Shown here: piece by piece, positions 1 through 64,000 of the stretch
Numbering within the stretch: the first letter of the stretch is position 1
Layout: the number at the start of each line of letters is the position of its first letter
NCBI RefSeq assembly: GCF_007748195.1
Contig: NZ_CP037920.1
Span: 1 to 64,000, forward strand
Origin: Gimesia aquarii
Lineage (GTDB): Bacteria; Planctomycetota; Planctomycetia; Planctomycetales; Planctomycetaceae
Direction of reading: 5' to 3'
Length of the DNA: 64,000 nucleotides
Notes under the pieces: model-generated
The model's database searches: none
The model's input: the letters and a program-made list of their open reading frames with translations, nothing else
What the model was told of the DNA's origin: nothing
Position numbers and translations under genes: made by a program

Positions 1-1035
1 ATGTCAAGAGCCGTAAAACAACAGCAATCCATGTCTGTTAAACCATTTAAAATCTTAAAAGAATACCAATACGCGCACACAGCGATTAGCGAATTATTAC
101 ACGCAATTGATACCCCCGATCCGCAATTAGTTTATCTCTATGGACCTTCCGGGTGTGGAAAAACAGCTCTGATTACAAGCATTTTACCGGAATTCAACGA
201 ACTTCATCCTGGATTATCGCTCAAACTAATTACTGCCAGCGAGTTTGCCGCTAAGTTTGCTGCTGCTTCTACGAACAATCGTATTCCTGAATTCCAAAGA
301 AAATTCCGTTCGCTTGACCTGCTCATTCTTGAAGATATCCAAAGTTTAGCAAATCGCGTTCAAACTCAGCGGGAATTATTGAGTTTGTTAGACGAAATTA
401 TGAAACAGGGTGGAAGAGTCCTGATTTCTTCTACGAATCCACCGGGAGAACTGCTTCATTTTCAAAAGAAACTTGTGAACCGATTTCATGGGGGAGTCTG
501 TGCATTAATCAGTCCCTTAAAATATCAAAGCCGCCTGGAATTATTGACCTTCTGGGCTAACTTCGAACAGATTCATATTCAGAAAAAAGAGCTTTCCTCA
601 ATTGCCCATAAAAAAGCGATCTCTCCACGCGAGTTATACGCACTATTAACTCAACTCCAGACCGTGAGTCATATTAATCAAGAACCAATCAACTCACAGT
701 TTGTGAAACAGTATCTGGAAGGAAACATAGAGCCCCCCAAAACGAGCATCTCAAAAATATCAAAGGCCGTTTGTCGTGAATTTAAAACCAGCTTGCAAGA
801 AATTCGCTCCGCAAATCGCTCTCAACAAATCGTTATTCCCAGACAGTGCGCCATGTTCTTGTCGAGAGAGCTGACAAAGGAATCCTTAGCAAAAATTGCT
901 GATTATTTTAATCGAAAAAACCACAGCACGGTTATTCATGCTTACCGTCAAATTCAACGCGATCTTAAAAAATCACCAGGATTACGACAACAAGTATCTC
1001 GCATCAAGCAACGACTTGGGATATACCTTTTTTAA
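1..1035 (+). CDS. dnaA: Chromosomal replication initiator DnaA, short form
   Basis: AAA+ initiator that binds DnaA boxes and opens the origin. Visible motifs are Walker A GPSGCGKT at residues 48-55, Walker B LLILED at about 107-112, a sensor-like LISSTNPP, and the C-terminal DNA-binding signature NHSTVIHAYRQI near residue 305, close to the family consensus DHTTVLHA. At 344 residues it is about 100 shorter than typical DnaA: the AAA+ domain begins almost at once, so domains I and II (self-association and helicase contact) are missing or vestigial. The ATG is the first base of the window, so an upstream extension cannot be excluded, although a chromosome numbered from dnaA would look exactly like this. 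oriC and dnaN follow directly, which supports the identity. Confidence 0.93.
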   Translation: MSRAVKQQQSMSVKPFKILKEYQYAHTAISELLHAIDTPDPQLVYLYGPSGCGKTALITSILPEFNELHPGLSLKLITASEFAAKFAAASTNNRIPEFQRKFRSLDLLILEDIQSLANRVQTQRELLSLLDEIMKQGGRVLISSTNPPGELLHFQKKLVNRFHGGVCALISPLKYQSRLELLTFWANFEQIHIQKKELSSIAHKKAISPRELYALLTQLQTVSHINQEPINSQFVKQYLEGNIEPPKTSISKISKAVCREFKTSLQEIRSANRSQQIVIPRQCAMFLSRELTKESLAKIADYFNRKNHSTVIHAYRQIQRDLKKSPGLRQQVSRIKQRLGIYLF

Positions 1036-1114
1036 CAGTCAAACAAAATTCAAAAACAAGACCGATCAGATTGCCTTTTCTTCTCTCATTTCTCCTGATT
1101 TGATTATTCCATCT

Positions 1115-1258
1115 TGTGGATAACGTGTTCAATCACAGTTGATATTTATCAGTAACTCAGGTGTTTATTCACAGCACCTATTGCCACTTTCACAAGGGCT
1201 ATCAAAACTCACCATTCATTCCACTCTTCTTCACTGATAAACGAACAAGTTATCCACA
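1115..1258. promoter_or_regulatory. DnaA-box cluster
   Basis: Three nonamers fit TTATNCACA: TGTGGATAA at 1115-1123 (reverse orientation), TTATTCACA at 1165-1173 and TTATCCACA at 1250-1258. Two are perfect matches to the strong consensus. A fourth, weaker box lies further right beside the unwinding element. Confidence 0.85.
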
Positions 1259-1325
1259 TCGACACATAGAACACATGTATTCATAAGTTGTTTAGTATCA
1301 ATTAGATATGCTGCTTATCTTTTCA

Positions 1326-1395
1326 ATATCCACATTGAAATTCCCCTTCTGATACTACTACTACTAAATAAAATCTTTTAATAGTAAAACAAGGT
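1326..1395 (+). promoter_or_regulatory. Putative origin unwinding element with DnaA-trios
   Basis: From left to right: a near-consensus DnaA box ATATCCACA (1326-1334), a C-rich spacer ending near 1350, four tandem CTA triplets (1355-1366; 3'-GAT-5' on the other strand), then an AT-rich tract. This matches the order and orientation of the Bacillus subtilis basal unwinding system, in which DnaA loads from a box onto single-stranded trios. The motif is seen directly; the function is inferred. Confidence 0.6.
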
Positions 1396-1572
1396 TGAAA
1401 ATCAACTCTGTTGTCGAGATTCGATGCCCCCAGATGATTGTGAAATTCAAAGAAATTCAATAAAATAAAATCATCTCAAAATTCGCTATTTCTGCCTGTC
1501 AAAAGAGCTTTCTAAAATGACATTGGCATTCACATATTTCCAACTCGCAACCTTACAAAAGTTGATTCAAAC

Positions 1573-2703
1573 ATGAAGCTCAGTTGCTCACGGTCCACAC
1601 TGCTCTCTGGTTTCCAAATGATTGGAAGCGTCATTAGTTCCCGTTCGCCGAAAGAAATCTTAAAGTGTGCTAAACTCGAAGCAGGCGATGGTAAAGCAAC
1701 CTTAAGTGGAACTGACTTGGAGGTCAGCATTCGGTTTGACTTTGAAGAAGTCGAAGTGATGGTACCCGGTGAGATTTTACTGTCCGTACACGAATTGGTT
1801 GCTATCTTACGCGAAGCATCAACCGATTCTGTAGAAATTGAGCTGAAAAAGGATGATGGTGCAGATCAGGATTACATCTTGATTCAGGCAGGAAAAAGTG
1901 AATTTCGCCTTTCAGTGAATGATCCTTCTGAGTTCCCCTCTGTTGAATCATTTAGCGAATCGAACTTTTTCGAACTTCCTATTCAATCATTTCGTGAAAT
2001 GATTCGACGCACGGTATTTGCCACGGATCCGGAAAGCACCAGATATGCCCTGGGAGGCGTATTATTTGATGTTGAAAATGATAAATTAACGCTCGCTGCT
2101 ACCGATGGTCGGCGATTAGCCATGGTAGAGTCGGCGTGTACTTATCAAGGAGAAGAAGCATACCAGAATAATCGTCCTGTCATTCCCGCTAAGGCGATGT
2201 CACTGATTGAGAAAACCTTAATTGGTGATGAGGGAAGTATTCAGATTGCCATTCGTGCCAATGATGTCATCGTAAAAAGTGGCCGTTCTACTATTTTTGG
2301 CAGACTCGTTGAAGGAAGATTTCCCAAATACCGTGATGTCATTCCACCCGAGCCAACCTACAATATTGATCTGGAAGTGGGGACATTTTATGGGGCCGCA
2401 CGTCAGGCTCAGATCGTAACGGATGTGGAAACACGGGGCGTAGATTTCATTTTTGCTAATGGTTTGTTGACGTTGAAAAGTGTTGCCGCTTCTGTGGGAG
2501 AATCAAAGGTTGAAATTCCAATTCCTTTCGAAGGTGATGAAATCGTGATTACGTTTGATGTGCGTTATCTCGCTGATTTCCTCAAAATCTTAGATTCGGC
2601 AGCACATATTCGATTGCAATTGATCGATTCAGACAGCGCTGCTGTTCTTAAGACAGACGACGGTTACACATATGTTATCATGCCTCTATCACAAGCACGG
2701 TAA
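1573..2703 (+). CDS. dnaN: DNA polymerase III beta sliding clamp
   Basis: The ring-shaped processivity clamp that tethers polymerase III to DNA and docks many repair factors. Its 376 residues are the usual length for the three-domain clamp. It begins MKLSCSRSTLLSGFQMIGSV, carries the typical central ATDGRRLAM segment near residue 180, and ends YVIMPLSQAR, matching the conserved YVIMPM-R tail that lies beside the client-binding pocket. It follows oriC and is 3 bp from the next gene, so it is probably co-transcribed with the DciA-like gene and possibly gyrB. No anomaly was seen. Confidence 0.97.
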   Translation: MKLSCSRSTLLSGFQMIGSVISSRSPKEILKCAKLEAGDGKATLSGTDLEVSIRFDFEEVEVMVPGEILLSVHELVAILREASTDSVEIELKKDDGADQDYILIQAGKSEFRLSVNDPSEFPSVESFSESNFFELPIQSFREMIRRTVFATDPESTRYALGGVLFDVENDKLTLAATDGRRLAMVESACTYQGEEAYQNNRPVIPAKAMSLIEKTLIGDEGSIQIAIRANDVIVKSGRSTIFGRLVEGRFPKYRDVIPPEPTYNIDLEVGTFYGAARQAQIVTDVETRGVDFIFANGLLTLKSVAASVGESKVEIPIPFEGDEIVITFDVRYLADFLKILDSAAHIRLQLIDSDSAAVLKTDDGYTYVIMPLSQAR

Positions 2704-2706
2704 TTT

Positions 2707-3051
2707 ATGTCACAACAGTATGAATTCAAATCGACTCATGCGATTCCCAAAGCGGTTCCTCTATCTAAAGCGTTATCAGAGCTGATTGCGTTAAAGGGTT
2801 TAGGTCGTATCCAGGGGGACCAGCGCTTAAAGGCTGCCTGGGAACAGGCGGCGGGTGAAAAGATTGCCGGTCAAACTGTGGTTCTTGGGATTAAAAATCG
2901 AGTCGTACAGATTGGTGTCGAAAACTCAGCTTTATTAAATGAACTCAATTCATTTCATAAGACATCATTGCTGCAAAAATTACAGACAGAGTATGGAAAA
3001 CAGGATGTCCGCGATCTTCGATTTCGGTTGAAATCAAAGGCAAAAAAATAA
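2707..3051 (+). CDS. DciA-like / DUF721 protein, probable helicase loader
   Basis: A 114-residue basic protein with the DUF721 pattern: an N-terminal helical segment (SKALSELIALKGLGR), a central WEQAAGEKIAGQT stretch, then LQIGVENSALLNEL-like strand/helix and a short basic tail. DUF721 proteins include DciA, the ancestral bacterial loader of the replicative helicase DnaB where DnaC or DnaI is absent. The position between dnaN and gyrB is a common location for the family. Because this DnaA lacks an obvious domain I, a separate helicase-loading factor here makes sense. The family call is firm; the loading role is inferred from characterised relatives. Confidence 0.85.
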   Translation: MSQQYEFKSTHAIPKAVPLSKALSELIALKGLGRIQGDQRLKAAWEQAAGEKIAGQTVVLGIKNRVVQIGVENSALLNELNSFHKTSLLQKLQTEYGKQDVRDLRFRLKSKAKK

Positions 3052-3157
3052 TTCAAATTAGTTCGATTCAAGGAATAAGAAAGAACTGATTGAAGCCGAC
3101 AATTAATCGGTCAACGTTTCTCAGAGTAGAAACAATTTTATTAATTCACGGGAGTGA

Positions 3158-5668
<2,511 letters not shown>

Positions 5669-5690
5669 TATCGTGAGCGACTGAACCGGA

Positions 5691-6209
5691 TCAAACTAAA
5701 TCTGAGCCTTCTAAAGAAGCAATAAATGGCAAGTGTCGGTACTCATTGTTAAAGTCCAGGCCATAACCGACAACGAAATGGTTGGGGATTTTAAAACAGT
5801 GATAATCGGGAGTGAGATCGACTTCGGTCGCTTCTTCTTTCCAGAGAAGCACTGCAGATTTCAGTGAGAGTGGTTCGCGTTGACTGACTTGTTCCAACAG
5901 TGTTTCCATTGTTCTTCCGGTATCAAAGATATCGTCAACGAGTAACACATCTCTCCCGGTGATGTCAGGCAAGTAATCTAAATTGATTTTCAGCGAACCA
6001 GCCGTCATCTTATCTCGATAACTGGATGCTTGAATCAGACCGACCTGATGAGGCACATCGATCGCGCGAATCAAGTCTGCCAGTAAGACCAGACTACCAG
6101 TTAAAATACCAATAATAGTCAGTTGTCTGTTTTGATATTCATTAGCGAGTTCACGTCCCAGGTTAACGACGCGTGAGTTGATCTGATCTTGATCAATGAG
6201 AACTTTCAC
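5691..6209 (-). CDS. hpt: Hypoxanthine phosphoribosyltransferase
   Basis: A purine-salvage enzyme that converts hypoxanthine or guanine plus PRPP to IMP or GMP. The PRPP-binding signature LLVDDIFDTGRTM is clear, and an early GILTGS loop precedes it. I start the gene at the GTG at 6209 (protein MKVLIDQDQINSRV...), which matches the usual Hpt N-terminus and is preceded by GAAAGG. The longer frame, opening at a GTG at 6236, would add nine atypical residues and overlap truD. The result is 172 residues, normal for the family. It lies 13 bp downstream of truD in an apparent three-gene minus-strand operon. Confidence 0.92.
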   Translation of the reverse strand: MKVLIDQDQINSRVVNLGRELANEYQNRQLTIIGILTGSLVLLADLIRAIDVPHQVGLIQASSYRDKMTAGSLKINLDYLPDITGRDVLLVDDIFDTGRTMETLLEQVSQREPLSLKSAVLLWKEEATEVDLTPDYHCFKIPNHFVVGYGLDFNNEYRHLPFIASLEGSDLV

Positions 6210-6222
6210 AGGAAAAAACCTT

Positions 6223-7299
6223 TCAAAGCGAATCACTGGATGGCAATACGGAACTTTCCTGTTTCATAAATTCCCTCAATAACATCGTCGCATACACGCC
6301 AGAGGGCAGAACAAACTGGAATAAAATGCCATCGTCTGTCTGCTCTATTTTAAGTTGATCGGGCCAGATAAGAAATGGTCGGCGGGCACCGGAAGTCAGT
6401 TTTTTATAACGCGAAAAATGAGAGAGTTCGAGAGAAAATTCATCAAGAATCTTCTGCTCGCGTTCTAGAACTCCGTGCGTAGGCTGTTTCATCTTAGGGC
6501 CCATAATGGGCCCGGTGATGACGGTCTCATGAAGTGAAAACCGTTCTTGTTCCCGTTCCACATCATCTTCCACAACGAAAATGCCGCCCGACTCACAAAC
6601 CTGCATCACGTCTCCCAGCAAAACCATGTGCAACATGTGATCGGAAATACGATCAGAGAGAACGCGATTAAACAGACAAGACTGCGCCGCCGACAATGCA
6701 AGACGTTTTAAAGATTTGTTGCGAACATATTTCCCGGGTACACGTTCATTTCTTAATAGCTTCAACCCCATCAGCAGAGTTTCGTTTTCGCGGCCCATTC
6801 GTTGGTTACCATAATAATTGGGGAAACCCTCTTGTTGAATTTTCTCTTGAATGGCTTTTGCTTTCGGGAATGCCTCTTCACAAGGGTTTCTGATCAGAAT
6901 CGAAAAGCGATTTCCTCTAAGATGACCAGTTTTCAGCTTCCGTTCATGTCGCTGAGTCTCCAGAATCGTGATACCTTCAAAGGCAAATTCAGACAGCAGC
7001 GGTTCACATTCCGCCGGCACGGAGACCCATTGGCGTGTCACCGCATAACGATCCTTCATCCCCGCCACGCCAATGTCGCGAGAATTGATTTGTAATTGCC
7101 GGGCTAATGTCTGTACGAGGAATTGTGCAGAGTGATTGCGTTTTTCAATCCAGAGAAAAAGATGATCGCCCTTTCCTGACGGAGCATAAACAGGGATTTC
7201 CTCAACAATAAAGTCTTCCGCAATACTTTTTAATATTCCACCTATTCCCGGTAAGCCTGCTGTGAGGTAAGGCAGCACTTCGCTGTTGAATTCAGACAT
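6223..7299 (-). CDS. truD: tRNA pseudouridine(13) synthase TruD
   Basis: Isomerises uridine 13 of tRNA(Glu) to pseudouridine. The catalytic motif is GMKDRYAVTRQW with the expected nucleophile Asp at about residue 83. An NYYGNQRMGRENETLLMG segment and the LLREFMK tail are also TruD-like. Its 358 residues are in the usual range. The ATG start lies 18 bp after the stop of the upstream secreted-protein gene, and hpt follows closely, suggesting one transcript. There is no biochemical link between the three genes that I can see. Confidence 0.93.
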   Translation of the reverse strand: MSEFNSEVLPYLTAGLPGIGGILKSIAEDFIVEEIPVYAPSGKGDHLFLWIEKRNHSAQFLVQTLARQLQINSRDIGVAGMKDRYAVTRQWVSVPAECEPLLSEFAFEGITILETQRHERKLKTGHLRGNRFSILIRNPCEEAFPKAKAIQEKIQQEGFPNYYGNQRMGRENETLLMGLKLLRNERVPGKYVRNKSLKRLALSAAQSCLFNRVLSDRISDHMLHMVLLGDVMQVCESGGIFVVEDDVEREQERFSLHETVITGPIMGPKMKQPTHGVLEREQKILDEFSLELSHFSRYKKLTSGARRPFLIWPDQLKIEQTDDGILFQFVLPSGVYATMLLREFMKQESSVLPSSDSL

Positions 7300-7317
7300 A
7301 TCGGACTTCGGGTTCTG

Positions 7318-8997
7318 TTAACGGTTTGCAATTGCTAATGAAATGAGCCGTATAAAACCTTCACCCAATTCCAGATTGAGACTGGCTCGATTGGCTGTGA
7401 TTTTAGGGTAAAACGTCATCAAGTCGCCACCCGGGGCGAACGCGACTTTCGCAGATTCAATAAATTCCCGGTTTTTAGCAGTGTCCTCGACGAGAGGAAT
7501 GATCGAGGCGAATTTTAATGAAAGTAGAAAAGAGGCCCCCGGTTTCTTATCACCGGAATGATTTTTTCGATCAGAAATATTTTTCTTTAACAGATCCAGA
7601 GACTCTTCTTCTCCCATTGCCAGCCAGCATTCATCAGGACCACAGCCAATAAATATGACAGGGTTTTCTCCAAAGAAGTCTTTTGCGTTTTTCTTTAAAT
7701 CCTTGGGAGCAACTTTGTGAATGGTGACTCCTTCCACTTCAGCAACATTACCTTCCATTCCATTTGTATCTTCTGCTTGTGCAATCAGTTCAAAAAAGTC
7801 CTGTACGCCTTTTTTGAACACATCTCCTTCGGAGAGCTTTACGCTGGCAATCAGAGCCGGCTTTTCTTTTGAGGTCTGTAACATCTGAATCTGACTATCA
7901 AGCTTTCCCGAACGAATGGTGGCTTTGACCGATTCCATGATTTTGTAAACAGGTCCCGGGTTCGATTCATCGCCCAGTAAAACCGGAGGAATATTGACTT
8001 GCGATTGTTCTAATAAATCAAGGATCGTTTTCTGTTCGACATCTTTTCTCAATGGAAGTAGACTGTACCCCAGAAAGTCCGCTGATTTTGCATTCAAATA
8101 AGAATACTGACTGGATGCCTGAGAAAGTGCTTTTAATTCATTGCTTAGCTTAGAGCCCGGCTTTGCATCGACTCCCATATTGAGCAGAATCTGCTTTTTA
8201 TCTTTCGAAAGCGTATACCCTATAGTCAGGTTATCACCATCTTGGGCAATCATTTCGAATTGTTTTAAGAGAAACAACGTCGTTTCTTTGCGGCCGCGGT
8301 ATTGAATGTCATTTTCACCTGGCTTACGAGGTAAACTCTCATCCATTTTGGCGTTCAAGAGATCTACGGCCATCATTCGCATCGGTTCAGGAACGTTGCT
8401 CAACAACAGTGATCCCGCGATGTCGTACTCTTTTGCTAAAGCACGTGTGTAATCATCGGGATTATAAAAATCACGATCCAGAGCCTCGCTTTTCAGTTGG
8501 AAGAACGCATATCCGTGAGCCATTTTGAGATGTACCGAGAAATTCGGTAATGCCAGTGTGTAACGATCTTTGCTTCCCTCAACAGGTGCCAATACAAAAC
8601 CGACTTCGTCGAGTGTTGCCGTTAATTCATCCAGATTTTTAATCGGAACGAATCCGACCACCGTGGGTTGTGGGGAAACACCCTCGTTGAGAAATACAAA
8701 GACTCCCAGCGGCTTGGTTTTGTCCAAACCTTCCAGGTCTCGATATTGAGCAAGAAACCCCTTGATCATGGCAGGGTATTCTGGCTTATCCACGGTTCCA
8801 AACAAATAATCGATGTCTTCCAGTACCCGGTCTATGCTGGCAATCGAAGCCACGGCGATCGGCTTGTTCCAATCCAGTTTTGCTTTGCGGGGTTCTTCAG
8901 CAGAACTTGACTGCAAACAGGCAAATGTGCCTGTCACCAGAACGCAGAGTGTGAGTATCGAACGCTTTAGATAGGAATTGAAAATTATGGTCTGCAC
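7318..8997 (-). CDS. Secreted protein of unknown function
   Basis: A 559-residue protein with an N-terminal signal peptide (hydrophobic stretch about residues 13-27, then a Ser-rich cleavage region) and no other membrane segment, so it is probably periplasmic. The start is GTG with AAGGGG upstream. I do not recognise a family. It contains two loosely similar halves with alternating hydrophobic strands and phrases such as LGVFVFLNEG and VIFIGCGPDECWLAMG, reminiscent of large secreted planctomycete proteins of unknown role. It appears to be the first gene of a minus-strand operon with truD and hpt. No catalytic motif was seen. Confidence 0.8.
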   Translation of the reverse strand: MQTIIFNSYLKRSILTLCVLVTGTFACLQSSSAEEPRKAKLDWNKPIAVASIASIDRVLEDIDYLFGTVDKPEYPAMIKGFLAQYRDLEGLDKTKPLGVFVFLNEGVSPQPTVVGFVPIKNLDELTATLDEVGFVLAPVEGSKDRYTLALPNFSVHLKMAHGYAFFQLKSEALDRDFYNPDDYTRALAKEYDIAGSLLLSNVPEPMRMMAVDLLNAKMDESLPRKPGENDIQYRGRKETTLFLLKQFEMIAQDGDNLTIGYTLSKDKKQILLNMGVDAKPGSKLSNELKALSQASSQYSYLNAKSADFLGYSLLPLRKDVEQKTILDLLEQSQVNIPPVLLGDESNPGPVYKIMESVKATIRSGKLDSQIQMLQTSKEKPALIASVKLSEGDVFKKGVQDFFELIAQAEDTNGMEGNVAEVEGVTIHKVAPKDLKKNAKDFFGENPVIFIGCGPDECWLAMGEEESLDLLKKNISDRKNHSGDKKPGASFLLSLKFASIIPLVEDTAKNREFIESAKVAFAPGGDLMTFYPKITANRASLNLELGEGFIRLISLAIANR

Positions 8998-9961
8998 GAA
9001 AAATCCCCTTCGACTGGAATTTAAGAACGAGTGTTCGTATTACTTGATTGAAGATTGGCAAAGTCAGTGTACCAATATTTTACCCGGTATATCAGGTTTA
9101 CCTGTCTGAGAGTCATCAAGTTGCAAAATTTTTCAAAATTGACACAAACAATGAAACGGCAATTGTGTTCAGCACAGACGATGCCAGTTTGATGAGATTA
9201 CAGCAAACCTCCTTGTTTCCAGGTGTTATTAAAAAAATCCGTCATCATTCCCATCCCGATTTTACCACTGAAAAAACACCCCTTGACGTCAACACGCCAC
9301 TCGCGAAACTCTCTGATCTGCGTCGCGCGCGCGTAGGAAATTTTTCTTATCGGTGAATACTTTCTCTCCTGTCGATCCTGTCACTATAAAACCCTCTCGT
9401 TTGAGCAAGGTTTCAACCGGCAACACAGAAACCGGTTCCCAATCATCACTACTTTGGGTACTCAATCTGACCCTGCCAGAGCCTGATTTCGCAATCTCCC
9501 CGTCACGAAAATGCCAACCCTCAGACAAAACTGCGCAAAACTCAAACTTGACCACCTCCCGCCATTCACGATGATGATGACACCACAAATAACATGCCTT
9601 AATCAAAAGAAACAATTTAAGAACCAGACACCGCATCGCAAACGTCCTCCCCTCAAATGCAATCGAAAAATACAGGCACCCATTCAGCAACCAAACCAAA
9701 GCAGTCAAAAATGAGCGGCACGGCGCTAGCCGCCATTAGTATTCTGAGCAGACACACAAAAGGGTAGACGACGCAAGGTACATCCAAAACGATTTTACCT
9801 AATATCACCTACTTACTGGAGATGAAAATCTGGCTGTAGTGAAAAGGACACTAATTGCTTTGAAAATGTGATTTGTCCTAGGATACAATTGGCAATGAAG
9901 TGGATTTATTTTCGATGGATCTTATGCTCATCCTTATCACTAAAATATGATGAACTAATCA
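8998..9961. other. 960-bp region with little coding content
   Basis: It lies between the start of the secreted-protein gene and the start of the Avs-like gene. Short frames exist on both strands, but only the minus-strand one at 9289-9708 shows any protein-like composition. No transposase remnant, tRNA or direct repeat was seen that would explain an insertion. The right part (9780-9960) is AT-rich and should contain the Avs-like gene's promoter, which I could not assign. Confidence 0.5.
9289..9708 (-). CDS. Possible small membrane protein, uncertain
   Basis: A 139-residue frame with a hydrophobic N-terminal part (two possible membrane segments, or one if translation starts at the internal Met near residue 25), then a short polar domain with a Trp-Gly-rich pattern. 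The topology loosely resembles YgfX/CptA-type small membrane proteins, but no diagnostic motif is present. It sits alone in a gene-poor gap and has no obvious ribosome binding site. It may be spurious or a relic. Confidence 0.28.
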   Translation of the reverse strand: MTALVWLLNGCLYFSIAFEGRTFAMRCLVLKLFLLIKACYLWCHHHREWREVVKFEFCAVLSEGWHFRDGEIAKSGSGRVRLSTQSSDDWEPVSVLPVETLLKREGFIVTGSTGEKVFTDKKNFLRARDADQRVSRVAC

Positions 9962-12900
9962 ATGTCCCGAACTATCACAGAATCTGTTGATGATGCTTTG
10001 AAAGAGATTGGTTCCACTAAGAGCATGCCTCCGTGGTTAGAACGTGATCACCATTTGCTACCTTTTTCCAAATTGACTGGTGACGAGTTTGAGGTTCTTT
10101 GTTTCTTATTACTAAAAGCAAAACATCCTCATGACCGTATTTATTACTACGGTAAGACCTCAGACATGGGGCGGGATATCATCCATACTTCAGTAAGCGG
10201 TCACATCAGACTAATCCAATGTAAGAACTTTGCTAAAAATGTGAATCTTTCTGATATCAGTTCAGAAATGACAAAAGTTTATGTCAATGTTTTATCAGGT
10301 AAGATTCCTAAGAAGCCAGATGAGGTCATATTCTTTGTAGCGAGTGATCTGTCCGCTACCGTCCAAGATTTACTTGAGAATCAATCTGAATGGATCAAAA
10401 TAGCAGACGAACGACTCGAAAAATATTTAAAAAAACCTCCTTCTGAAGAGTTAAAACAATTTGCACGGGACTGGTGGCCCTTTGGAGATCGGCAGACTGG
10501 AATTGCGATTACTGAAGATGTCAAAAAATATTGTCCAGAATTGATTGAGGAATTTTTTAGTGTTCATAAAGTGATAGATGCAAATCGGGCAGACGTCCGT
10601 CAAGATGTTCATGAAGAAATATATTCTGCTTTTGATCACTTCTTGCCTTCATCTAATGACGGTGAGCCAGAGAACTCTCTTTTTTCACCACCCTCACTTT
10701 CAAATGATCAAATCCGTTCGCAATTTGTATTAGCCTCGAAGTCCCTCACAAATTGGCCAAGAACTTTGGCTGATTCACAGTGGATTGAACGGCCAGAGAT
10801 TAATACTCTTTTGAATCTCATTGAATCAAATCCTTGCTATAACTGTGTTCTGCTTGGCGAGCCTGGTAGTGGCAAATCAGCATTACTTGCGCATCTGGCT
10901 AATTGCGTTCATGAAAAAGGGGTAGTCTGTTTGGGAATCAAGGCTGATACCCTTGATGTAAATATTGATTCTTTAGGAAAACTTGCCGAACGTCTCCAAC
11001 TCCGCGCGACTGTAGCAGACTGTGTAAAGACAATAGCTCATGAGCATAAGGTTGTCATGTTGATAGACCAGCTTGATGCCCTTGCCGATCTAGTGGATTT
11101 GCACTCGGAACGGCTTAACGTCTTGCTGAATCTGATTCATGAACTAGCGGAAACTCCTAATGTCTACATTATTGCATCTAGTCGAGTATTTGAATTTAAT
11201 CATGATACAAGATTCCAAACGATTCAAGCAGAAAAATTTCAATTGGAATTACCATCTTGGGAGTCAGTAAATGAAGTCCTCAAACAATTGAAAATAGATG
11301 GATCGAACTGGTCTGATAGTTTCAAGGAAATTTTACGCACACCTCAGAATCTGAAAATCTTCGTCGAACACCTTAATGGTACGACCGAACAAAAAGTATT
11401 TGCCTCATACCAGGAAATGCTAGAAGAGTTATGGAATCAAAAAGTAATTCGTTCCACAGAAGCTGTCGTAAAGAAGGAATTACTTGGAATGGTTTCTGAA
11501 GAAATGTCAGACAAAGAAGTACTTTGGCTTCCAGTTGCTCGTTTTGATGACCATCGTTGTGTGCTTGATCAACTGGTTGCCGATGGCATTTTTAAACTGT
11601 CGGAAAATGGGTTGAAATTCGGCTTCCAGCATCAGACTCTTTTCAGTCATGCACGAGCTCGCGCTGTTGTACAAGGCGATATTGACCTCTGTGATTTTGT
11701 AATTGCAAGACAGCATGCTTTATTTGTACGTCCTACTCTCTGGAGCACACTTGGGTATCTCCGTGAGGCTTCAAGAGAAACATATACTGACCAAATGAGG
11801 AGATTGTGTACGGAACCATTACGGCTTCATATTCAGCATCTTCTACTGGACTTTCTTGGAAGACTTGAAGATCCTGATGATCTCGAAGAAGTGTGGTTGG
11901 TGAAATGGCTGGAAGACGATGACTTTAAAAAACGCGCAATAAATTCGATCTCAAACAGCACTGGTTGGTTTCTAAGGCTTAAGGACAGTCAGATTACTGC
12001 ACTGATGCAAGACCCAACAGGAATAGAATGGCAGTTAGTTGGTCTACTATCAGTCATGATTAGTCGAATCCCAGACGATACACTAGCGTTACTGAAACAG
12101 AATTGGTTTAACGACTCCGATAAAGATCTATTCACATTTCGTATATTTGATCAATTTACTCATTGGTCTATGGATACAGTTGATACCATTTGTCAGATAA
12201 TTGAAAGATCGCAAATCGAAGAGTGGTACATCACGGATATTGCGACTAATGTCGCAAAACACAAACCTGAATTGGCCCCCTGTATCTTAGCAACGGAATT
12301 TAGGAAACAATTGAAGATTGCCCAATCATCAGTTGATTCTTCAAGGGAAGAATTATCACCAGAAGCTAGCTCTGAAGAGCAAATATTCGCTCAGTGGAGG
12401 TACGAATCTAATAATCCATATAGACAGATAATAGAGAATAGTTCTGATCGCTATGGAATGGATGCGATTGCTGAAGCTGCACCATTTGAATTTCTCAATG
12501 AGATGTGGTCGTTATTCTTAGAAGCACTGGAACCAACACTTGACTTACCACATTATATTGTTAATGAGTTCCGTGATTCCAGCATTCTTCATTATGAGTT
12601 TGACCGTGAGTATTCTTCTAAGAGACCTCTGATTGAAGCGATACGAATAGCACTTAGGGAACTGGGAAACAACGATCCAACTGCATTTGAAGAATTTGTC
12701 CGTAGTACTATGGATGTTGATGCTATGTTAGTGCAGCGATTGATCTGCCACTCACTTATTGAACTAGATATTACGTTAGTCAAATTGTCGATGGATTTTT
12801 TGACAAGTGACCCACGAAGACTTCTGATTGGTGATTTTGATGATTACCACAAGGAGTCACGTAAATTGATTACCAAGCTTACTCCGAACCTAAGCACTGA

Positions 12901-14686
12901 GCAGCTTCAACAACTGGAGCAATTTATCAATAATTGGACAAAATACCATGCAAATATTTCGGATGAAACGGTAGAACTAAGACGCGATAGAATAAAGTGG
13001 GACCGAGAAAGTCGACTTCGATTACTTATGGCGATCCCGAAGCATCTGCTTTCAGAAAAATCAAAATCGATCATGGAAGCGGAAGAACTTGCCTTACCAA
13101 CGGTAAAAGCTCGATTAAACTCCAGTGATTCACGCATCGAGATGACGGAAGTCAAAAGTCCGATGTCAACAGAACAAATGAAGAAAGCCAAGGACTCTGA
13201 CATTCTCAATCTGTTTGATGAACTCACTGATGACACTGATTGGGATCATCCCAGACGAGCATTCAAGGGAGGAACTATTGAAGGCTCTCGCGCTTTAGCT
13301 GAACTTGCCAAAGAATATCCTGATCGTGCAGTTGGACTGGTCAAACAATTTCGCAACACTGATCAGCAAACTCCCGTATACCACATCATAAATGCAATTA
13401 GTAAGAGCGATTATTCTACCGACAAACTATTTGATTTGATTCGTGACCTTGCCAAGCTTGGTTTCAATTCTCACCATTTTCAGGATTCTGTTGCCAGTGC
13501 CTGTTCGAGTAGAGTCGATCAACTAGATGGGTTACCTGATGATATCTGCGATCTGTTAAAATCATGGCTTGATAACTGGAAGTTTCCAACTAAAAACAAT
13601 TCCGATGAGGAACAAATTGAAGAATCGAAAAAGGATAATGAAAAACATAGCATTCTATTTGATCAGCAAGGATTAATTCAAATCCCTCACGGAACCTATT
13701 CGATCTTGTCCGCAATTGCCTTCGGTTTGATCAGAAAGAAACCGCCGGCGGCAGAAGACTGGCTCTCAGTTCTTGAACGACACCTGGAACGCCCAGAAAA
13801 ACAAAAAACTTGGCAAGTTTTTTGTCGTGAATTACGAATGTTGCATTACTGTGATCAAACTCAGGCCGTCGACTTTCTTGAAAGACTATTTTCAAAATAT
13901 CCAACGGTTCGTGATTCTTTTCATGGTGTGCATTTAATTGTATCTCTTCGTAAATTTATTGGAGAAGAAACGTTTACAAACTTCAGTGATCAGATTGCAA
14001 ATAGCAACTGGCCATTTGCACATCAAGTCAAAGGTGAACTCTATGGAAGTAGCTATCTCGCTAATGATGGTTTTAATTCAGTTAATAAATATGTCGAAAA
14101 TTTTAGCTCTCCAGAAACTGAAGTTGATAGTCAGTTACTAAAAGGATTTGCTTATGCTATTGCCAACCTCTGGAAAGAGAGTGATAGTCAGCTATTGGCA
14201 ACCGAATCCTTCGAGAAATTAGTAAAGCGAGAGATCACACAAATTAATGAAGCTCTCGCTGGTGTGTTCTTGTCTAATAGATTCGTTCCAAACAGGAACT
14301 CCAAGAGAATTCTGAGCGCAACAGCCGAATATCCCACAATACTTCAAAATGTCAGTGTCTATCATTTTGCCGAAATGCTGGAATTGTTCATAACTTCAGA
14401 GCCTGAGTTAGTTTTGAAACTTTCAAACTTACTTCTGGATCATTTGGAGTTAAATCCTAAAAATGAGTCATCTAGAGACTATTACTTATCTGATCCTGCA
14501 TTGACGAGTATTGCTATGACCCTACAGCGCATGGGGTCAGATTTTAGAAGTGCAGGCCTTGATCTATTCGAACGTCTTTTACGATTAGGTTTTTCATCAA
14601 CGGTTCAAACCATGAATGAATTGGACAATCGACCGCTCAATATTATTCATCGTGCTCGACGAAGAAAACGACGGAGGAAACAGTGA
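9962..14686 (+). CDS. Avs-like STAND NTPase with Mrr-like nuclease domain
   Basis: A 1574-residue probable antiphage protein. Residues about 35-200 look like an Mrr/PD-(D/E)XK nuclease: LTGDEFEVLCF, then MGRD with Asp72, then QCK at 86-88, fitting the D...QxK active site. A P-loop GEPGSGKS follows at about 300-307, with Walker B VVMLIDQLD near 363-371 and the sensor-like IIASSR, so this is a STAND-type ATPase. A winged-helix-like part contains GFQHQTLF near 555. The remaining thousand residues are helical and repeat-rich, as in the sensor end of Avs proteins. Nuclease-STAND-repeat order is the architecture of Avs4-type AVAST proteins, which recognise phage proteins and then degrade DNA. It stands alone between unrelated genes. 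The domain calls are by eye; the Avs identity is inference. Confidence 0.8.
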   Translation: MSRTITESVDDALKEIGSTKSMPPWLERDHHLLPFSKLTGDEFEVLCFLLLKAKHPHDRIYYYGKTSDMGRDIIHTSVSGHIRLIQCKNFAKNVNLSDISSEMTKVYVNVLSGKIPKKPDEVIFFVASDLSATVQDLLENQSEWIKIADERLEKYLKKPPSEELKQFARDWWPFGDRQTGIAITEDVKKYCPELIEEFFSVHKVIDANRADVRQDVHEEIYSAFDHFLPSSNDGEPENSLFSPPSLSNDQIRSQFVLASKSLTNWPRTLADSQWIERPEINTLLNLIESNPCYNCVLLGEPGSGKSALLAHLANCVHEKGVVCLGIKADTLDVNIDSLGKLAERLQLRATVADCVKTIAHEHKVVMLIDQLDALADLVDLHSERLNVLLNLIHELAETPNVYIIASSRVFEFNHDTRFQTIQAEKFQLELPSWESVNEVLKQLKIDGSNWSDSFKEILRTPQNLKIFVEHLNGTTEQKVFASYQEMLEELWNQKVIRSTEAVVKKELLGMVSEEMSDKEVLWLPVARFDDHRCVLDQLVADGIFKLSENGLKFGFQHQTLFSHARARAVVQGDIDLCDFVIARQHALFVRPTLWSTLGYLREASRETYTDQMRRLCTEPLRLHIQHLLLDFLGRLEDPDDLEEVWLVKWLEDDDFKKRAINSISNSTGWFLRLKDSQITALMQDPTGIEWQLVGLLSVMISRIPDDTLALLKQNWFNDSDKDLFTFRIFDQFTHWSMDTVDTICQIIERSQIEEWYITDIATNVAKHKPELAPCILATEFRKQLKIAQSSVDSSREELSPEASSEEQIFAQWRYESNNPYRQIIENSSDRYGMDAIAEAAPFEFLNEMWSLFLEALEPTLDLPHYIVNEFRDSSILHYEFDREYSSKRPLIEAIRIALRELGNNDPTAFEEFVRSTMDVDAMLVQRLICHSLIELDITLVKLSMDFLTSDPRRLLIGDFDDYHKESRKLITKLTPNLSTEQLQQLEQFINNWTKYHANISDETVELRRDRIKWDRESRLRLLMAIPKHLLSEKSKSIMEAEELALPTVKARLNSSDSRIEMTEVKSPMSTEQMKKAKDSDILNLFDELTDDTDWDHPRRAFKGGTIEGSRALAELAKEYPDRAVGLVKQFRNTDQQTPVYHIINAISKSDYSTDKLFDLIRDLAKLGFNSHHFQDSVASACSSRVDQLDGLPDDICDLLKSWLDNWKFPTKNNSDEEQIEESKKDNEKHSILFDQQGLIQIPHGTYSILSAIAFGLIRKKPPAAEDWLSVLERHLERPEKQKTWQVFCRELRMLHYCDQTQAVDFLERLFSKYPTVRDSFHGVHLIVSLRKFIGEETFTNFSDQIANSNWPFAHQVKGELYGSSYLANDGFNSVNKYVENFSSPETEVDSQLLKGFAYAIANLWKESDSQLLATESFEKLVKREITQINEALAGVFLSNRFVPNRNSKRILSATAEYPTILQNVSVYHFAEMLELFITSEPELVLKLSNLLLDHLELNPKNESSRDYYLSDPALTSIAMTLQRMGSDFRSAGLDLFERLLRLGFSSTVQTMNELDNRPLNIIHRARRRKRRRKQ

Positions 14687-14746
14687 GTGGGTTTGCTCCT
14701 ATCTATTCTTCCTACACCAGACTTCATATAAAAAATAAAATTTCAG

Positions 14747-16894
14747 CTATTTTAACTCCAAAGGCTCACCAATCACTTGAATACTCAACAGGTGATGCGA
14801 GGGCATTTTTGTGCCGCGTTCTACAATGGGGACTTTGCCGTCTTTCTCAAGATCGTCTTTCGTTAAGGTCCAGAGTACTTTCTTTTGGCGGTTGATTTCA
14901 AAAGCCTGTACGTCGTTATTCATTCCTTTTTTATGATGATAGTCGGAGTTGATGACAACCAGGTTTCCATTTTTGCGCACGTGAACTCCGACGGGGTACA
15001 AGAGTTGAAAGCCCAGATCGTCTTTCGTATTTAACTCCCAGGTGATCTTGCCCTCCGGGTCGATTTCAATAATCCGGTATGACGTAATGCAGGGCACCAG
15101 AGTGCGACCATTCTCTAAACGTATGGCTGTGAAGGGGCGGTCGTTTTCCTGAAGCGCGTATTGCCAGATGATTTTGCCTTTCGCATTCAGTTCGAGGATT
15201 TTCTTGTTGTCACGGTAAGAGATCAGATATGTGCCTTGTGGCGTTTTGCGTGCCTGCATATAGCGGTTGTGGGGGTTCTTGCCTCCGTCGGGCAAATCAA
15301 TGGCTAAGGTTACCTGCTGCCTGCGGTTGACTTCCAACAGCCTTTGATTGCCGCAGTCGAGAATTAGTACCTTACCGTCCTCCAGAGGTTGGCAGGAGTT
15401 GATTTCCTGCTTCCCTTTCTCCCGGGGAACGTTGAACTCCCAGACCGTTTGTTTGGCGGGATTGACTTCCCGCGCGCCGAATCGATGGGAAAAGAGGATG
15501 TTTCCGTTCTCTAATTTCCAGGCATCATAGACGAGCTCGATTTCGGGATCCTGATAATGCCAGACGATATTGTTCGCTTGGTCCAACTCCATCAAACCTT
15601 CACCATATCCGATGAGCAGTCGATGCCCGGGACTTTTATTCGCGGGTGTCTTCGAGAGACTTTTGTCTTTCAGCAATGTTCCGGCACGGCCGGCGAGTTT
15701 GAGATAGTGGTCGCTCGGCAGACCTTCAAACGTACTAAATTGGGCTCCGTTGGCGGTCGGCGGAGTGTTAGTGCATTTGAAGATCGCGGTGCCTTCATCG
15801 ACTTCGTCGAACATGGCGACGTAAATCATCTTACATCCGACGCGCTTCGCGGCACTGACCTGTGACCAGAAGAATTCGCCCTTGAGCCGTGGAATCTGAT
15901 TCAGTTTCCCGCCGTGCAGGTTGTGCCAGCTGAATCCGGGAAACACCACAGGCAGAAAGTCGAGTTCTCTCTGTTCGCACCACCGTTGATCGGGTTGCCA
16001 GACTCTGGTCGCGTGACGAACCGCTTCCTCGGGACTTCGATAACGACCAATCGTCCACGGGCTGATGACATCAGCGGTTTGAACGATTTCATGCAGTAAC
16101 GGATCGTTGACGGCATCGCGGGTCCCTTCACGCCAGAACGAAGGCACACCCAGCATCACTGCACAGCCACTGGATTTCAGCCACTTCACCAGTTCAAAAC
16201 ATTCCTCCAGTGAATAGGGGCGATTGTCACTGAAGCCGATTCCCCAGACCGCTACCAGCGGTTTGCCTTCGTGATGCAGGTAGGTTGTATCGCCAGTGAT
16301 CTTCTTCTGTTCGCGGAGCCGAGTCCAGTCTTCGCGCACGCGCTTGACCTGCCCGGCTTTCAGGCCGCTGAGGTCATACATCACTGCAAACGCCCGTCCC
16401 AACTGGTTTGCTCCCGCGCGGACATGAGACAATACGGTGTTATTGTTTCGTAACAGGGCCGGTGCCGACAACCCCAACGCAAATCGCTGCAAAAACGCAC
16501 CATCGATTCCGTAATCACGCATCCAGCGAAAATGTCGCTGAACCGTTTTACGGTTCGCACTGCTGAAGACTTCCGCCGTGCTGCCATCGGCGTGTTTGAA
16601 TCCTGTCGCAAATCGTTCATCGGGATCCAACTCCGACACATCGGGCCACAAATCGACGGTGACGTTTCCTGATGCGAATGGTTTCCTGCGATTTCGCGCC
16701 CAGTGTTTCCAGCCCAGATTGGCTCCATCGTCTGCGCAGTTGAACCAGCCCTGATATCCCACCATGACTTTGCCGGTAAGCGTGCTGCAATCAACGGGAT
16801 CTGACGCAGCCTCTGTTTGTGCGACAGCGGGCTGAGCAAAAAACACCGATACAATGATGATGAGCAGCGTGAATATAAAAGTGGTTCTTTTCAT
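14747..16894 (-). CDS. Secreted GH71/99-like protein with C-terminal beta-propeller
   Basis: After a signal peptide, residues about 40-370 resemble the GH71/GH99-like barrel found in bacterial secreted proteins: GYQGWFNC, a DLWPDVSELD stretch, YGIDGAFLQRF and MFDEVDEGTAI. GH99 enzymes are endo-acting mannosidases and GH71 are alpha-1,3-glucanases; the substrate here is unknown. The rest is a PQQ/arylsulfotransferase-like propeller with repeated LxNGxxL and E(L/I)xxxGKIxW units. I use the ATG at 16894 rather than a TTG ten codons upstream. It is the last gene of the sulfatase operon, so a role in polysaccharide sensing or cleavage is inferred. A related lone propeller occurs at 54484-55425. 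Confidence 0.82.
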   Translation of the reverse strand: MKRTTFIFTLLIIIVSVFFAQPAVAQTEAASDPVDCSTLTGKVMVGYQGWFNCADDGANLGWKHWARNRRKPFASGNVTVDLWPDVSELDPDERFATGFKHADGSTAEVFSSANRKTVQRHFRWMRDYGIDGAFLQRFALGLSAPALLRNNNTVLSHVRAGANQLGRAFAVMYDLSGLKAGQVKRVREDWTRLREQKKITGDTTYLHHEGKPLVAVWGIGFSDNRPYSLEECFELVKWLKSSGCAVMLGVPSFWREGTRDAVNDPLLHEIVQTADVISPWTIGRYRSPEEAVRHATRVWQPDQRWCEQRELDFLPVVFPGFSWHNLHGGKLNQIPRLKGEFFWSQVSAAKRVGCKMIYVAMFDEVDEGTAIFKCTNTPPTANGAQFSTFEGLPSDHYLKLAGRAGTLLKDKSLSKTPANKSPGHRLLIGYGEGLMELDQANNIVWHYQDPEIELVYDAWKLENGNILFSHRFGAREVNPAKQTVWEFNVPREKGKQEINSCQPLEDGKVLILDCGNQRLLEVNRRQQVTLAIDLPDGGKNPHNRYMQARKTPQGTYLISYRDNKKILELNAKGKIIWQYALQENDRPFTAIRLENGRTLVPCITSYRIIEIDPEGKITWELNTKDDLGFQLLYPVGVHVRKNGNLVVINSDYHHKKGMNNDVQAFEINRQKKVLWTLTKDDLEKDGKVPIVERGTKMPSHHLLSIQVIGEPLELK

Positions 16895-16930
16895 GGATTG
16901 ATTCCGCGATGGTGATGTCGTCAAAGTGAG

Positions 16931-17977
16931 TTAGGTCTCGGGGACCAGCTTCACCGGATAGGTGTTTCCGGAAGCAAATTGTGGTACATAGATCGCGCCG
17001 TCGGAGGCAACCACCAGATCGTGCGGGTGACGGAAAAAGCCCCCTTGCTGTTGCATGGGTTGCAGCTTGCCGTTCACATAGCGGGGTGCGGAGCCGCCGA
17101 TGTTGGATACGATTTGATAATCGCGATCCAACACAGAGATATAACCGCGGCTTTGACGGTCTTTGGGCCAGTTGTCTGCCAGATGTGGCACGAAAATATA
17201 GTCGCCGACAATCTGGATCATACGCGGATTCGAGCCTGGCAGCGAAATTTCTTCCATCAGTTTGCCATCCAGAGTGAGACGCTTGATCGTCTGCTGATCG
17301 CTCATCGCAATGACCAGCTCAGGTTCACCGGGGCCGCGGACGTCGATGATGCCTCCATGCGGTCCCCAGTGCGCGATGCCTCCCTCTGGGCCGCCAAAGT
17401 AATTTAAAAGCTTGCCGTCTCGGTTATAACGCATGATGTAGTCTTTGCCATAACCATCGAGAACGAAGAAGTCACCATTGGGTAAGTGCAGCGTCCATGA
17501 AGGACGAAACTCTTTCTCGCTGGCATATTTTCCGATGGATTTGGGATAGGTCAGCTCCATCAGGATCTCACCGTCGAGTGTGGTCTTAAAAACCCGATGC
17601 CGGTTGAGGTCTGTGATAAACAGGACCTCACGATTCTCTTCTTGTACGATCTCCAGACCGTGTGCGCTGGGAAATTGAGTGCCCCACTTATTCAAAAGCT
17701 GACCGTCTTTGTTATAAATGATCACATTGTTCTTGAGATGATCGGTTAACAGGAAGATCCGGCCTTTGGAGTCGACAACCATCGCGCTGCAGTTCTTCAC
17801 AGGCGTTTTGGCATCCAGCACACCCCAACCCGCGACGAGATGATACTGAAATTTACCCTGTCCCAACACAGGCAAATTCTTTTCCTGTGCTACCAACTCA
17901 CGGGCTCCCAGCGCGCAAGCTCCAGTGAGCAGCGATTGATATAAAAAGTCGCGTCGATGAAGCCAGTGGTCTGACAT
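16931..17977 (-). CDS. Tat-exported NHL-type beta-propeller protein
   Basis: 348 residues. The N-terminus has a twin-arginine motif HRRDFLYQS and a hydrophobic stretch ending AREL, suggesting Tat export. The body has NHL-like repeats (GRIFLLTDHLKNNV, HGLEIV, LFITDLNRHRVFK, HDLVVASDGAIYVPQF), giving a six-bladed propeller as in peptidylglycine-lyase-like and NHL proteins. No catalytic residues can be assigned. It sits between a sulfatase and the GH71/99-like gene with short spacing (31 and 36 bp), so it probably belongs to the same transcript and may bind carbohydrate or protein in the periplasm. Confidence 0.82.
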   Translation of the reverse strand: MSDHWLHRRDFLYQSLLTGACALGARELVAQEKNLPVLGQGKFQYHLVAGWGVLDAKTPVKNCSAMVVDSKGRIFLLTDHLKNNVIIYNKDGQLLNKWGTQFPSAHGLEIVQEENREVLFITDLNRHRVFKTTLDGEILMELTYPKSIGKYASEKEFRPSWTLHLPNGDFFVLDGYGKDYIMRYNRDGKLLNYFGGPEGGIAHWGPHGGIIDVRGPGEPELVIAMSDQQTIKRLTLDGKLMEEISLPGSNPRMIQIVGDYIFVPHLADNWPKDRQSRGYISVLDRDYQIVSNIGGSAPRYVNGKLQPMQQQGGFFRHPHDLVVASDGAIYVPQFASGNTYPVKLVPET

Positions 17978-18008
17978 GGAATTTTTCCTGCGAAATAGTG
18001 ATTGGGAT

Positions 18009-19505
18009 TTATTTGCCTGCAGCGCGCCAACGCTTCATCAGTTTAATATTCGCTTCCAGGATAGCAGCCTGATCGGGGTTTCTTTTGCGGGACTTCTCGA
18101 AGTAGGGAGCCATATCGCTATCGTACATTGCTTCCGATTCGGGGAAGCGGCCGCGGTCGTCTGTTTCGAGTTCCCAGTTCGCGAGCAGGCCTCGAAATTC
18201 GGTGAGTTGCTTATCGTAGGCAGGATCGCCGGCCAGGTTATGAATTTCCCAGGGATCTCTGGTGAGGTCATAAAGTTCTTCTTCGGGCCGTGTCTCAGCG
18301 AGATGCAATGATTGGGCGGCATTCAGTTTTCCAGCAGCATGTAATTCGCGCAATACGGGCATAAAGGGTTTCGCGTCCTTGTACTTGCAGGGCTGTAGAT
18401 AAGGACGTTCGGGGAGGTAGTTGCGAATGTACTTGAAGTGACCCTTGCGGACGCTACGGATATGATCGACGGTTTCATCGCAACGGTCGCGGGCCGAGAC
18501 CACATATTTACGGGGTTTGGCCTGCGGTCCGAACAGGGGGCGTCCCTGCATGTTGGCAGGAATCTTTATCCCGGCGAGTGCCAGACTCGTAGCAGAGAGA
18601 TCAATGTGTGAGATCAATTCATCTCGCACTGATCCCGCAGGTTCATACTTCAGACCCCAGACGACGAACGGAATCTTCAGTCCCTCTTCGTAGAGAAACT
18701 GTTTGCCGCGCGCGTGGCTGATTCCATGGTCGGTCAGAAAAAAAACGACTGTGTTCTCGAGCACATTTTCTGCTTTCAAGCGGGCAATGATCTGCCCGAC
18801 CTGCCTGTCGGTGTACATGACAGAATTGAGGTATTCGGCCCAGTCTGTGCGAATCACGGGATGATCCGGGTAGTAAGGGGGCAGCGTTACTTCCTCTGCC
18901 GTGACCAAATCATCCAGTTCGGCCTTTACTCTTTCGTAAGCCTTTTTCGAATTACGCAGCTTTCCCCCTGACAGTTGGTATTGCGCGAAGAACGGTTGGC
19001 CAGCGGCACGTTGAGTCCAGTCAACACCGTCATAGAGGTCCCCTCTTTGATAAACGAAGTTGTAATCCTCTTTTCCGGGTCGGGTCCCATCCGCGTTCGC
19101 GTTGGTTGTAAAATAACCTGCTTCACGAAACAGTTCGGGGATGGTGCGGATTCCATCAGGTAAGTGAATTTTTAACGCCCCGCGGGAACTGCGATGATGG
19201 TGTGCTCCGATTGTGGTCTGATACATGCCGGTAATCACGGCCGAACGAAATGTAGAACAGACCGGTGCCGTCACGTAGGCGTTGCTGAACGCGACACCCT
19301 CCCGCGCGAGTTGATCCACGTGGGGTGTCTTGACGAGTTTCTCTCCCTGATAGCCGAAGTGGCACGACATATCGTCGACAACAATCCAGACAATGTTCGG
19401 TCGCTGCTTTGTGCTCGCAGATGTCTCTGCTGCCTGTACCTCTGCGGAAAGAACCAGCGCCATGGCTGACAAGAGGGCTACTATTTTCAAATGTGTCTTG
19501 TTCAC
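18009..19505 (-). CDS. S1 family sulfatase with atypical active-site motif
   Basis: Alkaline-phosphatase-fold sulfatase, secreted (signal peptide in residues 1-26), GTG start with a purine-rich AAGAAGAGAA upstream. Metal-site motif [10 protein letters not shown] and a [13 protein letters not shown] region are present. The position that is normally C-x-P-S-R reads C-S-T-F-R at residues 83-87: the formylglycine Cys and Arg are kept, but Pro is replaced by Thr and Ser by Phe. The following [15 protein letters not shown] is typical of a sulfamidase/heparan-sulfatase-like branch. Whether formylglycine-generating enzyme accepts this site is open. The substrate is unknown; context suggests sulfated polysaccharide. 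Confidence 0.9.
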
Positions 19506-19541
19506 GTTCTCTTCTTTCTAATCCGATGTTCGGGACGAAGG

Positions 19542-20975
19542 CTAATCGTTGGGATTCACGATATTTTTCCAGTCCGGATAAACGGGGCGTATTTTTTTAT
19601 CTTTACCACCTTGTACCGGTGGGGCAGGGGGGACTAAATTAAACGTCTGCTGCAGCATTCTCCGGGCCTGTTCGCCGCTGTTACCGGCTTGTCCCTCAGC
19701 CAAATTCTGGCTCTCTTTGAGATCCTTTGTTACGTTGATAAATCGACCGTCACGATACAGTTTGAATTGAGCCTCGCGTACAAATTGACTGCCTTTAAAG
19801 CGTCCCCAATAGGGTTGGTAGTGGCAGAGTACCCAGTCGCGTGGATGGCCTTTTTCCCCATTCAGTTGAGGTAGAAAGCTGCGGCCATCGATGGGATCGT
19901 CTTTTCCCAGGCTCACACCTGCCATCGCAGCGAACGTGGGATAGAAATCGGTGAAGTCAATCAGGTCATCCAGTACCACGCCTTGAGGTGTGTGCCCTTT
20001 CCAGTAGGCAACCAGTGGCACGTGTGTGCCCATGTCGGTGGTGGAACCTTTGCCCCCACGAATCTTTTGTCCGTTCCATAGCGATGTGATGCCAACATTC
20101 GTGCCATTGTCGGCGGTAAACAGAATGAGCGTGTTATCCAACTGTCCCGCCTGTTCCACTCGTTTCACAATTTTGCCGATGATCTTATCCAGATAGTTGA
20201 CCATCGCGACAAAGTTGGCTTTCCTGGCTTTTTTACTTTTTGGCTGTTTGTTCGCATCGTGAGTTCGCGACGCGGAACCGATGGTGTCGGGCGTCGGTAC
20301 AAAAGGATTGTGCACCAGTGTCGTCGGATAGTAAACGAAAAAAGGTTGATCCCGATTCCGGTCGATAAAGTCGCAGAGAAAGTCAGACATGATATCCGGA
20401 CCATATTTCCCCTGGTTGTGTTCGATCGACAGGAACTTACCATTTTGCTCCAGAGCCGGACTCCAGAAACGCTCGCCGCTACCATCTTTCATGTTCTTGC
20501 CGCGGGTCACCTGCCAGAGGCAATATTCATCAAATCCCGCTTTGAAGGGGCGCGTGTTGTCCAGGTATCCTTCCGCTTTGTGATAAATTCCGTTGAGCTG
20601 CCACTTGCCGGCGACGGCGGTTTTGTAACCCGCGGCCTGCAGCATCTGGCCGAATGTTTTCTCTTTCGGATCGAGATAGCCGAAATGCGTGTAGTTGCGG
20701 AAATTGTATTTCCCCGTCATCAGCTTCACCCGCGAAGGGGTACAGATGGGGGTCGAGAAACAGTTTTTAAATCGTATGCCCTGTTTTGCCAGCGCGTCGA
20801 TGTTTGGTGTTTTATAGTCTTCTGCACCATAGGCGCCGAAACATTCCCAGCTCACATCGTCGGCCATGATCAGGATGATGTTGGGCTTGCGGGTCTCTTT
20901 TGTTGTTTTCGTTGCGGCATCGGCCTGAACCATACATGCCGAGAAAACGATTAACAGAATCAATCGTGGAATCAT
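19542..20975 (-). CDS. S1 family sulfatase
   Basis: Secreted arylsulfatase-type enzyme of 477 residues with a signal peptide ending near ADA. PNIILIMADD supplies the metal-binding aspartates, and the canonical formylglycine motif C-T-P-S-R is at residues 78-82, followed by LMTGKYNFRN. The C-terminal LYDLTKD-like segment is represented by INVTKDLKESQNLAEG. Its ATG overlaps the stop of the preceding sulfatase gene by four bases (ATGA), which indicates translational coupling. Substrate specificity cannot be read from the sequence. Confidence 0.93.
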   Translation of the reverse strand: MIPRLILLIVFSACMVQADAATKTTKETRKPNIILIMADDVSWECFGAYGAEDYKTPNIDALAKQGIRFKNCFSTPICTPSRVKLMTGKYNFRNYTHFGYLDPKEKTFGQMLQAAGYKTAVAGKWQLNGIYHKAEGYLDNTRPFKAGFDEYCLWQVTRGKNMKDGSGERFWSPALEQNGKFLSIEHNQGKYGPDIMSDFLCDFIDRNRDQPFFVYYPTTLVHNPFVPTPDTIGSASRTHDANKQPKSKKARKANFVAMVNYLDKIIGKIVKRVEQAGQLDNTLILFTADNGTNVGITSLWNGQKIRGGKGSTTDMGTHVPLVAYWKGHTPQGVVLDDLIDFTDFYPTFAAMAGVSLGKDDPIDGRSFLPQLNGEKGHPRDWVLCHYQPYWGRFKGSQFVREAQFKLYRDGRFINVTKDLKESQNLAEGQAGNSGEQARRMLQQTFNLVPPAPPVQGGKDKKIRPVYPDWKNIVNPND

Positions 20976-22351
20976 AATTGCTTCTTCCTGTTCTTTTTCT
21001 TCTTGCCGCCTCTGGTATGTTTATCAGCATCAATTTCGGTCTGCTGCCCTTTGTCGCCGCAGTGTTTCATCCAGGCATCCAGTTTCGCTTTCAGCTCAGC
21101 CTGCACTTTTGCGTATTCCGGTTTGTTGGCCAGGTTATTCCACTCGGTCGGATCTTTAGTGATGTCGTAAAGTTCGATTGCAGGTCGATTTTTATAGCGG
21201 CGTACCTTCTCGGCAGCGTCCGCATCACCGGCGGCCGCTTTTGCTTCCCAACTCTTGAACTCGGGCGATTTCATGCAGATGTTGCGAAATTCGATTTCCG
21301 GCGTAAAGTTCCAGATGTACTTGAAGTTTTTGGAACGCACAGAACGGATGCCAAAGGTATCGGAGCCGTTGATGATTCCACGTGTTGTCATTTCACCAAA
21401 TACAAATTCCTTGTGTTCCTGTTTCCCGGCGAAAACAGGCAGCAAGCTCTTGCCGTCGAGTACCGGATCGGGCGTGCCACCCGCGGCCTCGACATAAGTG
21501 GGAACCAGGTCGACGTATTCAATCATGGCGTGGTTGATGCTTCCTGGCTGGATCTTACCGGGCCAGCGAGCAATCAAGGCAGACTGCAGACCGGAATCAT
21601 AGCAGGTCCATTTGGCAAAGGGCATACTGCTGCCCTGTTCGCTGACGACGATAACGAGCGTATTTTCGCGGAGACCGTTTTTATCAAGTGCGGCAAGAAT
21701 ACCGCCGACCTCACCGTCGAAATAAGTAATTTCCGCCAGGTATTGTGTCATGACTTCGCGCGTTTTGGGAGTATCAACAAAGTAAGCCGGTAACTTTAGT
21801 TGACTCGCATCGTAGCGCGATGGATCGCCTTTGTTCCAGGGTGTGTGTGGTTCTCTTGAACAAAAGAAAATACAGAAAGAATCGTCGTCTGCCTTGCAAT
21901 CGGAAAAAAAGGATTCAGCTGCTTCGACGAGGTCTGCCCCTTTTGGTTTTTCAAAGGGAAACACCGACCTGGAGCCCACATGACTTTTGCCACTGAGTGC
22001 CACGCGATAGCCCAGCGGTTTGAGATAATGCACAATACTTTTGACACCGGGGTTGGCATTCGTGTGATTGGGATAAGCGCCGATCTTAACGGGATACTGA
22101 CCAGTATAAATGTTATGACGTGTGGGGGAGCACATCGGCGCCGCCTGAAAGCAGCGCGTAAAACGCATTCCCTCTGTAGCCAGCCGATCGATGTGTGGTG
22201 TGTGCGCCTGACCGCCGTAACAACCAATGTCGCGGAACGTACAGTCGTCTGCCATGATAAACACGAAGTTGGGCTGCTTCGCTTCCATCCATCCACAATG
22301 GATAAAACAAACGATGACTATCACTAAGAAAGTAAAAAGTCGGACAACCAT
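20972..22351 (-). CDS. S1 family sulfatase, first gene of operon
   Basis: Secreted sulfatase. I choose the ATG at 22351 because AGGAGA lies eight bases upstream; an in-frame start seven codons earlier lacks such a site. NFVFIMADD provides the metal site, and the formylglycine motif is C-S-P-T-R (Cys at residue 74 from the chosen start), followed by HNIYTGQYPVKIGAYPNH. The ELYDITKDPTEWNNLA segment is typical of the C-terminal subdomain. The C-terminus is very basic (many Lys). It probably leads the five-gene minus-strand operon that runs to 14747. Confidence 0.93.
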   Translation of the reverse strand: MVVRLFTFLVIVIVCFIHCGWMEAKQPNFVFIMADDCTFRDIGCYGGQAHTPHIDRLATEGMRFTRCFQAAPMCSPTRHNIYTGQYPVKIGAYPNHTNANPGVKSIVHYLKPLGYRVALSGKSHVGSRSVFPFEKPKGADLVEAAESFFSDCKADDDSFCIFFCSREPHTPWNKGDPSRYDASQLKLPAYFVDTPKTREVMTQYLAEITYFDGEVGGILAALDKNGLRENTLVIVVSEQGSSMPFAKWTCYDSGLQSALIARWPGKIQPGSINHAMIEYVDLVPTYVEAAGGTPDPVLDGKSLLPVFAGKQEHKEFVFGEMTTRGIINGSDTFGIRSVRSKNFKYIWNFTPEIEFRNICMKSPEFKSWEAKAAAGDADAAEKVRRYKNRPAIELYDITKDPTEWNNLANKPEYAKVQAELKAKLDAWMKHCGDKGQQTEIDADKHTRGGKKKKNRKKQL

Positions 22352-22518
22352 GAGGTTTCTCCTGACCATCAATGCAATTTGGATTATGGAACGAACGACA
22401 TTGGACTTGGACGAATTGGGGTTAATACTGTTTATGCTACCTTGATGAGCATCTCACGAACAGCAAAATATTCGATGCGTCCACATTTCTCTGTGATCAC
22501 ATGTCTGGTGTGACTTAG

Positions 22519-23136
22519 TTAAAAAGGTTCTTCAACTAGGAAGACAGTTAAAGATCTCGCGCCGTGGGCTCCGATGACTAGAGATTGTTCGATGTCGGCG
22601 GTTTTAGATGGTCCCGCCATGAAGGTGCCAAAGCTCCGGTTTTCGAAACGGAGTTTTTCATAGGCGGCATGCATGTGCGGTACGACTTCTGAAGCGGGTA
22701 CCAGCAAGGCCACGTGTTGCGACAGGAAATAAAGGGTCCGCAAAGGGCCGCCATCATTGGTGATCCAGGTCGCACCATTTTCGGCTACGCAGAATTCACC
22801 GGGTAAAATGGCAAAGTCGATGTCCTTGAAATCGTGTGGATCAGTGATGTCATTCACATTGACCGTCGGTTGACCACAATCAGGAATCAGTGAGCAGATA
22901 TTGTTTGACTTTTGATAGACGGGCAGTTCTGCCAGTCGCTGATTGACTTCTTCGACATTCTTTACCTGCAGACAGAGACCTTTGATCGAAGCCAACAGGT
23001 CAGAAAACTGCTGACTTGGATCGGGGTAGGTGATCCATTGTTGCGTCAACTCTGGCTGTTGCAGGTCGGGCAATTCGGTTTCTGGAATGGATTGTTTCCG
23101 GAGTTTGTTTAAAATATGCTCTCTACTTGCGGTCAT
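22519..23136 (-). CDS. lutC: Lactate utilisation protein LutC (LUD domain)
   Basis: A 205-residue LUD-domain protein, the third subunit of the LutABC L-lactate oxidation complex. The family core is seen in FAILPGEFCVAENGATWI and QHVALLVPASEVVPHMHAAYE, followed by FMAGPSKTADIEQSLVIGAHG, the conserved LutC C-terminal segment. Its start overlaps the lutB stop by 14 bases. Gene order lutA-lutB-lutC on the minus strand matches known operons. No regulator of the family (LutR) is adjacent. Confidence 0.93.
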   Translation of the reverse strand: MTASREHILNKLRKQSIPETELPDLQQPELTQQWITYPDPSQQFSDLLASIKGLCLQVKNVEEVNQRLAELPVYQKSNNICSLIPDCGQPTVNVNDITDPHDFKDIDFAILPGEFCVAENGATWITNDGGPLRTLYFLSQHVALLVPASEVVPHMHAAYEKLRFENRSFGTFMAGPSKTADIEQSLVIGAHGARSLTVFLVEEPF

Positions 23137-24511
23137 GATTTTGCTTCATCCACTCTCGGAAACTCTGTTTAGGCATGTCAGGCAGTTCGCGCTGTTTCCC
23201 CCAGGCATTAAAGGGATTGTAAACTAAAAACCGTGGTAAATAGGGCACAATCTTGCGAGCCATCTTTCCTACGAACTGGTACAGTCGCGGTGCCTGCATC
23301 ATCCAGCTCATCATTTTCATTGAAAGACGTTTTGAAAGCGGAAGGAGACCTTTCAGACGAATTTCCTTCCGCCAAGTCAACAACTGATGATGCAGATCGA
23401 TTTTGACAGGACATACATCGGTGCAGGAAGCACACAAACTGCAGGCAAACGGCAAACTGGAATTAGCTTTCGTATCATGTGCGGCCCCCAGGATCGATCC
23501 AATAGGCCCGGGAACAGTGTTGCTGTAACTATAACCGCCGCTGCGTCGATATACGGGGCAGGTATTCATGCAGGCGCCACAACGTATGCAGTTCAGAGAA
23601 CGACGGAATTCATCGCTGTCTGCAATTTCACTGCGACCATTATCCAGCAGAACAATATGTAATTCGCTATCAGGGGCGGGACCATGAAAGTGGGAGGAAT
23701 ACGTGGTGATTGGTTGCCCTGTTGCCGAGCGTGCCAGGAGTCGCAGGAAGACACTCAGATCAGAGGCGCGGGGAATAAGTTTTTCAATTCCCATGCAGGC
23801 AATATGCAGTTTGTTGAGCGACGTTCCCAGGTCGGCATTGCCTTCGTTCGTGCAAACCACAAATCCGCCCGTTTCAGCAATCGCAAAATTCACACCTGTG
23901 ATGCCGGCATCCGCTTCGATAAATTTTTGCCGTAAGCGTTGCCGGGCAGATTCCGTCAGGTATTGCGGGTCGGAAGCTCCTTTTTCGGTGCCCAGTTTCT
24001 CATGAAACAGCTCGCCAATTTCTTCTTTTTTGATATGAATGGCGGGCATCACAATATGACTGGGGGGTTTGTCCTGCAGTTGAACAATCCATTCGCCGAG
24101 GTCGGTGTCAACAATTTCAATTCCATGCCGCTCCAGATACGGATTGAGATGACATTCTTCAGTGAGCATCGACTTGCTCTTGACGACGCGCTTAACCTGA
24201 TGTTTCTCTAAAATGCTGTGCACGATTTCGTTATGCTCTTTGGCATCCCGTGCCCAGTGAACGTGAACGCCTTTGGCTTTCGCATTCTTTTCGAATTCTT
24301 CCAGCAGATCGGGTAAATGCGAAACGACATACGATTTGATCTTCGAGGCTTGCTCTCGCAGCAATTCCCATTCTGGTAATTGGTGGACGGCTTTATCACG
24401 TTTCGAACGTACGAACCAGAGTGACTGGTCATGCCACTTGGCGCGCTCTTTATCTTTGATAAATTCATCGGCTAATTTTGGATGTGAAGGCATGTTATAA
24501 ACACTCAGCAA
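23123..24511 (-). CDS. lutB: Lactate utilisation iron-sulfur protein LutB
   Basis: 462 residues: an N-terminal LUD domain (DTDLGEWIVQL, HIVMPAIHIKKEEI, TGVNFAIAETGGFVVCTNEGN) and a C-terminal ferredoxin-like part with two 4Fe-4S motifs, CIRCGACMNTCPVYR near residue 310 and CSLCASCTDVCPVKI near 360. It transfers electrons from lactate oxidation with LutA and LutC in the cytoplasm. It overlaps lutA by 17 bases and lutC by 14, so translation is coupled. The length is normal. Confidence 0.95.
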   Translation of the reverse strand: MLSVYNMPSHPKLADEFIKDKERAKWHDQSLWFVRSKRDKAVHQLPEWELLREQASKIKSYVVSHLPDLLEEFEKNAKAKGVHVHWARDAKEHNEIVHSILEKHQVKRVVKSKSMLTEECHLNPYLERHGIEIVDTDLGEWIVQLQDKPPSHIVMPAIHIKKEEIGELFHEKLGTEKGASDPQYLTESARQRLRQKFIEADAGITGVNFAIAETGGFVVCTNEGNADLGTSLNKLHIACMGIEKLIPRASDLSVFLRLLARSATGQPITTYSSHFHGPAPDSELHIVLLDNGRSEIADSDEFRRSLNCIRCGACMNTCPVYRRSGGYSYSNTVPGPIGSILGAAHDTKANSSLPFACSLCASCTDVCPVKIDLHHQLLTWRKEIRLKGLLPLSKRLSMKMMSWMMQAPRLYQFVGKMARKIVPYLPRFLVYNPFNAWGKQRELPDMPKQSFREWMKQNHDRK

Positions 24512-25241
24512 AAATTTCGGAGATATGCATCACCCGAATCGGTTTCTTTTGTCTGCGGATGATTCCATCCAGATGCATTAAGCAGGACATATCGAGGGCA
24601 GTCAACACTTCTGTTCCCGCTTGTTCATGGTCATGAACGCGGTCTTCTCCCATCATACAGGAGACGGCTTCCTCAGCGACGGCAAAGGTGCCACCAAAAC
24701 CACAACATTCATCGGCTCTTTGAAGCTGGGTCACTTCAAGTCCTTCAATACTCTCGAGTAATTCCCGTGCGGGACCAAATGGTTCTTTTACAAGTTCGCT
24801 GGAACTGGCCAATCTGAGTTCACGAAGACCGTGGCAGCTTTGATGTAATCCTACTTTGTGCGGAAAGCGTCCAGCGAGTGTCTTGATCTCCAGAACAGTG
24901 GTCAGATAGTCGCAAAGTTCATAGGTCTTTGCTTTGAGTTCGTCGTATTCCTTGTTTTCAGAGAAATATTCATCGTAATGGTGTTTCACCATGGAAACAC
25001 AACTACCCGATGGACAAACAACGGCATCATAGGACTTGAAAATTTCCAGAAAGCGCTTGGCCAGGGGTGCGACTTCATTCGTGCAACCGGTGTTTGCCAT
25101 GGGTTGTCCACAACAGGTTTGGCTTTCGGGATATTCAACATCGATGCCAAAGTGTTCCAGAATCTTCAGCGAGGCAATGCCTACCTGCGGGTAGAGCTGA
25201 TCAACGTAACAGGGAATAAACAGACCGACTTGGGGTGCCAT
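24495..25241 (-). CDS. lutA: Lactate utilisation protein LutA (CCG-domain Fe-S oxidoreductase)
   Basis: A 248-residue protein with two cysteine-rich CCG units: CCGQPMANTG (about residue 43) and ECCGFGGTFAV (about residue 180). These bind Fe-S clusters in LutA/GlpC/HdrB-type subunits. FIPCYVDQLYPQVG at the N-terminus is the usual LutA opening. It is the first gene of lutABC, which oxidises L-lactate to pyruvate. The preceding 270 bp hold no gene and should include the operon promoter. Confidence 0.94.
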   Translation of the reverse strand: MAPQVGLFIPCYVDQLYPQVGIASLKILEHFGIDVEYPESQTCCGQPMANTGCTNEVAPLAKRFLEIFKSYDAVVCPSGSCVSMVKHHYDEYFSENKEYDELKAKTYELCDYLTTVLEIKTLAGRFPHKVGLHQSCHGLRELRLASSSELVKEPFGPARELLESIEGLEVTQLQRADECCGFGGTFAVAEEAVSCMMGEDRVHDHEQAGTEVLTALDMSCLMHLDGIIRRQKKPIRVMHISEIFAECL

Positions 25242-25511
25242 TTTCAGAACTCAAACGGGGTATCAGGGGAGGTATAGAAAAATTGTTATGAACTCTTCTC
25301 CTTTATAGTCCGATCAGTTCCGATTGCCAAGCCGACGCCGATAGAAGAGGCATTGATGTGCACCTAAATGAGTCAGATCCCTAAAAATAGGAATCGATCA
25401 TAATACTAAAGTTTGTTGATTTATTGTCGTCTTCTTGGAGAAGCGGCGGTCGATAGCCTTTCTGGATCTACCAAACCGGAATCGATCTTGTAAACCGCGA
25501 AGACGCACAGA

Positions 25512-26282
25512 TTACGCGGCAGGTCTGACAGAAGCAGCGGTATGCCAGTTCGTCTGAATATGCTTCAGACTGAGCCCGCCTACGACCAGATTACTGACTC
25601 CGGGGTTACTGAGCACAAATGGAATGGCTTCTTCTGCTGGCAGCTGTCCTGAAGCAAGTCCTTTTTTGATAATGACGCCGATTCCCTGTTGGGCTGCCTG
25701 ACGAATGACATCTTCGAGAGAACGATCCTCAAGATGATACTCAAGCATTAAAACATCCGCCCAGGTAAGTGCCGATGTGACTCCGGAAACGGTTTTTCCT
25801 GAAAGACCAATCCAGCGAATCTGGCCCGCTTGTTTTGCCGTTTGTAAGACTTCGACGGCATCCGTTTCTGTTAATATCGATTCATCATCGCCGTTGGAAT
25901 GGATCAGTACGATGTCGAGTACGTCAGTCTTTAATCGCTGCAGACTTCTCTCGATACTGGACTGCAAGCTGGCACGAGAAAAGTCGTAAGTAGATTGCCC
26001 GTTTTCGAATGTTTCACCGATTTTGGTGGAAAGCAAAAATTCTTTGCGACGATGCGCAAGAAACCGACCAATTCGTTCTTCACTGATTCCATAAGCGGGA
26101 GCGGTATCGATATGATTGATTCCGAGATCAAGAATGGAATTCAACAAATGGTCGGTTGTTGCATCATCGGGCAGATCGTAGGACTGGCTATATTTGATTT
26201 GCTGGTTTCGGCCAATCTTGAAAGCGCCGAAACCCAACGCGCTGATTGAAAAACCCGTGTTTCCTAAAGGTCGATATTGCAT
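25512..26282 (-). CDS. Aldo/keto reductase
   Basis: An NAD(P)H-dependent reductase with a TIM-barrel fold. The catalytic tetrad is readable: Asp and Tyr in DTAPAYG (about residues 59-65), Lys in LSTKIG (about 86) and His in VLIHSNG (about 130). The family opening is MQYRPLGNTGFSISALGFGAF. At 256 residues it is slightly short. Its substrate is unknown. It is 33 bp downstream of the FAD oxidoreductase gene, and the two may form an operon. Confidence 0.9.
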   Translation of the reverse strand: MQYRPLGNTGFSISALGFGAFKIGRNQQIKYSQSYDLPDDATTDHLLNSILDLGINHIDTAPAYGISEERIGRFLAHRRKEFLLSTKIGETFENGQSTYDFSRASLQSSIERSLQRLKTDVLDIVLIHSNGDDESILTETDAVEVLQTAKQAGQIRWIGLSGKTVSGVTSALTWADVLMLEYHLEDRSLEDVIRQAAQQGIGVIIKKGLASGQLPAEEAIPFVLSNPGVSNLVVGGLSLKHIQTNWHTAASVRPAA

Positions 26283-26315
26283 GGTTCTCGGAGTTTCATT
26301 GTGTCGATGGAAAAA

Positions 26316-27560
26316 TCAGGCTACATCTTCTAGAAGGTTAAGATTGCCAAGCGTCACCCAGTTTTCTGCTGTTTCCCAGAGAGGCTGGGCAACCAGTGGT
26401 CGAGGTAACGCGGAAAAGGATTCCTTCCAGGATGAATCCTCAAGCGTGGGTTTCACATTCATCTCATCCAAATGTTGAAAGATGTCTGTCGCCAGACGGG
26501 GCGCCAATGCTAATTTTGTCGGCCAGGAGGTCAACAAGTTGCCTTCTTTCAGTATCTGTGGTGTCTCAGGCCTTAAGCCTGATTTCGTTGCGCCTTCTGC
26601 CCGGTCTACGGAGTATGTATTCCATTCCAGACCGGATAGATTAATACCGGGGATCGAAGCTGACAGTTCTCGGGCTGCGTGCTGGATCAATTCAAGGCGA
26701 TTCAGTTTAACACCTGTTTCAGAAACTTGACCGCCTAGCTGCCAGACAGTTCGGCCTTGTGAATCCGTATCCGATGTGATTGTGATTCTCGTCTTCGCGC
26801 CATCGACGCAGTGTCCGTTAAATTGAGGAAGCGCGCCACGCACCAGTATCATATGAAGTGGGCGTTTTTGCATGACCTGATTCTCAGAACCCGGTTGCTG
26901 TCTCGCCAGAGTTCTGAGCGGCTCGTTTCCCCTGCCTGCCGTCAATAAGACAGCCGCCGTTTTAATTGTCAGGGGGTCACCGTCTGGACTTGGAATCTGA
27001 ATCGAAGAGATCTGTTTGTCTTCATCCAAAAGAAACGAAAGCTGCTCCGGGTCATATTTAATAATCTGATCTCTCAGAGTAGCAGACAAATTGACGACGA
27101 GACTTTGTGGCGAGATGACTTGCTCTTCCATTACAGCGATGGAACCGGGACATTGAGCGAGTAATTCGGGAGTCTCTTCCGCAGAGAGCTTTTGGGGCGC
27201 AACCCGTAATCCCATTTTGGCCCCAAACATTCCCAATCGGGAGGAAACAGAATCGGTGCGCCAGAGATAACAATGATGGGATCGTATCTCAGTGTCCGAT
27301 AAGTCAGGCTGCGCTTCGCCCTTTAACGCGTTTCTCCAGATGAGAGGCATCTCTCGAATTCCGCGCGCGGATCCGGTCATCATTCCCTGAAGCGTATATT
27401 TCAAACCTCCGTGAATGATTCCTTGAGAGGCAATGGTCTGGCCGCTTCCCAGTTCGAACGCTTCAAGAAGAATGCAACGATATCCCCGCCGGCTGGCCTC
27501 GTTTAAAGTCCAGAGTCCGGCAACGCCGCCTCCAAAAATAATCAAATCGACTTTAGGCAC
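26316..27560 (-). CDS. FAD-dependent oxidoreductase (DAO family)
   Basis: 414 residues with an N-terminal dinucleotide-binding motif GGGVAGLWTLNEASRRG and GQTIASQGIIHGGLKYTL, as in glycerol-3-phosphate dehydrogenase/DAO-type flavoproteins. GTG start with AAGGA upstream. The middle contains AVLLTAGRGNEPL, the usual flavin-contacting strand. The substrate cannot be assigned; close glycerol-3-phosphate or hydroxyglutarate oxidase function is possible. It is followed by the aldo/keto reductase gene. Confidence 0.88.
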   Translation of the reverse strand: MPKVDLIIFGGGVAGLWTLNEASRRGYRCILLEAFELGSGQTIASQGIIHGGLKYTLQGMMTGSARGIREMPLIWRNALKGEAQPDLSDTEIRSHHCYLWRTDSVSSRLGMFGAKMGLRVAPQKLSAEETPELLAQCPGSIAVMEEQVISPQSLVVNLSATLRDQIIKYDPEQLSFLLDEDKQISSIQIPSPDGDPLTIKTAAVLLTAGRGNEPLRTLARQQPGSENQVMQKRPLHMILVRGALPQFNGHCVDGAKTRITITSDTDSQGRTVWQLGGQVSETGVKLNRLELIQHAARELSASIPGINLSGLEWNTYSVDRAEGATKSGLRPETPQILKEGNLLTSWPTKLALAPRLATDIFQHLDEMNVKPTLEDSSWKESFSALPRPLVAQPLWETAENWVTLGNLNLLEDVA

Positions 27561-27794
27561 TGGGAGAATCCTTCCTCTGATAAAGATACATGCAAATCTT
27601 TATCACCCATACATCAAAAAGTAATTCCGAATGACCTCCGGTTTTACTATGTCTGACTCGATTCGAATAGACGAATCCGGCCTAAAATACTGATCAGAGT
27701 AGCAGTGTTGAAAAAAATGGCCGAAACAGTCTGTTTTCCGTATATTGTCGCATGATGACAGCGAAGACCGTGTGCGAAGCAATCTTCCCTCTAA

Positions 27795-28256
27795 TCAGCT
27801 TTTGATTTGAACGATTGCCTCAACTTCGACGGCGATGTTTCCGGGAAGCGAGCCCATGCCAACAGCACTTCGAGCGGCACGACCGTTTTCTCCCAGGATC
27901 TGAACGATCAGATTACTAAAACCGTTAATCACTTGTGGGTGTCGTTGAAAATCTGGTGCTGCATTCACCATGCCGAGGACTTTGACAAATCGTTCAATAC
28001 GATCGAGATCGCCCAGATACTGCTTGAGTGTAGCCAGCATCGTCAGTCCGACCGCTTCGGCGGCTTCAACACCTTGTTCTTCGGTTAAATCGTCGCCAAC
28101 ACGTCCGGTGTGCATGGTGCCATCCAATTTGACTGGTCCATGCCCGGAGACATACAGCATGTCATCTACTTGAACCACAGGATTATAAATGCCACCTGGT
28201 TTTGGAGCTTCGGGAAGTTCCAACTGCAGTTCCTGAATTTTTGCTTCAACGCTCAT
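27795..28256 (-). CDS. RidA / YjgF family enamine deaminase
   Basis: A 153-residue RidA-superfamily protein, likely a trimeric enzyme that hydrolyses reactive enamines and imines from PLP enzymes. The C-terminal hallmark AARSAVGMGSLPGNIAVEVEAIV contains the conserved Arg and the GxLPxxxxVEVEAI pattern. It belongs to the longer YjgF-like subgroup (VDDMLYVSGHGPVKLDG) rather than the canonical 128-residue RidA. It is a single gene with its own upstream region, divergent from floA. Confidence 0.9.
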   Translation of the reverse strand: MSVEAKIQELQLELPEAPKPGGIYNPVVQVDDMLYVSGHGPVKLDGTMHTGRVGDDLTEEQGVEAAEAVGLTMLATLKQYLGDLDRIERFVKVLGMVNAAPDFQRHPQVINGFSNLIVQILGENGRAARSAVGMGSLPGNIAVEVEAIVQIKS

Positions 28257-28631
28257 GATTATTTCCTGATTCTTTTATAGTTTCAAAACAACATTGAGGG
28301 CAGGTCACCAGAAGTCTTGTTGTTACAAGGCATTTTTGTATTGGAAGGCGAAAAAACGTTCCCATTTAGCAGCAAAACGTATTTAGTGGGCTTTTCGAAC
28401 CAACATGACAACTAGAATAAATACAGGAAATGTGATTTCCAATCGTGGGAACAACTCTCTTTTGAAAAACAGAATGATCCAAACCGAGACTCATTTCGTT
28501 TTCCTGATATAATCACAGTGAAAAAATACGAAAAGCAGACAAAAATACTTTCGGTTTTTAGCCCGAGGTAGTTATGATATTTGAGAGGCATTCGTCTCAA
28601 AACAAATACTCGTAAGGGAGTTAAGAAGAAT
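28257..28631. other. Divergent promoter region between ridA-like gene and floA
   Basis: 375 bp without a gene. It must hold promoters for both flanking genes. The only clear element is an extended -10 on the plus strand at 28505-28513, listed separately. Frames on the minus strand here only mirror the start of floA. Confidence 0.6.
28505..28513 (+). promoter_or_regulatory. Extended -10 promoter element for floA
   Basis: TGATATAAT: a perfect TATAAT preceded by TGN, the extended -10 form that tolerates a poor -35. It lies 119 bp before the floA start. No good -35 hexamer is found 16-18 bp upstream, which fits the extended class. Confidence 0.45.
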
Positions 28632-29570
28632 ATGGATGAGCTTTGGCCAGTTGCGGCGTTTGCGATCGGCGGGATCTGTGTCTTATTAGGCATTGTCTTT
28701 CTTGCACTATTCGCCCGGTATTTCAAACTATGGATTCAGGCGTTTAGTTCGCGTGCCCGAATCGGCCCTTTTTCCCTGGTATTTATGTCACTGAGAAAAG
28801 TGAAGCCCTCGGTAATCGTCGACTCGAAGATCATGGCTGTTCAAGCAGGTCTTACAGATGTCCACACACAAGCACTCGAAGCTCATTATCTGGCAGGAGG
28901 TAACGTCCATCGTGTTGTGCATGCCCTGATTGTCGCGCATCGTGCGAGCATCGACCTGGATTGGGATACCGCATCAGCCATCGACCTGGCTGGACGTAAC
29001 ATTATTACCGCCGTCGAAACAAGCGTGGATCCCAAGGTCATTGATTGTCCCGATCCGAAGAAAAGTGGTCGACCAACGCTGGATGGTGTCGCAAAAGACG
29101 GAATTCAACTCAAAGCACGCGCGAGAGTCACGGTAAGAACCAACTTGAAACAATTAGTCGGGGGTGCGACAGAGGACACCATTATTGCTCGGGTGGGTGA
29201 AGGAATTGTCTCTGCCATAGGTTCGTGTGAAAGCCATAAACAGGTGCTGGCGAATCCCTCAGTCATTGCGCGGGAGGTATTGAATCGAGGTTTGGACTCA
29301 CAAACCGCTTTTTCCATTGTATCGATTGATATTGCTGACATTGATGTGGGCGAGAATGTAGGAGCCCGTTTGAGAGCAGATCAGGCGGAAGCCGATGTGC
29401 GTGTTGCCCAGGCCCGAGCAGAAGAACGAAGAGCGGAAGCCGTGGCGTCAGAGCAGGAAATGTTAGCCAGAACTCAGGAAAACCAGGCAAAAGTTGTTTT
29501 GGCCGAAGCAGAGATTCCGCTGGCAATGGCAGAAGCCTTCTCAGAAGGAAGCCTCCGGGCAGCAAAGTAA
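28632..29570 (+). CDS. floA: Flotillin-like membrane protein FloA
   Basis: A bacterial flotillin that organises functional membrane microdomains. One N-terminal membrane segment (about residues 7-28), then an SPFH-like region ([62 protein letters not shown]) and an Ala/Glu-rich coiled coil ([20 protein letters not shown]) near the end. I start at the ATG at 28632, 11 bases after AGGGAG; the longer frame from 28581 adds a basic segment without a ribosome site. The 312 residues are close to the 331 of Bacillus FloA. NfeD, its usual partner, is not in the window. Confidence 0.93.
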
Positions 29571-29829
29571 CGAGGCTTATGTTCAGTGTTAAGAAGGCAT
29601 AGCGATCGAGTCAATCAATCCGTCTGTAAGGGATTGAACAGCATCAGAAATGCTGTCAAAGCTAATTTGTAGCGTCAGTCGATGATAAAAAAAGCCAGAC
29701 AGGATGTGTTTTTGTAAATACTGGTTGAAATTTTGGTTGGTGATTGACTAATATTATGTCAGTAACAGCAGCAGGAGGTTGTTGTGGACTGAATTCTCCG
29801 GACCACCTCGAGAGAGTTTTTGTTTACTT

Positions 29830-30039
29830 ATGAGTGACTTAGCAACAATAAATATTACGGAAAAACAACTAAACCTCCTGTTATCAGGTTTGAAATACGT
29901 ACGTAGTGCGGAAAAGTTACGAGTCGAAGAGCCTACTCCCGAATACGTTCGGAGTCGCACAGAGAAGCTCAGCGAGATTGAATCCCTGGTTGACACTCTG
30001 AAAGCTTCACCCCGCAAACAAAGTGCTTCTCAGGTTTAA
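29830..30039 (+). CDS. Small helical protein of unknown function
   Basis: A 69-residue polar protein, predicted mostly helical (ITEKQLNLLLSGLKYVRSAEKL; RTEKLSEIESLVDTL), without membrane segment or motif. I take the internal ATG at 29830; the longer frame from 29779 adds 17 residues of non-coding character. It lies between floA and the OleA-like gene on the same strand. I do not recognise it. Codon use and composition look genuine. Confidence 0.6.
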   Translation: MSDLATINITEKQLNLLLSGLKYVRSAEKLRVEEPTPEYVRSRTEKLSEIESLVDTLKASPRKQSASQV

Positions 30040-30171
30040 TATTTTAGAGCACTTAGGTTGAGTTTGCTTCCCTGATTCAATTCAATAGGTATTTCTTTCT
30101 GCGCGCAGATGATTCATTGTCTGTCGACCGCTTAGTTAATGTACCTGTTGAATGGAAATATCACGCCGTCT

Positions 30172-31218
30172 ATGCGTTATGAGCATGTTTGTGTTGAAGG
30201 TGTTAGTTGTACTCTGCCTCCCAACATCGTTACTTCTGATGAAATCGAAGCGCGGTTAGCTCCCGTCTATGAACGGCTCGGTTTACCCGCCGGTCGATTG
30301 GAATTGATGACGGGGATTCAGGAGCGGCGGTTTTTTGATCCCGGAACTCTACCGGGTACGGTCAGCGCGCGAACCGTCAACCAATTACTGGAAGAAAGCC
30401 AGCTGGATCGTAAATATCTGGGTGCATTGATTCACGGTTCTGTATGTCGAGATCAGTTGGAACCAGCTACTGCCAGTGGTGTGCATCATAGAGCGGGTCT
30501 GCCCCATGACGCTTTAGTACTCGACATCAGCAATGCCTGCCTTGGTTTATTGAACGGTATGGTTTTTCTGGCAAATATGATCGAAATGGGCCAAATTCGT
30601 GCTGGAGTAGTGGTCGGTACGGAAGTCGGTCGCGATTTGGTCGAAGGAACAATCGACGATCTGTTACATGACACGACTTTGACCCGCAAGTCCATTAAAA
30701 ACGATTTCGCTTCTCTCACGATTGGTAGTGGATCGGCTGCGATTCTGCTCTGTGATCGCAGTCTGAGTAAAACAGGCCATCGCTTATTAGGTGGAACTTT
30801 TCGAACGGAAACTTCCAGTCACGAACTCTGTGCGGGAGGTGTCGAAGCACAAAAGCATGGGGATCATCGTCCCCGGATGCAGACAGACTCAGAGTCACTC
30901 TTAGTTGCTGGTGTGAATCTGGCGATCCCCACCTGGGAAGCGACAAAAAAAACACTGGGATGGAAAAATGAGGACGTCGACCGCGTTTTCACACATCAGG
31001 TTGGAAAAGCCCATCGTAAGTTACTGCTGGAAAAGCTGGGGCTTGATCCGGGTCTGGATTATCCAACGGTCGAAACGCTTGGCAACACAGGAGCTGCCGC
31101 CTTGCCAATGGCCTGGGCGCTGGGAATTCAAAACCAGAAGTTGCAGAAAGATGACCATGTTGCCTTATTGGGAATCGGCAGTGGACTCAATTCTTTAATG
31201 CTGGGTGTCCAGTGGTAA
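30172..31218 (+). CDS. OleA-like thiolase / 3-oxoacyl-ACP synthase III family
   Basis: Thiolase-fold condensing enzyme. The active-site Cys is in ISNACLG (residue 123 from the ATG at 30172), with His in FTHQVGKAH and Asn in GNTG. Beyond plain FabH, it has the OleA features: [10 protein letters not shown], with a Glu (residue 97) at the position of OleA's catalytic base, the phrase [10 protein letters not shown], and the ending LLGIGSGLN...W. OleA joins two fatty acyl-CoAs head to head in long-chain olefin or ketone synthesis. oleB, oleC and oleD are not adjacent. An in-frame ATG 11 codons upstream (30139) is possible. FabH-like function is the alternative. Confidence 0.85.
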
Positions 31219-31579
31219 TTTTGGGATAGACTAAAAAAGTTTATCTCTGAAGCACTCTCTTATTTCCAACATTTACTCCTAAGTCAAGGCTTGATTAGGG
31301 AGACTTTGTCGATTGGGTGTTTTGGTGAAAAAGATTGGCTTGCGTTGTCAATTTGGATTTCGACTTAGTTATCACTCTCTAATTCCTAAGTTCAACCAGT
31401 TACTTCAAAACCGAACAAACGGGATGATTATTCTGAACGCTATGATCCGATCCAAAGGAAAGGTTATCCATCAAGAGGAGGATTTATTGCGCGCGGTTCA
31501 GAAATTTCTGGTGATTCATTCCAACAATTGATAGAACCTCAAATTCTTCAACTCACTACGTATCAGCAAGGAATGCGAA
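31219..31579. other. Intergenic region before the outer-membrane protein gene
   Basis: 361 bp. It contains one open frame of 72 codons (31313-31531, TTG start) that lacks a ribosome site or recognisable pattern and is probably not a gene. No clear promoter or terminator was found. Confidence 0.45.
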
Positions 31580-33196
31580 ATGCGTCCAAGCGTCATTTTA
31601 TCTCTGAGTCTTGTTACTTTGTCTGTGACAACAGGAACGGTATCAGCAGAACCAGTTCAAGCTGAGCTTCCACCATCTCCGAACGCGCAAGCGAAATACG
31701 ATGGAATTGATGCGGAAATCAAAGAACCTGAAGAGGTCTTTCAACCAGTTTCACAAGATGAACCGAAAGTAGATGTAACAGAGACAGAAGAAGAGATCAT
31801 CGAAAATGATCCCCTGCCACCGAAGCCTGCAACGAATCCTTACAAGGCACTTTTTTTTGATAACACGTTTGAGGCTTATATTAATAATCCGTCGAGTCCC
31901 CCACTGTTAGGGGAGAGACTGAAAATGATGTGCTTTGGTGACGAATGTGCGCCCCACATCGTATCAGTGGGAGGTGAGATACGGCATCGTTGGATGCACG
32001 AGCAAAACCGTCTCAGACCGGGTGGCCCCGCTTTAACGGATTATAATCTCTGGCGTTGGCGTCAATATGTGGATTTGCATCTCAACGATACATTACGGTT
32101 TTATGTTGAGCTGTTGGATGGTTCTATCTTTGACAATGACATTGCACCAACACCCATTGATATCAATCGCTGGAATCTACAAAATGCTTTTGTTGATATT
32201 AAACTGAATGAGTGGGGTGGGGACCCTGCCTATTTCCGTTATGGTCGACAGGAATTGCTTTATGGTGCGCAGCGGCTCGTCTCTCCTCTGGACTGGTCAA
32301 ACACGCGGCGCAACTTTGAAGGCTTTAAATATTTTCATCATTCTGATTCCTTGCATATCGATGCATTTGTGACGAACCCTGTAAATAGTGCAGCAGGAAA
32401 TGGTCCCTTTACCGAGCTCGACAGCGGAAGAGATAAGCCGGATACCTCGGTCACTTTCAGTGGAGTCTATCTCACATTTTTATCAGACTCACCACAGTTA
32501 CTCGATCTTTATTACCTCTGGTTGCGCGATGAAACGGTAACACCAAATCGTCCCGATGGTTCGCGGCATACTATCGGAACCAGATTTAGAACCACGTCTG
32601 AAATTCAGAATGAGTACTGTGAAGTTAGCCGAATCTGGGAATTCGAAACAGAAACCGCCTACCAGTTTGGAAACGACAATGGTCAAAGAGTGTCTGCAGG
32701 ATTCTTTACCTCGGTTTTAGGACATACATGGAAAACACTACCCTGGCAGCCACGTTTGAGCGGACTCTTCTACTGGGGGTCAGGTAACCAGAATCCGAAT
32801 GGTGGCACCAACAACACCTTCAATACACTCTTTCCATTAGGACATGCTTATTGGGGGATTATCGACAATCTCTCAGGACAGAACCTCTATGATTACAGCT
32901 TACAGATGAATTTGAAACCAGCAAAAAAATTAGACTTTGTGGGTGCGTTTCACTGGTTCGAAAAAGCCACCTCCAACGATTTTCTTTATAACGTGGCTGG
33001 TGCTCCTGTTGGAACTTTGGGTGGAAGTCGGGATATCGGTCAGGAACTCGATATGATCGCGACATATACTTTTAACCCGAATTTCAATATTCAGGCCGGA
33101 TATTCCTGGTTCTGGTATGGGTCATTTGTGGGTACGAACATTCCGCCACGAAATACGGCAACACAGTTTTATGTGCAGACCACTTTGAGATTTTAG
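31580..33196 (+). CDS. Alginate-export-like outer membrane beta-barrel protein
   Basis: 538 residues with a signal peptide (cleavage near VSAEP), a Pro/Glu-rich linker to about residue 80, then a barrel with alternating aromatic strands: GGEIRHRWMHEQNRLRPG, YFRYGRQELLYGAQRLVSPLDWSNTRRNFEG, DLYYLWLRDETVTPN. It ends in a phenylalanine (FYVQTTLRF), the usual signal for outer-membrane insertion. The RYGRQEL...YGxQRLVSPLDWxNTRR pattern is that of the Alginate_exp family. Transport of alginate itself is not implied. It confirms a Gram-negative-type outer membrane. Confidence 0.88.
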   Translation: MRPSVILSLSLVTLSVTTGTVSAEPVQAELPPSPNAQAKYDGIDAEIKEPEEVFQPVSQDEPKVDVTETEEEIIENDPLPPKPATNPYKALFFDNTFEAYINNPSSPPLLGERLKMMCFGDECAPHIVSVGGEIRHRWMHEQNRLRPGGPALTDYNLWRWRQYVDLHLNDTLRFYVELLDGSIFDNDIAPTPIDINRWNLQNAFVDIKLNEWGGDPAYFRYGRQELLYGAQRLVSPLDWSNTRRNFEGFKYFHHSDSLHIDAFVTNPVNSAAGNGPFTELDSGRDKPDTSVTFSGVYLTFLSDSPQLLDLYYLWLRDETVTPNRPDGSRHTIGTRFRTTSEIQNEYCEVSRIWEFETETAYQFGNDNGQRVSAGFFTSVLGHTWKTLPWQPRLSGLFYWGSGNQNPNGGTNNTFNTLFPLGHAYWGIIDNLSGQNLYDYSLQMNLKPAKKLDFVGAFHWFEKATSNDFLYNVAGAPVGTLGGSRDIGQELDMIATYTFNPNFNIQAGYSWFWYGSFVGTNIPPRNTATQFYVQTTLRF

Positions 33197-33246
33197 GATG
33201 CGAATTTTCAAAGTGAATCACTCAAAGTGAATGGATCAATGTTCGA

Positions 33247-34149
33247 TTATTTTAATTGTTCATCGATCCAGTTCGCCATTTTTTCTACCTCTTCATGAAT
33301 GGTCGGCCAGGGGTGGCCACCCCCTTCTTTAACGATTAACGTGACGGGGACATTAGCCTTCTCCAGTGCGGCGACCATGGTTCGAGATTGCTGAATGGGA
33401 ACCATAAAATCGGCTGTTCCATGAATGAAGAGAAAGGGAGGTAATCCGGGTTTGACGAGTCTCGCGGGCGAAAAGGCTGTCCGCAATTCATCAAGCTTAT
33501 CTTCGGCGATGGTCTCAGAGCCTTTGGGTGTGATCAGCCGCCGAATGGAATTTGCGAGTGGGTCGTTACCCCGAATATCGATTTTCAAGCCACCATAATT
33601 CATCAGATCGGTTGGCGGGAAAAAGACACCCACTGCTTTCACACGGGTTTTTGCATGTGGATCATTGGCGGAGACTGCCGCCATACATGCCAGATGCCCT
33701 CCTGCTGAAGCTCCCAGTAATGCCAGCTTGTTGGGATCGATTTGGTATTCTTTGGCATGTTCTTTGACCCAGAGAATGCCTCTATTCAGATTCTCCAGCA
33801 TTTCGGGGCCATTGAATTTTTTGATCGAACCGGGCCGCACAGCAAAGACCGTGTACCCTCGACTGCAAAAAATATCGAACATTTTGGCCCGCTTGTGGTC
33901 TCGGATTTTCCCGCGATCAGAATGGTAGGCGCCCGATGCCACATCAACAATGGCTAATCCGTTTGGCTGACTTTGAGGAGTGAAAATATCCAATAAGAGA
34001 CCCACGCCATGTACTTCCGCATACACTACGTTTTTTTGTTGTTGGTAGGGAAGGTTAGATGCCTCATTTGCCGTAACGGTTTTGATGGAAAGGGTTAAGA
34101 GGAACAGGCAAATAAGCGGAAATCTACAGCCAGTCTGCGGAGTCAACAT
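33247..34149 (-). CDS. Secreted alpha/beta hydrolase (esterase/lipase-like)
   Basis: A serine hydrolase with nucleophile elbow GASAGGH (Ser about residue 165), Asp in GTADFMVP and His in EGGGHPWP, giving a full catalytic triad. The IVDVASGAYHSDRGK segment takes the place of the usual HGG oxyanion loop. I start at the ATG at 34149, which yields a clean signal peptide (FPLICLFLLTLSIKTVTA); the longer frame would bury it. Substrate probably a carbohydrate ester, by analogy with similar secreted planctomycete hydrolases; this is inference. Confidence 0.86.
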   Translation of the reverse strand: MLTPQTGCRFPLICLFLLTLSIKTVTANEASNLPYQQQKNVVYAEVHGVGLLLDIFTPQSQPNGLAIVDVASGAYHSDRGKIRDHKRAKMFDIFCSRGYTVFAVRPGSIKKFNGPEMLENLNRGILWVKEHAKEYQIDPNKLALLGASAGGHLACMAAVSANDPHAKTRVKAVGVFFPPTDLMNYGGLKIDIRGNDPLANSIRRLITPKGSETIAEDKLDELRTAFSPARLVKPGLPPFLFIHGTADFMVPIQQSRTMVAALEKANVPVTLIVKEGGGHPWPTIHEEVEKMANWIDEQLK

Positions 34150-34388
34150 GATGTCACACCTGATCTTAGGTTGAAATCGGCAAAAAAACGATACGAATCG
34201 GAATTCATTAAAAAAATCACAAGCCTGATGGTATCTTAACGAATAGTTTTCATGAACTGAAATAAAAAAGGAGAGCGACATGATCATAGTAGGCTTTGAT
34301 CATGGATTCTTACCAGAAAACTCTCGCAATTGTTTCAAAAATCCATCTAAAATAGGAATAGAGGCACATTTCTTTAGGGACGCCCGTC

Positions 34389-35747
34389 ATGAGTCGAATA
34401 AATAAAAATCGAAATCTATCCCGGCGTGATTTCATGCAGCTTTCTGCATTAGGAGTTCTCGGTTCGGGGATGTCCGGCTGGTTACAACGCCTGGCGGCGG
34501 AAACAGCCGATGATCCGCAGAGAAAGCGTGCCTGCATCCTGCTTTGGATGTCGGGGGGGCCCAGTCAGTGCGATACGTTTGACTTAAAGCCCGAGCATGA
34601 AAACGGGGGACCGTTCAAACCCATTGATACCGATGTGCCGGGCATTCAAATTTCGGAGCACCTGCCCAAATTGGCGAGCGTGATGAAACACCTGGTTCCT
34701 ATTCGCTCGATGAGTACCAAAGAGGGGGACCATACCCGTGCGACTTATTTACTGCGCACCGGTTATTTGCCTTCCGGTCCTCTCAGCTATCCCACGATGG
34801 GATCACTGTTGAGTAAAGAGTTGGGCGCTTCCCATTCGGAGCTACCCAATTTTGTCAGCATTGCCCCGAACAGCACATTGAGTCCGAATGCCTATGGTCC
34901 CGGCTTTCTCGGACCACAATATGCGCCTCTGGTCGTGGGGGAAGGGACCGGCCTGATCCAAACAGATGACCAAAATGTAGACACCGCTTTGAAAGTGAAG
35001 AATCTGGCCTTGCCGCAGGGAATCACACGCAAGCAGGCTGATAGCCGGTTATCGATCCTGAAAGATCTGGAAAATGATTTTATTGCCACGCATCCGGGCA
35101 TTCCCACTAACAGTCATCGCAGTGCTTACGAAGCAGCTGTAAGGATGATGCGTTCCAAAGCCATCGAAGCGTTTCAACTTGATCAGGAACCGGATACGCT
35201 GCGGGATGCCTACGGCCGGAATCGGTTTGGTCAAGGTTGCCTTTTGGCACGGCGTTTAATTCAGCAGGGAGTTCCTTTTGTTGAAGTTTCATTAAATGGA
35301 GTGCAGGGAACGAATGCCTTTGGTTGGGATACCCATCAGCAAAACTTTGAAGCGGTCAAAAGTTTAAGTGAAGTCCTGGACCCTGCCTGGGGAACATTGA
35401 TGACCGATCTCGAACAAAGGGGACTTTTAGATTCAACGTTGATTGTCTGGATGGGTGAATTCGGGCGTACCCCGAAAATCAATCAGAACACAGGCCGCGA
35501 TCATTTTCCAGCCGCCTGGACGACCGTTTTAGGAGGGGGCGGTATTCGCGGCGGACAAGTCATCGGAAAAACAAGCGAAGACGGCATGAAAGTCACCGAT
35601 CAACCCGTTGCGGTTCCCGATTTGATGGCGACCATATGTAAGGCATTGGGCGTTGATCCGGAAAAACAGAATATGTCCAACATCGGGCGGCCCATTCCTC
35701 TCGCCGATCATGGTGCTAAGCCGATTGATCAGATATTGAAAAGCTAA
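34389..35747 (+). CDS. DUF1501 protein, Tat-exported
   Basis: 452 residues of the DUF1501 family, abundant in planctomycetes and related in fold to sulfatases and alkaline phosphatases. Tat motif LSRRDFMQLSALGVLG opens the protein. Family phrases are WMSGGPSQCDTFDLKPEH, IRSMSTKEGDHTRATYLLRTGY, FGWDTHQQNF and EFGRTPKINQNTGRDHFP. Function is unknown. The DUF1549/DUF1553 partner gene that normally accompanies this family is absent here. Confidence 0.92.
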   Translation: MSRINKNRNLSRRDFMQLSALGVLGSGMSGWLQRLAAETADDPQRKRACILLWMSGGPSQCDTFDLKPEHENGGPFKPIDTDVPGIQISEHLPKLASVMKHLVPIRSMSTKEGDHTRATYLLRTGYLPSGPLSYPTMGSLLSKELGASHSELPNFVSIAPNSTLSPNAYGPGFLGPQYAPLVVGEGTGLIQTDDQNVDTALKVKNLALPQGITRKQADSRLSILKDLENDFIATHPGIPTNSHRSAYEAAVRMMRSKAIEAFQLDQEPDTLRDAYGRNRFGQGCLLARRLIQQGVPFVEVSLNGVQGTNAFGWDTHQQNFEAVKSLSEVLDPAWGTLMTDLEQRGLLDSTLIVWMGEFGRTPKINQNTGRDHFPAAWTTVLGGGGIRGGQVIGKTSEDGMKVTDQPVAVPDLMATICKALGVDPEKQNMSNIGRPIPLADHGAKPIDQILKS

Positions 35748-35755
35748 ATCAAAAA

Positions 35756-35986
35756 TCAAAAGACGCTGTAAATCACAATTTGAATTGCCAGCGCCAGACA
35801 AGCCCAGATTTTCAGATTCTGATACCAGTGGGTCGCATTCTCCGGTGTCGTTGTTTCCCGTGGTAACTGTAAGACCCACAATAAAACAGCAACCAGCGTT
35901 CCGATAAAGAGCACTCTTACGCACCATAGCGGAACCTGAAGTACAAGGTCGCGAATGAAATTACCAATGTGATGTAAGGGCGTCAT
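35756..35986 (-). CDS. Small membrane protein coupled to the symporter gene
   Basis: 76 residues with two membrane segments (about 15-38, LVLQVPLWCVRVLFIGTLV, and 60-76, IWACLALAIQIVIYSVF). Its ATG overlaps the symporter stop by four bases (ATGA), so translation is coupled. Such small two-helix proteins accompany some sodium:solute symporters as companions (for example DUF485 proteins beside acetate permease). I do not recognise this one's family. It ends 9 bp from the convergent DUF1501 gene. Confidence 0.78.
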   Translation of the reverse strand: MTPLHHIGNFIRDLVLQVPLWCVRVLFIGTLVAVLLWVLQLPRETTTPENATHWYQNLKIWACLALAIQIVIYSVF

Positions 35987-37581
35987 GCTTGCCTCTTTTG
36001 TGATTTGGTTCCGAAGACCAGGCCTTCAATTTTTTCTACCGGCTCTGGCTTCGTTAAGAAACTGATAATGACAATCAGAGAGAACGCGACCACAAAAGCC
36101 CAGATCGAGAAATAGAGGAATGGTTCTGAAATCTGGAACAGAGGGTCGATCCCCAGAGAGGTATAGACGACCTCATGGTTCAGTGTGAATAAGGTAATCG
36201 AAAAACAAACGCCGACTACGAAGCCGACAAAGGCGGCAATTCCCGTCGCCCGTTTCCATAAGAGTCCTGTGAGTAGAATGGCAAAGGCGGGTCCCTGGAA
36301 GAACGCCATCAAAGTCTGGAAAATCGTGTAGATCCCTTCACTCCGCGTCATCAGAAAGAAGGAAAAACCAATGGCCCAGAGCACGAGAATGAAAGTAACG
36401 ATTCGCCCAATTTTCAGTAAGGATTCATCACTGGCATCTCTGCGAAAAAAACGTTTGTAAAAGTCGTTGGTTACAATTGTTGATGCCGAATTCAGATAGG
36501 AATCGATGCTGGACATTAAGGCTGCCAGAAACGCTGCCAGAAATAACCCCTTCAAACCGATGGGGAGCAAATGTGAAATGAGTTCAGGAAACGCCTGATC
36601 TCCGTCGGTCAGCTCAGGAAATTTCACAAACGCAATGAGTCCCGGCACAGCTACGACGACCGGTATCAAATTCTTTAATAACGCGCCCCATACATAAGCG
36701 GCTTTGGCATCAAATTCCGTTTTTGCGCCCAATGATCTCTGCACAATGGCCTGATTACCAATCCAATAAGCGGGGCTCAAAATCAAAGCCAGTCCGAAGA
36801 AGATTCCCGTCCAGGGGAAGGGCGTATCCGCGTCGGCAGGTAAAATCAAAGAAGTATGTAGCTCATCTTGTGCGGCATCAAGTGTTTGCTCTTCAGCAGC
36901 GACTTCTGCTTGTTTCGCTCTTTGGACTTGTTCCTGCTTTTTAATTTCCGCATGGAACTGTTCAACCCCTCCGATGTCAATGATGCCTAAGACCAGCACC
37001 AGTAAACAACCACCAATCATGATGACGCATTGAATCATGTCGGTATAGACGACGGCTGCCAGGCCACCTGAAATCGTATAAACGCCCACCAGCAATGCAG
37101 TCAGATAAATGCAATAGTTCTTGTCGATTTCCAGGAGAGGATGCATCATTTCTGCAGAAGCGAGTAACATGATGCCCAGGTTGCAGGCCATAAACAAAAG
37201 CCAGCAGATTGCCAACGCAGAGCGAACGGCGACATTAAATCGGCGTTCCATATATTCGGGAATCGTATAAACACCACTCCGCCAGAAGAAGGGAATGAAA
37301 ATAAACGCCCCGATGATCATAGCCGGTACACAGCCGATCCACTCGAAATTACCGACAGCCAGCCCATGCGAAAAAGCAGCACCTCCGGTCCCCACAATAT
37401 CAACGGCACCGATGTCGGTTGCCACCAATGACATGCCGATTGCCCACCAGGGAAGTCGCCGTCCAGCCAGAAAGTAATCGGCACCGGTCTTGATTTTAGA
37501 ACCGATATAAAGCCCCAGGGCCAACGTCCCGACCAGATAAGCTACAATGACGGCATAATCGAGGGATGCCAAAGTCTGCAT
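35983..37581 (-). CDS. Sodium:solute symporter (SSS family)
   Basis: An SLC5-type permease with about 13-14 membrane segments: LDYAVIVAYLVGTLALGLYIG first, then YFLAGRRLPWWAIGMSLVATDIGAVDIVG, the signature SSS opening. A charged cytoplasmic or periplasmic loop (QEQVQRAKQAEVAAEEQ) sits near residue 220. I start at the ATG at 37581, preceded by AAGGGTG; a GTG 11 codons upstream has no ribosome site. The 532 residues are typical. The substrate is not readable; sugars are plausible given the surrounding hydrolases. The coupled small membrane protein follows. Confidence 0.9.
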   Translation of the reverse strand: MQTLASLDYAVIVAYLVGTLALGLYIGSKIKTGADYFLAGRRLPWWAIGMSLVATDIGAVDIVGTGGAAFSHGLAVGNFEWIGCVPAMIIGAFIFIPFFWRSGVYTIPEYMERRFNVAVRSALAICWLLFMACNLGIMLLASAEMMHPLLEIDKNYCIYLTALLVGVYTISGGLAAVVYTDMIQCVIMIGGCLLVLVLGIIDIGGVEQFHAEIKKQEQVQRAKQAEVAAEEQTLDAAQDELHTSLILPADADTPFPWTGIFFGLALILSPAYWIGNQAIVQRSLGAKTEFDAKAAYVWGALLKNLIPVVVAVPGLIAFVKFPELTDGDQAFPELISHLLPIGLKGLFLAAFLAALMSSIDSYLNSASTIVTNDFYKRFFRRDASDESLLKIGRIVTFILVLWAIGFSFFLMTRSEGIYTIFQTLMAFFQGPAFAILLTGLLWKRATGIAAFVGFVVGVCFSITLFTLNHEVVYTSLGIDPLFQISEPFLYFSIWAFVVAFSLIVIISFLTKPEPVEKIEGLVFGTKSQKRQA

Positions 37582-37774
37582 AGTTGATTCACCCTTGAAT
37601 GCATCTGAGATCACGAAAGACCGAGAGATCTCTGACAGAAAATAACCAGAATGTCAGAGAGAATTTTCCCTACGATACAATCAATGAATCAATAAATCGA
37701 CTCTTCCCGTCTCGAAATCAAGCCAGACACACGTTTCAGCGATGAGAATGCTACGCATATTCAGATATGGACAA

Positions 37775-38557
37775 TCATTTTTTCTTTTCGATCAGAATCA
37801 TTTTTATTCGCGGGATCAGCAGGTCAGCCACCATTTTCTGACCTGCCGTATTGGGATGCACACCATCCAAAAGGAGATCGTGGGCGGAATGTCCTTCCGC
37901 TTTTGCATAGTTTTCAAAGGCAGCATAGACATCGATCAGTGGCACCTTTTCTTCTTTTGCAATGGTTCTGACGATCGCCGCATACGATTTGAGAAACACG
38001 TTGAATCCATGAGGATCGTTGGGATCATAGGGCGGCTTGCCATAGAGTGTTTTCATTTTTTCGTTCCAGCGCATCGAATTGGGTGTCATCAGAATCACTT
38101 CGATACTTTTATTCCGAAGTTGTTTGATGAGAGATCGCAGGTTGGCTTCGTACTTTGCTTTTGAGACACGCGACTGCGTTGCCGGTGGTGTTCGCCAGAC
38201 ATCAACAGAGGAATCATTGATACCATACTGAATGATCACCAAGTCGGGTTGGTGCTGCAATACATCTTTTTCGAAACGGGCCATCGCCTGTGAAGTCGTG
38301 TTTCCCCCAATTCCGGAATTGATCACTTTGACGGGAAACCCTGACTGAGGAAGTTCCCTGGCAAGTATCTTCGAATACACAACCAGTGGTCCCCGGGGCG
38401 CGGTTGTAGAATCACCGAAGGTCACAATAGTAGTCGTGTTCGATTTGGTTTGCTTCGCTGACGGCTTTTGATCCGCACTGAGACTCAATTGAGAAAAGAA
38501 AGCACAGGTCAGAATACAGACGAATTTACAGAGCAGGCAAGACGTGCGGTCTTTCAT
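37775..38557 (-). CDS. Secreted SGNH/GDSL hydrolase
   Basis: 260 residues with a signal peptide. All four SGNH blocks are visible: FGDSTT (Ser nucleophile), NSGIGGNTT (Gly), YGINDSS (Asn) and DGVHPN (Asp-His). Such enzymes act as carbohydrate esterases (acetylxylan or rhamnogalacturonan esterases) or lipases. The location immediately downstream of an iduronate-sulfatase-like gene, 50 bp away, suggests deacylation of a sulfated glycan, which is inference. Confidence 0.9.
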   Translation of the reverse strand: MKDRTSCLLCKFVCILTCAFFSQLSLSADQKPSAKQTKSNTTTIVTFGDSTTAPRGPLVVYSKILARELPQSGFPVKVINSGIGGNTTSQAMARFEKDVLQHQPDLVIIQYGINDSSVDVWRTPPATQSRVSKAKYEANLRSLIKQLRNKSIEVILMTPNSMRWNEKMKTLYGKPPYDPNDPHGFNVFLKSYAAIVRTIAKEEKVPLIDVYAAFENYAKAEGHSAHDLLLDGVHPNTAGQKMVADLLIPRIKMILIEKKK

Positions 38558-38607
38558 CTGGAATCGCTTTCTCTGATGAAGTTCTTGTCAACTGATTTAA
38601 GAGACCG

Positions 38608-40068
38608 TTAAAGTTCAGGGATGGGATCTCCGTCCTTGATATCGACTTCTTCCCAGTTTGCTTTCCCGTTTTCATAACGCAGGATGCGATGCTTACTGCC
38701 GGGGGCAGGTTTTTCATTGATGGTAGGTAACCAGGCACGGTGTTCTTTGATTAACGCAGCGAACTTGGGATCGTTACTGAGATTCTTCCATTCATTGGGG
38801 TCCTGTTTCATGTCATAGAATTCTTCCGTACCATCAGCATAACGGATGTAGCGATAGTTCTCGGAACGCACCGCCGTATTGTTACGATTGTGTGAGGTAA
38901 TGGCGGGCCACTTGCGGGGTGTGTTCGCGTCTTTTAATTGAGGGACCAATGAGTGGCCTTCCAACCCTGCTTTGGGAGGTAACTTACATAGCTGCAACAA
39001 TGTGGGATAGATGTCCAACAGTTCGACTGGCTTGCTGCAAACAGCGCCTTCCGTAATGCCTGGTCCGGCAAAAATTAAGGGTACGCGAGTGGAACGATCC
39101 CACAGTGTGTTCTTGCCGGTGATCAGCTTCTCGCCGAGATGCCAACCATGATCGGACCAAATGACGATGATTGTGTTTTCAGCGAGATTGTTTTTCTCCA
39201 GTGCGTCCACCACACGGCCAACCTGGCTATCGACAAAACTGGTCGATGCGAGATAGGAACGAACCAGATTTTTCCACTGATTGGCTTCCTGCAGAAACTT
39301 GAATCGAGGTTCGGGGAGTTTCCAATGCAGGTACCAGGAAAAGCGAGGTGTGTCATCGCGGTCGTTTTCCAGGAGTGGTGGCAATTGCAAGGTCTCTTCA
39401 GGGTAGAGATCAAACCATTTTTGAGTCGCGTAGCAGGGAACGTGAGGCAGGAAAAAACCAGCCGAAAGAAAGAACGGTTCTTGAGGTTTTTTGTTTAACT
39501 GATCGACGGCCCAGGTTGCGACTTTCCAGTCTCCTTTGTCTTCATCTTTATGAGGAAAGGTACCCCAATCGACAAGCGGATGTGGGTTCGGCGTCTTGAC
39601 CAGTTTTTTCGGAGGTTTGACACCAACTCCCGCGGGTGGACCCAGCACATTAAATTCCTGGTCTTTTTTCTTCCGTCCATAACCGCCATGATAAATCTTT
39701 CCTGTGCTATATGTTTTATAGCCATGCTGCTGAAGGTATTGAGGGAGCGTGACATGGTCTTTGAATTTATCAATCGTGCGGAACCAGGGGGCCAGTCCAT
39801 ACACTCCGGTTGTAGAAGGACGTAGCCCTGTCATCAGGCTGGTGCGCGAGGGATTACAAAGCGGTGATTGACAGTGTGCGTTATTAAACAAGGTACCTCT
39901 CGCCGCCACCCGATCAATATGCGGGGTTTTGATTTGAGGATGTCCCTTCAGACAACCAATCCAGTCGTTCTGGTCATCAATGGCAATAAACAGAATATTC
40001 GGCTTCTGTGCCGCCCAGAGCGGCGAACAAACAGACCAGATTACAACCATCGTCAGTAGCCATCGCAT
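38608..40068 (-). CDS. Iduronate-2-sulfatase-like S1 sulfatase
   Basis: 486 residues with a signal peptide (ending LWAA). PNILFIAIDDQNDWIGCLKGHPQIKTPHIDR is the opening typical of the iduronate-2-sulfatase branch. The formylglycine motif is canonical C-N-P-S-R with Cys at residue 71. IIVIWSDHGWHLGEK provides the second metal-site motif. It is probably exported and matured by a formylglycine-generating enzyme encoded elsewhere. It precedes the SGNH hydrolase gene. Confidence 0.93.
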   Translation of the reverse strand: MRWLLTMVVIWSVCSPLWAAQKPNILFIAIDDQNDWIGCLKGHPQIKTPHIDRVAARGTLFNNAHCQSPLCNPSRTSLMTGLRPSTTGVYGLAPWFRTIDKFKDHVTLPQYLQQHGYKTYSTGKIYHGGYGRKKKDQEFNVLGPPAGVGVKPPKKLVKTPNPHPLVDWGTFPHKDEDKGDWKVATWAVDQLNKKPQEPFFLSAGFFLPHVPCYATQKWFDLYPEETLQLPPLLENDRDDTPRFSWYLHWKLPEPRFKFLQEANQWKNLVRSYLASTSFVDSQVGRVVDALEKNNLAENTIIVIWSDHGWHLGEKLITGKNTLWDRSTRVPLIFAGPGITEGAVCSKPVELLDIYPTLLQLCKLPPKAGLEGHSLVPQLKDANTPRKWPAITSHNRNNTAVRSENYRYIRYADGTEEFYDMKQDPNEWKNLSNDPKFAALIKEHRAWLPTINEKPAPGSKHRILRYENGKANWEEVDIKDGDPIPEL

Positions 40069-40271
40069 CAGAAGTACCTTTCAATGAACCTTCGAATATT
40101 CAACGCAATTTACTCATTTTCATCATACTGTGTCCCGTAGGAGAATGAAATCACCAGATTTATTTTCCATTCGGAGATCGTTTCAACGGGAAATTTTATC
40201 TGGATAACATAAACAAATATTGATATATTGGACGATAATCAAAGCAGACAATATCCTCAGGCTCAGGTAAA

Positions 40272-41669
40272 ATGATGCTTTCGTTCACCGACCACCACAA
40301 GATTCATGGTCGACGCGAGTTCCTCCGGGTGGGAGGCTTAGCGTTGGGGGGGCTGACGCTGCCGGAGATCCTGTCGGCAAAAGCGCATGCTGCCGGTTCG
40401 GGGACGTTGCTGAAAAATAAATCGGTCATCTTCCTGTTTATGCATGGCGGACCCAGCCAGATCGAGACGTTTGATCCGAAGATGGATGCCCCCGCAAATA
40501 TCCGCAGTGCCACTGGTGAAGTGACAACCAAAATTCCTGGTGTGACCTTTGGCGGGACTTTTCAGAAGCTGTCTCAACTGGCGGATCGAATGTCAATCGT
40601 GCGTTCTTATCGCACGGGCGACAGTCGCCATGACATCAAGCCGATTGTGCATAAAGACACGCTCGATGCAAATCTTGGTTCACTCTACTCGCGAGTGGTT
40701 GGTGCGAATCATCCCAAGAATGGAATGCCGACCAACGCAGTACTCTTCCCGCGGGCCATTGATGAGAAGATGATGCCCGCCATCACGAAGTTCGGTAAAT
40801 TTGATTCACATGGTTCGATGGGCAGCGCTTATACGCCATTCGTTCCCGGTGCAGGTGGTGACCTGCAATCGAACATGAGTCTTTCCATTCCTCAAAATCG
40901 GCTCGATGATCGTAAATTGTTATTGTCAAACCTGGATCGTGCTCGCTGGGCAGCAGACAAAAGTGAATCCTTTACCGCGTCTTCGCATCTACAGCAACAG
41001 GCCTTCGATGTGATTATGGGAGGTGTTTCCAAAGCCTTCGATTTATCTAAGGAAGATCCCAAAGTCGTCGCACGTTATGATACCGCACCACTGGTCAAGC
41101 CAGATCAAATTGACAAACGCTGGAAGAATTATGAACGCTATGTCGTTAATGCGCAATCACTGGGAAAACTGCTATTAATGGCACGTCGCCTTTGCGAAGC
41201 CGGTTGTGGTTTTGTAACGATCACGACGAATTTTGTGTGGGACATGCATGGAGACAAAAATAATGCTGGTGTTGCAGAAGGTATGGACTACATGGGAGTT
41301 CCCTTCGATCATGCCGTTTCTGCTTTCATGGAAGATGTACATGACCGCGGGCTCAGTGATGACATTCTGTTGGTCTGTTCTGGAGAAATGGGGCGCACTC
41401 CGAAGTTGAATAAAAATGGCGGCCGCGATCACTGGGGAAATTTATCACCTTTGATGCTGTCAGGCGGTGGTTTAAATATGGGGCAGGTCATCGGACAGTC
41501 CACACGTCATGCCAGCGAACCACAGACCGAACCGATCGAACGTAAAGATCTCGTCACGAGTATCATGCATACTCTGTTCGATCTGGGTGAACTTCGCATT
41601 ACCCGTGGCGTACCAAGCGAAATTATCCAGGTTGCCTCTGCTGGTAAGGTTATTCCAGGACTTTTTTAG
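40272..41669 (+). CDS. DUF1501 protein, Tat-exported (second copy)
   Basis: 465 residues. The Tat motif GRREFLRVGGLALGGL opens the protein. Family landmarks are FLFMHGGPSQIETFDPK, VRSYRTGDSRHDIKPI and CSGEMGRTPKLNKNGGRDHWG. It is only distantly similar to the DUF1501 protein at 34389-35747, so it is not a recent duplicate. The function is unknown, and again no DUF1549/DUF1553 gene is adjacent. Its end converges on the M56 fusion gene with an 8-bp gap. Confidence 0.92.
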   Translation: MMLSFTDHHKIHGRREFLRVGGLALGGLTLPEILSAKAHAAGSGTLLKNKSVIFLFMHGGPSQIETFDPKMDAPANIRSATGEVTTKIPGVTFGGTFQKLSQLADRMSIVRSYRTGDSRHDIKPIVHKDTLDANLGSLYSRVVGANHPKNGMPTNAVLFPRAIDEKMMPAITKFGKFDSHGSMGSAYTPFVPGAGGDLQSNMSLSIPQNRLDDRKLLLSNLDRARWAADKSESFTASSHLQQQAFDVIMGGVSKAFDLSKEDPKVVARYDTAPLVKPDQIDKRWKNYERYVVNAQSLGKLLLMARRLCEAGCGFVTITTNFVWDMHGDKNNAGVAEGMDYMGVPFDHAVSAFMEDVHDRGLSDDILLVCSGEMGRTPKLNKNGGRDHWGNLSPLMLSGGGLNMGQVIGQSTRHASEPQTEPIERKDLVTSIMHTLFDLGELRITRGVPSEIIQVASAGKVIPGLF

Positions 41670-41677
41670 TAGCCGTG

Positions 41678-44600
41678 CTATTTTTTGAGTGCGGCACTCA
41701 ACTTTTCTTTCATGCCCAGCCATTTTGTATCCGAAGCGACAAGCAGACCATCAGGGCCGATGAGGAAATACGTGGGAACCGAGCTGATCGCCAGTTGGCG
41801 TGCCATGTCAGATTCGTCACCAAGGTAGTTTTGCGACCAGTTCCAACCACCTTGCTCTACGAGGGTCTTTGCTTTAGAAGGATCTTTATCGATATTCAAT
41901 CCTACGAGTGTAATCGGCTTATCTGAGAGACTGTTTATGGTGGCCTGAATATCTGGCATCGTTTGGAGACAGGGTACGCACCAACTAGCCCAGACATGCA
42001 TCAAGACGTAGCGTCCTTCCATATCTTTGATAATATGTTCTCGACCGGTTGTGTCTGAGAATTTGTAAATCTGCATGTTCGCACCTACGCGTGGACCGAC
42101 CCGACACGCCACTTCAATATTGCCAAGATCTTTCATTCCCGAAGCAATATCGGATGAAGTAACGTTGATCGTGACAACTTTTTCACCAACCGTTTCAACA
42201 AGGCACCCCGCGGGCTGTTCGTATAATCGCAACACAAGGTCATAAACTCCCGGGGGTACTCCATTGATTTGGAGCCGACCATTGGGTGCTAACTTTACAA
42301 AGTAATAAGGCCGAGTTCTCAACCAATCGTAACGGTTTGGATCCAGGAACCAGGATGCCTGGACGGGTCCAGTCGGGTTAAAGCTCAGATTTAGAAAATC
42401 TTTTGGTAATTTGAGACCACCATCGCGTCGAATCAGATAATTAAGTGACCAGTTCTTATTCAGAACTGCTTCGCCACGGCCTGTTGCTACAACTTTGCCA
42501 GTGACGGTAGTTCCCTTTCCACCTAGAGTGAGCGTTTTATTTTCGCCCGGTTGTAGGTCCAGAGGAATTGCCTGACTGGATGTTAATAGTGAATCTCTCC
42601 AGGGACCGAGATATGCTTGTATGCTTCCCGCGATTGGGGGCAGACGTTTGAATTCAAATCGGCCATCTGCATCTGTACGAGCACTATAGGAATCCTGGAA
42701 TCGGGGTTCCCCCAGCTTTCCATCCCGCACTGGACGAAAATAGATCCATTGTTCGGGGACAGGCTTCCCATCTTGCAATAACCTGCCCGAAACTTTGGCC
42801 CAGGGTTGCAACTGAATCGTGCCGATTTTCTCATCTGGTTTTCGAAGCACTTCAGCGAAACCAATGTCGTGAATGACGCGAACGCGGATTGGTTCGAATG
42901 TAGCCGCCAGTTGAAATCGCCCCTCGTTGGATGTCTTGATTTGTTGTCCACTCCATTCGAGCTTGTTGTTGTTTATATGCGGCACGATGCTAGGTGTGCC
43001 CTGGACCACGATCGCAGAAGGTACAGGATTTCCATTCTTGTCTACAACATAACCTTTGCGTGCTTTAGCTGGTTCCAGAGAAAAGTTTTGCGTAACGCGA
43101 CTATCTCCCAGAGCGAACGAGTTTTCACTCATCGCCGAACGATAACCGTCGGCATCAATTCGAATTTGGTGACGACGATCATACATACCATCATTCAGCT
43201 TGATTTCATAAAGGCCATTATCACCTGGAACCGAGCGATCAAACGAGGTAGATAAAAATTGGGGACGGAAGACGATCACAGGAACAGCACGAAATTCTTT
43301 GATTGGTTTTCCAGTTTCAGCATCTGTGACTTTACCGGAAGCGATCAGGAGCGGAGCGAGTTTGATAACATGTTCTGCTTCCGTGGCAGCTAATGTCACA
43401 GTTTTTGAAGCATTTTTCTTTGCATAAATCTCATAAGTTACAGCATCGTCGGGAGCCCAGTCCCACTCATACACACCCTTCTCATCAGAATGAACGGGTA
43501 TCCGAGAATTGAGAACATTGGGGTGTCGGTGATTATAAAGCGATTCGACACCGCGCCACTTCCCCAGGCTGATCCTGGCCTTGGGAACGGGTTTTCCGTT
43601 GGAGTCCACGATCTTCAGTGTAAGACGTTTTCCAGGTTTCATTTCGAAAGAAAGTGGTTCCATCGATTTGGTGGCATTGACGATTTGGCGTACCGGCATA
43701 AATCCCGGAGCGACGACTGTGATGGGATGTTTTCCTGGTGGGAGCGGAATGGTTTCGAAATGTCCTTTGTTATCAATCTCAACTTCATGAACTGTGGAGC
43801 CATAGTAGGGTTCGTCGTGCCAGATAATCAATCCCTTTGTCACCGGATCACCGGCAGTGTCGATGACAGCACCACGAATCGAAACGCCAGGAGACAGCAC
43901 TATTTTGGCACTTCCGTCTCGCAGCATTGCCGATGTCAATTTTTGCTGGTCCTGCAATTCTCCCCATTCTGAATCACTAATGTAATCTTGATGTGTAAAT
44001 TTGAGGCGGAACTCATGGTCTTCACCGGCAGGTTTAACTGGAGCATTTCTGATGTTCCATTTTCCCATTTTATCTGTGATCGCCGTTGTCTCTTTGTAAT
44101 CGTTATCAGTCAAATATGTACTAATGATGGGTTTTGGGTTTACCGTCCACTTTGGTTCGGGTGATGTTACTTTGACATCGACGAGCACATCAGGAATTGG
44201 CTGATTATTTTCGTCGACAACGGTGCCACTTAATTCGGTTCCTCGAGCCAGTTGAAATTCAAAATGGCTGGGAATCCGCTTGCCTTGATCATGAGTGCCT
44301 TGAGCGAAATTAACAAATTCAGGTACATGACCAAACTGACCAGCCCACAGTCGAAGGATGTGTAGCCGACGTGGAATATTGAGATTCACAACACCGTCTG
44401 AATTCGTAACATGGTCTGAGTTGGGTGAACGTGCCCCCTTAAAATCATCGAGATACCAGAGAGACCTATGTAACTTGGCGCCTTTAAGTGGTTTGCCATT
44501 TTCGTCACGAATCGAAATGGTCATTGTGCGGGTTTCTTTATCAGTGCTTTCTTGTGGAACGACTTTCTCAGAAACCGATTTTGACTCGTCTGGTTCGATT

Positions 44601-45880
44601 TTTGCTACTTCTGCCACTTCGATTGACGTTTCGTTGTCCACGACGAGGGAATTCTTTGATGGCTCATCCTGAGATCGCAGACGCATTGATCCAATGATCG
44701 CGACAATGACCATTGCCGCTACCAAAAGTCTGCGCGCTGCGTTTGGTGAAAGTGAAATATGACTGCGCGCAAGATCAAGGAGTGCTAAAATGCGATGTTC
44801 TACGTGGGCACGGTGTGACATCCCAATAGCTGTAGTGCAGTTTTGATGCTGATAAGATCTTGCGACATCTAACAAAACATCGGCATAGTCCGTCGGTCGC
44901 TGTCCACTGGCAACCACAAGGTCATCGCAGGCCAGCTCCTGGAGTTTACGCATTTGAAGCAGGCCAATCCAGCAAATGGGGTTAAACCAGAATAATGCAC
45001 AGACGAAGCCCGCGATGGATTGAGTCAGTATGTCATGTCTTTTCGCGTGTGCTAATTCATGTAACAAAACGAGTTGGCAACGCGCCGAGTTCCAAAGAAC
45101 GGCATCTTTTGGCAGTAAAACAATCGTGCGAAAGATGCCGGTCACCATTGGTGATTGTGTACCGTCGAGTCTTCGTAGTTCAATACTTCTGTGGAATCCG
45201 AGAGATTGCGCAGCATCCGCCGCGGCGCGTGTCCACTCTAGCTTGTCAACCAGAGTGCTACGACGCAGGGTACGCGCCAGTAACCATTGAAGCCAGACAG
45301 TTCTCAACAGACAGAAAAAAATACCGCCAACCCAAACGAGGATCATGACTAGATTCCAGGAAATTTCAAACGTACCAGGTTCTTTTACCGGTATGGAATG
45401 ATTTACGTGTTGCAATTCGGTTGAAATTACTGCTTTCTGTGGACGAACCGGTTCCCACTCCGATGGAGTTGGTGCAGCATGAGAAAATTGAAAATTGTGC
45501 GGCTTCATCGGTTCATCAGAAAGCACAGTGGTGTCTCCACTGGCTGGATTTACGTTACGATTGAAATTCGCGGTGTTGCTGGTCGCGGTTCCATCATAAT
45601 TCAACTGAGCAACCCAGGAACGCGGCAGAATGGCTAATGACCATGATGGTGAAAAAACAGTGATGATGGGAATCACAAGGCATCCGCAAAATGCCAACGT
45701 CCATAGTCGATGGAGTACCGCTGCGGATCGTGTTTTCATCAGGCAAGCAAATACCAAAGTCGCCATGAGTAACACAAAACACTTGATAGTCGTATCAATC
45801 AGCAAGAACGAAATCACGTTGTCGGTGAGACCGAAAATAGAAAAACCATTACTGCTCATTAGAAATAGACCGTGATTCAT
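41678..45880 (-). CDS. M56 (BlaR1-like) peptidase fused to regulatory-like repeats and a thioredoxin
   Basis: 1400 residues. The N-terminal 400 form a BlaR1/MecR1-type membrane metallopeptidase: several membrane helices and the zinc motif HELAH at 274-278, followed by LQELACDDL. No penicillin-binding sensor domain is present. Instead, about residues 450-1250 carry several carboxypeptidase-regulatory-like beta-sandwich repeats (GTVVDENNQPIPDVLVDV, GYVVDKNGNPVPSAIVV, GKVTDAETGKPIKEF). The last 130 residues are a TlpA-like thioredoxin with active site WCVPC. It starts 1 bp from the upstream blaI-like gene, so the two are a regulator/peptidase pair. I infer an envelope stress sensor whose input is not beta-lactam in the usual way. 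Confidence 0.9.
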   Translation of the reverse strand: MNHGLFLMSSNGFSIFGLTDNVISFLLIDTTIKCFVLLMATLVFACLMKTRSAAVLHRLWTLAFCGCLVIPIITVFSPSWSLAILPRSWVAQLNYDGTATSNTANFNRNVNPASGDTTVLSDEPMKPHNFQFSHAAPTPSEWEPVRPQKAVISTELQHVNHSIPVKEPGTFEISWNLVMILVWVGGIFFCLLRTVWLQWLLARTLRRSTLVDKLEWTRAAADAAQSLGFHRSIELRRLDGTQSPMVTGIFRTIVLLPKDAVLWNSARCQLVLLHELAHAKRHDILTQSIAGFVCALFWFNPICWIGLLQMRKLQELACDDLVVASGQRPTDYADVLLDVARSYQHQNCTTAIGMSHRAHVEHRILALLDLARSHISLSPNAARRLLVAAMVIVAIIGSMRLRSQDEPSKNSLVVDNETSIEVAEVAKIEPDESKSVSEKVVPQESTDKETRTMTISIRDENGKPLKGAKLHRSLWYLDDFKGARSPNSDHVTNSDGVVNLNIPRRLHILRLWAGQFGHVPEFVNFAQGTHDQGKRIPSHFEFQLARGTELSGTVVDENNQPIPDVLVDVKVTSPEPKWTVNPKPIISTYLTDNDYKETTAITDKMGKWNIRNAPVKPAGEDHEFRLKFTHQDYISDSEWGELQDQQKLTSAMLRDGSAKIVLSPGVSIRGAVIDTAGDPVTKGLIIWHDEPYYGSTVHEVEIDNKGHFETIPLPPGKHPITVVAPGFMPVRQIVNATKSMEPLSFEMKPGKRLTLKIVDSNGKPVPKARISLGKWRGVESLYNHRHPNVLNSRIPVHSDEKGVYEWDWAPDDAVTYEIYAKKNASKTVTLAATEAEHVIKLAPLLIASGKVTDAETGKPIKEFRAVPVIVFRPQFLSTSFDRSVPGDNGLYEIKLNDGMYDRRHQIRIDADGYRSAMSENSFALGDSRVTQNFSLEPAKARKGYVVDKNGNPVPSAIVVQGTPSIVPHINNNKLEWSGQQIKTSNEGRFQLAATFEPIRVRVIHDIGFAEVLRKPDEKIGTIQLQPWAKVSGRLLQDGKPVPEQWIYFRPVRDGKLGEPRFQDSYSARTDADGRFEFKRLPPIAGSIQAYLGPWRDSLLTSSQAIPLDLQPGENKTLTLGGKGTTVTGKVVATGRGEAVLNKNWSLNYLIRRDGGLKLPKDFLNLSFNPTGPVQASWFLDPNRYDWLRTRPYYFVKLAPNGRLQINGVPPGVYDLVLRLYEQPAGCLVETVGEKVVTINVTSSDIASGMKDLGNIEVACRVGPRVGANMQIYKFSDTTGREHIIKDMEGRYVLMHVWASWCVPCLQTMPDIQATINSLSDKPITLVGLNIDKDPSKAKTLVEQGGWNWSQNYLGDESDMARQLAISSVPTYFLIGPDGLLVASDTKWLGMKEKLSAALKK

Positions 45881-45881
45881 A

Positions 45882-46271
45882 TTATCTGCCTTCTTTACGG
45901 GCGCGTTTGATGGCCTGCTCTAATCGATCCAGGTCTTCCTCAGTCAGAGTTTTTGCTGAATCGTCAATGAGTGCCGCTAAGGCATTGCCAGGCGACTTCG
46001 GAAAGAATGTTTCCATTACACTCCGTAGTGCAGAACGGCTGGCTGTGCGCTTGGACTTTACAGGAGAATAGATATGCTTCACACCACTGCGATCACGGCG
46101 TACGAAGCCTTTACGTTCAAGTTGCCCGATCATGGTTCTGACGGCTGAATAACTTGGAGGGTCTGTCAGTTTTTCGCGTACTTCAGCCACAGATGCCTTT
46201 TCGAGTTGATATAAAACATCCATGATTTGTTGTTCGCGCGCTGCCAATTCGCGTTTTCTCTTCTTTTCCAT
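45882..46271 (-). CDS. BlaI/MecI family transcriptional repressor
   Basis: 129 residues: a winged-helix domain (LAAREQQIMDVLYQLEKASVAEVREKL, YSAVRTMIGQLERKGFVRRDRSG) and a helical dimerisation/cleavage tail. In BlaI and MecI the repressor is cleaved in response to the membrane peptidase BlaR1 or MecR1, which is encoded next door here. A consensus promoter overlapped by inverted repeats lies just upstream, so it most likely represses itself and the M56 gene. Confidence 0.93.
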   Translation of the reverse strand: MEKKRKRELAAREQQIMDVLYQLEKASVAEVREKLTDPPSYSAVRTMIGQLERKGFVRRDRSGVKHIYSPVKSKRTASRSALRSVMETFFPKSPGNALAALIDDSAKTLTEEDLDRLEQAIKRARKEGR

Positions 46272-46308
46272 AAGCTCGAATTACCTCAGAATTTTAGTGC
46301 CAATTCAT

Positions 46309-46348
46309 TAACATGTGTTATTTTATTGACACTAATTTCGTTTGTCAA
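46309..46348 (-). promoter_or_regulatory. Promoter and probable BlaI operators
   Basis: On the minus strand a perfect -35 TTGACA (46348-46343), a 17-bp spacer and -10 TAAAAT (46325-46320) lead to the blaI-like gene. Two inverted repeats overlap it: TTGACA/TGTCAA arms at 46326-46331 and 46343-46348 covering the spacer, and TAACA-TG-TGTTA at 46309-46320 over the -10 and start. This is the layout expected for autorepression. Operator function is inferred. Confidence 0.65.
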
Positions 46349-46576
46349 GAAAAAATTAGCATGAAGTGCATGTTAGAGATCATTACATGGCTAAGCAGTA
46401 CCTCAGACTTAGAATAAGACCTAATTAGCAGGGGATTAAATTGTCATACCAGTTGCTAATTCAACAGGCAGACACAAAAATCGAAATATGATCTGCTAAT
46501 TTATTCAAATGAAATGAGACGCATTTGGAAATGGAAACATCATGGCGGAAATGATAGATATTTTGCACGCAGCCTG

Positions 46577-49500
46577 CTATTCCTCAACCACAATTTCTAC
46601 ACCTGATAACAGAGTTCTTCCCTTGATCGCTTTCAGTTCGATATCCAGGCTGTTAGAGGCCAGAACGCCTTTGAATTCACGAACAATGGCGCGGTTAGCA
46701 CCATTGGCTTCTTTGACGATATCCAATTCTCGCAGTACTGGTTTGCCTTGCAAGCTAACATCGAATACACGTTCACCCGGTTGTTTCTCATCTGGTTCCA
46801 GGAAGTAGAGGCGGACAGAATAGGCTTTTTCTTTTGTTGGTGTTGAAGAGAGCGTGGTTTTCAGAGAAGAGGCCCCTTCAGCTCCCGAAGCGGCGACCCA
46901 CTTCAGGTCGCCTTCTTCCACGAATGCTGAATGCTTGTGGAAGTAGCTTGGGCTCTTGCCACTCAATTTTATTGAGACCACCGGCGATGAGCCTCCCACG
47001 TTGGGATGGTCGAGCCAGAGTGTGCCGTTCTCTGCTTGTCTGTCACCAGGGGCCCCCAGGTTAACCCCCAGTTTTTGCACTTGATCTTTCTTTGCGTTAA
47101 GAGCCAGTGCGCTGTAACTCCAGACTTCGGATTCCGGCACGTGTGTCAGTGCCATCGATGTGAAGAGTGAATAACCACAACTGCAACCATGGGCCATGTT
47201 GGGTGAGTTGAGTACACCGTTCGCGGGAATCAGACTGTTTCGGCACCCACTGCGGAAACCTTCCAGCCGGGAAGTATTGGTACTGTCAATGTCACAGAAT
47301 CCCGCGGAGGCCGCACGGAAGGTCATCAAGTGTGGACTGGCAATGGCATAGTTACAGTGATGTCCATCCTTTGTAAATTCCCAGGGAATCGGTTTTCCCG
47401 TGATGGGATTGGTGCGGAGAATCGGTTCACCAGTTTCCAGATCGTATGACATACCTGGACCTCTCTGATCCAGAATACGATCGTTCCAAACGATGATCTT
47501 GTCCCACAATGTTTCAGGGTGTCCGCGAAAGCCTCGGCCTTTGGCGTACTTTTTCCAAAGTTCTGAGCCATCTTTGCCTCGGAATGCAGAAATACTGTCA
47601 CGATTTGTAATGAGCAGCACATCTTTCTTGTCGCTATATGATAACCAGGTACCCACAACGTCGGTCTGGTGTTTCCATAATTCTTTCCCCGTTTTTACGT
47701 CAATGGCTTTGATGTATCGCTCTGACAGTGCTTCGGGAATTTCGCCTCGTCGCTTCCAGTCGGTATAGAGGTCTTTCAGGGCGCCATCAAAGACATAGAT
47801 GCGGTCGCCACTCAATGAGACCACAGGAAAACTTAGATCGGCCTTGTGTGTCCAGACGACCTTACCGGTGTGGCGATTCATCGCTACTAATTCCAGTGGT
47901 AGCTTACCGTATTTCTCGCCAATTTTTTTGGAAATTCGAAAGGCGGAAGTCAACATGAGATCTTTATGGATACGAATCCGTCCCCATTTGTCTTCCGGGT
48001 TGGGTAGTTTCATCACAGTTAAAGTTTTACCGGTTGCCGGATCGATTCGCCGACACGTATTCTGGCTTGTCACCAGATAGAGACCGTCTTTGATGGCAAT
48101 AAAATGATGGCCGACCACTTTTTTATTGTAACCTTGTCCACGACGTCCGGGGTTATCTTCGGATGTTTCTTCCAACGGAATTTGCCAGAGAATGCGACCG
48201 GTATAGACATCAACGGCCGTTAATTTTCCGGGACCCTGTAGAAACATGCGGCCTTCGATCACCGCCATACTGGGCCCCCAGTCATGACGATTGTAAAACA
48301 AATCTCCATGCCCGGCAGGTCCACCGAACCAAAGCACTCCCAGCGGCGCTTTGACCAGCTCATCGCGCGACATCAGCGTGTTAGATGCATCGCCGTACTC
48401 GTGTGTCCAATTAGCGGCTCCGGGCAATGCGCCGATACGCGACAGGAGCGCGAACCCATTAGCTCGTTTCAGGTCCGCTTGTGGTAGTTGTTTGTTGGTA
48501 ACCATTGTCGAAAGTTGAGTGTAGGCGTTGTCAGCCAACTCAAGACACGCTTTACCACCATAGGGGCGTAGCGATTTAAAGATCGTTTGCCAAACTTTTG
48601 AGTCTGGTGTTTTGCCAAGTATGGATAAATCCTCTGAAAGGATTAATTCAGCCATATAGGCAGGCAGTTCAAACTTTAGAGGATCCCCGTGATGCACAAC
48701 GACGCGCGATCCATAAACGCCCACGGAATCAAATTTGGTTCGTAATTGTTCGACTTTGGTTTTGTCTGGTTCGACGGCAATGATGGTCAGCTTTGATTGC
48801 TGAATCAGTTCCTCTATCAATTGCCCGCTTCCGGTTCCCAGCACGAGGCAATATCCGTTATCGGGTTTCGTCAGTTGCAGTAACTGTTTGGTTTTGTCTG
48901 TCCAATCGCTTTGTTTCGTAGCCAACTCATGATTGTCTTTAGGGAAGGATTGTGGTTCAGCCTGCTTGTCACTGAAACAGATCAGGTTTCCCCCTTGAGT
49001 GACAACCACCAGTTTACCGTTGGCAGCAATCATCGTTGCGGGTTTGCCTTTCACAGTCTGACTCCAGCTGACCGTAGCCCCTTTGCCATCCTCAGACAGA
49101 TCAAGGGCAAAAACCTTGTCGGCTTGATGACCGTAGAGTCGATTACCGGCTTTCAAATCGAGCTGCGCTGGGTGTGTTTTGATCCATTCAGCGTATTGTT
49201 CTTTGGGGATCTCATGCAGCTTTTGTAGAGGCAGATTCCAAAGTTGATTGAGTACGGTGTTGGTGACATCCTTTCCCCGTCGGTCTTTCGATTTTACAAT
49301 CTTCGGGTTTTTTAAATCATAAGCGACGATATTTCCACCAGTACCAAAATATACAAAATCGTCAGTCAACACCGGATGACGGGCAGAAACTTTATACTCT
49401 TTTTTGGTGTCCATCTGGAATGTGGAACCGCCATGAAAAATGTAGGGGCCAATGGAGGAAACATGATAATTAGTGGCACGGCTGCCATATGAATGTGAGA

Positions 49501-50263
49501 TAAATTGATCGGTCTTAAGATCGAGGCAGGCTGCGATGGAGCGTCCACAGGGGATCAACAGTCGATCTTGATTCTTGACAAGATACCCCTGAGGTGTGAG
49601 ATCCTTAAGTGTTTTGATTTCCGGTTGAGGTGCTTTGATTGCTTTGCCGGTTTGTGCGTCCAATGTGTAAAGGAAGGTGCCTTCGAAAGGCCAGACACCA
49701 CAAGTGAAATAAATCTTACCGTCTGACAGTACGGCACCACCGCGGATAGGCCAGACGGAAGAGAGACGTTCGTTTGCCAGAGCTTTTCGATTGTTGGGCG
49801 CCGCACGAAACTTCCATTTCAACGTGCCATCATCTGCATTGAGACAATAAAAATGACCATCGTCGGCGGCAAAGTACACATTCTTTCCGGAAACGATGGG
49901 GGCGAATCGAACCGGGCCGTTGGCGTAGAACAGCCACTTCTGCTTTCCGGTAGCAAGGTCAAAGGCTCTTACGGAATCATTTCGAGATGATCCGACGAAC
50001 AATGTCTGACCGACGATGACTGGTTCATAGTGTGCGTCAAATTGAATGCGCGGATCTTCCGGCCAGGCCGGCTTGAGCGGTCCCAGATCCCGTGACCATT
50101 GCAGATGCAAGGCATCTGGTAGTTGTTCGGAAGTCACCGCTGTACGCTGCGCGTTTTTCCGCCAGGTGGGCCAGTCTTCGGCTTGTACCGGAGCTGTGGT
50201 GACGAGAATACTCAAAAAGCAGAACCATACAGAATGAGTCACACGCAAAACAGTAGCAGACAT
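46577..50263 (-). CDS. Secreted PQQ-type propeller protein with embedded methyltransferase-like domain
   Basis: Start at the ATG at 50263 (AGGGAG seven bases upstream), giving a signal peptide ending TTAPVQA; the longer frame adds 50 unlikely residues. Residues about 40-420 are PQQ-type propeller blades (ALDLATGKQKWLFY, LNADDGTLKWKFR). About 430-570 interrupts with a Rossmann-like methyltransferase pattern: VLGTGSGQLIEELI (motif I), IIAVEPD (acidic loop) and VVVHHGDPLKF. The propeller resumes (AVDVYTGRILWQIPL, AIDVKTGKELWKHQ) to about 1080, and a malectin-like beta-sandwich ends the protein. The function is unknown; export of a methyltransferase fold would be unusual, so this domain may be structural or degenerate. 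Confidence 0.85.
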   Translation of the reverse strand: MSATVLRVTHSVWFCFLSILVTTAPVQAEDWPTWRKNAQRTAVTSEQLPDALHLQWSRDLGPLKPAWPEDPRIQFDAHYEPVIVGQTLFVGSSRNDSVRAFDLATGKQKWLFYANGPVRFAPIVSGKNVYFAADDGHFYCLNADDGTLKWKFRAAPNNRKALANERLSSVWPIRGGAVLSDGKIYFTCGVWPFEGTFLYTLDAQTGKAIKAPQPEIKTLKDLTPQGYLVKNQDRLLIPCGRSIAACLDLKTDQFISHSYGSRATNYHVSSIGPYIFHGGSTFQMDTKKEYKVSARHPVLTDDFVYFGTGGNIVAYDLKNPKIVKSKDRRGKDVTNTVLNQLWNLPLQKLHEIPKEQYAEWIKTHPAQLDLKAGNRLYGHQADKVFALDLSEDGKGATVSWSQTVKGKPATMIAANGKLVVVTQGGNLICFSDKQAEPQSFPKDNHELATKQSDWTDKTKQLLQLTKPDNGYCLVLGTGSGQLIEELIQQSKLTIIAVEPDKTKVEQLRTKFDSVGVYGSRVVVHHGDPLKFELPAYMAELILSEDLSILGKTPDSKVWQTIFKSLRPYGGKACLELADNAYTQLSTMVTNKQLPQADLKRANGFALLSRIGALPGAANWTHEYGDASNTLMSRDELVKAPLGVLWFGGPAGHGDLFYNRHDWGPSMAVIEGRMFLQGPGKLTAVDVYTGRILWQIPLEETSEDNPGRRGQGYNKKVVGHHFIAIKDGLYLVTSQNTCRRIDPATGKTLTVMKLPNPEDKWGRIRIHKDLMLTSAFRISKKIGEKYGKLPLELVAMNRHTGKVVWTHKADLSFPVVSLSGDRIYVFDGALKDLYTDWKRRGEIPEALSERYIKAIDVKTGKELWKHQTDVVGTWLSYSDKKDVLLITNRDSISAFRGKDGSELWKKYAKGRGFRGHPETLWDKIIVWNDRILDQRGPGMSYDLETGEPILRTNPITGKPIPWEFTKDGHHCNYAIASPHLMTFRAASAGFCDIDSTNTSRLEGFRSGCRNSLIPANGVLNSPNMAHGCSCGYSLFTSMALTHVPESEVWSYSALALNAKKDQVQKLGVNLGAPGDRQAENGTLWLDHPNVGGSSPVVSIKLSGKSPSYFHKHSAFVEEGDLKWVAASGAEGASSLKTTLSSTPTKEKAYSVRLYFLEPDEKQPGERVFDVSLQGKPVLRELDIVKEANGANRAIVREFKGVLASNSLDIELKAIKGRTLLSGVEIVVEE

Positions 50264-50510
50264 CCACAAACTCCCTGGAAGAAATAATTCGGTCTGTCGA
50301 TTTAAAAACAGTTTGAAACACACACGGCGGGAATGCAGTTGAAATTGTGGGATACAAAGCCTGATTAGGTCATTACCCATCAGTGGTCTCTGATCTATTA
50401 GACTACCTGACAAAGTACCGTTTTAACAGGGAAGTTTGCCAACTTAATCATAAATTCATGAGCACAGGCAAACCTAATCATCTCGCCGGTTTTGGACATC
50501 ATCAAACCAA

Positions 50511-51374
50511 CTAACCTGATCTTCCATTTACGTAGGCATCAGTTAAAGCTTCTTGTGGGGTATCAAAAATTTGATTGCTCGGGCCGTGTTCGACTAATTG
50601 TCCGGTGCCGTTTTTCATCCAGAAGAAGGCCGCATAATCTGAGATGCGCCGTGCTTGTGCGAGATTATGGGTGACAACAATGATTGTAAAACGACCGCTG
50701 AAGCTGGAGATGAGCTTTTCGATGACTTCGGTTGCCATAGGGTCCAATGCGCTACACGGTTCGTCCAGCAACAGAACCTGTGGTTGCAATGCCAGGGCAC
50801 GCGCAATACACAGACGCTGCTGTTGACCACCGGAAAGTGAAAGGGCTGGTGCATCGAGCCGGTCTTTGACCTCATCCCATAACCCGGTGTCCTGCAGTAC
50901 CGATTCCACAACTGCGTTACGTTGTCTGCGATTGCGCATGCCTTGCTCGCGCAGTGGCAACTCAATATTTCGTTGGATCGAGAGAGGAAACGGGTTCGGT
51001 TTTTGAGAAATCATACCGACTTGCAAGCGAAGTGCCATCACATCAGTAGAAGACGCATACACGTCAAGAGAGCCGATCTTGATACTTCCTTCGACATGAC
51101 AGTTGGGAACCAAATCCGACAAACGATTCAAACTGCTCAGGAAGCTCGTCTTCCCACAACCGGAGGGTCCGATCAAAGCGGTGATACAACCACGATTGAT
51201 GATGAGCGAAACATCTTCTAAAACTCGCTGATTACCGTAGCTCAGAGATAGATTGTTAACGTAGATGAATGGCTCCGGGACACAACAGGGGGGGCCAGCC
51301 TGGAGAGGACTCACTGTAAACGCACTCCGATCACACGTGTGTTCCTTTTTGTCTCGCTCTCTGGAATCATTCAT
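50511..51374 (-). CDS. pstB: Phosphate ABC transporter ATPase PstB
   Basis: Cytoplasmic ATPase of the PstSCAB high-affinity phosphate importer. Walker A GPSGCGKT, signature LSGGQQQR, Walker B VLLLDEP and the ALDPMATEVIEKLI segment typical of PstB are all present. I start at the ATG at 51374, which overlaps the pstA stop by ATGA; a start 14 codons further up would lie inside pstA. About 40 poorly conserved N-terminal residues precede the nucleotide-binding domain. It is last in the operon; phoU is absent. Confidence 0.95.
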   Translation of the reverse strand: MNDSRERDKKEHTCDRSAFTVSPLQAGPPCCVPEPFIYVNNLSLSYGNQRVLEDVSLIINRGCITALIGPSGCGKTSFLSSLNRLSDLVPNCHVEGSIKIGSLDVYASSTDVMALRLQVGMISQKPNPFPLSIQRNIELPLREQGMRNRRQRNAVVESVLQDTGLWDEVKDRLDAPALSLSGGQQQRLCIARALALQPQVLLLDEPCSALDPMATEVIEKLISSFSGRFTIIVVTHNLAQARRISDYAAFFWMKNGTGQLVEHGPSNQIFDTPQEALTDAYVNGRSG

Positions 51375-52255
51375 ATGGTGAATATTCTCCTGTGCAACCA
51401 TCGACTTGCTGTCCAAGATGCAACAACATTAATCACGATCAGCATGATGATGAGAATTAACGCAGAGGCATAAGCGTTGGGATCTCCGCCGGCGACATTC
51501 ATGGAAAGATCGAAAATGTGAATCGACAGCGAACGGCCTGAGTCCATCAGTGAACTTGGCATGCGATCCACATATCCGCTTGTAAAGATCAATGCCGCCG
51601 TTTCAGCGAGTGCTCGCCCGATGCCCAGGACCAGACCCACAATCAATCCCGGCATGGCTGCTGGCAAAAGTAAGTGAATCAGTGTTGTAGTGCGCGAAAT
51701 TCCAAGCGCTGCCGCTCCCAGACGATATTCATGGGGAACAGATCGCAGTCCTTCTTCAGTCGAGCGAATCAATATCGGTAGCACCATGCAGGCTAAAGTA
51801 AGTCCGCCAGAGAGGATTGAAAACCCCATCCCTAAATAGACACAAAAGAATGCGTTGCCAAACAGGCCGAACACAATCGAAGGCACGCCAGCCAGTACGT
51901 CAAGACTGCGACGAACCATACGACCGAACAGATTTTCTATCGGCGTGAACTCCGCCAGGAAGACAGCAGTACCGACTCCCAGTGGCAAGGCTGCTGCCAT
52001 GCAAACAGTAAGAATCAGCAATGTCGAAACAATGATGGGGCCAATTCCACCAGCTCGCCCGGCATTGCGAGGTGGTTCTGTCAAAAACCCCCAGGAGAGT
52101 TGGCCAATCCCGTGCCAGAGAATGTCGCCGAGCAGCCACACAAACAGGCTGCTGACGAGACCCGCCATCAACCAGACAACCACGGTTGCGCACTGATTCT
52201 GAAGACGTGACTGTGGTCTGAAAAGGGGCTGGTCTGGCGTTTCAATCATAAACAT
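51371..52255 (-). CDS. pstA: Phosphate ABC transporter permease PstA
   Basis: 294 residues, six membrane segments, with the binding-protein-dependent permease loop EYRLGAAALGISRTTTLIHLLLPAAMPGLIVG near residue 170 and the PstA opening NAGRAGGIGPIIVSTLLI. It pairs with PstC to form the phosphate channel. It overlaps pstC by 14 bases at its start and pstB by 4 at its end, so the four transporter genes are translationally linked. Confidence 0.94.
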   Translation of the reverse strand: MFMIETPDQPLFRPQSRLQNQCATVVVWLMAGLVSSLFVWLLGDILWHGIGQLSWGFLTEPPRNAGRAGGIGPIIVSTLLILTVCMAAALPLGVGTAVFLAEFTPIENLFGRMVRRSLDVLAGVPSIVFGLFGNAFFCVYLGMGFSILSGGLTLACMVLPILIRSTEEGLRSVPHEYRLGAAALGISRTTTLIHLLLPAAMPGLIVGLVLGIGRALAETAALIFTSGYVDRMPSSLMDSGRSLSIHIFDLSMNVAGGDPNAYASALILIIMLIVINVVASWTASRWLHRRIFTI

Positions 52256-53108
52256 GCCCTTTGCTGATGAATTCAGCTATAGCGACAAGGGCCACGATCA
52301 TTGCCATCAGTACCAATCCGCTGACGAACAATGCCGAACGATGGTCGTCCATAGCATAAGCCATTTCTAGCGCGATATTTGCTGTCAACGTACGAATCGG
52401 ATCAAAAATGCTGTTTGGGATTTGAACCACGTTACCACACACCATCAGTACTGCCATCGTCTCACCGATGGCACGTCCCGTTCCTAAAATTACGCTGGTA
52501 AAGATTCCCGATTTGGCAGCGGGGAATACAACGCCTCGGATGGTTCCCCAGCGTGAAAGCCCGAGCGCCGCAGCGCCTTGAAGATATTCTTTAGGTACGT
52601 TCGACAACGTGGCGTCAGTCAACAGGGCGATTGTTGGCAAGATCATGATACTGAGAATAATAGTTCCCGCCAGTAGACTGGGACCCGGCGGATGGAAGTC
52701 GCCAATAATGGGAACAAGCACGACAAGCCCCCAAAGTCCATAGACCACTGAGGGAATACCAGCAAGCAGTTCAACCAACTTACGATAGGGACCGGCAATC
52801 GTAGAGGGTGCGTAGAAGTGACAAAACAAAGCCGATCCGATCCCCAGCGGCGTCGCTACCAGAACGGCACCAGTCGTGACGAACAGCGTGCCCCACAGCA
52901 TGGGAGTCAAGTTGAACTGTCCTTGGGCTGCACCCTCTGCCGGATGCCAGGATTTATCTCCAAAGAACCGGGAGGGGCCCACATCGCGCAATGCCGGTAG
53001 GGCTTCGTTAACGAGAAAGACGAGGATCAGCAAAACAATTATGCCCGCCAATGCCGCGCATGCTCGTAATGCCCAGACGAGTAATGTGTCACTTTGTAGT
53101 CGGAACAA
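52242..53108 (-). CDS. pstC: Phosphate ABC transporter permease PstC
   Basis: Inner-membrane permease with about six membrane segments and the EAA-like loop KEYLQGAAALGLSRWGTIRGVVFPAAKSGIFT. FFGDKSWHPAEG early in the protein is characteristic of PstC. The open frame extends to an ATG at 53159, deep in pstS, but I prefer a TTG at 53108: it has AAGGAG seven bases upstream and leaves only a 20-base overlap with the pstS stop. That gives 288 residues. The start choice is inference, the family is clear. Confidence 0.9.
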   Translation of the reverse strand: MFRLQSDTLLVWALRACAALAGIIVLLILVFLVNEALPALRDVGPSRFFGDKSWHPAEGAAQGQFNLTPMLWGTLFVTTGAVLVATPLGIGSALFCHFYAPSTIAGPYRKLVELLAGIPSVVYGLWGLVVLVPIIGDFHPPGPSLLAGTIILSIMILPTIALLTDATLSNVPKEYLQGAAALGLSRWGTIRGVVFPAAKSGIFTSVILGTGRAIGETMAVLMVCGNVVQIPNSIFDPIRTLTANIALEMAYAMDDHRSALFVSGLVLMAMIVALVAIAEFISKGHVYD

Positions 53109-53940
53109 AATACTGCTCCTTGACAAGGTCGTGAACCTGGTCTGATTGGGCAAAGTCAATGAATTCTTTAATCAGTCCTTCAGGTTCTGTTTTCGTAACG
53201 AAGTTGAGTGGACGTGAGATGGGAAATGTGCCCTTGGCAAGGTTGTCTGTCGTTGCTTTCACACCACCAGCTGGCAGCAGCTTAATTGGAACCCCGTTCT
53301 GTGAACCGAACTCTGCTGTTCCGATCGATACGTACCCAATCGCGTTGCGGTTGCCGGAGATGGTTTTGATGCCTTGTTCGTTGTCGCCGATGACCACATC
53401 TGCTTTGATTTCCGAATTCTTTAATTTGAAATATTTCAGGAACACTTCCAGTGTGGCCCGTCCTTCCGATTTGTTTACGACGGTAATTGGCGCATCCTGA
53501 CCTCCCACTTCCTTCCAGTTATTAATCTTGTCAGAAAAGATGCCTGCAATCTGTTCATCACTCAGTTCATTAACACTATTATCGCCATGTATAATCACGC
53601 AGACACCGTCTTGCGCTATGGTGAACCCGAGTAAATCCTCTTCTTCCGGCTTGAGAGCCCGCGATGCCATACCGATATCAGCCAACCCCCGCCGGGCATC
53701 GGCAGTGCCCCGCGATGAACCACCGGTCTGCACATCAATTCGTATGCCTGGATGGAGTGACTCGAATCGTTTGCCGATCTCGACCGCTAAAGGAGCTACA
53801 GTACTGGAGCCTGTCAGAACGAGTTGCTCTGACTTCGATGTTGGCCCACTTCCAGCGTTCCCGGACGATGAGCAAGAGTATCCAGCGCATGTCGATATAA
53901 GAGACACGAAGAATATGATAAGTATATTTTTCTGTGGCAT
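53089..53940 (-). CDS. pstS: Phosphate-binding protein PstS
   Basis: Periplasmic phosphate-binding protein of about 283 residues. A signal peptide with Cys residues followed by a Ser/Gly linker suggests a lipoprotein, though no perfect lipobox is seen. Phosphate-site motifs are LTGSSTVAPLA, TGGSSRGTADARRGLADIGMASR and VVNKSEGRATLEVF. I use the ATG at 53940; a TTG five codons upstream is less likely. It is short for the family and lies 57 bp downstream of the arsR-like gene. Confidence 0.93.
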   Translation of the reverse strand: MPQKNILIIFFVSLISTCAGYSCSSSGNAGSGPTSKSEQLVLTGSSTVAPLAVEIGKRFESLHPGIRIDVQTGGSSRGTADARRGLADIGMASRALKPEEEDLLGFTIAQDGVCVIIHGDNSVNELSDEQIAGIFSDKINNWKEVGGQDAPITVVNKSEGRATLEVFLKYFKLKNSEIKADVVIGDNEQGIKTISGNRNAIGYVSIGTAEFGSQNGVPIKLLPAGGVKATTDNLAKGTFPISRPLNFVTKTEPEGLIKEFIDFAQSDQVHDLVKEQYFVPTTK

Positions 53941-53997
53941 GTGTCGGACTTTCAAGTAGTCAGTTTCTGAATTCGAATCGTGATGTTTGTTGGGAAT

Positions 53998-54303
53998 TCA
54001 AGATTCAAACGAAATCAAGCAGCATCCGAGATTAATCGCATCTTTCATACGAGAACCTTTGAATTCAGGTGCAAGGGAATAAAGCACCGCCTTTCCATCA
54101 CGATCACCGATCACGAGACCTGCTTCACGCAGCGTTTTCAGGTGGTGCGAGAGCAAACTTTGTTCAAGCCCCAGTGATTCGTTGATCTCGCCAACGTGTT
54201 TGGGGCCATCCATCAATTGCCTGACTACTGCCAGTCGGGTTTCATCCGCTAATACTTTGAGCAGGTTCGCACATGAGATCTGCTCATGATCATTTTCCAC
54301 CAT
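53998..54303 (-). CDS. ArsR family winged-helix regulator
   Basis: 101 residues from the ATG at 54303 (AGAGGA seven bases upstream). The ArsR winged helix is clear: LLKVLADETRLAVVRQLMDGPKHVGEINESLGLEQSLLSHHLKTLREAGLV, then the wing RDGKAVLYSLAP. Cys residues occur at position 11 and as a CC pair near the C-terminus (INLGCCLISF), possible effector or metal ligands, but no ELCVCDL-type arsenic site. As first gene before pstSCAB, it probably controls that operon. PhoB/PhoR control would be more usual. Confidence 0.9.
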   Translation of the reverse strand: MVENDHEQISCANLLKVLADETRLAVVRQLMDGPKHVGEINESLGLEQSLLSHHLKTLREAGLVIGDRDGKAVLYSLAPEFKGSRMKDAINLGCCLISFES

Positions 54304-54345
54304 CTTTGAATCCTCTATTGAGCCTTTATTTTGAGTTGAATCAAT

Positions 54346-54373
54346 ATTGACATGAATGAATATCCATGTCAAT
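54346..54373 (-). promoter_or_regulatory. Inverted repeat and -35 upstream of arsR-pst
   Basis: Perfect 9-bp arms ATTGACATG (54346-54354) and CATGTCAAT (54365-54373) around a 10-bp centre. On the minus strand the outer arm contains a perfect TTGACA at 54372-54367 that could be the -35 of the operon. The -10 is weak. The repeat is 43 bp from the arsR-like start. It is the obvious candidate operator for the ArsR-family protein. Confidence 0.6.
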
Positions 54374-54483
54374 GTCCAGGGCAAATTCAAAAATGTGATT
54401 CAGCGAGTACGGAGGCCCTGGATCTCAAATGGTTGAGACATTCAGTGAAATTGAAAGCACAAGACGACAGATTCGTCAATCGA

Positions 54484-55425
54484 TTATGGTGTCAATGCTG
54501 AGAGCTTCTTGCGCACCATGGCAGATTGACTGTCATCGAGAATCTGCCAGCAAGCGAGACCATTGCCCACCAGATCGTACTCATCAAATTCCCAGACGAT
54601 CTTCTTGTTGCCATCGAGCTCAAAAATCTGTGGATTGTCTGGCCCTGCATGGCAGTTACCAATGATCATGTTGCCGTTATCCAGCTCCTGCAAGCATGTG
54701 GTCCATTTTAATTGGACATCAGTCTTCGGTACCCGGCCCCTGATTTCCCAAACAACCTTTTTGTCCGGAGACACTTCTACCACACTATTGCCGCTACCCG
54801 AGGCGATGAGCGTATTCCCGTTTTTTAAGCGGATCGCACCGTAAACACGCGTCTTAATCAAGTAGTCCCAGACGACCTCACCTTTGCGATTATATTCGGT
54901 GACAACGCCAGGTTGTTCTGAGCAAACGAGGTAATTGCCTTGCGGCGTAATGCGAACCAGCCGTGTCGACTGTGTGCCTCCTTTTTTCAGCGGGAATTGA
55001 TGCATGATCTTTCCGTCCCGATCCACTTCGATAATTCGTCCGACCCCACTCTCTGTAATCATGGTGTTACCGTTGGGTAATCTTGCAAACGCGTGGACAT
55101 CGACGCGTTTTCCGTTGTTCCCATTCATGGTTGCCGAATCGTAGCTCCAGACGACCTGCTTGTCCAAAGTCATCTCAGTGGTTTTAGTCCAGCTGTCGTG
55201 ATAAAGGATGTTCCCATTGGGCAGCAGGTGGATGTCATGATGACCTGCATGGCCCTTGGAGGGACCAGCGGTTTTTTGAGACCAGATCACGTTGCCTTGC
55301 TGATCGCAGATGGCGATGATATTTTTTCCATAGGATGCACTCACCAGTACCAGCCGTTCGGCGTATGCAGATGCATTGACAAACAGGCACGTGAGGATCA
55401 TTGCGAAACAGGTAAAGCGCTTCAT
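54484..55425 (-). CDS. Secreted PQQ/arylsulfotransferase-like beta-propeller protein
   Basis: 313 residues with a signal peptide (ending ASAYA). Repeats have the pattern (I/L)xxDxxGxxxWxx and LxNGNTxxxxxG: HLLPNGNILYHDSW, RLPNGNTMITESGVGRIIEVDRDGKI, RLKNGNTLIASGSGNSVVEVSPDKKVVWEIRG. This makes a small propeller resembling the C-terminal half of the GH71/99-like protein at 14747-16894. No catalytic residues can be assigned. It is a single gene, separate from the arsR-pst operon. Confidence 0.84.
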   Translation of the reverse strand: MKRFTCFAMILTCLFVNASAYAERLVLVSASYGKNIIAICDQQGNVIWSQKTAGPSKGHAGHHDIHLLPNGNILYHDSWTKTTEMTLDKQVVWSYDSATMNGNNGKRVDVHAFARLPNGNTMITESGVGRIIEVDRDGKIMHQFPLKKGGTQSTRLVRITPQGNYLVCSEQPGVVTEYNRKGEVVWDYLIKTRVYGAIRLKNGNTLIASGSGNSVVEVSPDKKVVWEIRGRVPKTDVQLKWTTCLQELDNGNMIIGNCHAGPDNPQIFELDGNKKIVWEFDEYDLVGNGLACWQILDDSQSAMVRKKLSALTP

Positions 55426-55702
55426 AGTTTGTTCAAATTTCTAATAGAAGTGAATTCGATTGTGAAAGGACACCGATCTCTGACATTAGTAACATGATAT
55501 CGTCGGGTTTCGTTGGATGAAACTTAAAAACGTGTGTTAGTTACGGTGATAGACGTGTATCGCGCAACGTGATATTATGATGGAGTGGCATATTGAGTTG
55601 TTTTCCTTTAATCGTCTGCCCTTAGAGACTCCCCCCTGATTCACGAACTGAGCGACAATAGACATTGGTCGGCAGTTTTATTTCCACCGAGGTTTGACAT
55701 CG

Positions 55703-56566
55703 ATGAAACTGAAGACCGTACTATTCGAATTGTTGTTACTGCTCCTGATCGGTTCATCTGCCAGCGCTCAAAATCAACCAGAGCCTGAAGTTCAAGCCAA
55801 CACAGAAGTCACCTTCTATGTTATGGGAGACGTACCCTACAAACCGCATGAAGATGCACGGCTTCCTCAACAGATTGCCGCCATTCCGAAAGATGCCGAG
55901 TTTGTGGTTCACCTGGGCGACATTAAAGGGGGGAGTGCTCCTTGTGACGAAGCCGTTTATAACAAAGTGTTTGGCATGCTAAGCCAGTCTGTTGTGCCGG
56001 TATTTATCATTCCCGGGGATAATGAGTGGAACGACTGCACACATCCGGAGCAAGCCTGGAAGCTTTGGGAAAAATATTTTATGCGATTTGATCGTCGCTG
56101 GCAGCATTCCCTGCCTGTTTTCCGACAACTGAAACGCGAAGAGAACTTTTCATTTGTGAAAAGTAATGTCCTGTTTATCGGATTGAATATCGTCGGTGGC
56201 CGCGTTCATGATCCAAAAGAGTGGAAACAACGACACGTAGACAACCTCGATTGGGTCCGTCGTAACCTGCGTCGCTTCGGTGCGGATGTGAATAGTCTGG
56301 TTATTTTTGGACATGCTAAGCCGATTGCAGTTCACAACGATTTTTTTGGCCCCTTCAGTGAAATAGCGAACGGTTTCAAAAAACCGATTCTTTACATTCA
56401 CGGCGACGGACATGTTTGGATCTATGATCGGCCCTTTAAAGCGAAGAACATTTTGCGAGTCGAAGTCGATCAGGGCGGCATTGCTCCGCCACTGCAGGTC
56501 ACCGTTACGAATGACAAAACGATGCCGTTCCAATTTGATCGACGCAACGGTAAGCCTTTGAAATAA
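55703..56566 (+). CDS. Secreted metallophosphoesterase (calcineurin-like)
   Basis: 287 residues after the ATG at 55703, with a signal peptide (LLLLLLIGSSASA). Metal-site blocks are GDVPY near residue 40, HLGDIKGG, IIPGDNEW, FGHAKP and HGDGHVW, the order of the calcineurin-like fold; the first block lacks the usual D-x-H His. Substrate unknown: phosphodiester or phosphomonoester. It is not co-directional with the pst genes, but secreted phosphoesterase next to a phosphate-uptake region is suggestive. A TTG three codons upstream is an alternative start. Confidence 0.86.
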   Translation: MKLKTVLFELLLLLLIGSSASAQNQPEPEVQANTEVTFYVMGDVPYKPHEDARLPQQIAAIPKDAEFVVHLGDIKGGSAPCDEAVYNKVFGMLSQSVVPVFIIPGDNEWNDCTHPEQAWKLWEKYFMRFDRRWQHSLPVFRQLKREENFSFVKSNVLFIGLNIVGGRVHDPKEWKQRHVDNLDWVRRNLRRFGADVNSLVIFGHAKPIAVHNDFFGPFSEIANGFKKPILYIHGDGHVWIYDRPFKAKNILRVEVDQGGIAPPLQVTVTNDKTMPFQFDRRNGKPLK

Positions 56567-56638
56567 CAGTCGCCCCAAAGAAATCTGACAATCGTTTTAA
56601 TAAACAAGCTTGTGTCGGTTCTCATTATTCGGAGTTCA

Positions 56639-58360
56639 TTAAAAAAATGATCCTTCACCGAAGTACCAGGCGATGATAAACATCACAACTGCAAGGATTC
56701 CAGCACCAATTCCGATTTTGCCAATCATTTTGAATGCGATTGCTTTTGACTCTTTCTTCTTGAATACTTGATCTTCGTGAATCTGGCACAACGTATCGAT
56801 CGCCAATTCTAGTTTTCCAGAGTCAAACTGACGTAATGAAAACTCCAAAGCTTCTTGTACTTTTTCTGTAAGCATCGCTGGAGTACTTTCGTTCTTTGTT
56901 AATTCTTTGATTGCTTTTGCATCCTTCGCATGCATAAATGCTTCGCAATGTCCTTGTTGGTCGATAACAACTCGCGATGAATAGAATTGCGATGGTATCC
57001 ACTCTTGAAGTATGCGTGGCTTGGCATGAGGTAGAAAGAGCTCTAAATGCCGATTAGTCAATTGGTAGTCGCGAATCAACCAGTGACTCCCAAGGAATTT
57101 CGCGAATTGTTCCAGCTTTGATCGGCTGAATTCATGTTGATCATCCATTTTCGTTTCAATGATCGACAATCCATCCGTGGCAGCCCTCAGAAACAAATTA
57201 TAATCCATTCGAAAAGGCATTGAGTCACTTGCTCGATAAAGCACCAGATTGGCTAAAGTCATCGCCGCAAGGAATGTGACGAAATGGAATTGGAAAAAGC
57301 CAATGAGAAAAAAAGCGAGTAGCTGAAGCGCTGGAACGATTACTTGTGCCTGAGCATATTCGGAGCGGTTGACTTTCAATAGTTGAAGTCCTTGCCACAC
57401 TCCAAACAGACACAATAAGCAGAGCAATTGAAATAAAGTATGGAAACTGAAACCTTGTAGAATCATGAGAGCAACGACAAGATTGATAATGATAAATAGC
57501 AGAAAGACATTCAGAGGATGTTGCAATATAATTTTTCGTCGAAAGTCGTGCTCTTTGCCATCTTGATAAGTTTCCGCCTGCCGTTTGGAGTAATGGTACA
57601 TGAGGAAAAAGAAAGGTATCGAAGAGAGTAAATTCAACCATGCAAATGCACCGAGTTTTGTCAGATACCCTGAGGTCTTTCCAAGTGTGGCAAGTTTTGT
57701 AGTGGCACCCAGTGGGGCTGCTGTTGGAAGACCACTCATGACCAGAGGCACGAGGCTGTGCGCAGGAGTGAGATCATCGAGTGTATTGCCCATTCGTTTT
57801 TCAAGTTCCCCGCGCAATGCTTTCCGGGCACGACTCAAACGGGTCTTGACTGCCGATTCGCTTAGTGCAAGCGTCGCCGAGAGTTCCTTGATATTGCGGC
57901 CTTCAAGATAAAACAGTGTTAAAATTTGTCGATGATCGTTTTTAAGATCACCAAATGTTTCGCGTAGTTCATGTTTAAGATCGGGAAGTTCGTTAGAACT
58001 GTTTTCTTCTTTTTCAGCAGGGAGCAGGTCCCAGCGATCGCTGTTGCTGAGTTCCTTGGATCGTTTCCTGCCCAGCGACACGCTAATATTTCGCGCGATT
58101 TGTGCTAGCCAGGGACGAAACTTATTCGTATCGCGCAATGTGGCCAGATAACAGTAGGCTTTGACGAATGTCTGCTGAGCGGCCTCCTCAGCCAAATCCC
58201 TATTGCCTAGTTGACTCCAGGCAACACCATAAACCATTTTTTGGTACCGCTCTACAAGTTCCGCGAAACGACTCTGTTCGCCACCAAGAATTGCGACGAC
58301 AAGTGTAGAATCAGAATCTGCTGGTATGTCTGAGGAAGCGTGCATGAGGGTACTCGTCAT
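56639..58360 (-). CDS. ECF-type sigma factor with C-terminal membrane domain
   Basis: 573 residues. Residues about 25-100 are sigma region 2 (FAELVERYQKMVYGVAWSQLGNRDLAEEAAQQTFVKAY) and about 125-185 are region 4 (RQILTLFYLEGRNIKELSATLALSESAVKTRLSRARKALR). After a short link come four to five membrane segments (about 238-375) and a soluble C-terminal region ending in one more membrane helix near residue 550. Planctomycetes have many ECF factors with long C-terminal extensions; the tail may act as a built-in anti-sigma or signal sensor. No separate anti-sigma gene is adjacent. Target promoters are unknown. Confidence 0.88.
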   Translation of the reverse strand: MTSTLMHASSDIPADSDSTLVVAILGGEQSRFAELVERYQKMVYGVAWSQLGNRDLAEEAAQQTFVKAYCYLATLRDTNKFRPWLAQIARNISVSLGRKRSKELSNSDRWDLLPAEKEENSSNELPDLKHELRETFGDLKNDHRQILTLFYLEGRNIKELSATLALSESAVKTRLSRARKALRGELEKRMGNTLDDLTPAHSLVPLVMSGLPTAAPLGATTKLATLGKTSGYLTKLGAFAWLNLLSSIPFFFLMYHYSKRQAETYQDGKEHDFRRKIILQHPLNVFLLFIIINLVVALMILQGFSFHTLFQLLCLLCLFGVWQGLQLLKVNRSEYAQAQVIVPALQLLAFFLIGFFQFHFVTFLAAMTLANLVLYRASDSMPFRMDYNLFLRAATDGLSIIETKMDDQHEFSRSKLEQFAKFLGSHWLIRDYQLTNRHLELFLPHAKPRILQEWIPSQFYSSRVVIDQQGHCEAFMHAKDAKAIKELTKNESTPAMLTEKVQEALEFSLRQFDSGKLELAIDTLCQIHEDQVFKKKESKAIAFKMIGKIGIGAGILAVVMFIIAWYFGEGSFF

Positions 58361-58693
58361 AAAAATAAATGGTGCCTATAGCTTATGACGCGATAATTCG
58401 AAAAGGTTACCGAAAAAATTCCGGACTTTGGTAATTTCACTTAATTAACAAGGTAAGACATCAAATTTCTACTTGTTATTGTAGTGAACGTTAACCACCG
58501 AACCACTGTAACCCTCTACCAGTTAGTAGTTCTGACGCAGTCTGTCGCTCACTGTTTACTTTTCTTGATGTGCGGAATGGAAGGTTCGATTTTCGATACA
58601 GCAGCCAAAGAAACCTTGACTTACATACTATGTCACACATAGTATTGTGATAGACGAGTGATTGGTTGATAAGATCTGTTGAAAGGAACTGCG
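58361..58693. other. Divergent intergenic region between sigma factor and PadR gene
   Basis: 333 bp without a gene. It should contain promoters for both divergent genes. The only strong element is the inverted repeat with an embedded promoter at 58616-58645. No repeat from a mobile element was seen. Confidence 0.55.
58616..58645 (+). promoter_or_regulatory. Promoter with inverted repeat, probable PadR operator
   Basis: A -35 TTGACT (58616-58621), 18-bp spacer and -10-like TAGTAT (58640-58645). Overlapping it is a perfect inverted repeat ATACTATGT-CAC-ACATAGTAT (58625-58645). ATGT...ACAT cores are typical for PadR-family sites. It is 48 bp before the PadR ATG, so autorepression is likely. Confidence 0.6.
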
Positions 58694-59056
58694 ATGCGTG
58701 TCGAACGAGAATTGATGAGAGGCGCCGGTCCGGTAGCTGTTCTGAAACTGCTCGAAGAGAGTGCGAAATACGGCTATGAACTCGTGGAAGCCCTGTCAGA
58801 ACAGACGGGCGGCGTGCTTGATATGGGACAATCGACACTCTATCCGCTACTTTATAACCTGCAGTCTCAAGGGTTGATCCGCCCCAGTTGGCAGGAATCG
58901 GACAGTGGCCGCAAGCGGAAGTATTACTCACTCACAGCAAAAGGCAAGAAGCGTTTGGCAAGTGATACCGCCCAGTGGATGGCTGTGGCAACCGCGATGC
59001 AGAGCCTGGGAGTTCTACCGACTGCACCACCGAGGTTAAGAGGAGGTGAGGTATGA
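58694..59056 (+). CDS. PadR family transcriptional regulator
   Basis: 120 residues from the ATG at 58694, which has AAGGA nine bases before it; a TTG five codons upstream is less likely. The PadR winged helix is clear: LKLLEESAKYGYELVEALSEQTGG, MGQSTLYPLLYNLQSQGLIRPSW, then KRKYYSLTAKGKKRLA. Its stop overlaps the next gene's ATG (ATGA). The typical partner of such a regulator is a membrane protein whose gene it controls, which is what follows. Confidence 0.93.
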   Translation: MRVERELMRGAGPVAVLKLLEESAKYGYELVEALSEQTGGVLDMGQSTLYPLLYNLQSQGLIRPSWQESDSGRKRKYYSLTAKGKKRLASDTAQWMAVATAMQSLGVLPTAPPRLRGGEV

Positions 59057-59298
59057 AGACTCCTCAATCTCGATGGAAGAAAATGTTGCGCACACCGGTC
59101 TCGCATCTTCTGCGCGGGCGGATTACTGGCCCACAAAACCCGCTAGAAAAACTGGATACTTCATCATTTTCCCACAGTCTGGTGGAAGCGATTCGCGCTG
59201 TTACACAACAATTGAGTGGGCACTTTCAAATAAAGGTCACTCGGCAGCTCGTGAACTCATGCAGAACACTCCTGCAAGAAGGCTGTGATGAGAGGTAA
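59053..59298 (+). CDS. N-terminal fragment of an interrupted HAAS-like repeat protein
   Basis: 81 codons starting at ATG 59053 (overlapping the PadR stop) and ending at TAA 59296-59298. The reading frame continues unbroken after that stop into the 643-residue gene at 59347. The fragment's end (LLQEGCDER, then stop, then LIEQLSEPECIASLIR) aligns without gaps to two later repeats of the downstream protein, with the TAA at a conserved Glu position. I infer that both parts were one gene and GAA became TAA, or that the stop is read through. It could also be an assembly error. The short part is not recognisable on its own. Confidence 0.6.
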   Translation: MKTPQSRWKKMLRTPVSHLLRGRITGPQNPLEKLDTSSFSHSLVEAIRAVTQQLSGHFQIKVTRQLVNSCRTLLQEGCDER

Positions 59299-59346
59299 CT
59301 GATTGAACAACTTAGTGAACCGGAATGCATAGCTTCACTCATTCGA

Positions 59347-61278
59347 GTGACGCGAAAAACAGATTGGGTTCTGAATTCTCCACTTCCAGCCAGCTTGTGG
59401 CCGACCGTGAAAACTATAGTCGGGCAAAGTCGAGTTCAAACGGGTGCTGCTCGGAAAATGCTCAGTCGTGTTTGTCGGAGCCTGCGATGGCAGTTGGATG
59501 CTGGTTCGACTCCGGAAGAACTGGCGTCAAAATACGGCAACACAATTGCGATGGGTGGATTAATCTACGAAACGCAATCGCTGGAGTTGCTACAAGATTA
59601 TAATCTACCTGAGAGTCTTACTTCTGTCGTGCGCAATGTGGTGCACCGGACGCATCTTTGGCCTGATGAGAAATTAGACACAGCACGGGAATTAAGTGCA
59701 CATTTTGCGGATGGCCTGGAGAAAGGTAGCACACCGGAAGAACTGATTAAGTTGTTCGGCTCACCGAAGACAGCAGCGCGACTGATTCGCCGGGCCTCTC
59801 TCAGAAATCGCCCCTTCGCTTGGCGAGCGACGAGAAGGATAAGGCAGGCAACGATTTTTCTCATGGTTGTTTTAATACCGTCGTGGATAGTTCTCAATAT
59901 GAGATTCATGCGCGCTATACCAACCGTCAAGTTCGATTTGGTCCAGGAGATTGATGATCAGAGCCGCGCGATTCCCAAGCAGGAACGCGCATGGCCCCTC
60001 TATCGTCAAGGTCTGGTAGAATTGAATCCTGATGTGAAGAAAAATTATTCTCCAATCCAAGATGGATTGAACAAGGGGCCTAAGAGTAAGCATTGGACTG
60101 AAGCGAAAGCATTTCTGGCAAAGCATTCGGACATACTGACGATCTTCCTCGAAGCAACAAGTCGCCCTAAATTGGGATTTATTAATCGCGATCCGGGAAA
60201 TAGCGTCTGGTTGCTGAGTTACCATCACGATAAATGGTTTGACTTAAATCCACCTAGTCTGACTGAAACTGGTTTTAGCATTCTTATACCACAGATGCAG
60301 GACCTGGGCTCTTATGTCTTGCCGATGTTAACCGGAGCACTTCACCTCGCGGTTGAGCAAGGAGACAGTGATCGTTATTTGCAACTTCTGCGCGCACGAC
60401 TCAGATTAGCGGAACATTATAGACAGATTGGCCCCTTTCCATTCTGTCAGATCAACGCCAACGGTATCACTGGCCACATGGCACAAGAGGTTGGAAAGCT
60501 GGTCATTGAACATCCTGACCTTTTCGATGAGGAACAGCTCGCAATGCTCCTTCAGAGCCTGGCTGACGCACAGATAAGAAAGCCCGATTTCCGGCAAGAT
60601 GAAAGAATTTTTATCAACGACTTTTTGCAAAAAACTTATACTGATGATGGAACAGGAAACGGTCGGTTCACTCCACATGGTTTCCAGCTTCTAGAGGGTT
60701 TGGCAGAACATTCGAAACAGAGCCGGTCTTTGTTTGCGTCGACATTTGCTGTTCCCGCTGATCCCAGGGAACAGCAAACTCATGTGACACAGGCTAATAC
60801 TTTTCATCTGTTAGCAGCTCCCGTGGCAACAATGATTGCAGGCAGAAAAGAGATGCAGGCCGAACTGATCCATTTGAATAAATTGCTGTGGAAGCAACGA
60901 ACAAATGCGCTCACTGCCGACCCTTCGGTTGATTCTGAATACATCACTGAATATCGGCGGCTCTTGGATTCACCAAGCCTGCGACTGAAGTATCTACCGG
61001 CATTGATTATGATGCCAAATGAGGAGGCACCGACCTTCTGGTCACAGACACCCAGACATCAGGTTCAACGTGATGCGGCTCTGATCATGATCGCGGCAGA
61101 ACGCTATCGACAACAGCATGGACAATTTCCGAAAACGGCAGAAGAACTGGTTCCTGCGTTTCTACCTGCGGTGCCAATCGATCCCTACACCAACAAGCCG
61201 CTACGTTATTCCATCAAAGAGGGACATCCGATGATTAACTCTTTCGGACTTAATTCTCTTGAAGAAGAAGTGCACTGA
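59347..61278 (+). CDS. Membrane protein with HAAS-like repeats (downstream part of interrupted gene)
   Basis: 643 residues if it starts at GTG 59347. The N-terminus has two repeats of about 25 residues with LxxGSTPEEL...LI (LDAGSTPEELASKYG; LEKGSTPEELIKLFG), as in permease-prefix/HAAS domains. One membrane helix follows at about residues 171-190, then a long periplasmic domain. The end (AAERYRQQHGQFPKTAEELVPAFLPAVPIDPYTNKPLRY) is common in planctomycete membrane proteins of unknown function. The frame is open upstream to 59299, in frame with the 59053-59298 fragment. See the finding on the in-frame stop. Confidence 0.75.
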   Translation: MTRKTDWVLNSPLPASLWPTVKTIVGQSRVQTGAARKMLSRVCRSLRWQLDAGSTPEELASKYGNTIAMGGLIYETQSLELLQDYNLPESLTSVVRNVVHRTHLWPDEKLDTARELSAHFADGLEKGSTPEELIKLFGSPKTAARLIRRASLRNRPFAWRATRRIRQATIFLMVVLIPSWIVLNMRFMRAIPTVKFDLVQEIDDQSRAIPKQERAWPLYRQGLVELNPDVKKNYSPIQDGLNKGPKSKHWTEAKAFLAKHSDILTIFLEATSRPKLGFINRDPGNSVWLLSYHHDKWFDLNPPSLTETGFSILIPQMQDLGSYVLPMLTGALHLAVEQGDSDRYLQLLRARLRLAEHYRQIGPFPFCQINANGITGHMAQEVGKLVIEHPDLFDEEQLAMLLQSLADAQIRKPDFRQDERIFINDFLQKTYTDDGTGNGRFTPHGFQLLEGLAEHSKQSRSLFASTFAVPADPREQQTHVTQANTFHLLAAPVATMIAGRKEMQAELIHLNKLLWKQRTNALTADPSVDSEYITEYRRLLDSPSLRLKYLPALIMMPNEEAPTFWSQTPRHQVQRDAALIMIAAERYRQQHGQFPKTAEELVPAFLPAVPIDPYTNKPLRYSIKEGHPMINSFGLNSLEEEVH

Positions 61279-61474
61279 GTATATTAGAGAGTGATTCACC
61301 TGTCACTGCGCAAGTTTGTTGTCAGAGAAGTCATTTCATCGTGCCAAGATTTGCCAAGATGTTCTCTTGCAGTACAGCAGTACCAGCCATGATCAATTCC
61401 CACTCGGTACTGTTGCGTCCTTATTAGTCGTACATTACTATTGGCCAACCACTCTCATCAACCATAAGTTTTAC

Positions 61475-61481
61475 AGGAGGT
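61475..61481 (+). promoter_or_regulatory. Strong Shine-Dalgarno for the ABM-domain gene
   Basis: AGGAGGT, nine bases before the ATG at 61491. It is the most canonical ribosome binding site in the window; most other genes here have weak ones. Confidence 0.8.
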
Positions 61482-61490
61482 ACTTGAGCC

Positions 61491-61775
61491 ATGATTACTG
61501 TCGGCATGAACTATCACGTCATTGAGGGCAAGCAACAATCATTCGAAGACAAATTTGCTGGCGTGATTGATGCGTTAAAAGCAGCCGAAGGTCATGACAG
61601 TTCGACTTTGTGGAAAGATGTCAGCGATGGCGCCTCGTATTTGATCACCAGCGAATGGTCCGATGAGCAAGCCTTTAAAGACTTCATCCAAAGCGACGCC
61701 TTCCGCGCCGTCACCAACTGGGGAAAAGAAGAGATTCTCTCTGGCCGCCCACAGCACAAAGTTTACAAGCATTAG
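61491..61775 (+). CDS. Antibiotic-biosynthesis-monooxygenase (ABM) fold protein
   Basis: 94 residues with the ferredoxin-like ABM fold: MITVGMNYHVIEGKQQSFEDKFAGVI, then a conserved-looking SSTLWKDVSDGASYLITSEWSDEQAFKDFIQSDAF. Relatives act as quinol or heme monooxygenases, while many are uncharacterised. It stands alone between the interrupted membrane-protein gene and the convergent vWA-linked gene, with a strong ribosome binding site suggesting high expression. Confidence 0.87.
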   Translation: MITVGMNYHVIEGKQQSFEDKFAGVIDALKAAEGHDSSTLWKDVSDGASYLITSEWSDEQAFKDFIQSDAFRAVTNWGKEEILSGRPQHKVYKH

Positions 61776-61869
61776 GGTTCGGGGTATTCCGCTACAGACG
61801 ATGTCGTTAGCGAAATATTTTACGCTCCGGTTTCCTCAATATAGTTAAATGGTTTGCAACCTATTTTTC

Positions 61870-63060
61870 CTATCGCTTTTCGCTGCGCGCTTTCTCCAGT
61901 ACATGTTGGTGCAGCAGGTAACCGAAGCCGGCGTTTTCCAGACGGAAAATGAATTCGTTTCTGGTACAGTTAAGTTCCTTTGCACAGGCTTCGAGAGACC
62001 AGTTAGTGTTTGCCAGTTGCATTAGCAGGTAAGCGCGAAGACATTGTGCTGCTGACAACCGATAGGATTTTAAATACTCCAGCGTACCATTTTTTCTGAC
62101 GATGGCCTCGCCAATATGGTTTTCTGCTTTCGGATTCAACTCCGTCATAAAACGGTGTAGCTGAAAGGGACCCATATTGTAAACCATCTCCGAGCGAACG
62201 GGGCACTCCAGCAGATTGTTCGACATCAGAGAATGCAATTTTGACCAGTCAGAGCGCACACGAGTCACTTCCGCGCGCAGATCTTTCAGCGAATGAACGG
62301 CATTGGGATCAATCGAATCCGGAAGAATCGTGTTTTCCTGCGCGTACAAACCGTAGTAATAAAGTAATTCACCATAGTCATCGGTCAGAAGTGTTGCATG
62401 TAACGCACGATAGTCATCTGGATGAGGTACGATAAATGCTGAAGCCAGTGCATCGGCGACAAAAACCAGTGAGCCCACTTGCGTAGAATGGATTTCAAAA
62501 ACTCGTAATGCGTCTTCCAGCCCTTTAATCCATCGACCTGGGATAGAGCTTTCGCTACGCGGACTCAATCCATCACGGATGGCTGCCCGCGAATACTCCT
62601 CCCATGCAACATCCGGGCCGCCAAAATGCAGAGAGAGGAATCCTTCCATAGAAACATCCATCGGCAGGAATCGCAGACGATTTTTGTCTTCGCGCGCTCG
62701 CATTTTTTTCATCACTCGGGCGGTCATAAATCCAAGATCATGGACTTTGCCGTCACTCGTTTTTGTCGACTTGTTTGAACGAACTTGCGTACCATAGGCG
62801 ACCGCTGGCGATCCGTCGTTGGACCAGTCTGCGATGAAGGCGTGTGGGATATAGGAATAATAGGCAGTATTACTGCTGAGCTGTACTGCTGCCAGATCTT
62901 CATCGTAAGATCGCCTGGTCAGACGCAAATCTTCGCGTACGTCTTTGCGCAGCACAGGTACCAGCCGCACGCCACCAAACACTTGAGAGGGTGCTAAAGT
63001 GAGGCCTTTGAGAGCGATGTTCTCCAATCGTGGTTTTGATTTTGAATGGTTATGTCTCAT
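61870..63060 (-). CDS. Unknown protein paired with vWA gene, C-terminal HTH-like
   Basis: 396 residues, soluble. I do not recognise its family with confidence. It opens LKGLTLAPSQVFGGVRLVPVLR, contains LPMDVSMEGFLSLHFGGPDVAWEEYSRAA around residue 145-165, and ends with a FIS-like helix-turn-helix (WSLEACAKELNCTRNEFIFRLENAGFG). Its start overlaps the vWA gene by 11 bases, so the two are translationally coupled and likely work together. Proteins of this kind accompany vWA/TROVE-type genes in some bacterial stress or conflict loci, but that link is inference. Confidence 0.65.
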   Translation of the reverse strand: MRHNHSKSKPRLENIALKGLTLAPSQVFGGVRLVPVLRKDVREDLRLTRRSYDEDLAAVQLSSNTAYYSYIPHAFIADWSNDGSPAVAYGTQVRSNKSTKTSDGKVHDLGFMTARVMKKMRAREDKNRLRFLPMDVSMEGFLSLHFGGPDVAWEEYSRAAIRDGLSPRSESSIPGRWIKGLEDALRVFEIHSTQVGSLVFVADALASAFIVPHPDDYRALHATLLTDDYGELLYYYGLYAQENTILPDSIDPNAVHSLKDLRAEVTRVRSDWSKLHSLMSNNLLECPVRSEMVYNMGPFQLHRFMTELNPKAENHIGEAIVRKNGTLEYLKSYRLSAAQCLRAYLLMQLANTNWSLEACAKELNCTRNEFIFRLENAGFGYLLHQHVLEKARSEKR

Positions 63061-64000
63061 CTGAATTTAACATCCTGTTCACGCGAATGGCGAGATACTG
63101 TTCCAGATCAGCCAACGTTGCTGTTCCGGCAGTGAATCTGGCAAACCCGAGCATCGTCGGAATATCTTCCGCATCGCGCAGGCCGACCGTGGCGATGGTA
63201 GGTCCCAATCGACGTGGGGCGAAATGATCGGCATCAAAGACCGGATTCATGTGAACGATTTCAGGTGTGCTTTCTTTACCAATTTGTTCTCGATAAATCT
63301 GCGCGACCTGATCTACAATCATGGGCGGATCATTTTCGTAGCCATCGGAGACAATGACGATCAAATCGGGTTGCCACTCCAGGGCATCAATCAATGGATT
63401 CGCCAGTGTCGTCTGTCCTGCCGGTTGGGTTAAGAATTCAAACGCATCGTTGTCGATGGATGGAGTCCAGAACGCCCGATATTCGGTAGCCGCTCCGCGC
63501 AGCAGGTAACTGGATGCGAGTGCCACGGCCAGAGGACGGTTCCGCTTTTCACGACTGCCCATCGTTGATCGACTACGGTCGAATACTGCGGCAACTCGGT
63601 TGAGTGACAAAGGTGATCGGGCAAGTGTCTGCTGTGTAGCCCGCTCAAATGCGGCATGCAGTTCATCGGCTCGTTCGAGACGTTCGTTTTTGTGCAATGA
63701 CAACACATACAACGCAAGTCGAGTCAGTGATGCACGGCCCAAATCGAAGTCCAGTTTTGCTCCTTTAGTGCGCGCAGCCGAGCTTTGGTAACGCAGCTTT
63801 TCCGCTGCTGTCATCTTGTGTTCGATCTTTCGCAGGAACACATCGCGGGGGACATCGTGCTTTTGAGCAAGTGATTCCGCAACGGTAAACGGTAGTTCGT
63901 AAATCGCAGTCGCACTGTAGTGTGCCTGGCGATACTTGTCCAACAGTGGTGTCTGATACTTGTTATGCTTTTTGAGATCGAACAGAAACATTCCCAGCTC
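63050..64000 (-). CDS. vWA-domain protein, 5' end beyond window
   Basis: Open to the window edge; a Met at 63991 could be internal. The C-terminal half is a von Willebrand A domain with MIDAS residues in DRSRSTMGS (DxSxS) and SDGYEND. The N-terminal part is helical (IYELPFTVAESLAQKHDVPRDVFLRKIEHKMTAAEKLR), recalling TROVE/Ro60-type helical repeats that precede vWA domains. Bacterial TROVE-vWA proteins bind Y-like RNAs; whether this one does is unknown. It is the upstream partner of the gene at 61870-63060. More of the module may lie beyond the edge. Confidence 0.75.
   Translation of the reverse strand, partial: ELGMFLFDLKKHNKYQTPLLDKYRQAHYSATAIYELPFTVAESLAQKHDVPRDVFLRKIEHKMTAAEKLRYQSSAARTKGAKLDFDLGRASLTRLALYVLSLHKNERLERADELHAAFERATQQTLARSPLSLNRVAAVFDRSRSTMGSREKRNRPLAVALASSYLLRGAATEYRAFWTPSIDNDAFEFLTQPAGQTTLANPLIDALEWQPDLIVIVSDGYENDPPMIVDQVAQIYREQIGKESTPEIVHMNPVFDADHFAPRRLGPTIATVGLRDAEDIPTMLGFARFTAGTATLADLEQYLAIRVNRMLNSDET

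What the first reader, a model, noticed from the sequence alone, without database searches (positions are those of the whole stretch)
9962..14686. Solitary Avs-like protein: Mrr-type nuclease, STAND NTPase and long helical sensor
The three-part order matches Avs4-type AVAST defence proteins: D...QxK nuclease site (D72, Q86-x-K88), P-loop at about 300, and a thousand-residue repeat region for recognition. It sits alone between housekeeping and polysaccharide genes with a gene-poor flank. The C-terminal sensor is the part most likely to be new, and its phage target cannot be read from sequence.
Basis: partly seen in the sequence, partly recalled or inferred. Interest (0 to 1): 0.75.

Follow-up and report, generated by a model that had tools for sequence, protein, structure and literature searches.

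The report
Solitary bacterial immune receptor with swappable warhead
A planctomycete bacterium carries a single large protein built like known phage-sensing immune receptors, with a DNA-cutting front end, a nucleotide switch and a long sensor; its relatives keep the switch and sensor but exchange the front end for other likely cell-killing enzymes.

Summary
The 1574-aa ORF at 9962-14686 (+) is real, intact and under purifying selection. It has an Mrr-type nuclease domain (LmuA-like), a STAND NTPase and a ~1000-residue C-terminus predicted all-helical (poor model). No partner gene was recognised. It is sporadic (orthologue in 2 of 17 genus genomes) and lies 4.3 kb downstream of gyrB, where a closely related sister genome holds other genes. 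Relatives in planctomycetes, a Nostoc plasmid and a probable prophage share NTPase and sensor end to end but carry Mrr, PNP/UDP-phosphorylase or TIR/SEFIR effectors; the Mrr-bearing cores are not one clade (AU p 4e-59), so effectors were exchanged repeatedly. Several relatives sit beside DISARM-like, Druantia-like or mobile-element genes, one between terminase and portal genes.

So it is very probably an Avs-like ligand-activated, DNA-destroying receptor. It is not an Avs4: no Avs model matches it; its nearest models are the PADLOC candidate PDC-M54A (switch) and LmuA (effector), the nearest solved chain 9n00. Less expected: a polybasic C-terminal tail in 13 of 15 Mrr/PNP-type or unassigned members, absent from 2 TIR-type and 10 Cap4-like relatives; a fast-evolving sensor patch (751-825); and a prophage cargo slot. 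Ligand and defence activity are untested.

The parts
9962..14686 (+). Single gene, 1574 aa: Mrr-type nuclease - STAND NTPase - long helical sensor
10067..10468 (+). Effector: Mrr/LmuA-type PD-(D/E)xK-like nuclease domain (residues 36-169), catalytic D72 and Q86-x-K88
   Evidence: LmuA 4.9e-13; Mrr_cat_2 6.6e-5, above cut-off; residues conserved in L006 and L143, pattern also in L148
10793..11674 (+). STAND NTPase with winged-helix part (residues 278-571): P-loop 299-306, Walker B D369/D372, R408, FQHQT 555-559
   Evidence: AAA above cut-off, AAA_16/nSTAND3/NACHT below; PDC-M54A 2.2e-15 at 296-571; invariant residues in 23 sequences
11639..14641 (+). C-terminal sensor (residues 560-1560), homologous end to end with relatives that bear other effectors
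   Evidence: alignment A1, all-helical low-confidence model, second, weaker stretch of similarity to PDB 9n00
12212..12436 (+). Fast-evolving patch of the sensor (residues 751-825), dN/dS about 0.73 against 0.19 for the whole gene
   Evidence: rough, one pair of sequences
14648..14683 (+). Polybasic C-terminal tail (residues 1563-1574, HRARRRKRRRKQ)
9800..14762 (.). Interval without DNA similarity to the closely related sister genome G002, which holds other genes between the same flanks

Best explanation
It is a single-gene innate immune receptor of the bacterial STAND (NLR-like, Avs-like) kind. The likely cycle: the protein rests with ADP; a phage or mobile-element product (protein, or protein on nucleic acid) binds the ~1000-residue helical sensor; the NTPase opens and exchanges ADP for ATP; protomers assemble through the NTPase; the clustered Mrr-type domains then cut DNA, destroying invader and host DNA and aborting the infection. 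Shown here: the three parts, intact motifs, purifying selection, sporadic occurrence with different genes at the site in the sister genome, and exchange of effectors on a conserved NTPase-sensor core. Inferred from Avs/NLR precedent: ligand binding, assembly, DNA cleavage and cell death.
For: Domains and motifs. Effector exchange on the core clade: Mrr in 4, PNP_UDP_1 in 9, TIR/SEFIR in 2 of the 15 members whose N-terminus could be read; the Mrr-bearing cores are not one clade (L148 core 58% identical to PNP-bearing L147; AU p 3.75e-59). Defence models: PDC-M54A in 20 of 23 relatives, a PN-superfamily effector model in 8, bSEFIR in 1, LmuA for the window's effector. Neighbours in relatives: DrmD and type IIG RM (L146), DruE (L147); T4SS coupling protein (L149), ArdC (L143), Y1 transposase and HicB (L006); portal and TerL (L103). 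Sporadic: orthologue in 2 of 17 genus genomes, and the two copies lie in different surroundings: G011's own gyrB region, read 16 kb long, has no receptor. Sister genome G002 holds other genes between the same flanks. L006 gene GC 0.40 against 0.52 for the rest of its contig; dN/dS 0.19.
Against: No defence or mobile gene was recognised among the window gene's own scanned neighbours (10 by Pfam; 7 by PADLOC). No Avs model matches it. The PDC-M54A model is not very specific: it rang in 28 of 99 phylum genomes, mostly as short P-loop matches, and in 3 of 14 control genomes; the window's match was the best of the 28. A defence or mobile-element gene was seen at 7 of 17 core-clade loci, most of the other 10 were not fully scanned, and no background rate was measured. 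Structure models are too poor to test the sensor fold. Gene GC (0.40) is close to that of dnaA (0.41). No activity is known for any member found here.
Confidence: 0.82

Rival explanations
1. It is an Avs4 (AVAST type 4) and senses the phage portal with an Mrr nuclease response.
For: Same order of parts (Mrr in Avs4 is recalled; the portal as Avs4's ligand was read in a passage of PMC12724215); 2 of 23 relatives match an Avs4 model, best 9.1e-8, and 5 of 23 an Avs2 model (the answer does not say which members).
Against: The window protein itself matches no Avs model at E <= 1; the family profile reaches an Avs2 chain only over the P-loop at 0.0075. The Mrr-bearing cores are not one clade and near core relatives carry PNP, so Mrr is not a stable mark of this core.
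Confidence: 0.05
2. A nucleic-acid-triggered receptor (invading DNA or a nucleoprotein) rather than one for a free phage protein: the polybasic tail and helical sensor bind DNA or RNA and license the effector.
For: Tail with 7 or more K/R in the last 25 residues in 13 of 15 Mrr/PNP-type or unassigned members with a C-terminus, against 14 of 195 background ORFs, 0 of 2 TIR-type and 0 of 10 Cap4-like relatives. A member beside a conjugation coupling gene and one on a plasmid, both TIR-type and tail-less, fit broader targets for the family.
Against: A tail can also bind acidic lipid, RNA or partner subunits; two fragments (L148, L141) have only 5 basic residues in the last 25 (counted by eye); relatedness inflates the count; background ORFs were called mechanically.
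Confidence: 0.25
3. Regulated cell death or developmental signalling in planctomycetes, not defence.
For: Such conflict systems are over-represented in multicellular or complex bacteria, planctomycetes among them (passages of PMC8195603).
Against: Sporadic presence and different genes at the site in the sister genome, presence on a plasmid and in a probable prophage, effector exchange.
Confidence: 0.08
4. A Lamassu component (LmuA) fused to an unrelated ATPase.
For: Effector domain matches LmuA at 4.9e-13.
Against: No LmuB partner among 7 scanned upstream neighbours: the only LmuB row is an E 0.0084 P-loop match to DnaA; the protein has its own NTPase and sensor. Downstream neighbours were scanned by Pfam only.
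Confidence: 0.02

Closest known systems
PADLOC candidate PDC-M54A (phage-defence candidate)
   Same: STAND region 296-571 of the window matches at 2.2e-15; 20 of 23 relatives match
   Different: The match covers neither effector nor sensor of the window protein; the model also gives short P-loop matches in many genomes; no paper on it was found
Avs (AVAST) STAND receptors, Avs1-Avs5
   Same: N-terminal effector, central STAND NTPase, long C-terminal sensor in one protein (passages of PMC12931631); nuclease effector as in Avs1-4
   Different: No Avs model matches the window protein; only weak Avs2/Avs4 matches in some relatives; effectors of this family include PNP and TIR/SEFIR
PDB 9n00/9n01/9yix, 'AAA family ATPase', 1523 aa
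   Same: Nearest solved structure by sequence: 5.4e-19 with the window protein, 5.8e-71 with a 23-sequence profile over profile positions 8-659, plus a weak stretch in the sensor
   Different: Probably on the Cap4-like side of the family (L040 alone finds it at 1.9e-22; L155 alone does not at 0.001); its identity and function were not found in print
Lamassu nuclease LmuA
   Same: Effector domain 36-169
   Different: Different switch and sensor; no LmuB recognised
PNP-, REase- and TIR-armed conflict systems (Kaur et al. 2020, 2021; passages seen in PMC7159879 and PMC8195603)
   Same: Interchangeable effectors (REase, PNPase, TIR) in complex bacteria including planctomycetes
   Different: The passages seen describe other NTPase clades and adaptor domains; this core was not named in them

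Membership tests
STAND NTPase superfamily | Walker A, Walker B with DxxD-type motif, conserved arginine, winged-helix histidine | tested here: met
   Invariant G302, G304, K305, D369, D372, R408, H557 in 23 sequences; nSTAND3, NACHT and AAA_16 matches below cut-off, AAA above
Avs (AVAST) | Effector - STAND - large C-terminal sensor in one chain | tested here: met
   sensor fold itself not established
Avs (AVAST) | Sequence match to an Avs family model | tested here: not met
   No Avs row for the window protein at E <= 1 or <= 0.01; 5 of 23 relatives match an Avs2 model and 2 an Avs4 model, best 2.7e-6 and 9.1e-8
Avs (AVAST) | Activation by a phage protein such as terminase or portal; ATP-driven assembly | not testable with these tools
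   needs co-expression and structure
Mrr-type nuclease (effector) | Catalytic D...(Q/E)xK with family match | tested here: met
   Mrr_cat_2 23.2 bits against cut-off 22; D72, Q86, K88 conserved; L006's own Mrr matches are below cut-off
Lamassu | LmuA nuclease with LmuB SMC-like ATPase partner | tested here: not met
   LmuA-like domain present, no LmuB among 7 scanned upstream neighbours; downstream neighbours scanned by Pfam only
PDC-M54 | Match to component A model | tested here: inconclusive
   Partial match, 321-611 of 1621; model gives unspecific P-loop matches elsewhere; other components not looked for by name

The most novel reading that the evidence does not exclude
A branch of NLR-like receptors separate from Avs1-5 in which one ~1000-residue sensor, nearly unchanged in length from planctomycetes to Nostoc, is wired in turn to a DNase, a nucleoside-phosphorylase-type (probably ATP-consuming) and a TIR-type effector, and in the DNase and phosphorylase versions ends in a polybasic tail that docks the activated receptor on nucleic acid or on a packaging nucleoprotein. 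One copy is phage cargo lying between that phage's own terminase and portal genes, whose products are ligands of Avs1-3 and Avs4, so the phage must either escape its own receptor or the receptor must read another ligand: a natural self/non-self test.
Probability: 0.25. Interest if true: 0.75.

Novelty: new variant of a known kind. Interest (0 to 1): 0.52.

Why it matters
It adds a branch of bacterial NLR-like immunity on which the searches made here found no paper. It offers a natural experiment: relatives (L147 and L148, cores 58% identical) with different killing enzymes on one sensor, and a phage-borne copy beside the genes whose products known Avs proteins sense. This makes 'what does the sensor see, and does the effector matter for it' directly testable.

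Tried and rejected
Fold searches with them gave generic AAA+/NLR and HEAT-solenoid names with TM-scores up to 0.32 and 0.40, mostly far lower; I draw nothing from them.

PDB search with the effector alone found nothing meaningful. PHROGs gave only two weak matches for the window protein (1.4e-5 and 3.6e-5). Phages collection: no match by protein. Viral contigs: two scans found no relative, the third found one. The PDC-M54A search over 99 genomes returned mostly short P-loop matches and rang in 3 of 14 controls, so I used the protein and the alignment instead. The promoter/terminator scan gave no more sites than shuffles. Literature: no held paper names 9N00/9N01; the 12 papers found for PDC-M54/M54A are unrelated by title; the listings shown held no paper on this family by title and abstract start. 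Gao et al. 2022 is not held, so Avs facts come from passages of PMC12931631 and PMC12724215 and from recall. Passages of PMC12799240 and PMC13236601 were seen and not used.

Rejected: Avs4 membership, Lamassu membership, chance ORF. Rows left out: the Cap4-like relative in G550 (L153) was fetched but is in neither tree, A5 nor the tail count; fragments L036/L037, L038, L141 and L148 are not in A5; weak matches (E above about 1e-10) and the fragment G436 were not followed. The label 'Cap4-like' for the 10 rows is by tree position; only 4 of the 10 match Cap4_nuclease at E <= 0.01 and one passes the cut-off.

Full report
What is there. The ORF at 9962-14686 (+) is open for 1574 codons. Pfam finds Mrr_cat_2 at 64-146 just above its cut-off and a P-loop ATPase at about 278-410 (AAA above cut-off; AAA_16, nSTAND3 and NACHT below). 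PADLOC finds LmuA at 36-169 (4.9e-13), the candidate PDC-M54A at 296-571 (2.2e-15), a weak TRIP13 match, and no Avs model. In a 23-sequence alignment the P-loop residues G302, G304 and K305, D369, Q370 and D372, R408 and F555/H557 are invariant. The C-terminus from about 560 is predicted all-helical, but from a two-sequence alignment with mean pLDDT 48, so this is a weak statement.

Where it is. The window begins a one-contig genome of 7.4 Mb whose first genes are dnaA, dnaN, dciA, gyrB, a phosphoribosyltransferase and truD, then a 559-aa gene without Pfam match, then this gene, then a Mala_s_1-like gene (GH99 below cut-off), an NHL-repeat gene and a sulfatase. The nearest named relative is Gimesia sp. 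SAT87, which carries a 72%-identical full-length copy (L006; same contig as in G011). Among 17 genus genomes (2 of them 74-76% complete) the orthologue is in 2; G013 has a distant Cap4-like relative. The upstream 559-aa gene has a match of 62% identity or more in 16 of 17, the downstream gene a near-full-length match in 9 of 17 and only partial or paralogous ones in the rest. In G011 itself the 16 kb read around gyrB hold no receptor (L095); its copy lies elsewhere, between HicB and a Y1 transposase. In the sister genome G002 (flanking proteins 95-97% identical; flanking DNA 94-96%) the interval that corresponds to window 9800-14762 holds about 5.4 kb of other genes (rhodanese-like, methyltransferase-like, reductase-like by eye). 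A 1.7-kb part of that set lies elsewhere in the window's genome at 84% identity. The gene has GC 0.40 (GC3 0.34), the next gene downstream 0.52, dnaA 0.41; composition alone is modest evidence here, but the L006 copy, also 0.40, lies in a contig that is otherwise 0.52.

Relatives. Protein and profile searches over 59, 392 and 397 genomes (samples overlap) matched 4, 24 (many weak, P-loop only) and 25 genomes; the plasmid collection gave 8 records, phages none, viral contigs one locus in three scans. I took 17 as a core clade (window, G011, G696, G408, G428, G040, G373, G338, G609, G646, G728, G601, G682, G689, G640, the Nostoc C057 plasmid, contig L103); a distant Cap4-like clade stands apart. 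In one search the matches in G695, G648 (two) and G002 cover only the N-terminal part of the profile.

Effector exchange. Of the 15 core-clade members whose N-terminus was readable, 4 have Mrr (window, L006, L143, L148), 9 PNP_UDP_1, all above cut-off (L034, L033, L035, L036, L144, L145, L146, L147, L103), and 2 TIR/SEFIR (L149, L007) (L006's own Mrr matches are below cut-off). Core-clade members in the 23-row alignment are 21-72% identical to the window, Cap4-like rows 15-20%. The region from window residue 262 to 1562 is 1258-1340 residues long in all 23 rows. In the tree the window, L006 and L143 form one clade near PNP-bearing L034 (the long-branched TIR row L149 is placed there too in one tree, uncertainly). 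L148 groups with PNP-bearing L147 (core 58% identical) although its Mrr domain is 37-42% identical to those of the other three; a tree with all four Mrr cores together is rejected (AU p 3.75e-59; quick tree, first piece of L148 only, 49% of columns). Hence effectors were exchanged more than once; whether Mrr was gained twice or PNP regained cannot be told. That L148 is read in two frames is a caveat.

Neighbours in relatives. L146 lies beside a DrmD-like helicase (7.7e-140) and a type IIG restriction enzyme; L147 beside a DruE-like protein (1e-134) and a weak dGTPase-like match. L149 has a T4SS coupling protein, L143 ArdC and an IrrE-like peptidase; the Nostoc copy is on a mobilizable plasmid, second gene after an integrase. 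So a defence or mobile-element gene was seen at 7 of 17 core-clade loci (L006, L103, L143, L146, L147, L149, L007); most of the other 10 were not scanned in full, the window's own scanned neighbours showed none, and no background rate was measured.

Phage-borne copy. On L103 the PNP-type gene lies, in opposite orientation, between genes matching portal (phrog_21, 2e-63) and terminase large subunit (phrog_38, 3.5e-29), with a capsid-protease and a decoration protein next. A portal match at E <= 1e-60 occurs in 65 of 397 class genomes, so the contig is probably a prophage. In 8 close relatives fetched (portal 87-95% identical) the terminase-portal interval was about 350 bases in 4 (L167, L168, L169, L173) and carried other ORFs in 4 (L170, L171, L172, L174); with L103, 1 of 9 holds the receptor. 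Of the cargo ORFs two were tested: one matches the Mrr domain of an Mrr-APAZ pAgo (1.2e-12, L171), one the HSP90-type ATPase domain (7.8e-11, L172). The slot looks like a cargo position, probably partly for defence.

Selection and sensor surface. Window against L006: dN/dS 0.19 over the gene. Of 21 windows two could not be computed (saturated). One stretch, 751-825, reaches about 0.73 (40% identity); 901-975 gives 0.37 (at 79% identity, low synonymous difference) and 1351-1425 0.35 (48% identity); 526-675 is 87-91% identical. One pair of sequences, synonymous sites near saturation: these are candidates for the ligand face, no more.

Polybasic tail. The window protein ends HRARRRKRRRKQ. Among Mrr/PNP-type members with their own C-terminus, 12 of 12 counted have 7-12 K/R in the last 25 residues; the G338 fragment has 11; the fragments of G689 and G640 have 5 each (ends printed, counted by eye). 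So 13 of 15. TIR/SEFIR members have 2 and 4, the 10 Cap4-like rows 2-5. Of 196 background ORFs 15 reach 7, one of which is that G338 fragment, so 14 of 195. Relatedness inflates this, but the tail persists where proteins are only about 25% identical.

What is known. The nearest solved chain is 9n00 (9n01, 9yix), named only 'AAA family ATPase'. The 23-sequence profile covers its residues 7-648 at 5.8e-71, so it is a full relative, probably on the Cap4-like side (L040 alone 1.9e-22; L155 alone nothing at 0.001). An Avs2 chain (9o4e) appears at 0.0075 over the P-loop only (best 60 of 149 shown). Avs1-4 are described as nuclease-armed STAND proteins that sense terminase or portal (passages of PMC12931631, and PMC12724215). 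Exchange of REase, PNPase and TIR effectors in other conflict systems is described in passages of PMC8195603. That PNP-type effectors can cleave ATP in phage defence is recalled, not read here.

Mechanism. Best reading: ligand-gated STAND receptor with nuclease output causing abortive infection or DNA destruction. Shown: parts, motifs, selection, sporadic occurrence and differing locus content, effector exchange. Inferred: ligand, assembly, catalysis, defence. Membership in Avs1-5 is not claimed.

Noticed in passing
L103:4786-14420 and relatives L167-L174 (terminase-portal interval): In a phage family whose portal is common in genomes of this class, the interval between terminase large subunit and portal is a cargo slot: about 350 bases in 4, other ORFs in 4, and a PNP-STAND receptor in 1 of 9 examined; two tested cargo proteins match a Mrr domain and an HSP90-type ATPase domain.
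   Followed up: partly
L034:6252-15576: The G408 homologue lies directly downstream of gyrB- and dnaN-like genes (named by eye), so receptors of this family sit near gyrB in two different families of the class; coincidence or a shared insertion hotspot.
   Followed up: no
window:8998-14750 and L084, L085, L086-L089: The interval after truD and the 559-aa gene differs among genus genomes: about 5.4 kb of other genes in G002, similar genes inverted in G003, about 26 kb before the partial downstream homologue in G013.
   Followed up: partly
L034:4481-5829: JAB-like (just below cut-off) and ThiF genes side by side near the G408 receptor, reminiscent of ubiquitin-like conjugation cassettes.
   Followed up: no
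G002:C1:7091679-7092572, G648, G695: Other proteins (open frames of 484-1252 aa) match only the N-terminal part of the family profile: perhaps further effector-sharing proteins with another core.
   Followed up: no
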